Below are positions 1 to 32,890 of a stretch of 32,890 nt of DNA, piece by piece (position 1 is the stretch's first letter; every line of letters starts with the position of its first letter). The notes under the pieces were generated by a model. It saw only the letters and a list, made by a program, of their open reading frames with translations. It did not search any database and had not been told where the DNA came from. The position numbers were made by a program, and so were the translations under genes. Source of the stretch: Campylobacterales bacterium (GTDB lineage: Bacteria; Campylobacterota; Campylobacteria; Campylobacterales; QNZT01); NCBI GenBank assembly GCA_027056215.1, contig JALULO010000143.1:1-32890 (forward strand), written 5' to 3'.

Positions 1-1
1 T

Positions 2-367
2 TTTGCGATGGCAAGCATTGTTCATGTCAGTTTACTTGTCAAATATAGCCATGAAATACTTTGGATGTATCTGGTTACTACCGTCATACGAGCTGTTATC
101 ATGGGTGCTTTTGCCCTACTTTCAAATAGACAAAAGAGTATGACAGATATCTCTTTTCGATGGTGGAGTGTGTTACTTTTTGCAGGAATAAAAGGAGGTC
201 TTTCTATCGTTATGTTACAGATGTTACCAGAAAACTTTATACACAGAGAACTCTTTGAAGCAATCGTTACAGGTGTAATCTTACTCTCCACGATTACCTA
301 TGCCCTGACACTGGTTTTTATCATAAGTTTTAACAAAAAAGCATTTGAACAAGAATATATTCACTAA
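2..367 (+). CDS. Na+/H+ antiporter (CPA1/NhaP-like), C-terminal fragment truncated by window start
   Basis: Hydrophobic C-terminal segment with AGIKGGLSIVML, which matches the CPA1 aG(L/I)(R/K)GalS motif. The frame stays open to the window edge (ttt gcg atg), so the listed ATG is probably internal. Confidence 0.75.
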   Translation, partial: FAMASIVHVSLLVKYSHEILWMYLVTTVIRAVIMGAFALLSNRQKSMTDISFRWWSVLLFAGIKGGLSIVMLQMLPENFIHRELFEAIVTGVILLSTITYALTLVFIISFNKKAFEQEYIH

Positions 368-379
368 AAAGGAATCCTC

Positions 380-1201
380 ATGGTTATCAAACGCGTTATA
401 CTTCCACTAGCATTGTTTATCTATATTGCCATAGAAACATATTTAAAACTACATCAAAGTTCACTTTGTGACCAAACTGGATGTAAACTTGCCGGAGAAT
501 TATTGCGATTTAAGCCCATATATCTAAACTATTTAGGTCTTTTTGCTACATCTATACTGATACTTACGGGGTGGCTTTCTAAAAAATCACACTTAGCCGA
601 TAGACTTTTTTGGATCACGCTCATGGGTGCACTTGCATTTGAAGCGACTATGATCGGTTATCAATACTTTGCAAATCCAGCACTGTGTCTATTTTGTCTA
701 GGTGTTTTTAGCGGACTGCTTTTGATTACGCTCTTTAATGCACCGAAAAAAATATTATTTGCCATTGTACCGATAGTGGCTATCTTTACGGCACTTTCAA
801 CACTTTCCATCGCAAAAAACCAAAGTTTCATAACAAAAGATGGGAACTATCTTATCTATTCAGCAACGTGTCCACATTGTCAAAAAGTTAAAAAGTTCCT
901 TGCCTCAGAAGATATCAACTACACACCTCTTCCCATCACCGAACCCTCAACCCAAAAAGCAATCAAATATCTAGGCATTAGCAAAATACCGATTTGGATA
1001 CAAAAGCATGGTGTAAACAGAGTTATTTTCGTTGGTGATAAAGCGATCATCACACATCTAAAAACTAAGCCCAAGGATACGGCACAAGAGACATCTCAAA
1101 AAGATGAAAATCCTGCTTCAACACAAAGCGTTTTTAATCTCAATACCGATACAGGTTGTAGTGCATCGGTAATCGAAGAAGTTAAATGTAAAGATGAGTG
1201 A
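380..1201 (+). CDS. VKOR-like membrane protein fused to a C-terminal thioredoxin/glutaredoxin-fold domain
   Basis: Several TM helices, SLCDQTGCKLAGELL cysteine pair, a CLFC motif in a TM region, then YLIYSATCPHCQKVKKFL (CPHC) typical of a Trx/Grx active site. Confidence 0.65.
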   Translation: MVIKRVILPLALFIYIAIETYLKLHQSSLCDQTGCKLAGELLRFKPIYLNYLGLFATSILILTGWLSKKSHLADRLFWITLMGALAFEATMIGYQYFANPALCLFCLGVFSGLLLITLFNAPKKILFAIVPIVAIFTALSTLSIAKNQSFITKDGNYLIYSATCPHCQKVKKFLASEDINYTPLPITEPSTQKAIKYLGISKIPIWIQKHGVNRVIFVGDKAIITHLKTKPKDTAQETSQKDENPASTQSVFNLNTDTGCSASVIEEVKCKDE

Positions 1202-1291
1202 CAACTATATAAATTTTTTCTTTTCATACTTCAGGCATTTTTTAAAATGCCGATATGTAGCACATAATAAGAAAACTATTCGAACAGGGTT

Positions 1292-3187
1292 ATGATGAAA
1301 AAACAACAAGAAAATGAAATATATAATAATTTAAAATCACTTTTTCGTCTGTTCCTTGCTAGCCTCATTATCATTGGCGGACTCAATTATATATTTAGTA
1401 AAATGATTAATGATCTTAATCAACAAACTAAAAATCTTGAAACAAAAAAATTGATTGAAAGTAAAATTGCGACTACTTTAACAAGTATGCGCGAAGATAT
1501 TTCTGATATCTTTATTTTAAAACCAAGTGAACAACATAAACATTATTTTAAATATAAAATTTATGAGAAACTAAGCCGTGTTAAATTGGATCTTCACATT
1601 CTAAAATCTGGGGCAGTATTTAAAATAGGAGATGATCTCCAAACCAGGATATATAGACCAAAAACATATGGTCAACAATATGAAAATTTTAATAATTTAG
1701 CACTTTCAGATATGGAACAATCTATAAAATTATTTTTTCTTGCACTTCAAGATTTTAAAGAAAAACTTCTTATCGATAAAAATGCATATATATCTGACCT
1801 AAATTATCTCCTCAAAGAGATGCAAAAGAACAATAATACACTTTTAAAACAAACTAATTACCATATTAAGAAAGTCAACGATGATATCAACAGAAAAACA
1901 CAACAATATATAGGATATGAACTCCTTGCCATAATCTTTGTCATAGCTTCACTCTTTTATCTTAGCAATATTATCAGTAAGCAAATCATCAATAATAGTA
2001 AAAAACTAGAATCAGCAAAAAAAGAAGCGCAAAAAATGGCACTTAAAGCTAAACAAGCCAGTTTAGCAAAGTCTGAATTTTTAGCAAATATGTCCCATGA
2101 GATACGAACACCCCTAAATGCCATACTTGGCTTTATCGATCTTTTAAAAGAGAAAGAAAGAGATGAGGAAAAATTAAAATACATTAAAACTGTACAAAAT
2201 TCATCAAATTCTCTTTTAGGTATTATCAATGATATTCTTGATTTTAGTAAGATTGAAAGTGGCAATCTGCAAATAGAAGAAATCAATTTTAACACTTTAG
2301 ATGAATTTGATACCCTAGCAGATCTTTTTCGTGCAAAAGCATCTGAAAAAAGTATTTCACTCACAATGCATATGGATCAAAATATGCCAAGTGCTTTGGT
2401 CAGTGACCCATTGAGAATCAAACAAGTTATAGCAAACCTTCTTTCCAATGCGATCAAATTTACACCACGAAACGGTCGTGTCATATTACATATATCTTAT
2501 AGTAATGCACATTTAAACGTCAGTGTTCAAGATACGGGTATTGGTATAGCAGAAGAGAAACAAGAAAAAATCTTTCAAGCATTCTCTCAGGCTGAAAGTT
2601 CAACAACCAGACAATTTGGTGGTACAGGATTGGGTCTCTCTATCTCATCAAGATTGATCACTATGCTCGGTGGTAAATTAAAGCTACAAAGTAAGCCCAA
2701 AGAAGGTAGCAAATTTTATTTTTCTATTCCTGTAAAAGCTGGAACTTTTACACACCATAATGTAAAACATGATTTAGACGATTTATCCCTTGAAGGAAGG
2801 CATGTTCTGGTTGTAGAAGACAATAAAGCCAACCAAATGTACATGAGTTTATTGCTGAAAAAATTTCATATCACATTTGACATCGCAAATGACGGTGTCG
2901 AGGCGATATTGGCTTTTGAGCACAAAAAATTTGATTTAATTTTGATGGATGAAAATATGCCTAATCTTAACGGTATAGAAGCTACCAAAAGAATTTTAGC
3001 GATAGAAAAGAAGAAAAACCTTATCCATACTCCCGTTATTGCTTTAACGGCAAATGCATTAAGTGGGGATCGTGAACGTTTTATAGAAGCAGGGATGGAT
3101 GAGTATTTAACAAAACCTATAAATAAAGAGAAACTATTAACTGTTTTTAAAGAATTTATGAGTAACAAGGAGAGTACCGTATGTTAG
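1292..3187 (+). CDS. Hybrid sensor histidine kinase (TM sensor, HisKA, HATPase_c, REC)
   Basis: Two TM segments around a ~190 aa sensor region; H-box FLANMSHEIRTPLNAILGF; N-box LLSNAIKFTP; G-boxes DTGIGIAEE and GGTGLGLSIS; C-terminal REC with VVEDNKANQ and LILMDENMP. Confidence 0.95.
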   Translation: MMKKQQENEIYNNLKSLFRLFLASLIIIGGLNYIFSKMINDLNQQTKNLETKKLIESKIATTLTSMREDISDIFILKPSEQHKHYFKYKIYEKLSRVKLDLHILKSGAVFKIGDDLQTRIYRPKTYGQQYENFNNLALSDMEQSIKLFFLALQDFKEKLLIDKNAYISDLNYLLKEMQKNNNTLLKQTNYHIKKVNDDINRKTQQYIGYELLAIIFVIASLFYLSNIISKQIINNSKKLESAKKEAQKMALKAKQASLAKSEFLANMSHEIRTPLNAILGFIDLLKEKERDEEKLKYIKTVQNSSNSLLGIINDILDFSKIESGNLQIEEINFNTLDEFDTLADLFRAKASEKSISLTMHMDQNMPSALVSDPLRIKQVIANLLSNAIKFTPRNGRVILHISYSNAHLNVSVQDTGIGIAEEKQEKIFQAFSQAESSTTRQFGGTGLGLSISSRLITMLGGKLKLQSKPKEGSKFYFSIPVKAGTFTHHNVKHDLDDLSLEGRHVLVVEDNKANQMYMSLLLKKFHITFDIANDGVEAILAFEHKKFDLILMDENMPNLNGIEATKRILAIEKKKNLIHTPVIALTANALSGDRERFIEAGMDEYLTKPINKEKLLTVFKEFMSNKESTVC

Positions 3188-3501
3188 ACATATCAAAAAT
3201 TTCACAAGAACTTGGATTTGAGCGTGAGGAAGTCTTGATGCTTTTAGAAATGTTTATGGAATCAGCTATGCAAAGTATGCAAGAACTCAAAATAGCTTTA
3301 GAAAATGCAGATTATATCGGCATAAAAGAACACGCCCATGCTATCAAAGGAAGCTCTGCAAATCTCATGTTAGATGAGATTTATAACTTATCTAAAGAGA
3401 TAGAAGAAGCAGCCATATTTAAAACAAAACTTGATTATGGTGACAAGTTTACAAGACTCTATCATGCTTTAAAAAATTTACAGAAAATGGAAACAGCATA
3501 A
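3181..3501 (+). CDS. Hpt domain phosphotransfer protein
   Basis: HAHAIKGSSANLMLDEI matches the Hpt motif HxLKGSSxxLG. Its start overlaps the kinase stop and its stop overlaps the next ATG. Confidence 0.9.
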   Translation: MLDISKISQELGFEREEVLMLLEMFMESAMQSMQELKIALENADYIGIKEHAHAIKGSSANLMLDEIYNLSKEIEEAAIFKTKLDYGDKFTRLYHALKNLQKMETA

Positions 3502-5159
3502 TGGCAAAGATACTTATAGTAGATGATATTGCAGTCAATCGCATGACAATCAAACTCTCTTTAAAAGAGCAAGGATATCACTTTTTTGAAGCGTCAAATG
3601 GTCTTGAAGCAATAGAAATAGCAAAAGCACAGAATCCAGATATCATACTCATCGATGCGATGATGCCAGTTATGGATGGTTTTGAAGCAACAAAAGTTAT
3701 ACGTAAGATTGAGGAGATACAGCGTATTCCAATCTTGATGATTACCTCGTTGGAAAGCAAAGATGATAAAATCAAAGCCCTTAATTGTGGTGTTAATGAC
3801 TTTATCAGTAAAGCATTTGACAAATCAGAACTAAAAGCGAGATGCCATGCCTATATAGAATTGGCAAATTTAAATAAAAACTATATTTTAGCGACAAAAA
3901 ATGTAGTTTCCAACTTGCCAAATAAAGTGAAATTACTCAAAGATATACAACATACTAAAAATGAAAAATCACTATTTTTAATCGATATGGACAATTATAC
4001 TGAAAATGAAAATTTTTATGGTCTGAGTATTGCTGAAAATCTAGAAAAAATTTTTATCCAATATTTGATCCAACAGTGTCTAATTTTACACGATCACTAT
4101 CAACTTTATCATATAGCAAGTGGGAAATATGCTGTTCTTTTTGATGATACTTTTGATCAAAGTGACGATAATGCTGAAACATTCTGTGCAAATCTCATTT
4201 CAGCCATCAAACATCATCATTTTCAATACCAAGACTATAACTTTGATATAAATATCACTATGGGCTATATGTATGGAAATGAGCATCTTTATGAAGATGC
4301 CAATACGATGCTTGCTCTCGCACAAAAAGAAAAATATGAGTTCATGGTAAATACTAAAAGGATTACTACTTTAAAAGAAAACATCAAACAAAATCTTTTT
4401 ACATTGCAAAGTATTAAATATGCATTACAAGAAGATAAAATAGAGCCATTTTTTCAACCTATATATAACAATCATACAGACAAAATCAAACGATATGAAG
4501 CCCTTATAAGGATGCATGATCATAAAAACACTCTTATTTATCCTTATCCTGTATTTTTAGATGTTGCAAAACAGGGAAAACTCTATCCTTATATTACAAA
4601 AGTTTTGATTGAAAAAGTTATGGATAAACTTAGAGAAGAAGATTGTGAAATATCTATCAATATCTCATCGCTAGATATTGAAGATAAAATCATGCAAGCC
4701 TTTATACTTGATGCTTTTGAGAAAAATAAAGATATAACACATAAACTCATCATTGAACTTTTAGAAGATAAAGAAACAAATTCTTACGATGAAGTCAATA
4801 AGTTTATCAAAACAGTTAGAAAATATGGTATACAAATAGCCATAGATGACTTTGGAAGCGGTTATTCAAACTTTATACGTATTATCGAGTTTGCTCCAGA
4901 TATCATCAAAATAGATGGATCACTTATTTGCGACATTGCGACATCAGCAGCATCAAGACAAACAGTTGAAACAATCAAACTTTTTGCTGATAAGATCAAT
5001 GCTAAAATAGTAGCAGAATATGTTGAGAATGAAGAAATATTCAATATCATCAAATCACTTGGAATAGACTATGCACAAGGTTTTTATATCGGTAAAGCAG
5101 AACTCAAACTCAGAAAAACACCTCTCTTTGAAGAAGCTTTAGCAACAGTGGCTCACTAA
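3501..5159 (+). CDS. Response regulator: REC, degenerate GGDEF, EAL phosphodiesterase
   Basis: REC: ILIVDDIAVNR, IILIDAMMPVMDG. GGDEF position reads ASGKYAVL. EAL hallmarks kept: YEALIRM, SINISSLDIED, IELLED, IDDFGSGYSNF, IIKIDGSL, AEYVENEE. Confidence 0.93.
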   Translation: MAKILIVDDIAVNRMTIKLSLKEQGYHFFEASNGLEAIEIAKAQNPDIILIDAMMPVMDGFEATKVIRKIEEIQRIPILMITSLESKDDKIKALNCGVNDFISKAFDKSELKARCHAYIELANLNKNYILATKNVVSNLPNKVKLLKDIQHTKNEKSLFLIDMDNYTENENFYGLSIAENLEKIFIQYLIQQCLILHDHYQLYHIASGKYAVLFDDTFDQSDDNAETFCANLISAIKHHHFQYQDYNFDINITMGYMYGNEHLYEDANTMLALAQKEKYEFMVNTKRITTLKENIKQNLFTLQSIKYALQEDKIEPFFQPIYNNHTDKIKRYEALIRMHDHKNTLIYPYPVFLDVAKQGKLYPYITKVLIEKVMDKLREEDCEISINISSLDIEDKIMQAFILDAFEKNKDITHKLIIELLEDKETNSYDEVNKFIKTVRKYGIQIAIDDFGSGYSNFIRIIEFAPDIIKIDGSLICDIATSAASRQTVETIKLFADKINAKIVAEYVENEEIFNIIKSLGIDYAQGFYIGKAELKLRKTPLFEEALATVAH

Positions 5160-5942
5160 ATCCTTCATCTGTGTACAAAAGTGAATCACTGTTTCATTGT
5201 GATGCTTTTGTGCCCCTTTGGTTAAGATAGTGAGCTTATTTTCCATCATTTTACATACTTCTCTATCTGGAAGATGTTTTTGCAATGCTTGTAAACGAAA
5301 CTGATCCATCGCTTGATAAGAAAATGAAAGTTGTTCATGATCACCTGCATATTTTGTCGTAAGTGCTTCATCAACAAATCCTACAGGATACTTTTTTAAA
5401 ATCCTAAGCCACATATCATAATCTTCACAAACAATCAACTTCTCATCGAAAAGTCCAATATCATCCACTATCTTTTTATGAAACATGACCGTTGAAGGAG
5501 CAATCTTACAAAAATCAAGATTTTCATAAAAACAAAAGCCTTGCGGTTTTTGATGTTTACGTTTTTGTTTAACCATCTTATCATCACGCATCCAGACTTC
5601 TGCGGTATGAGAAAAAAGAATCTGGGGATTTTGTTTGTGATATGCCACTTGAAGTTGGAGTTTATCTTCTCTCCAAACATCATCAGAGTCCAAAAAGGCA
5701 ATCCACTTGTTTGATGCATGAACAATACCCATATTCCTTGCAGCCGAAACGCCTTTATTTGGCTGAGAGATGATTTTAACTTCAGGAAAATGGCTCTGTA
5801 CCATCTGGCATGTATCGTCTGTTGAACCATCATCCACAACAATGATTTCATCAGCCCTGTAAGTCTGACTTAAAACAGACTCCACCGCCCTTGGTAAAAG
5901 CGCAACACGGTTATACGTGGGAATGACAACGGTAATTTTCAC
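5139..5942 (-). CDS. Family 2 glycosyltransferase
   Basis: N-terminus MKITVVIPTYNRVALLPRAVESVLSQTYRADEIIVVDDGSTDDT, and WIAFLDSDDVW: the GT-A/GT2 fold signature. Confidence 0.93.
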   Translation of the reverse strand: MKITVVIPTYNRVALLPRAVESVLSQTYRADEIIVVDDGSTDDTCQMVQSHFPEVKIISQPNKGVSAARNMGIVHASNKWIAFLDSDDVWREDKLQLQVAYHKQNPQILFSHTAEVWMRDDKMVKQKRKHQKPQGFCFYENLDFCKIAPSTVMFHKKIVDDIGLFDEKLIVCEDYDMWLRILKKYPVGFVDEALTTKYAGDHEQLSFSYQAMDQFRLQALQKHLPDREVCKMMENKLTILTKGAQKHHNETVIHFCTQMKDLVSHCC

Positions 5943-6500
5943 TTATTTTTTAGTAACTTTTGAAAAATACAACCACAACAAGGCGATTAGTGTTACCAGT
6001 ATCAGCGGTAAGATCCATGGATTTTCTTTAATCTTTCCAAAGAGATCAACAATTTGCTGTCCTCCTTTATAACTCAACAATCCAAAAAAGAGTGAAAAAA
6101 GAAGTGAAGCTGGTGCATTTAAAATCCCAAATTTGAGAAAACTATATTTAGATAATCCCATCGCAATAGGTACTAAAGTTTTAACACCATAGATAAACTT
6201 TTGTACAAACATGACTAAATCACCATATTTTCTGATCAAAAGAGATGAAAGTGCAAATTTTCGTCTGTGATTTTTCATGTAAGGCTCTACCATCTGTTTG
6301 TTATAACGTGCCATATAAAATAAAACCATATCACCAATATAGTTTGCAACCGTTGCCACAGCGATAGAAACAGTGATATCCATCTTACCAAGATAGGATA
6401 ATGCTCCAGCAGCTACAAGTCCGAAAAAACCACCCCCAAGGGAGTATATAAATAGGGCTATATAACCATACGTAGACAATTGTGTTAAAAGTTCTTGCAT
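5943..6500 (-). CDS. DedA/SNARE-associated family membrane protein
   Basis: Multi-TM protein of DedA length with GALSYLGKMDI and a KFIYGVKTLVPIAMG segment resembling DedA F-x-R-x-x-P-G. Confidence 0.75.
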   Translation of the reverse strand: MQELLTQLSTYGYIALFIYSLGGGFFGLVAAGALSYLGKMDITVSIAVATVANYIGDMVLFYMARYNKQMVEPYMKNHRRKFALSSLLIRKYGDLVMFVQKFIYGVKTLVPIAMGLSKYSFLKFGILNAPASLLFSLFFGLLSYKGGQQIVDLFGKIKENPWILPLILVTLIALLWLYFSKVTKK

Positions 6501-8281
6501 TAATCCTCTTTCTTGTTTGAAAATGTTGTAGCGAAATGTCCTTCATTTGCCATCAAAGTGCCAAGTGTACCTTCTTGAATAATATGTCCATGTTCGAGAA
6601 CATAGATATAATCGGCCATCTTGATTGTACTTAATCTGTGTGCGATTATTATAGTAGTTCTTTCTTTTAAAAAGGATTCTATCGCATCAAAAAGGATATC
6701 TTCTGTGGTAACATCAAGGGCAGATGTCGATTCATCCAAAATCACAACATTTGGATCAGCGATAATCATGCGAGCGATGGAGATACGTTGTCGCTGACCA
6801 CCTGAGAGTTTGATACCGTTTTTCCCAACAAGCGTTTGTAATCCATCATCAAGCGTTGCTAAAAAATCTCCAAGCTGTGCAACTTCAAGTGCTTTTTGAA
6901 TCTTCTCATCACTCACTTCTTTACCAAAAGTGAGATTAAAGTGAATCGTGTCATTGAAAAGCATAGGATTTTGCAATACCAGATAGACATGATCTCGTAT
7001 CACATCAAGTCCTATATCTTTAAAAGAGACTTTGTCATACATGATATCTCCGTGATCGGGCTGATAAAAACCAACTATCAGTTGTGCAAGTGTCGTTTTT
7101 CCACTCCCACTTGCCCCAACAATCGCCACTTTACTTTTTTGTGGAATATGTAAAGAGATCATATCTAAAATATTTTTACCTTTTTGATACGCAAAAGAGA
7201 CATCTTTGAGGTCGATCTCATTGGTACACGTTTGGCTAAAAGGATTTTTCAGATGTTTGTAAGAAGGTTCTTTTTCAAGATCAAAAATCGCATTGATACG
7301 TTTGAGTGCTGCATCGGCATTGTGGTAAGCATACTGCATATTGATAATCTCATTGATTGGCTGCATAATAACCCACAAATAACCAAAGATAGCAAGCATC
7401 AAACCAATAGATAAATCAGAATATGCAACCATCAAAATACCAGCGGCTCGAAATATTTCAAACCCTGTTAAAAAAATCATATAAGAAGCTTTTGACGCAA
7501 CTTCTGCCTTGTATTCAAACGCGATACCACGCTCTTTAATCTCTTTTGCTAGCACTACTAACTTCGTAAAAAAATGTACCTCACTGTTTGACGAACGTAC
7601 TTGCCAAAACAGATCGAGTGTCTCACTTAATGCTTCTTGAAACGAGGCGATAATAGCATTTTCTTTCTTTTTCAGTTTTGAAACTTTTCGTGCCATTTTA
7701 CCCGTTAAAAAAACAATAAAAGGATTAAAAAAGAGAATGAAAAGTGCCAATTTCCAATGAATCCATAAAAGAATAACAGCAACTGCAATCACCATCAATA
7801 CAGAGATAACAAGCTTACTTACAGAACTAGAGATAAAGGCATCAATCGTATTAACATCTACAATACTTAAAGAAGCAAGTTTTCCACTACCAAAATTTTC
7901 AAACTCTTTTAAACGTACTTTTTCAATATGTTTAAGTAAATCTTCACGAATTTTATACGTTATATTCTTAGAGATGATCGTAAAGAACCAACTTTGAATG
8001 ACACTAAATATAAAAAACAGCGCACGCAAGAGAAGTGTTATAATTAGAACCACTACAACGTAAAACCAAGCAGCGTGTTGTGAACCACCAAAAAGTGTAT
8101 CGATTATATGGACAAGATGCGAAGGTTTATGCAAAAGCACTTCATCCACTAAAAGAGGCATCAAAAGCGGGGCTAAGGCACTAGCTGTAGCGGCAAATAT
8201 TGCAATAATATTTGCGATAAAAAGCTCTTTTTTATATTTTCTGATATCTTTAAAAATATCAGAAAAAGTATATTTTTGCAT
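6500..8281 (-). CDS. ABC transporter, fused permease/ATP-binding (MsbA-like exporter)
   Basis: N-terminal six-TM-like region; Walker A GASGSGKTT; Q-loop LVLQNP; signature LSGGQRQRISIAR; Walker B NVVILDESTSALD. Confidence 0.95.
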   Translation of the reverse strand: MQKYTFSDIFKDIRKYKKELFIANIIAIFAATASALAPLLMPLLVDEVLLHKPSHLVHIIDTLFGGSQHAAWFYVVVVLIITLLLRALFFIFSVIQSWFFTIISKNITYKIREDLLKHIEKVRLKEFENFGSGKLASLSIVDVNTIDAFISSSVSKLVISVLMVIAVAVILLWIHWKLALFILFFNPFIVFLTGKMARKVSKLKKKENAIIASFQEALSETLDLFWQVRSSNSEVHFFTKLVVLAKEIKERGIAFEYKAEVASKASYMIFLTGFEIFRAAGILMVAYSDLSIGLMLAIFGYLWVIMQPINEIINMQYAYHNADAALKRINAIFDLEKEPSYKHLKNPFSQTCTNEIDLKDVSFAYQKGKNILDMISLHIPQKSKVAIVGASGSGKTTLAQLIVGFYQPDHGDIMYDKVSFKDIGLDVIRDHVYLVLQNPMLFNDTIHFNLTFGKEVSDEKIQKALEVAQLGDFLATLDDGLQTLVGKNGIKLSGGQRQRISIARMIIADPNVVILDESTSALDVTTEDILFDAIESFLKERTTIIIAHRLSTIKMADYIYVLEHGHIIQEGTLGTLMANEGHFATTFSNKKED

Positions 8282-8294
8282 AATCTAAACTAAG

Positions 8295-9863
8295 TTATCT
8301 GGCGTAATCTACAGCACGCGACTCTCTGATAACATTGACTTTGATATCTCCTGGATACTGTACTTTACTCTCAATCTCTTTAGCAATCTCTTTGGAAAGA
8401 AGCACCGCTTCATCATCATTGATAAGCTTTGCATTAGCAATAACACGGATTTCACGACCAGCATTGATTGCATATGCTTGTCGTACACCTTTTTTACTGG
8501 TTGCAATATTTTCGATATCTTCTACACGTTTTAAAAAGGCTTCCAAAACTTCACGTCTAGCCCCTGGACGGGCAGCTGAAAGCGTATCAGCAGCACAAAC
8601 CGCAGCAGATTCAATCGAATTTGCATCTTCGTGTCCATGGTGTGCATAAATCGCATTGATGACTACTTCGTGTTCATTGTAACGTTTACAGATGTCCGCT
8701 CCAAGATCTACATGACTTCCTGCAAAATCATGGGTTAATGCTTTACCGATATCATGCAGTATTCCCGCACGACGGGCAAGTTTCTCATCACCACCACATT
8801 CAGCAGCGATAATCCCTGCAAGATTGGCAACTTCTAAAGAGTGCCCAAGTGCATTTTGTCCATATGAAGCACGAAATTTTAACTTACCGATAAGTTTAAT
8901 AATTTCTGGATGCATACCTGTGATACCAAAATCAAGTAAGATATTTTCACCCTCTTCATAAATATTTTGCTCAAACTCTTCGGTTACTTTTTTATAGATA
9001 TCTTCAATTCGTGCTGGTTGAATACGACCATCTTCTATCAACTCTTCTATCACTTTTGTAGCAATAGCACGACGATAAAGATTAAAACTGCTGAGTATAA
9101 TCACATTTGGCGTATCATCTATGATCACATCAACCCCTAATTTCATCTCTAAGGCTTTGATATTTCGTCCCTCTTTTCCGATGATTCGTCCTTTGATATC
9201 ATCGCTTGGGAGGTTGACCGTATTGATCAGTCTTTCAGCTGCAAAATCACCGGCAAAGCGTGTTGTAGCCTGTGCAAGGATATAATTTGCATTCTTTTTA
9301 CCTTTATCTTTTGCCTCTTGTTCATATTTTCGGATGATATGTGCAATCTGTGCACGCGCATGATCTTCTGCCCGTTTAAGTACGATATCTTGTGCTTCAG
9401 ACTTTGTCATACCTGCTGATCTTTCAATCAACATATCTGCATCTTCCAACTTGATTTTTAGTTCAGTTTCAAGTGTTTTTATCTCTTCTTCAAAACTTTT
9501 TAATTCATTTTTATGTTTTTTAATTTCATCTTTCTCAAAAGTGATATTTTTCAACTCTTCTTTAAAAAGTTCATTTAACTCTTGGTCTTTTTTCTCAAGC
9601 GTAGCAAGCTTCTGTGAATGTTCTTCAAAAAGCTTTTGCTTTTTCGTATCAAAAGCCTGTTTTGCTTCAAGTTCTAGATCTTTGGCTTTGATTTTCGCCT
9701 CATTTAGCAACTTTTCTGCTTCATGCTCGATCGTACTAGCTTTTGCTTTTGCCTGTTCTAAAAAACCGCTTAGTTTTGCATTATGTAATCTATTTGCACT
9801 AAATGCGGCGATACTACCACCTAGAAGTGCTCCTCCAGCTGCAATGATTATTTCTGTTATCAT
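8295..9863 (-). CDS. rny: Ribonuclease Y
   Basis: N-terminal TM, long coiled coil, KH domain (IIGKEGRNIKALE), HD domain (ILHDIGKALTHD). Classic RNase Y architecture, 522 aa. Confidence 0.97.
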   Translation of the reverse strand: MITEIIIAAGGALLGGSIAAFSANRLHNAKLSGFLEQAKAKASTIEHEAEKLLNEAKIKAKDLELEAKQAFDTKKQKLFEEHSQKLATLEKKDQELNELFKEELKNITFEKDEIKKHKNELKSFEEEIKTLETELKIKLEDADMLIERSAGMTKSEAQDIVLKRAEDHARAQIAHIIRKYEQEAKDKGKKNANYILAQATTRFAGDFAAERLINTVNLPSDDIKGRIIGKEGRNIKALEMKLGVDVIIDDTPNVIILSSFNLYRRAIATKVIEELIEDGRIQPARIEDIYKKVTEEFEQNIYEEGENILLDFGITGMHPEIIKLIGKLKFRASYGQNALGHSLEVANLAGIIAAECGGDEKLARRAGILHDIGKALTHDFAGSHVDLGADICKRYNEHEVVINAIYAHHGHEDANSIESAAVCAADTLSAARPGARREVLEAFLKRVEDIENIATSKKGVRQAYAINAGREIRVIANAKLINDDEAVLLSKEIAKEIESKVQYPGDIKVNVIRESRAVDYAR

Positions 9864-10413
9864 ATTTTCTACCTCTAAATATAGTCTCTTTAGGGGTTAT
9901 GTAAAAATCTGCTTCTATATCGTAACTATCCGTAACAATATCTTTTGTAACACATTTTTTTCGTTGTACAAAAACAACTGTTGGCTTTTTTATCAGTTTT
10001 TCGAAAAATCTATCATACATCCCTTTGCCAAAACCAACTCTTTTACAATCCCCGTCAACCCCTACAACAGGTACTATAATCATATCTACATCTTTTATCT
10101 TCATGTGGCTTTTGGGCGATTCATATATACCATACATGTTACGCGTTAAAGGTAATCTGTATTTTATCATTTTAAAACTTTCTTTCACTATAAAAGGAAC
10201 AAATATCTTACATTTAGATCTATAATCATTCATCATGTTTTTTAAATCAACTTCTATCTTCATCGGTAAATATACCAATATCGATTTAGGCTTTTTCTCT
10301 TTTACCAAACATTCAATAGATCTGGCAATAAGTTTGTCTTCAATATAAAATTTTTTATGTGAAATACGCTTTAAATCACCTAAACAACTTTTTCTAAAAC
10401 TTTTTTTATCCAA
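9814..10413 (-). CDS. 5-formyltetrahydrofolate cyclo-ligase family protein
   Basis: MDKKSFRKSC start, VPVVGVDGDCKRVGFGKGMYDRFFEK matches 5-FCL P-x-x-x-F-D-x-x-G-x-R-(I/L)-G-x-G-x-G-(Y/F)-Y-D. Confidence 0.88.
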   Translation of the reverse strand: MDKKSFRKSCLGDLKRISHKKFYIEDKLIARSIECLVKEKKPKSILVYLPMKIEVDLKNMMNDYRSKCKIFVPFIVKESFKMIKYRLPLTRNMYGIYESPKSHMKIKDVDMIIVPVVGVDGDCKRVGFGKGMYDRFFEKLIKKPTVVFVQRKKCVTKDIVTDSYDIEADFYITPKETIFRGRKYDNRNNHCSWRSTSRW

Positions 10414-10468
10414 AATATAAGCCCCACTCTACTATAATCTTTTTTATTATTTTATCATAAGGATATAT

Positions 10469-11035
10469 ATGTTTACAAAAATAACAATTTTCTTTTTCAT
10501 TTCTATGCTTCTTTTAACTGGATGCGAAAGAAAACATAAAGAAGCACCGGCGAAAGAGCAAGCACCAAAAGTGGAAAAGCAACAAAGCAAAGCACCAAGT
10601 ACGATTACACTACATACAACATCTGGTAAAAATATTTTGCTTACAGCAACACCAAAAGGTATTTTATTTGGAGGTTATGAAGGTAAAGTTGTTATGCTTG
10701 ACTTTTTTGCGACGTGGTGTCCCCCTTGTCGTGCAGAGATACCACACTTAGCAGACATACAAAATGCGTTTAAAGACAAAGTTCAAATCATCGGTATATT
10801 GATGGAAGAGAATAAAGAAGATATCGATATACAAAAATTCGAAAGTGATCTAGGCATCAATTTTCCAGTGGCTAATTCACCAGCTAACTTTTCTCTTTCA
10901 GACGCACTAGGAGGTATCAAAAGTTTACCAACTATGGTTATGTATGATAAAGATGGTAACTATTTTACACACTATGTAGGTGCAGCACCTCAGGAAATGA
11001 TTGAAGCTGACTTAAACAGAGCTATAGCGAAATAA
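10469..11035 (+). CDS. TlpA-like thioredoxin-family lipoprotein
   Basis: Lipobox LLLTGC; VVMLDFFATWCPPCRAEIPHL (WCPPC); SLPTMVMYDKDG. Confidence 0.92.
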   Translation: MFTKITIFFFISMLLLTGCERKHKEAPAKEQAPKVEKQQSKAPSTITLHTTSGKNILLTATPKGILFGGYEGKVVMLDFFATWCPPCRAEIPHLADIQNAFKDKVQIIGILMEENKEDIDIQKFESDLGINFPVANSPANFSLSDALGGIKSLPTMVMYDKDGNYFTHYVGAAPQEMIEADLNRAIAK

Positions 11036-11895
11036 TGTTCAACTTTTTTAAAAAAACTGCACAATCTATAAGAAATATTACACCAGCAAAACAGCAAAAA
11101 ATCTCAAAAGAGCAACTGGAAGAGATTTTACTCGAAGCTGATGTAACCTATGAACTTGTAGAAGAGATTATTTATTATCTGCCGCCCTCTGAAAATGTTT
11201 CAAAAGAAGCACTGCGTAAAGTGCTTTTGAGTTATTTTATAGAACCGATTAAAAGTCAGGAAATTACAGATAAACCATTTGTCGAACTTGTTTTTGGGGT
11301 TAATGGGGCAGGTAAAACAACAACCATCGCCAAACTTGCTTTTAGATACAAAACAAATGGTGAAAGTGTACTTCTTGGAGCAGCTGATACCTTTAGAGCG
11401 GCTGCTATTGCACAACTTCAAACATGGGCCAAAAAGCTAGATATCCCAATCGTAGCAACCAAACAGGGACACGATCCATCTGCTGTTGCTTATGATACCA
11501 TCAGTTCTGCTATTGCAAAAGATATTGACAGAGTCATCATCGATACAGCAGGTCGTCTGCATACACAATCGAATCTTGCAAAAGAGTTACAAAAAATTGT
11601 GCGAATTTGTGATAAAGCAAAAAGCGGTGCTCCACATAGAAAGATTCTTATCCTTGATGGTACACAGGGTAACTCTGCTATCAATCAAGCCCATGCATTT
11701 CATAAGATGATCGGTATCGATGCACTTATCATCACCAAACTTGATGGGACTGCAAAAGGTGGTGCACTTTTTTCTATCGCAAAAGAGATTCAAAAACCTA
11801 TCCTTTTTGTGGGCATAGGAGAAGGTAAGGCAAATCTTATCCCTTTTGTTAAAGAAAATTTTGTAGACTCTTTATTGGATGAAATCTACGCCTAA
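11035..11895 (+). CDS. ftsY: Signal recognition particle receptor FtsY
   Basis: NG domain: GVNGAGKTTTIAKLA, DTFRAAAIAQLQTWA, VIIDTAGRLHTQSNL, ITKLDGTAKGG, GIGEGKANLIPF. Confidence 0.97.
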   Translation: MFNFFKKTAQSIRNITPAKQQKISKEQLEEILLEADVTYELVEEIIYYLPPSENVSKEALRKVLLSYFIEPIKSQEITDKPFVELVFGVNGAGKTTTIAKLAFRYKTNGESVLLGAADTFRAAAIAQLQTWAKKLDIPIVATKQGHDPSAVAYDTISSAIAKDIDRVIIDTAGRLHTQSNLAKELQKIVRICDKAKSGAPHRKILILDGTQGNSAINQAHAFHKMIGIDALIITKLDGTAKGGALFSIAKEIQKPILFVGIGEGKANLIPFVKENFVDSLLDEIYA

Positions 11896-13244
11896 TGGCA
11901 AAGAAAAAATCACTCTTTGAGTGTCAAGCGTGTGGCTACCAAAGTGGCAAGTGGATGGGAAAATGTCCAAATTGCGGTGCATGGGATGAGTTTTTAGAAT
12001 TAAACGAAAACCAACAAGAAGTCCTTAAAGCCACATCTGTCAAAGTTACATCTAAACAAAAAGCTATCCCTATTACAGATATCAAAGAAGAGAGTTTTAG
12101 TAGATTCTCTTCCAATGACAGTGAACTTGATCTGGTTTTAGGTGGTGGCATTGTACCTGGTTCTTTGACGCTTATCGGAGGAAGTCCAGGGGTTGGAAAA
12201 TCAACATTACTTCTAAAAATAGGTGGAAATTTAGCAAAAAGTGATAAAAAAGTACTCTATGTTAGCGGTGAAGAGTCTTTAGGGCAGATCAAAATACGTG
12301 CCAATCGCCTTGATGCCAATCACCAAAAGCTTTATCTACTCTCCGAAATCAAACTTGAAGATGTTTTCAATGAACTTTATAAAGAAGATTTTGAAGTACT
12401 TATCATCGACTCTATCCAAACGCTCTACTCTGAAAAACTGAGCTCTGCTCCCGGAAGTGTTTCACAAGTACGTGAAATTACGTTTAATCTGATGCGTTAT
12501 GGAAAAGATCAAGATGTTGCTATTTTTATCATCGGGCATATCACCAAAGAGGGATCGATAGCGGGTCCTAGGGTATTGGAACATATGGTTGATACGGTTT
12601 TATACTTTGAAGGTGATGCCAATAGAGAACTGCGAATATTGCGTGGTATCAAAAACCGTTTTGGTTCAACCAGTGAAGTGGCGATATTTGAGATGCGTAA
12701 AGAGGGATTGATCAGTGCAAAAGATATCTCTAAAAAATTTTTTAGTCGTGGTGAAGCCGGAATCGGATCTGCAATCACAGTTGTCATGGAAGGTTCACGT
12801 CCTATTGTGTTAGAGGTACAAGCACTTGTTGCACAAAGCGGCTACCCAAACCCCAAACGAAGTGCCACAGGATATGAACTCAATCGTTTAACCATGTTAC
12901 TAGCACTACTGGAGAGAAAGCTTGATTTACCCTTTAATGAATATGATGTTTTTGTCAACATCGCCGGTGGTATTAAAATAGGTGAAACAGCTGCGGATCT
13001 TGCTATCATCGCTGCGATTATCAGTAGTTTTAGAAATCGTGCTGTAAGCAAAGATACGATTTTTGTCGGAGAGGTATCTCTTATAGGGGATATCAGAGAT
13101 ATTTATAATCTTGACATTCGATTAAGAGAGGCAAAAACTCAGGGATTCAAAAGGGCAATTGTGCCAAAATTACCTATAGAAAATATAAAAGATATCAAAT
13201 GTTTTGAAGCAACAGAAGTTTCAAAACTCATTGATTGGATGTAA
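11895..13244 (+). CDS. radA: DNA repair protein RadA
   Basis: N-terminal CQACGYQSGKWMGKCPNCGAW zinc finger; Walker A GGSPGVGKSTLLL; KNRFGSTSEVAIFEM (KNRFG motif); Lon-like C-terminal domain. Confidence 0.98.
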   Translation: MAKKKSLFECQACGYQSGKWMGKCPNCGAWDEFLELNENQQEVLKATSVKVTSKQKAIPITDIKEESFSRFSSNDSELDLVLGGGIVPGSLTLIGGSPGVGKSTLLLKIGGNLAKSDKKVLYVSGEESLGQIKIRANRLDANHQKLYLLSEIKLEDVFNELYKEDFEVLIIDSIQTLYSEKLSSAPGSVSQVREITFNLMRYGKDQDVAIFIIGHITKEGSIAGPRVLEHMVDTVLYFEGDANRELRILRGIKNRFGSTSEVAIFEMRKEGLISAKDISKKFFSRGEAGIGSAITVVMEGSRPIVLEVQALVAQSGYPNPKRSATGYELNRLTMLLALLERKLDLPFNEYDVFVNIAGGIKIGETAADLAIIAAIISSFRNRAVSKDTIFVGEVSLIGDIRDIYNLDIRLREAKTQGFKRAIVPKLPIENIKDIKCFEATEVSKLIDWM

Positions 13245-13253
13245 AGGAAAAAG

Positions 13254-13535
13254 ATGTCAAAAAATGCTTGTATCAAAGCTTATCACGAAATGGAAGAGAG
13301 ATATTCAAAACTCATACTCGAATACCATGATTTAGAACAAAAAGAAAACATTTTTAATGCTGCAAATGATATGATTAAAAAATATAATATTTATCCCACT
13401 AAAATCATCACACCTAAAGGAGAATTCCAAGGTGATTTTTGTTTAGAATTTCACGATGATTACGATAGAGACTCTTTAGCTTTTTTTGAAGACTTAATCA
13501 GAACACTCAATGTTGATCATTGTGAATTAGGCTAA
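13254..13535 (+). CDS. Conserved-looking hypothetical protein, 93 aa
   Basis: ORF starting 9 nt after radA with an AAAGGAAAAAG-type ribosome binding site; no family recognised. Confidence 0.7.
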   Translation: MSKNACIKAYHEMEERYSKLILEYHDLEQKENIFNAANDMIKKYNIYPTKIITPKGEFQGDFCLEFHDDYDRDSLAFFEDLIRTLNVDHCELG

Positions 13536-13552
13536 TATGAGTACACGATAAC

Positions 13553-14275
13553 GTGAAAAGAGGTCTTTTAGATTTAACACTTTTGTATTGTGGGTGTTAC
13601 TGGTTTGTGACATTCACAGTGACTGTATTACTCACTTGGGTAATCGGTCTTGTGATGCATGCATCAATTCTATCTATAACTTTGTTTATGATAGGTGTAA
13701 TTGCTTTTATCTGGGTAAGTTGGCTTTACTTTGTCAAGCTTGGTGCAGAATATCGTAAAGACTTTTTCAAACTTCTTGAGAAAAAAGGTGTTAAAGATGC
13801 GAAACTAGAGTGTCCGGAAATCAAAGCTTTTCAAGTTCCAAAAGTCACCCAAAAATGTCCACGTCAACGCAAAAAAGATGCACCTATGGCATACACAATC
13901 TCTTTCTTCTATCTGTGTAAAGAGTCAATCACTATCTATACAAAATGTGCACATTTCCATATCTTTAAAGTAGAAAAAGCAAAAGTTCCAGGTTCTATAT
14001 TTATCCCAAAATATAAAAACAAAGAAGCTTGTGGCGATATTTTAGAGTATTATTATTACTATATTCAGCGTGTGGAATTTGCAAATAATGAGATTGTTTT
14101 TTATTTTGCAGATGGATCATCAAAATCATTTCCTGTGGCGAAGAAACAAGCCACACCTATCATCAAAGAGATACGAAGTCACTTACGCGCAACGGCGCAA
14201 CGTAAGATGCTACACGGTTATAGAGAACCCCTCGATGTCAGGGTACATGGTCGTGTCAAACATACTAAGGAATGA
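13553..14275 (+). CDS. Hypothetical membrane protein, 240 aa (GTG start)
   Basis: Two N-terminal TM helices and a basic soluble C-terminal domain; GTG start after AAGAGG-like region, follows the preceding ORF by 17 nt. Confidence 0.75.
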   Translation: MKRGLLDLTLLYCGCYWFVTFTVTVLLTWVIGLVMHASILSITLFMIGVIAFIWVSWLYFVKLGAEYRKDFFKLLEKKGVKDAKLECPEIKAFQVPKVTQKCPRQRKKDAPMAYTISFFYLCKESITIYTKCAHFHIFKVEKAKVPGSIFIPKYKNKEACGDILEYYYYYIQRVEFANNEIVFYFADGSSKSFPVAKKQATPIIKEIRSHLRATAQRKMLHGYREPLDVRVHGRVKHTKE

Positions 14276-14293
14276 TACTTTTACATCATTCCT
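14268..14293. terminator. Candidate hairpin between convergent genes
   Basis: AGGAATGAT (14268-14276), 8 nt loop, ATCATTCCT (14285-14293): perfect 9 bp stem in the convergent gap. No strong T-run. Confidence 0.4.
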
Positions 14294-14301
14294 CGGTACA
14301 C

Positions 14302-15510
14302 TTAATGTAATTCTTCGTTAAGTTTCACTTCTCTCGTACTTCTAAACCCTTTGATTTCACCGGTGATACTATCTTGTCTGAAATGAATCCCATTTAGTCC
14401 AGCCAATGTAGCACCTTTAAAAATATCTGTATCCGCACCATCCCATTGAGGATTTGCTTCTTTTATTTTGTTATATTCATCCGTATCGATTAAAACTTTT
14501 GTACCTGCCAATATAGCAACTCCTGCATCTACGATACAACCATCACCCAAAGGAATACCCGTAACCGAGTTTGCTCCTAGAAGCGTATTTTGACCGATAG
14601 AGATAGGATTGCCATCAGTTCCACTTAAAACACCAAGGATACTTGCTCCACCACCAACGTCACTACCGCTTCCAACGATTGCAGAAGAGCTGATACGCCC
14701 TTCTACCATAACAGGACCTGTTGTACCTGCATTGAAGTTGATATAACTAGCACCTGGCATAACCGTTGTTCCAGGGGCTAGCTGTGCACCCATACGAACT
14801 TTACTAGCATCAAGGATTCTGGTATTGTCAGCTGGTATGATATGTTGTAAAAATCTAGGAAATTTATCAACAGAGTCGATCTGAGGATACATCCCATCTA
14901 CCTTTAATGAGATCTCATTTTCTCTAAGCCATGAGAGTTCAATCGGCATATTGCCACTCCATGCGACATTTTCAAGTATACCAAATGCACCATTGAGATT
15001 GATTTTACGTAAAGCTGCTTTACCTGTTGAAAGAGCATAAAGCTTAAGATAAACACTCTCAACAGATTTTGGTGCATCATCTTCAAAAACAAATACTACT
15101 TTAAAAGATTGTGCATCATCTACAACATTGGATTCAAACAAATCAGCGATTGCTTTAATAAGCTGTACATTTTTATGTGCATCACCTGTCGCTTCAGCTA
15201 TATATGGAGCAAAAAGCGCCATTGCATTATGCACAAATTCTTTAGAAATATTTGCAATAAATTCACTTCCACTACTATCAATTTCTATACCACTCTCTTG
15301 TAGTGCTGCCATAAAGACAGCAGCAGAACCATAGTTTTCATTCCAGTTTATAACAGGATATGTAGCCTGCAATATTTTTTCAGAATTTAACTGTCCTCTA
15401 TCTACTCTTGCGATACCAAATCCAATAGGATCCCTATAAGTGTCATTTTTTTTATAATCCTCAACAAACTGCGCAAACGCTTCTGTCGAATCAAGTGCTT
15501 TTATTGCCAT
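14302..15510 (-). CDS. dapD: 2,3,4,5-tetrahydropyridine-2,6-dicarboxylate N-succinyltransferase, long type
   Basis: Left-handed beta-helix region ILDASKVRMGAQLAPGTTVMPGASYINFNAGTTGPVMVEGRISSSAIVGSGSDVGGGASILGVLSG. Confidence 0.92.
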   Translation of the reverse strand: MAIKALDSTEAFAQFVEDYKKNDTYRDPIGFGIARVDRGQLNSEKILQATYPVINWNENYGSAAVFMAALQESGIEIDSSGSEFIANISKEFVHNAMALFAPYIAEATGDAHKNVQLIKAIADLFESNVVDDAQSFKVVFVFEDDAPKSVESVYLKLYALSTGKAALRKINLNGAFGILENVAWSGNMPIELSWLRENEISLKVDGMYPQIDSVDKFPRFLQHIIPADNTRILDASKVRMGAQLAPGTTVMPGASYINFNAGTTGPVMVEGRISSSAIVGSGSDVGGGASILGVLSGTDGNPISIGQNTLLGANSVTGIPLGDGCIVDAGVAILAGTKVLIDTDEYNKIKEANPQWDGADTDIFKGATLAGLNGIHFRQDSITGEIKGFRSTREVKLNEELH

Positions 15511-15513
15511 ACA

Positions 15514-16968
15514 TTATCTCCTTTTGTTATGATTTCGATTTCTATCACCGCCACGACTATCACCATCACGTCTACGTTTATTATGACCTCTATTGTTGTA
15601 ACCACGATTACGACTTTTGCCTCTTTTTTTGCCATCATCATTTTTAAATCGTTCAAAAAGACGTTCTACCTCAGCACTGTTCATGCCTATCTTATCGGAT
15701 CCAGCAATGTCGTTTGCGCTATACATTAAAGAAGCTAGTTTAAGTGCTATATCTTCATCAACAAACTCTTTTTTCAAATCATCTACAAAATCTCTAGCAA
15801 GATCACTGATCTCTTGTTTAGCTACTTTATCCAGCATCGAACTTTTTTGACGCATTTGAACATCTGCAATATTAGGAATCACTTTTGATTCAAGCTGACT
15901 TCCAACATTTTTTTGAATCTTTTTCAAAGAGTTAAATTCATGCGGTGTTACAATCGAGATTGCAAGTCCATCTTTACCCGCACGTCCGGTTCTACCGATA
16001 CGATGAACATAACTTTCAGAGTCAAATGGTATATGATAGTTAAAAACATGGGTAACATTTTGAACATCTAAACCACGCGCTGCCACATCTGTTGCAATCA
16101 AAATCTCAAGATCATTACGTTTAAATGCACGGATTACCTCTTCTCTTTGACGCTGTTCCATATCTCCGTGTAAACCTTTGGCAGAATACCCTTTTGAAGA
16201 AAGAAATGTACTCAAACGATCTACCTCTCTTTTGGTACGACAAAAGACGATTGATTTATCAGGATTTTTAAAATCCATCAAACGAATCAAAGCATCATCT
16301 CTCTCACTTTCTTTAACAACATAATAATTTTGCTTGATATTAACATTGGTTACCTCATTTTTGGTGATGGTTACAAACTCTGGTCGGTAAAGAATCGTTT
16401 TAGAAAGTTCTCTGATAGCAGGAGGCATAGTCGCTGAGAACATAAGTGTTTGGCGTGGTGCATCAAAATAGGTAAAAATCTCTTTGATATCATCTAAAAA
16501 TCCCATATCCAGCATCTCATCAGCTTCATCTAAAACAACAAATTTTGGTTCGATGTTGATTTGACCATTGCTCAAAAGATCTAAAAAACGCCCTGGTGTT
16601 GCAACAACTACCGCTGCATTTTTAACATGTTTGATCTGTCTTGTGTAAGAACTTCCACCATATACTGTGGCAGTATTGATTCCAAGATACTTACCAAAAC
16701 GAAAAATTTCATCACTTACTTGTGTCGCTAACTCTCTAGTTGGCACAATTACAACTGCTTCGACACCGCCATCCAGTGAAAGCATATTTAAAATCGGTAA
16801 ACCAAACGCTGCTGTTTTACCCGTTCCTGTATGCGCTTGTGCTACGATATCTTTTCCCTCTAAAACGATAGGCATCGCTTCTTTCTGTACAGGACTAGGC
16901 TCTTTAAAGCCAGCATCATCAATCGCCTTTTGCAATTGATCTTTAAAGTTAAATTCTTTAAATGTCAT
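15514..16968 (-). CDS. DEAD-box ATP-dependent RNA helicase
   Basis: Q motif, AHTGTGKTAAFGLPIL, PTRELATQV, VLDEADEMLDMGF, FSATMP, HRIGRTGRAGKDG, and an RG/N-rich basic C-terminal tail. Confidence 0.97.
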   Translation of the reverse strand: MTFKEFNFKDQLQKAIDDAGFKEPSPVQKEAMPIVLEGKDIVAQAHTGTGKTAAFGLPILNMLSLDGGVEAVVIVPTRELATQVSDEIFRFGKYLGINTATVYGGSSYTRQIKHVKNAAVVVATPGRFLDLLSNGQINIEPKFVVLDEADEMLDMGFLDDIKEIFTYFDAPRQTLMFSATMPPAIRELSKTILYRPEFVTITKNEVTNVNIKQNYYVVKESERDDALIRLMDFKNPDKSIVFCRTKREVDRLSTFLSSKGYSAKGLHGDMEQRQREEVIRAFKRNDLEILIATDVAARGLDVQNVTHVFNYHIPFDSESYVHRIGRTGRAGKDGLAISIVTPHEFNSLKKIQKNVGSQLESKVIPNIADVQMRQKSSMLDKVAKQEISDLARDFVDDLKKEFVDEDIALKLASLMYSANDIAGSDKIGMNSAEVERLFERFKNDDGKKRGKSRNRGYNNRGHNKRRRDGDSRGGDRNRNHNKRR

Positions 16969-17225
16969 TCATTCTCATTTCATGTTTGATACTGTGATAA
17001 ATCATATTATTTTACAATTGTTAACGTGTTTTATCGCTTTTGCATACACAAATATTTTGCTCTATAGTTCGTATCAAGTTTATATTTTTAATCTCATCTA
17101 AAACACTTAAGTATCCCAGATAGTTAAAAAAGAACCTAGGAAATGTATGCTGTATCTTAGAAGGTGCGCGATTATATCTAAATTTTTATGAAATTCATAC
17201 TAATTTAATCTTAATTTTTAAATTA

Positions 17226-18689
17226 TTATTTTTGAAAGACTTTTTTAAATGAAAACCTATTTTTACTTCGTAATAACGCCAGCTTCTCTTTACACTCTAA
17301 ATAGTATTGACCATTAGGGAAATGGTACAAATACGATTCATAGGCTGCGATTGTATTATGTTCACAAGCTTCATACCATACTTTATTATCATGCACTTTT
17401 ACATGTTGTTCACGAATGATAGTATCTATCATTTTGATCGCTTCTTGTTGAAATAGACCACTAGGATAGCTACTAAGATAATTTTCAAAAGATTCTTTGG
17501 TATGCTGCATTTTAGCTTTCATCCAAAACATAGTCTCTTTTTCAATAGCTTGTCGTACAGTGAGTATACCTTTGTAAGAGGGATCATCTAAATTGTGTAA
17601 ATATGATAGCGAATCGGGTACGGAGGTCAGATTGTTTTTATCAATCAGTAAGACTTTTAAGGTATGCATATTTCCTATGCTCTCTGGTAAACTTATGAGC
17701 TTATTGTTACCCACGTCTAACTTAACCAAATGTTGCAATTGGCTGATATTTTGAGGCAATGTTGAGAGTCGATTCCATCGAGCCACTAATAATTCAAGAT
17801 TTTCAAACTCTTCGATCCATGAAGGTAACTGCGTCAACGAATTTCCCAAAAGTGTCAATCTTTTAAGAGATTTCAATCCTCTTAGTGACTCAGGCAAATG
17901 ATCAAAAGCATTATAGCTGATATTTAAACTCTCCAACTGTGTTAAATTTCCTATAGAATCAGGTAATTGACTCAAAGCATTATTGTCTATTGTCAACTCT
18001 TTAAGATCAGATAGGTTTCCAATCCATTCAGGTAATTTTTTCAATGGATTATTGCTAATTTTTAACTTCTTTATAGAGGTAAGATTCTGCATCCACATAG
18101 GTAAAGTATCAAGATTGTTGTTACTAATATATAATGCATCTAGGTTTTTGAGATTTTCTATCGTCGAGGGGAAAAATATCAATCTATTATTACTGATATA
18201 AAACTCTTTTAAATTTATAAGTTTACTCATCGATTGGGGTATATTTCTTAATTTATTGGAGCCAAGATCAAGCTTTGTCAATTTCTCTAAATCACCAATC
18301 CACTCAGGTAACTGTGACAATGTGTTCTTATAAAGACTAAGTTCTTCTAAGTTTTCTAAGTTTTGAATCCATGTAGGTACAACTTCTAGCATATTTGAAC
18401 CCAAATCAAGAGAAATCAGGTTTTTTAACTCCCCTAAGACTTCCGGCAAATAAGTTAATTCACAATTAGATAAATCTAACTTTTTAAGCGTTCCGAGTGC
18501 ATATAAATCCCTTGGTAAACGTCTCTCTGCTATATGATGTTTATCTGCCCAGATCATTAACTGTTTGATATTATTAGAAATTGTGGCAGGTGTTGATTTA
18601 TGAGAAAGTACCTTTTGAATATTATCAAGATATACATCATAATTGTCAAACCTTTCTAATAACTGAATATATGTTTTTTCAATTGTCAT
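17226..18689 (-). CDS. Cytoplasmic leucine-rich-repeat protein, 487 aa, with two C-terminal YLxxYPxG repeats
   Basis: Thirteen contiguous 23-aa repeats of LxxLxLxxNxLxxLPxxIxxLxx; no signal peptide; C-terminal pair FENYLSSYPSGLFQQEA / YESYLYHFPNGQYYLEC. Confidence 0.93.
   Translation of the reverse strand: MTIEKTYIQLLERFDNYDVYLDNIQKVLSHKSTPATISNNIKQLMIWADKHHIAERRLPRDLYALGTLKKLDLSNCELTYLPEVLGELKNLISLDLGSNMLEVVPTWIQNLENLEELSLYKNTLSQLPEWIGDLEKLTKLDLGSNKLRNIPQSMSKLINLKEFYISNNRLIFFPSTIENLKNLDALYISNNNLDTLPMWMQNLTSIKKLKISNNPLKKLPEWIGNLSDLKELTIDNNALSQLPDSIGNLTQLESLNISYNAFDHLPESLRGLKSLKRLTLLGNSLTQLPSWIEEFENLELLVARWNRLSTLPQNISQLQHLVKLDVGNNKLISLPESIGNMHTLKVLLIDKNNLTSVPDSLSYLHNLDDPSYKGILTVRQAIEKETMFWMKAKMQHTKESFENYLSSYPSGLFQQEAIKMIDTIIREQHVKVHDNKVWYEACEHNTIAAYESYLYHFPNGQYYLECKEKLALLRSKNRFSFKKVFQK
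17592..18488 (-). repeat. 13 x 69 bp coding LRR array (protein-level repeat)
   Basis: Residues 68-366 split exactly into 13 units of 23 aa, from LKKLDLSNCELTYLPEVLGELKN to LKVLLIDKNNLTSVPDSLSYLHN. Confidence 0.9.
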
Positions 18690-19472
18690 TTACACATCCT
18701 CTGTCATAGGTTCTTTTAATGCAATCTTCTCAGATTGGTATTGCATCTTTTTTGTTAAATCTTTGACTATGCTCTCTTTATTGTCATTAACATATTCAAA
18801 ACGATACTGGCGAGTACTCTCATAAAAAGAAAATAATGTTTCAGAGAAAATAGCTTCTGTTTTTCTAAATCGTATGGCTGGAAATCTATGCATAAAATAT
18901 TGTACTACATTAGGTTGTGTTTCGATCATCTCCTCTGATGCAAAAACAATTGTATAAAACCCCGCATCATAAGCAGCATCAAAAAACTCTTTCATTCTTT
19001 TTGTCAAAGAGCTATCTTCCGGAAAATGATCCAGATGTATAAGCAGTAAATCGTATGGCTCTTTTTGCTCTGTATTTTGATTGTATTGACTGAGGGTTTT
19101 TTGATCCGAAGATAAAAGATCATGATAACGATGTAAAAGTGTTTTTTCAAGCTTGTTAAAATCCAAAATCGCATCTTCTAACGTCAAAGAGATATGATAC
19201 ACATCGTGCTCTTTAAATTCTGAAAGATAGGCAAAACGTTTTTTATAACTAAAATCAAATACATGCATATTTAATCCTGTATCAGAGGTGACTTCGCATA
19301 ATTTCAAAGCAACATTTTCTATAAAATTATTTGCATCAGACTCACTTTGTTCATCAAAGATTACACTAAATCCGCCTTTATTTGCCGATAATAGTAATGG
19401 TAATGCTATATGATCATCTAATAAATCACCAATATAAATACCCCATGGGAATGCATACTTCTTTTCTGCCAT
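18690..19472 (-). CDS. Uncharacterised protein, possible degenerate FtsK/SpoIIIE-type P-loop fold, partner of the LRR protein
   Basis: Stop codon abuts the LRR ATG. Start reassigned from TTG 19481 to ATG 19472: AAGGAG is about 11 nt before the ATG but only about 2 nt before the TTG. Sequence resembles the FtsK family layout but lacks GxxxxGK[ST]. Confidence 0.8.
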   Translation of the reverse strand: MAEKKYAFPWGIYIGDLLDDHIALPLLLSANKGGFSVIFDEQSESDANNFIENVALKLCEVTSDTGLNMHVFDFSYKKRFAYLSEFKEHDVYHISLTLEDAILDFNKLEKTLLHRYHDLLSSDQKTLSQYNQNTEQKEPYDLLLIHLDHFPEDSSLTKRMKEFFDAAYDAGFYTIVFASEEMIETQPNVVQYFMHRFPAIRFRKTEAIFSETLFSFYESTRQYRFEYVNDNKESIVKDLTKKMQYQSEKIALKEPMTEDV

Positions 19473-19554
19473 CTTAACCAATTCTCCTTGCCTATAAAAA
19501 TAGAATAGTACGTTTAAATCGGCATTTCAGAAAAATTTTAAATAGCTAAAATAT

Positions 19555-20442
19555 CTAATGGGTTAAAAGATCTTTAAGACTTTGTTGTACATCTTTTCCT
19601 TCTAAGATAAGATAAATTTCTTGTGCGATTGGTGTATATATCTTCTCTTTTTGGACAATATTGTAAACAGCTTTAGTGGTATACACACCCTCTGCTACTT
19701 CACCAAGCTCTTCTAAGATTGTATCGAGATCTTTATGCGCCGCCAAACCAAGTCCAACTCTGTAGTTTCTTGACAGTACACTTGTTGCTGTCAAAAAAAG
19801 ATCACCTGCACCACTTAAACCCAAAAAAGTATCTTTTTTTGCACCAAAATGTGCACCAAAACGTGTCATCTCAACCAAGCCTCTGGCAATAAGCGAAGCT
19901 CTGGCATTGTTTCCAAGTTGCAAGCCATCACAAATACCACTGGCTATGGCTATAATATTTTTGTAGGCACCACTGATCTCCGCACCTACGGTATCAGAAG
20001 AAACGTAACTTTTTATAAAAGAGGGAAAAAAAGTTGCATATTGGTCTGCAAGTGTCTTATTTCCAGAACTAACCACTATAGCTGTTGGCAAAGATTGTAT
20101 CACCTCGGCAGCAAAAGAAGGGCCTGAAACAAACGCAAGATTTTCACGGGGGATAAACTCTTCAAAAACTTCATTTAAAAATTTTCCTGTAGCAATCTCT
20201 ATACCTTTTGATGCGATCAAAAACTTTTGCCCTGTAAATTGCAGTTGCTGTTCCAACCAAACTCTGGCATTTTGTGCTGATATCGCAAATACCAGATACT
20301 CAAGCTTTTGAATCTCCTCCATAGAAATAAAATTTGGCAATGCTTTTGTATGTCGTGAACTATAATAAACTTCATGATTTTGGCTAAATGCAAAGCCCAA
20401 AGCTTGCCCCCATTTTCCTGCACCGATTATACCTATCTTCAT
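19555..20442 (-). CDS. gpsA: NAD(P)H-dependent glycerol-3-phosphate dehydrogenase
   Basis: MKIGIIGAGKWGQALGFAFS; SGPSFAAEV; GAEISGAYKNIIAIASGICDGLQLGNNARASLIARGL; GLSGAGDLFLTATSVLSRNYRVG. Confidence 0.97.
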   Translation of the reverse strand: MKIGIIGAGKWGQALGFAFSQNHEVYYSSRHTKALPNFISMEEIQKLEYLVFAISAQNARVWLEQQLQFTGQKFLIASKGIEIATGKFLNEVFEEFIPRENLAFVSGPSFAAEVIQSLPTAIVVSSGNKTLADQYATFFPSFIKSYVSSDTVGAEISGAYKNIIAIASGICDGLQLGNNARASLIARGLVEMTRFGAHFGAKKDTFLGLSGAGDLFLTATSVLSRNYRVGLGLAAHKDLDTILEELGEVAEGVYTTKAVYNIVQKEKIYTPIAQEIYLILEGKDVQQSLKDLLTH

Positions 20443-21131
20443 GTGTATAGATCCTTTTTAAATTTTTCTATATTTTTTTCTTCTCCAATGATAACTAAAA
20501 TATCTCCTGCCTGAATTTTTCGACGTATCTTATAAGTATGAAATCTAAAACGAGATGTTCTTTTAGCACCTTGGATTCCCAATACCATCAAATCATAATT
20601 GGCTTCGATATGCGCATTAAACAGTGGAACGTTGATTAAAGAAGAGTTTTCAGGAATACTGAGTTCCACAATCTTAATCTGATTTTTTTGAAAAAGCATT
20701 TCATCTAAAATCCTATACACAACAGGCTTTTTTATCAATCTATATATTCGGTTTGCCCCTACGGTATAAGGATTGATATTTTTATTTGCTCCTGCAAGTA
20801 ACATCTTCTGCTCTTCTGCTTCATCAGCTGCTAAAGAGAGGATAAAGAGGGAAGCATCAAGTGCTCTTGCACTCAATGTTACAAAAAGATTTCTATTAGC
20901 ATCCTCGCTCACACAAAATAGTGCTTTTGTTCCTTTTGTGATACCATACTTGATCAACTCATCATCATTGTTATAATTGATATAATAGGCATCATATCCA
21001 TCTGCAATAGCGACATCTGTCATCTCTTGTTTTGTTGTTAATATGACAAATGGTTTATCATTTTTCTGTAACAAACAAGCAATCTCTTTTGCACTTTTAG
21101 AGTATCCAAATAGTATTATTTCATGCATCAT
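20439..21131 (-). CDS. Soluble TrkA-N/TrkA-C (RCK) domain protein
   Basis: Rossmann-like N-terminus IILFGYSKSAKEIACLL and TrkA-C-like C-terminal domain; sits directly after the RCK K+ channel gene. Confidence 0.8.
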   Translation of the reverse strand: MMHEIILFGYSKSAKEIACLLQKNDKPFVILTTKQEMTDVAIADGYDAYYINYNNDDELIKYGITKGTKALFCVSEDANRNLFVTLSARALDASLFILSLAADEAEEQKMLLAGANKNINPYTVGANRIYRLIKKPVVYRILDEMLFQKNQIKIVELSIPENSSLINVPLFNAHIEANYDLMVLGIQGAKRTSRFRFHTYKIRRKIQAGDILVIIGEEKNIEKFKKDLYT

Positions 21132-22681
21132 TAGCCTTCATGCAGATGTAATTTAAATGCTGAGATATCCTCAATAGCACCAATCAGTAATAATATATCT
21201 TCACTCATGATAGTAAAATTATCTTTTCGAGGATGGAAATAAAACTTATTTTTCTCACTCTGACGTACAACACCCAGTAACTTAAGTCGATATTTTTTGA
21301 TACCAATACGTTTTAATGTTGCTCCATCAATATCCATCTCTCTGGTGATCTCAACTTCTTCGATAAGAGGTTCTATATATTCATGGAGTATTTCATCTAT
21401 CGCACTAAACGCAACAGGCTGACCTAGATGTTCATATGCAGCGATAGCTGCTGATTCATAAGGGAAGACAACATCTTTTGCACCTGCAATATGTAATTTT
21501 TCTCTAGCATTAATCTCAACAGCTCGTGAAAAAATCGTAATTTCAGGATATGTAGTTTTAACAGATAAGATGATCGAAAGATTGGTAGCATCATTATTAG
21601 TTAAAGCAACGATATAGTTAACCCTGTTTTCCATACGAAGCGACTTTAACAATCCTAAATCACTAGCATCGGCATGTAAAGCTAAAAAACCTTTTTGCTG
21701 TGCCTCAAAACATTCATCTTTATTTTGATCAATCAGTACAACATTTTCACCACTAAGTTGCAATTCAGCACTTAATACTTTCCCCATCTTTCCATATCCA
21801 CAAACCACGATAAATGATTTAAGTTTACCGATTTCATTAAATATCTGATTTGTTTTAATAATCTCCATTTTTTCAGTCATCGAGGTAGTAATAATAGAAG
21901 TCATAAAAGAGATAGAAGTAATACCTCCTATAATCAAAAAAATCGTTACAAAACGACCCTCAACAGTAACCGGAGATATATCACCAAAGCCAACTGTAGT
22001 GATTGTCACAACAGCCCAGTAAATAGCATCATAAAAACTATTAATATTGGGATTTGCCCCTGTTCCTTCAAAGATATAAATAACAGTAGAAGCAAAAAAT
22101 ACCATAAATGCAAAAAGGATGATCAAGCTAAAAAACTCAAAACGTTTTTCAACAAAAACTCTCAGCAGATCATTGATATTTTCAGTATAGCGAAATACTT
22201 TAAAAAGCCTGAACAATAATAAAAATCGTAAAAAACGTAAAAATCTAAAAGATGGTAAAATTGCCAGTAAATCGATAATAGACATAGGAGAAATAATAAA
22301 TTTAAACTTATGTAAGAATGCAGATTTACATAATTGCCATACATTTAAATTTATCTTTTTATATTCAGCATTTTCTTGTGTCTGAATGATATCTAAATGT
22401 GCATCACTAACCACCCATAAACGTGCCAACCACTCCAATGCAAATACTAAAACAGCAAATGCTTCATAAATATAGACCCATAAAGGTAATGTGTTTTTAA
22501 TCTCTAAAATCAAGATCATAATACTGCTCAAAACCAAAAAAATCATTGTATAATCAAAGTATTTTTTTTCTATGGCACTGCTGTCATTTAAAACTGTATT
22601 AACTCTTTTTTTCAGATATTTATACTTTTTTGAGGCTGCCAACTTATAAGCATATGCCAGTAGCCTCTCTTTTAGTATCAT
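21131..22681 (-). CDS. Voltage-sensor-type potassium channel with C-terminal TrkA-N/TrkA-C (RCK) domains
   Basis: S4-like SFRFLRFLRFLLLFRLFKVFRY; selectivity filter TITTVGFGD; RCK Rossmann motif VVCGYGKMGKVLSAEL; TrkA-C at the end. Confidence 0.95.
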   Translation of the reverse strand: MILKERLLAYAYKLAASKKYKYLKKRVNTVLNDSSAIEKKYFDYTMIFLVLSSIMILILEIKNTLPLWVYIYEAFAVLVFALEWLARLWVVSDAHLDIIQTQENAEYKKINLNVWQLCKSAFLHKFKFIISPMSIIDLLAILPSFRFLRFLRFLLLFRLFKVFRYTENINDLLRVFVEKRFEFFSLIILFAFMVFFASTVIYIFEGTGANPNINSFYDAIYWAVVTITTVGFGDISPVTVEGRFVTIFLIIGGITSISFMTSIITTSMTEKMEIIKTNQIFNEIGKLKSFIVVCGYGKMGKVLSAELQLSGENVVLIDQNKDECFEAQQKGFLALHADASDLGLLKSLRMENRVNYIVALTNNDATNLSIILSVKTTYPEITIFSRAVEINAREKLHIAGAKDVVFPYESAAIAAYEHLGQPVAFSAIDEILHEYIEPLIEEVEITREMDIDGATLKRIGIKKYRLKLLGVVRQSEKNKFYFHPRKDNFTIMSEDILLLIGAIEDISAFKLHLHEG

Positions 22682-22682
22682 G

Positions 22683-24110
22683 TTAGCTAGATAACTTCTC
22701 TTTTATAAGTTTATTGACTAATCCTGGATTTGCAGTTCCTTTACTGGCTTTCATCACTTGTCCAACAAAAAATCCAAATAATTTATCTTTTCCACTTCTG
22801 TATTGCTCTACTTTATCTTCATTGGCATTTAAGATTTCATCAATCATACTCAGTAAAGCACCTTCATCACTAACTTGTTTAAGACCAAGCTCTTCAATCA
22901 CGACATCGACTTCTTTATCGTGTTCCATCAGATAATCTAGCACTTCTTTGGCTGCTTTACCACTAATACTATTATCTTCAATACGTTTTACAACAGTTGC
23001 AAGTTTCACAGCATCAACCGGAGAAGTTGTAATTGTCATACCACCTTTTAAACGTCCTTGTAACTCAACTGTAAGCCATGATACAGCATTTTTAGCACTA
23101 GCTCCCTCACTAATCATCGCTTCAAAATAGTGCGCCATATCAGCAGAAGAAGTAATGACTGCTGCATCATAAGATTTAATCCCATGTTTTTCTATCAATC
23201 TTGCCTTTTTCTCATCAGGTAGTTCAGGAATCTTTTTCCCCTCTTCCATCATTGTATCGGTTAAGATTACAGGAAGCAAATCAGGATCTGGGAAGTAACG
23301 ATACTCTGCACTATCTTCTTTACCACGCATACTTTTGGTTTCACCTGTGAGAGTATTAAAAAGTCTTGTTTCCTGATAAACTTCATCATCATAGATATCA
23401 TCTTCCCAAGCATCACACTGTCTCTCAAATTCATACTCTATCGCCTTTTGGATAAAACGAAATGAGTTCATGTTCTTGATCTCGACTCTGGTATAAAGTT
23501 TCTCATCGCCTTTTGGACGGATAGAAATATTAACATCACATCTAAAAGATCCCTCCTGCATATTGGCATCACTGATATCAAGATAACGTACGATTGCGTG
23601 TAACTTTTTAAGATATAAAATTGCCTCTTGTGCACTACGCATATCAGGTTCACTGACAATCTCAAGTAGTGGTGTTCCTGCACGATTTAAATCAACATGA
23701 CTCACATCTCCATGATGAATACTTTTACCAGCATCCTCTTCAAGATGCGCTCTTGTAATACCTATCTTTTTTGATGAACCATCTTCAAAATCGATATATA
23801 ACTCCCCACCTTCAACGATAGGAATCTCAAATTGACTGATTTGATACCCTTTTGGTAGATCAGGATAAAAATAATTTTTACGATTAAAAATAGACTTTTT
23901 ATGTACCATAGCGTTGACAGAATTACCAAAGAAAATCGCTTTTTTAACAGCTTCCACATTTAAAACAGGAAGTGCTCCGGGAAGCGCTAGGCAAACTGGA
24001 CAAACATTGGTATTGGGTGCTTCGCCAAAAGAGGTTGCACAAGAACAGAAAATTTTTGTTTTTGTATTGAGTTGGATGTGTACTTCTAATCCAATCACCA
24101 TTTCAAACAT
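22683..24110 (-). CDS. gatB: Aspartyl/glutamyl-tRNA amidotransferase subunit B
   Basis: [88 protein letters not shown]. Confidence 0.98.
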
Positions 24111-24185
24111 AGATAACCTTTTATAGTAAATATAGTTCTATTTTACAATGTATTGGCTTAATGGATTATATTTATCTGAATCAGT

Positions 24186-25451
24186 TTAGCGTACACTCAC
24201 AACACAATTTTTACCACTATCTTTTGCCTCATACAACTTCGTATCAACACTATGCATAAATGTTTCAATGCTCTGATGTTTTTTATACTCAGAAATTCCA
24301 AAGCTACATGTAAATTTTGGTGCTCCACTTATTTCAAGTGCTTCTATTTTAGCACGCAGTTTTTGAGCGATTTTAACACCTGTAACTAGTTTTGTATGTG
24401 GCAATATGACAACAAATTCTTCACCTCCCCAACGTGCAATCGTATCACTCTTACGAATATTATTTTGTACACATGATGCCAACTCTTTCAAAACAAGATC
24501 ACCAACAATATGACCATAAACATCATTGACTTTTTTAAAATTATCTACATCAAACATGATAAGACAAAAGTTATTTTTATAACGATTTGAAAGATCAATC
24601 TGCTTTTCAAGAATCGTTTCAAATTTTAAACGATTGGCAACTTGTGTCAATGGATCTGTTGTTGCTTCACTGACCAGTGTTCTTCGTTCATGTTCCATGT
24701 CGCTAACATCTGAAAAAGTTATAACAACACGATAAATACCATGCAATGTTGTTAGTTTCGCATCAACGATAAAAATATAATCTTCATCATTTTTAGTTAT
24801 TTTAACCTTATGCGTATGTAAAGGATTCCTTTGTACATACGTTACCCAACTAACATTATCTACCATTTGTCCTAAATAATTTTCTTGCTCATCTTGTTCA
24901 AAAAATTCACTGATACACCCATGTTGAACTTTGAAAGCATCTAAAGAATCTACATTAAAAAATTCTAAAAAAGCGCGATTTACTTTTAAAAGTTCATCGT
25001 GAGAACGCGTTATAATCATATTGCTCTGAGCATCGATGATAGTCTGTAACTGTTGTTCATTGAAGATAATTTTCTCTATCAATGGATTAACCAGATTTGC
25101 CAAATTACTAAATTCGTGAAAACGAAATTCTGAGGGATCCATCATCTGACGTTTTTGCAAAGCTTCCATAAAACGAAGATGAAATCTCTTAAAACTACGT
25201 TTTAATTGTACAGAGATAAATTTTGCTAAAACACCAATCATAAAAAAGCCAAAAACAACTAATATAAGCATCTGCGGTGCAGGTAAATATTTTAAATAAT
25301 TATAAAATGATATTTCATGAGATAACCCCAATGATTTATACTCAATAAAATATTGCAATAACCACAAAGTAGTCAGCATAACAGTGAAAAATACAGCTGT
25401 CATTGAAAGTGAAATCATGACAGTACCAAATAACGTTCTTTTTTCTTTCAT
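24186..25451 (-). CDS. Membrane diguanylate cyclase (2 TM, PAS-like, GGDEF)
   Basis: Two N-terminal TM helices; DPLTQVANRLKFE; FDVDNFKKVND; RKSDTIARWGGEEFVVILP with an intact GGEEF and RxxD I-site. Confidence 0.93.
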   Translation of the reverse strand: MKEKRTLFGTVMISLSMTAVFFTVMLTTLWLLQYFIEYKSLGLSHEISFYNYLKYLPAPQMLILVVFGFFMIGVLAKFISVQLKRSFKRFHLRFMEALQKRQMMDPSEFRFHEFSNLANLVNPLIEKIIFNEQQLQTIIDAQSNMIITRSHDELLKVNRAFLEFFNVDSLDAFKVQHGCISEFFEQDEQENYLGQMVDNVSWVTYVQRNPLHTHKVKITKNDEDYIFIVDAKLTTLHGIYRVVITFSDVSDMEHERRTLVSEATTDPLTQVANRLKFETILEKQIDLSNRYKNNFCLIMFDVDNFKKVNDVYGHIVGDLVLKELASCVQNNIRKSDTIARWGGEEFVVILPHTKLVTGVKIAQKLRAKIEALEISGAPKFTCSFGISEYKKHQSIETFMHSVDTKLYEAKDSGKNCVVSVR

Positions 25452-25514
25452 GGGGAAACCTAATTTAATATATTAAATATATTATATCAGAAATTTAATA
25501 TATTTAATTAATAA

Positions 25515-26066
25515 TTAGTAAATAAAATAACGAATAGATGCATAACCGTATACTTCGGTCTCTTTGACGTATTCAATGTGTGCAGTAGATATGATACCGC
25601 CAAGTGCAAAAACTCTTATTGATGTAGATTGTACAACCTCTTTCAAAAAGCCTATACCTTTTGGTTTACCCTTGTTCGGAGAAGCGAAAATGGGACTTAT
25701 GGTAACAGCATCAGCTCCCAATATCTGTGCCTTTGCAACTTCTTCAAGAGTATGTGTGCTTATAATCACAAAAAGATTTTTTCTTTTAGCTTTGCCAATC
25801 AAATCCATTTGATCAGAAGTGAGATGGATTCCATCAAAACCCAAGTTTTGGGCTATAGCTATTTCTTTGTTTATTAAAATACAAGAAATTTTATATCTTT
25901 TTGCATAATCCAAAAAGATTTTGGCATATGAAGCACTATCCATAGAAACTTTATCTCGAAAACATGCGTAATCTATTGTATTTTTCGAAAATACGTTTTG
26001 AAGATAAATTTTAAAGGTTTCTATATCATGATAATAGGAAGGATCAGATATAAAATAAGCCTTCAT
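25515..26066 (-). CDS. Thiamine phosphate synthase-like protein (ThiE/TenI family)
   Basis: TIM-barrel pattern with NLGFDGIHLTSDQ, LGADAVTISPIFASPNKGKPKGIGF, VFALGGI. Confidence 0.8.
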   Translation of the reverse strand: MKAYFISDPSYYHDIETFKIYLQNVFSKNTIDYACFRDKVSMDSASYAKIFLDYAKRYKISCILINKEIAIAQNLGFDGIHLTSDQMDLIGKAKRKNLFVIISTHTLEEVAKAQILGADAVTISPIFASPNKGKPKGIGFLKEVVQSTSIRVFALGGIISTAHIEYVKETEVYGYASIRYFIY

Positions 26067-26083
26067 ACTTAATTCTTTAGATT

Positions 26084-26389
26084 TTAATGTGTTGAAGAAT
26101 GATTATCCCGATCAGATTGATGTTTGTGACTATTTTGTATGGCTGATAGCATTTTTTGTAAAAGAATTGTTTGCTTCTGCTTTTCGCGATAAACTTCCAA
26201 CTTTAAACTAGCCATTTCAAAAAATATAACCATAAACAAGCCAATACTCGCGCCAAAAAAAGCACCAATTAATGCCATAATCAACCCAAAAGGATAAAAA
26301 AGCGTAAAGAAAAGATACGCTCCTATGATAACGGCAGCCCAAGAGGCTCCCTGCATAAAACTAAGTATTTTAACGTAGTTCTTATTCAT
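26084..26389 (-). CDS. Small membrane protein (101 aa) adjacent to atpB
   Basis: Two TM helices, charged His-rich tail (HKHQSDRDNHSSTH), 3 nt from the atpB stop. Confidence 0.75.
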   Translation of the reverse strand: MNKNYVKILSFMQGASWAAVIIGAYLFFTLFYPFGLIMALIGAFFGASIGLFMVIFFEMASLKLEVYREKQKQTILLQKMLSAIQNSHKHQSDRDNHSSTH

Positions 26390-26392
26390 ATA

Positions 26393-27073
26393 TTAAAGTG
26401 TTTCATCACTTAACGTAACTGCACCAGCCAAATATACATACGTTAAAATCATAAAAATAAATGCTTGAAGCAATGCTGAAAATGTAAGTAGTGCAAATGG
26501 CGCTAATGGTGCGATAAAAGGCGCTAACATAAGGATAACAGCTAAAAACAGATCATCACCTTTGATATTTCCAAAAAGTCTGAACGAAAGTGAAATAATT
26601 CTAGATAAATGAGAAACGATTTCAATAGGAAACATTAATGGTGCCAATAGCTTTTCAGGCCCCATAAAATGTGCAAAATAGTGAATAACACCATTTTTTC
26701 TGATTCCCTCAAAGTTATAGTATACAAACACAATCAATGCCAACGCCAATGTAAAGTTGATATTACTTGTTGGAGATTCAAAACCAGGAATAATTCCAAT
26801 CAAGTTAGCAACCAATACAACAAGACCGATTGTTGCTACCAAAGGAAGGTATTTTCTGGCTAAATCTTCGCCAATAACATCTTTTCCCATTGTAATAACA
26901 CCACCAAGATAACTCTCGGCAACATTTTGTGCGCCTTGTGGAACAATTTGCATCGCACTGATAGCAGACTTTGCGAACCAAAGTACTAACGCAGCAACAA
27001 AAAGTGTATGTATCACAATCAAAAAAGTGTGATTTTCCCAAAGTAAACCAAAAAAAGTAAAAACTTCATTCAC
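26393..27073 (-). CDS. atpB: F0F1 ATP synthase subunit a
   Basis: Multi-TM protein with [28 protein letters not shown] and [20 protein letters not shown], including the essential Arg helix. Confidence 0.97.
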
Positions 27074-27121
27074 GGACAGATCCTTTTAAAGCATATAATT
27101 TGATGGGATTTTACTCAAATT

Positions 27122-27883
27122 TCATTTAAGTGTAGCTAAAATCTTCTCTTGACCAATACGATAAAGTGCAAAATCATACTTAACAGGATCATCAACATCA
27201 AACTGTTTTAACGTTTGTGTAAGTAAAATAACTGCTTTAAGGTCATAACTTTTACGTTTCAATAGACCAAGTTTTTGTGCTACTTTAAACGTATGTGTAT
27301 CTAAAGGGATCAAAAGATCTTTTTTCTCTACACTATGCCAAAGTCCCATATCTAAGCTATCTTTACGAACCATCCAACGTAAAAACATATTCCAACGTTT
27401 GTACGTTGATGTCGTATTGTGTACGGGTGGTCTTCCAATCAAAAAATGATATCCTCTACTTTTATAATCATATAAATTTTCAAGCCATGATATCAGTGCA
27501 TACAAGCCATCCAAAATAGAATTTTCAAGCCTATAACCTTGAGAAAAAATATTTTCTAAACTATCTTCTGATTTTGCTCTTCTTAACATGATAAAAAGTC
27601 CAATAACATCACGAGAATTTTGAAAACGATAATAATGCTTCTGAAATTTTCTTTTAATCTCTTCTTCACTCTTTGTTAACAAAGAAAAGTCTAAACTCTG
27701 CAAAAATTTTACAATCAATCTAGCATTTCCATAAGCAAACAGTGCACAAATCAAAGCAATGTATTCATCTCTATACTCCCGTGCTACCAAGAGTGGATCA
27801 GGTTTAGCTATGCTAAGTTCACTGACAACATCTCGTTTCACTACTTCACACTCAAGAAGTTTAAAAACTTCTGATTCTCTCAA
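27122..27883 (-). CDS. TIGR02757 (DUF2400) family protein
   Basis: PLLVAREYRDEYIALICALFAYGNARLIVKFLQSLD, RWMVRKDSLDMGLW, LLIPLDTHTFKVAQKLGLLKRKSYDLKAVILLTQTLKQFDVDDPVKYDFALYRIG. Confidence 0.85.
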   Translation of the reverse strand: MRESEVFKLLECEVVKRDVVSELSIAKPDPLLVAREYRDEYIALICALFAYGNARLIVKFLQSLDFSLLTKSEEEIKRKFQKHYYRFQNSRDVIGLFIMLRRAKSEDSLENIFSQGYRLENSILDGLYALISWLENLYDYKSRGYHFLIGRPPVHNTTSTYKRWNMFLRWMVRKDSLDMGLWHSVEKKDLLIPLDTHTFKVAQKLGLLKRKSYDLKAVILLTQTLKQFDVDDPVKYDFALYRIGQEKILATLK

Positions 27884-28687
27884 CTATAAAACCTTCTCTT
27901 TTTCATTTGTTTTACTTTGCAAATAATCTGAAATATTGACCAACGAGTAAATCACCAAAAATATCATCAAACCAGGAAAGAAACTAAGCCACCAAGCAAT
28001 ATCTACAACCCCTTTACCCTCACTTAAAATACTACCCCAGCTAATCTGTGGAGGCATAATACCTATGCCCAAAAAGCTCAAACCACTTTCCGCCAAAATC
28101 GCACCGCCAACACCAAAGGTAAACGAGATAAAAAAGATTGGTGCTAAAAGTGGTGTAAAATATTTAAGGATGATTTTTAGACGACTCACACCTGAAGCTT
28201 TTAAAACTTTGATATAGGGCTTGGAAGAGATAGCAAAACTCTCACTACGAATCAACCTCGCCATCCCCATCCAGCCAGTTACCGAGATAATCAAGATCAA
28301 AACCCAAACAGATGCATTCATATAACTGATAAGAGCCAATAAAAGGAAAAAAGTTGGAAAAGTTAAAAATAGATCAATCATGATCACAATCAACTTGTCT
28401 GTCGTACCTTTGAAAAATCCCGAACTAACACCTATCACCAAACCTAAAAAACTAGCAATCAATGCTGAACCTACACCTATACTTAAAGAGATCTTTCCAC
28501 CCTCGATAATACGTGCTAAAAGATCCCTTCCCAACCTATCCGTACCAAAAATATGTTCAGAGGAAGGAGGCAAAAGGATAGCCGTTTTATCAAGCAAATA
28601 AGGAGAATGACTATAAACCAATTCTCCAAAAAAAGAGATGAGTATTATCAATACTAAAATAACAATACTATTATATGGCACACGCAT
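27884..28687 (-). CDS. ABC transporter permease, DppC/OppC-like
   Basis: HIFGTDRLGRDLLARIIEGGKISLSIG; EAA-loop-like KVLKASGVSRLKIILKYFTPLL; SGLSFLGIGIMPPQISWGSIL. Start reassigned from 28723 to ATG 28687, an ATGA overlap with the dgkA stop. Confidence 0.92.
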   Translation of the reverse strand: MRVPYNSIVILVLIILISFFGELVYSHSPYLLDKTAILLPPSSEHIFGTDRLGRDLLARIIEGGKISLSIGVGSALIASFLGLVIGVSSGFFKGTTDKLIVIMIDLFLTFPTFFLLLALISYMNASVWVLILIISVTGWMGMARLIRSESFAISSKPYIKVLKASGVSRLKIILKYFTPLLAPIFFISFTFGVGGAILAESGLSFLGIGIMPPQISWGSILSEGKGVVDIAWWLSFFPGLMIFLVIYSLVNISDYLQSKTNEKEKVL

Positions 28688-29049
28688 CACAACAACTCTT
28701 TGTAAACAATAATACACCAACAAGTAAGATGCAATAAAACCGTAAATAACACAGCAGCAGAACCCATATCTTTGGCATATTTTGCCAAGGGATGTATCTC
28801 ATGCGTCACAAGATCAACTACATTTTCGATAGCAGAATTTAATAACTCAGTTACAATAATGATGATAGCCGTAACAAATAAGATCAACTTACTGCTTAAT
28901 GTAAGCGGCAAAAGTATAACAGCAAGTAGGATGAAAAAACCAAAAAAGAGTTCTAACTTAAAAGATGTCTCTGTTTTTACTGCTATCAAAATACCTTCTA
29001 TAGCATACATAGCATTTTTAAATAGAGAATACTTTGGTTTATTTTGCAT
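28687..29049 (-). CDS. dgkA: Diacylglycerol kinase (prokaryotic DgkA type)
   Basis: Three TM helices, FKNAMYAIEGI, ELLNSAIENVVDLVTHEIHPLAKYAKDMGSAAV (DgkA signature). Confidence 0.95.
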   Translation of the reverse strand: MQNKPKYSLFKNAMYAIEGILIAVKTETSFKLELFFGFFILLAVILLPLTLSSKLILFVTAIIIIVTELLNSAIENVVDLVTHEIHPLAKYAKDMGSAAVLFTVLLHLTCWCIIVYKELL

Positions 29050-29146
29050 ATATATTCCTAAATATTTTTACAAATCATAGCTAAAAATTCTATCTATTTA
29101 CATAAGAATTACAAAAAATGGTATAATAAATGTCTTTATTTGGATC

Positions 29147-29180
29147 AATTAAGACAATATTTATCTTAATTTGTTATAAT
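29147..29180 (+). promoter_or_regulatory. Candidate tpx promoter with overlapping inverted repeat
   Basis: AATTAAGA (29147-29154), 9 nt, TCTTAATT (29164-29171), followed by a TATAAT at 29175-29180. AAGACA at 29151-29156 lies 18 nt upstream as a possible -35. Confidence 0.5.
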
Positions 29181-29221
29181 TCTGGTTCAATTAAAAAAAA
29201 TTATAATTTAAAGGATATTTA

Positions 29222-29737
29222 ATGGCAACTGTAACATTAAAAGGCGATACTGTATGTAACCTAAGCGGAACTGAAATCAACGTAGGTGACGATGCACCTC
29301 AAATCACCGTAGTAAACTCTGCTGGTTTAGCTGACAAAGTAGTCGGTGGTGCACAAGATAACGTACAACTGATCGTTGTAGTACCTTCACTTGATACTGC
29401 GGTATGTGCTGCTGAAACAAGAAAGTTTAATGAAAAAGCAGCTGACATCGAAGGTGTTGATACAACTGTTGTTTCTATGGACTTACCATTTGCTGCTGGT
29501 AGATTTTGTACAGCTGAGGGAATCGAAAACTTGACTGTCGCTTCAGACTTTAGAAACAAAGATTTTGCTAACGCTTACGGTGTACTTTTAGCGGATGGAC
29601 CTTTAGCAGGTGTTACTGCAAGAGCGATCTTTGTAGTTGGTAAAGATGGAAAAGTTACGTACAAAGAACTTGTTCCTGAAATCACTGCTGAACCTGAGTA
29701 TGACAAAGCACTAGAAGCTGCAAAAGCAGCTGTATAA
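29222..29737 (+). CDS. tpx: Thiol peroxidase (atypical 2-Cys)
   Basis: VVPSLDTAVCAAETRKFNEKA (peroxidatic Cys) and PFAAGRFCTAEGIEN (resolving Cys); AAAGGAT ribosome binding site upstream. Confidence 0.96.
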   Translation: MATVTLKGDTVCNLSGTEINVGDDAPQITVVNSAGLADKVVGGAQDNVQLIVVVPSLDTAVCAAETRKFNEKAADIEGVDTTVVSMDLPFAAGRFCTAEGIENLTVASDFRNKDFANAYGVLLADGPLAGVTARAIFVVGKDGKVTYKELVPEITAEPEYDKALEAAKAAV

Positions 29738-29744
29738 GTTTTAA

Positions 29745-29779
29745 GGTAAAAAGTGGGATATCCACTTTTTACCCTTTTT
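29745..29779 (+). terminator. Rho-independent terminator of tpx
   Basis: GGTAAAAAGTGG (29745-29756), loop GATAT, CCACTTTTTACC (29762-29773): perfect 12 bp stem, then CTTTTT. Confidence 0.93.
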
Positions 29780-29795
29780 GTACTACAATCTCTTT

Positions 29796-30377
29796 ATGAG
29801 ATTTATCGTTATAGCACTTCATGCGGAAGCAAACCCGATCATAAAAGCTTTAAAGCTAGAGCTAACCCACAAAAAACCTTTTTCTCTTTATGAAAACAAA
29901 TCAATCAAACTTATCATCAGTGGCATTGGCAATATCAACGCTTCATCTGCAACAACCTATCTATTAACAAAATATCATAGCAGTGATAAAGATATCATCA
30001 TCAATATCGGTATATGCAGTACATACCATGAAGATGAACCTATCGGTACACTTTATGAGATAGATAAGATTATTCATGCAAATACACACAAAGTTTATCA
30101 TCTAAGTAAAAAAAGTCATCTCACACAAACAGCATTACTAACATCTTTTGCAACACCACAAAGTAAAAAACATCCAAAGTACCATCTCGCCGACATGGAG
30201 AGTATCGGGTTTTATCTTGCCTCAAAAAAGTTTATGAAATATGAAAATATATATCTTTTTAAAATCGTTTCAGATCATCTAAATGATGAGATTTTAAAAC
30301 ATCAAGAAGTTGAAACAATGATAGAAAAACATCTACCACTGTTTCATAAACTGCTAAATACTAAGAACGAGGCGTAA
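29796..30377 (+). CDS. Nucleoside phosphorylase / MTA-SAH nucleosidase superfamily protein
   Basis: MRFIVIALHAEANPIIKAL, ISGIGNINASSATTYLL, IINIGICST, LADMESIGFYLASKKF. Start moved to ATG 29796; the listed 29778 start falls in the tpx terminator T-tract. Confidence 0.8.
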   Translation: MRFIVIALHAEANPIIKALKLELTHKKPFSLYENKSIKLIISGIGNINASSATTYLLTKYHSSDKDIIINIGICSTYHEDEPIGTLYEIDKIIHANTHKVYHLSKKSHLTQTALLTSFATPQSKKHPKYHLADMESIGFYLASKKFMKYENIYLFKIVSDHLNDEILKHQEVETMIEKHLPLFHKLLNTKNEA

Positions 30378-30470
30378 GGAAAAGAAAATAAGTATTTCAT
30401 CCTTAGAATAATTTTTGACGGCTTACTTTTTCGTATGTCTCTTTACTGCAACAGATGCGTTACCTTTAAT

Positions 30471-31763
30471 TTACTTCACTACTTTAGCTCTATATACCTC
30501 TTCCATCATAGCTTTCCAATCTGCATCCAGACTATAAGCCAAACCATCATCTGCATGAATAGCAGGGTCATTTAGCCAGTCAAGCGAAATACGCCCTCCT
30601 TTATTGTCAGAGGAAGAAGCAGAATAGAAAATAACATATTTATCACTCTTATCCAGTGCACGTTCCAAGGTTGTTTTCATATCCATAAGACCTACCTTAT
30701 CTGTAGTATCAAACTCAGGATATGTGGCACTTGCTAAAGGTTCATTTGAAACCATAAAGTCCACATATATCTCTTTAGCCCATGAAGCACGTTCCTCTTG
30801 TGGCACGACCCAATGCTGCGTGGCATCTACGACATTGTTAGTAGTATTTAAGGCGATGGTATGTTTACGCCAAGTATAAGCATCATCAAACTGCTTCTGT
30901 GTACGAAGTCTGTAGTCTTCACCCATATCATGCAATGTCGCCTGATGCGATAGTCCTTTTTTTAATCCCGTAAACATAGCACCTGCCCATTCATGCTGAC
31001 GCTCCAGTCCGACATCGACGACAACAGGATGTCCATCGATGCCACGATTGGCTTCTATATGTCCCTCCACAGGAGAATGATAATAGAGTACATCTATAGC
31101 GGAATACGCACGCACCATAGCGTCCATGATTTGCTTAAAACGTGCAGTAATCTTGGCTGAATGCTCCGTAAAAGTATGGTTAGGATTTTTATATGCTTTA
31201 GCATCATACCATGCATCACCATGCTTATAGTTAATCATTTTAAGGCTCTCATCATCATAAGCTTCATCGTCATAGACAATCCCTCTAAAGCCTAAATTTT
31301 TAGCTACTTTAGCTAGAGTTTTAAAGTTTGCTATCACATTGTTCCATACCCCATCATCCCAAAAGTCACCAGGGTAATGCATATTTACGATTAAAAAGTT
31401 TGATTTTGTCGGGTATAAATCCTTTACAGCTTTCACTTCATTCCAAATAGAGTCATAAGTTAGTAAGGACGTATTGGACTCCATCACTGTATTGGTATAG
31501 GAGTTACCTACCATAGTAAACCCCGAAAAAGGCAAAGTATTGATGTATGCAGCCCTTGCAGCAAAATTATCTGCCATTTCAGGAAGCCAGTGTCCTTTTT
31601 GGTAAAGAATCAACTCTTTTTTACTATGTAACTGTGTCACATCATCAGTATGATTGTCAGAGCCAATAGTATCTTTGGATAGTGGTTTAGCAGTACTGTT
31701 TCCGCATCCTAAAAAAGATACAAGAGCAAACACAGAGAAAGAGATAATAAGAATTTTTAGCAC
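30471..31763 (-). CDS. Hypothetical lipoprotein with possible TIM-barrel glycosidase-like domain
   Basis: GTG start; signal peptide and lipobox VSFLGCGNS; barrel-like strands SNFLIVNMHYPGDFW and GFRGIVYDDEAYDDE. Confidence 0.75.
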   Translation of the reverse strand: MLKILIISFSVFALVSFLGCGNSTAKPLSKDTIGSDNHTDDVTQLHSKKELILYQKGHWLPEMADNFAARAAYINTLPFSGFTMVGNSYTNTVMESNTSLLTYDSIWNEVKAVKDLYPTKSNFLIVNMHYPGDFWDDGVWNNVIANFKTLAKVAKNLGFRGIVYDDEAYDDESLKMINYKHGDAWYDAKAYKNPNHTFTEHSAKITARFKQIMDAMVRAYSAIDVLYYHSPVEGHIEANRGIDGHPVVVDVGLERQHEWAGAMFTGLKKGLSHQATLHDMGEDYRLRTQKQFDDAYTWRKHTIALNTTNNVVDATQHWVVPQEERASWAKEIYVDFMVSNEPLASATYPEFDTTDKVGLMDMKTTLERALDKSDKYVIFYSASSSDNKGGRISLDWLNDPAIHADDGLAYSLDADWKAMMEEVYRAKVVK

Positions 31764-31773
31764 AGTTCACACC

Positions 31774-31796
31774 TTTGATATGATCATGATATCAAA
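31774..31796. promoter_or_regulatory. Candidate operator: 8-7-8 inverted repeat
   Basis: TTTGATAT-GATCATG-ATATCAAA in the divergent intergenic region, about 10 nt upstream of the lipoprotein start. Confidence 0.45.
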
Positions 31797-31927
31797 ATTT
31801 TTTATAAATTGCATCAGTAATTGAATAGTTTGCAGATTCTTCAAAACTTTATTTTTATCTGGAATGGTATTTGGGATAATATGACAGAAAAAACATCCTT
31901 CAAACAAAATTCTGCTAAAATTTTCTT

Positions 31928-32890
31928 ATGAAAAAGTTTACTTTACTATTCTCTTTTATCCTTCTTATGACACTGCCAGTTTCAGCAAAGTCACGGCAAG
32001 AAAATTTTTCTTTGGTAATCAGCGGCGGTATTAGTCTAGGAGCGTATGAGGCGGGATATAACTGGGGACTTTTAAAATACTTGACATATCTGAAATACTA
32101 CTCCCCACGGACAAATATCAGTATGAAGTCGATTGCAGGGGCTTCGGCGGGAGCGATCAATACATTGATGTCCACACTTGCTTGGTGCCGCAGCAAAGAG
32201 GCGTTGGATCTGAACAATACGATCGATGACAATCTTTTTTACCATATGTGGACAGAGGTTGATTTTGAGGATTTGCTGATTGAGAAAAATGGCGTACAAG
32301 ATCCAAACAATAACACTTCACTTTTTAGCCGTCAAAAGATTGAGAAACAGGCACAGAAGATTGTGCATGAGATGCACCGCCCACTTTATGACAGGGAGTG
32401 TCGTGTGCCATTTGGCTTTGCTGTAACTAGAGTAGAACCCAAACGGGTGACGATTAGTGGTATTTCACTGGATAATAAACTTTTCCACATTCCGTTGCGG
32501 TTTAAAGCAGATATTGAAGGTCGTGGTGAGGTGTATGATGACAGAAGATTGCAGCAGAGTAATATTATCCATCTTTCTGAAACGGGCAAGGTCAATGACG
32601 ATGTACTGAAAAAGGCTATGTTTGCCTCCAGTGCATTTCCCATCGCTTTTGAGCAGGTGAATTTGGCATACTGGTACAAAGGTGTTTTGGAAAAGGCACT
32701 TTTTCTCGACGGCGGTGTTTTTGACAATGTTCCGCTTGATCTTGCAATTCGACTAGCGGGAAGCAAAAATGGTGATTATATCTTCATGGATCCCAAAAAT
32801 ATACGTCGAAAATATCAACCACTAGGTGCCCGTAAGATGCAACAGTCGCAAAGTAGCCCTGTAAATACAGCCATTGAACTGCTGTTTGAT
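31928..32890 (+). CDS. Patatin-like phospholipase with signal peptide, truncated by window end
   Basis: My translation from ATG 31928: MKKFTLLFSFILLMTLPVSAKSRQENFSLVISGGISLGAYEAG...SIAGASAGAINTL...LFLDGGVFDNVPL. Carries the oxyanion GGxxxG, GxSxG (GASAG) and DGG motifs; frame open to 32890. Confidence 0.92.
   Translation, partial: MKKFTLLFSFILLMTLPVSAKSRQENFSLVISGGISLGAYEAGYNWGLLKYLTYLKYYSPRTNISMKSIAGASAGAINTLMSTLAWCRSKEALDLNNTIDDNLFYHMWTEVDFEDLLIEKNGVQDPNNNTSLFSRQKIEKQAQKIVHEMHRPLYDRECRVPFGFAVTRVEPKRVTISGISLDNKLFHIPLRFKADIEGRGEVYDDRRLQQSNIIHLSETGKVNDDVLKKAMFASSAFPIAFEQVNLAYWYKGVLEKALFLDGGVFDNVPLDLAIRLAGSKNGDYIFMDPKNIRRKYQPLGARKMQQSQSSPVNTAIELLFD

What the first reader, a model, noticed from the sequence alone, without database searches (positions are those of the whole stretch)
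17226..19472. Two-gene unit: LRR protein plus degenerate FtsK-like NTPase-fold partner, inserted between gpsA and a DEAD-box helicase gene
Seen: the partner's TAA is immediately followed by the LRR ATG, so the two are almost certainly co-translated. Both are intracellular by sequence and neither looks like a housekeeping gene, while all neighbours do. Established: NLR-type sensors combine a P-loop NTPase with repeat sensors such as LRRs. Inference: this could be a split sensor/NTPase-like module for signalling, scaffolding or defence. I know of no named two-gene system with this arrangement, but that is not proof of novelty.
Basis: partly seen in the sequence, partly recalled or inferred. Interest (0 to 1): 0.7.

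Follow-up and report, generated by a model that had tools for sequence, protein, structure and literature searches.

The report
Motorless FtsK-like and LRR protein pair
Two co-translated bacterial genes, a dead ATPase domain and a leucine-rich-repeat protein, turn out to be a stripped-down offshoot of a larger modular locus related to the type VII secretion / WXG100 machinery, in which one conserved ATPase is paired with interchangeable binding proteins.

Summary
The two genes are real, abut exactly (TAA-ATG) and sit as an insertion between gpsA and a DEAD-box gene that lie 0.2-0.4 kb apart in five relatives. The partner has the FtsK fold (AlphaFold pTM 0.85; top PDB matches EssC, EccC, FtsK) but has lost the Walker A lysine in all 23 sequences aligned, so it is a pseudo-ATPase. 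The pair is conserved: abutting in one sister genome, fused into one 717-aa protein in another, and fused in a more distant family.

In a second family of the same order the same pseudo-domain is N-terminal to an active EssC/EccC-like motor. It is followed, with 4-base overlaps, by a variable second gene (LRR, WG repeat, Lcl_C or other) sharing a short N-terminal motif, then often toxin-antitoxin genes, then two WXG100-like hairpin proteins. The window genome has no second motor, and another contig holds a 62-aa scar of such an operon. So the window pair is a motorless derivative of a compact variant of the known 'mobile type VII' FtsK-WXG100 loci.

Best guess: the pseudo-ATPase is a docking platform for the LRR binding protein. 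The NLR-like split-NTPase idea is not supported. Function is untested.

The parts
18690..19472 (-). gene 1: pseudo-FtsK (EssC/EccC-like) domain protein, 260 aa
   Evidence: ORF; AF2 pTM 0.85; Foldseek EssC 5fv0 E 4e-8; 23-sequence alignment
19332..19358 (-). former Walker A site, residues 39-47 FDEQSESDA (no GxxGxGK[S/T])
   Evidence: hhalign against the family's own active domain GVTGSGKT; no lysine at this place in the 23 aligned sequences
19023..19049 (-). former Walker B strand, residues 142-150 LLLIHLDHF; acidic pair DE lost
   Evidence: alignment with EssC D2 'VALDNF'; position not conserved in the family
17226..18689 (-). gene 2: LRR protein, 487 aa
   Evidence: ORF abutting gene 1; Pfam LRR
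18585..18689 (-). N-terminal motif 'Y..LL..fD.Yd.YL' (residues 1-35) shared by gene-2 proteins of the full operons
   Evidence: alignment of 9; model from 7 other gene-2 N-termini ranks this protein first after its training set, E 2e-4
17592..18488 (-). 13 x 23-residue leucine-rich repeats
17265..17543 (-). C-terminal W..A..Y..YL..P.G helical repeats, also found in gene 2 of the G444 and G560 operons and in the G135 fusion
   Evidence: residues 381-473 match the G444 WG-repeat protein, E 7e-13; 383-470 match G560, E 4e-8; 355-475 match G135, E 2e-12

Best explanation
The pair is a motorless derivative of a compact FtsK-WXG100 locus. In the parent form one protein carries an inactive N-terminal EssC-like domain and an active FtsK motor; a coupled second gene carries a short conserved N-terminal segment plus a variable binding domain; two WXG100-like helical hairpins close the operon. 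In the window lineage the motor and hairpins are gone. Most likely mechanism: the pseudo-ATPase domain is a docking platform that holds gene 2 through its conserved N-terminal segment, and the LRR domain binds a target protein. The pair would thus act as a cytoplasmic binding or adaptor module (target recognition, sequestration or immunity) without using ATP. Shown: fold, loss of the ATP site, coupling/fusion, kinship with the fuller locus, no second motor detected. Inferred: docking through the N-terminal segment, protein ligand, biological role.
For: EssC/EccC/FtsK fold; lost Walker A. Abutting pair in G001, one-ORF fusions in G007 and G135. Full operons with pseudo + active domain, motor closest to YukB/EccC (E 6e-23), gene 2 of several kinds overlapping gene 1, mostly by 4 bases, two mutually similar hairpins, the last one similar to a Helicobacter WXG100-size protein near an FtsK gene (E 4e-5 in a set of five). 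Shared gene-2 N-motif and helical repeats. G000, G001, G007 and G135 have only the housekeeping FtsK above cut-off. Scar of the operon in the window's own genome. In EssC, D2/D3 are thought to specialise in cargo interaction (PMC4925161).
Against: No interaction data; the AF2 model of the natural fusion gives no confident packing of the LRR on the pseudo-domain (pTM 0.58, linker pLDDT below 50). The N-motif is short and its score in G001 is marginal (0.058). Motorless copies sit on long branches, which also fits loss of constraint. A related pseudo-domain subfamily exists without any gene 2.
Confidence: 0.5

Rival explanations
1. Orphan immunity or interference module: kept after loss of the parent locus because the pseudo-domain/LRR pair blocks incoming related FtsK-WXG100 elements or their toxins (dominant-negative subunit or LRR immunity protein).
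For: The pseudo-domain alone is a conserved gene in one clade (13 solo sequences) under purifying selection (dN/dS 0.07-0.15); scar of a full operon in the window genome; LRR immunity proteins (Imm-LRR) are known in polymorphic toxin systems (PMC3482391).
Confidence: 0.18
2. Decaying remnant of the full locus without function.
For: Motor and hairpins lost; a sister operon reduced to a 62-aa scar; long branches of motorless copies.
Against: Both ORFs intact with all 13 LRRs; coupling kept; the same motorless state persists in G000, G001, G007 and G135, twice as an intact fusion.
Confidence: 0.14
3. NLR-like split sensor/NTPase defence module.
For: LRR plus P-loop-fold partner; accessory location; related operons carry toxin-antitoxin genes.
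Against: No Walker A in the partner; fold family is FtsK/EssC, not STAND; no PADLOC match.
Confidence: 0.08
4. The LRR protein is an exported effector and the pseudo-FtsK its chaperone or targeting factor.
For: Parent loci resemble a minimal type VII system with WXG100-like proteins; an N-terminal segment shared by otherwise different gene-2 proteins is what a targeting signal would look like.
Against: No membrane ATPase, channel or signal peptide seen in the full operons or the window; effector-family matches (XopAC, XopL) are far below cut-off and only reflect the LRR.
Confidence: 0.1

Closest known systems
Mobile/minimal T7SS-like loci: EssC(YueA)-like FtsK ATPase with solo WXG100 proteins (PMC3482391; CoCoNuT-associated form in PMC11090510; HP0062/HP0066 'WXG100 secretion system' of Helicobacter pylori in PMC4978471 and PMC3397514)
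   Same: Cytoplasmic FtsK protein with an inactive domain before the active one, WXG100-like hairpins, accessory/mobile distribution including epsilonproteobacteria
   Different: Published form has three ATPase domains with only the middle one active; the related loci here have two (inactive-active) plus a variable gene 2 (LRR, WG, Lcl_C), and the window has only the inactive domain and the LRR protein
EssC/EccC of type VII secretion (domains D2/D3)
   Same: Fold; degenerate domain next to an active one; EssC D2 also lacks the catalytic glutamate of Walker B (PMC4925161)
   Different: No transmembrane helices, no FHA domains, order of domains differs, Walker A also lost
STAND/NLR and bacterial Avs-type sensors (from memory)
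   Same: Repeat-type binding domain together with a P-loop-fold domain
   Different: Partner is FtsK-class and lacks the P-loop needed to bind ATP; separate genes in the window

Membership tests
FtsK/EssC-like (FtsK-HerA) fold domain | RecA-like core matching FtsK/EssC structures | tested here: met
   Foldseek top matches 5fv0, 4lya, 9jv8, 4nh0, 6t8g; profile hit to 5fv0 E 0.002
FtsK/EssC-like (FtsK-HerA) fold domain | active Walker A and Walker B | tested here: not met
   Lost in the window partner and its aligned relatives
Mobile FtsK-WXG100 (minimal T7SS) locus | EssC-like ATPase with an active domain | tested here: not met
   Absent beside the window pair; only the housekeeping FtsK over cut-off in G000 (genome 82% complete). 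Met in related operons G427, G444
Mobile FtsK-WXG100 (minimal T7SS) locus | solo WXG100 protein(s) | tested here: not met
   Window genome holds only a 33-residue remnant fused to a gene-1 N-terminus. WXG100-like pair present in related full operons
Mobile FtsK-WXG100 (minimal T7SS) locus | three ATPase domains, only the middle one active | tested here: not met
   Related full operons have two domains, inactive-active; the pseudo-domain aligns with the inactive N-terminal domain of three-domain proteins (hhalign E 1e-4), not with their C-terminal one (0.14)
Type VII secretion system proper | membrane-anchored EccC/EssC and translocon partners | tested here: not met
   No hydrophobic segment in the pair; no such genes around it
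STAND/NLR sensor | STAND NTPase with intact P-loop, fused to repeats | tested here: not met
Known anti-phage systems (PADLOC) | match to a defence model | tested here: not met
   0 families for both proteins
Anti-phage defence | protection against phage | not testable with these tools
   needs an experiment

The most novel reading that the evidence does not exclude
The parent loci are a modular conflict system on one chassis (pseudo-FtsK + FtsK motor + WXG100-like pair) in which both a recognition gene (LRR, WG, Lcl_C, others behind a common docking segment) and a toxin slot (AbiEii-type, PIN-type, MNT-type genes between gene 2 and the hairpins) are exchanged, and the window pair is a motorless recognition module split off from it.
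Probability: 0.2. Interest if true: 0.8.

Novelty: new variant of a known kind. Interest (0 to 1): 0.6.

Why it matters
FtsK-WXG100 loci outside Gram-positive bacteria, including the widely conserved HP0062/HP0066 cluster of Helicobacter pylori, have no established function in the papers read here. A family in which the inactive ATPase domain survives alone, next to or fused with an LRR protein, says that this domain has a job of its own (most simply, holding a partner) and gives a minimal two-protein version in which that job can be tested. The swap of LRR, WG and Lcl_C domains behind a common N-terminal segment points to recognition of changing targets.

Tried and rejected
Pfam, NCBIfam, PADLOC and PHROGs gave nothing for the partner. 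Viral contigs and plasmids hold no relative of the partner at the sensitivity used. NCBIfam effector matches of the LRR protein (XopAC, XopL) rejected: far under the curated cut-off, LRR only. LRR hits in G002 and G015 looked like unpaired gene 2 but are a different LRR family beside nif-type genes; G017 is a large surface-type protein. Weak partner-profile hits in many genomes, and G119, look like the housekeeping FtsK (only G119 was read). PDB hits of the hairpin profile A6 to coronavirus spikes and of A8 to designed repeat proteins are taken as coiled-coil/helical chance matches. The fusion model gave no usable arrangement of the two domains. No clear target-site repeat was found at the pair's ends.

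Full report
Observation. The neighbours are gpsA (19555-20442, -) and a DEAD-box helicase (15514-16968, -). In G004, G006, G007, G010 and G014 these neighbours are directly adjacent, 173-372 bases apart, in the same order with TrkA and THDPS genes around. So the pair is an accessory insertion in the window's lineage. G007 has its own copy elsewhere, so the unit has moved or been gained more than once. The insertion lies upstream of a promoter/leader region of the DEAD-box gene that is conserved in G004, G006 and G007, and it leaves that region intact.

What the partner is. No family library knows it. A profile of three relatives already touched T7SS ATPase chains EccC/EssC (E 0.04); with 23 sequences E is 0.002. 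AlphaFold2 gives a confident model (pLDDT 85, pTM 0.85), and Foldseek against the PDB returns EssC 5fv0 (4e-8), 4lya, EccCb1 D2, EccC 4nh0 and FtsK 6t8g near the top; an FtsK-like phage protein tops the viral library. It is an FtsK/EssC-type domain. Aligned to the active domain of its own relatives, the P-loop GVTGSGKT falls on FDEQSESDA, and no aligned relative has the lysine. The Walker B strand is kept but the acidic pair is not conserved. EssC D2 itself departs from the canonical Walker B (PMC4925161). So the partner is a pseudo-ATPase.

The pair is conserved. In G001 the two genes abut in the same way (256 + 490 aa; 36% and 43% identity). In G007 they are one ORF of 717 aa (read from an internal ATG), and in G135, of another family, one ORF of 613 aa with fewer LRRs. 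No true gene-2 relative was found apart from a gene 1 in the genomes searched. In the phylum and order samples (397 and 399 genomes) the full-length domain was found only in two families.

The fuller locus. In family f6 (30 of 175 genomes with the domain) three states exist. (a) Full operons (G427, G444, G560 and G572, with broken or incomplete copies in G575, G547 and G538): gene 1 is pseudo-domain plus active FtsK domain (GxTGxGK[T/S], DE). The active domain of G427 is closest in the PDB to YukB and EccC (E 6e-23) and hits Pfam FtsK_SpoIIIE. Gene 2 follows with an overlap of 4 bases in G427, G444, G560 and G572, 8 bases in G538, a 2-base gap in G575:C56. Then come, in several copies, toxin-antitoxin-like genes (AbiEii by Pfam in G427; near-identical genes in G444 and G560; PIN-, antitoxin- and MNT-like genes in G575, G538 and G537 judged by eye only). 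The operon ends with two small helical proteins, which detect each other. The last one is similar to an 89-aa WXG100-like protein encoded near an FtsK gene on a Helicobacter plasmid. (b) A motorless fusion (G135). (c) A solo 264-aa pseudo-domain gene, one clade of 13 sampled sequences (100/100), dN/dS 0.07-0.15, with no gene 2.

Gene 2 is modular. Its later part differs: LRR (G560, G575:C56, G538), WG repeats (G444), Lcl_C (G427), a probable membrane protein (G575:C27), a short protein (G572). All share an N-terminal segment 'Y..LL..(f/v)ds.Y..Y'. A model of this segment from the seven f6 proteins, run on the first 60 residues of 406 proteins, puts the window LRR protein first after its own training set (E 2e-4) and the G001 LRR protein second (0.058). 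The W..A..Y..YL helical repeats after the window's LRRs are also in the G444 gene 2 (E 7e-13), in G560 and in the G135 fusion. So the window LRR protein is a gene-2 protein, not a chance neighbour.

Loss of the motor. G000, G001, G007 and G135 each have one FtsK domain over the Pfam cut-off, the housekeeping one; G427 and G444 have a second, in the operon. G000 is 82% complete, so absence there is not proven. On contig C183 of the window's genome a 62-aa ORF joins the first ~33 residues of gene 1 to the last ~33 of the terminal hairpin: it looks like the scar of an internally deleted full operon.

Known kind. Zhang et al. [quoted passage not shown] The CoCoNuT paper (PMC11090510) describes the same beside type III-A CoCoNuTs. 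PMC4978471 lists a WXG100 secretion cluster and names HP0062 and HP0066 as the widely conserved paralogues in H. pylori. A Caballeronia plasmid shows such an ATPase with WXG100, VWA, CARF, kinase and phosphatase genes. The window's pseudo-domain aligns with the inactive N-terminal domain of these proteins (E 1.4e-4) and with their active domain (1e-4), not with their C-terminal domain (0.14). The f6 operons are thus a compact two-domain variant with a polymorphic gene 2, and the window pair is a motorless derivative.

How it may work. Shown: fold, dead ATP site, coupling and fusion, shared gene-2 segment, no second motor detected. Inferred: the pseudo-domain holds gene 2 by its N-terminal segment, as EssC/EccC D2 and D3 are thought to interact with cargo (PMC4925161), and the LRR binds a protein. 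In the fusion model the region between the two domains is poorly predicted, which suits a flexible tether rather than a rigid NLR-like unit, though low confidence is not proof of disorder. What the LRR recognises, and whether the outcome is defence, immunity against related elements, or something else, is open.

Noticed in passing
window 17093-17184 (-): Leader of the DEAD-box helicase gene is conserved in G004, G006 and G007 (TATAAT-like box, CTTCTAAGATACAGC, CTATCTGGGATACTTAAGTGTTTTAGATGA); no Rfam family matches. Possibly a regulatory leader.
   Followed up: partly
G000:C183:5211-5399 (L008): 62-aa ORF joining the N-terminus of a gene-1 pseudo-FtsK to the C-terminus of the operon's last hairpin protein; MNT/HEPN-like pair downstream.
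   Followed up: yes
L083 (G537:C90) 2066-5251: Solo pseudo-FtsK gene divergent from a run of three TerD-like genes and a TerB-like gene (by eye).
   Followed up: no
L124 (Helicobacter sp. NHP19-012 plasmid) 641-9614: FtsK-WXG100 locus with Hsp70-like, HNH endonuclease and SMI1/KNR4 genes, reminiscent of a toxin-immunity cassette.
   Followed up: partly
L105 (G002) 1880-3382 and L106 (G015) 2659-4137: A different LRR protein family in a conserved cluster beside nif-type genes.
   Followed up: no
L067 9946-11313 and L070 6244-7569: A gene for an archaeal-type ATPase (by eye) follows the hairpin genes in two different full operons.
   Followed up: no
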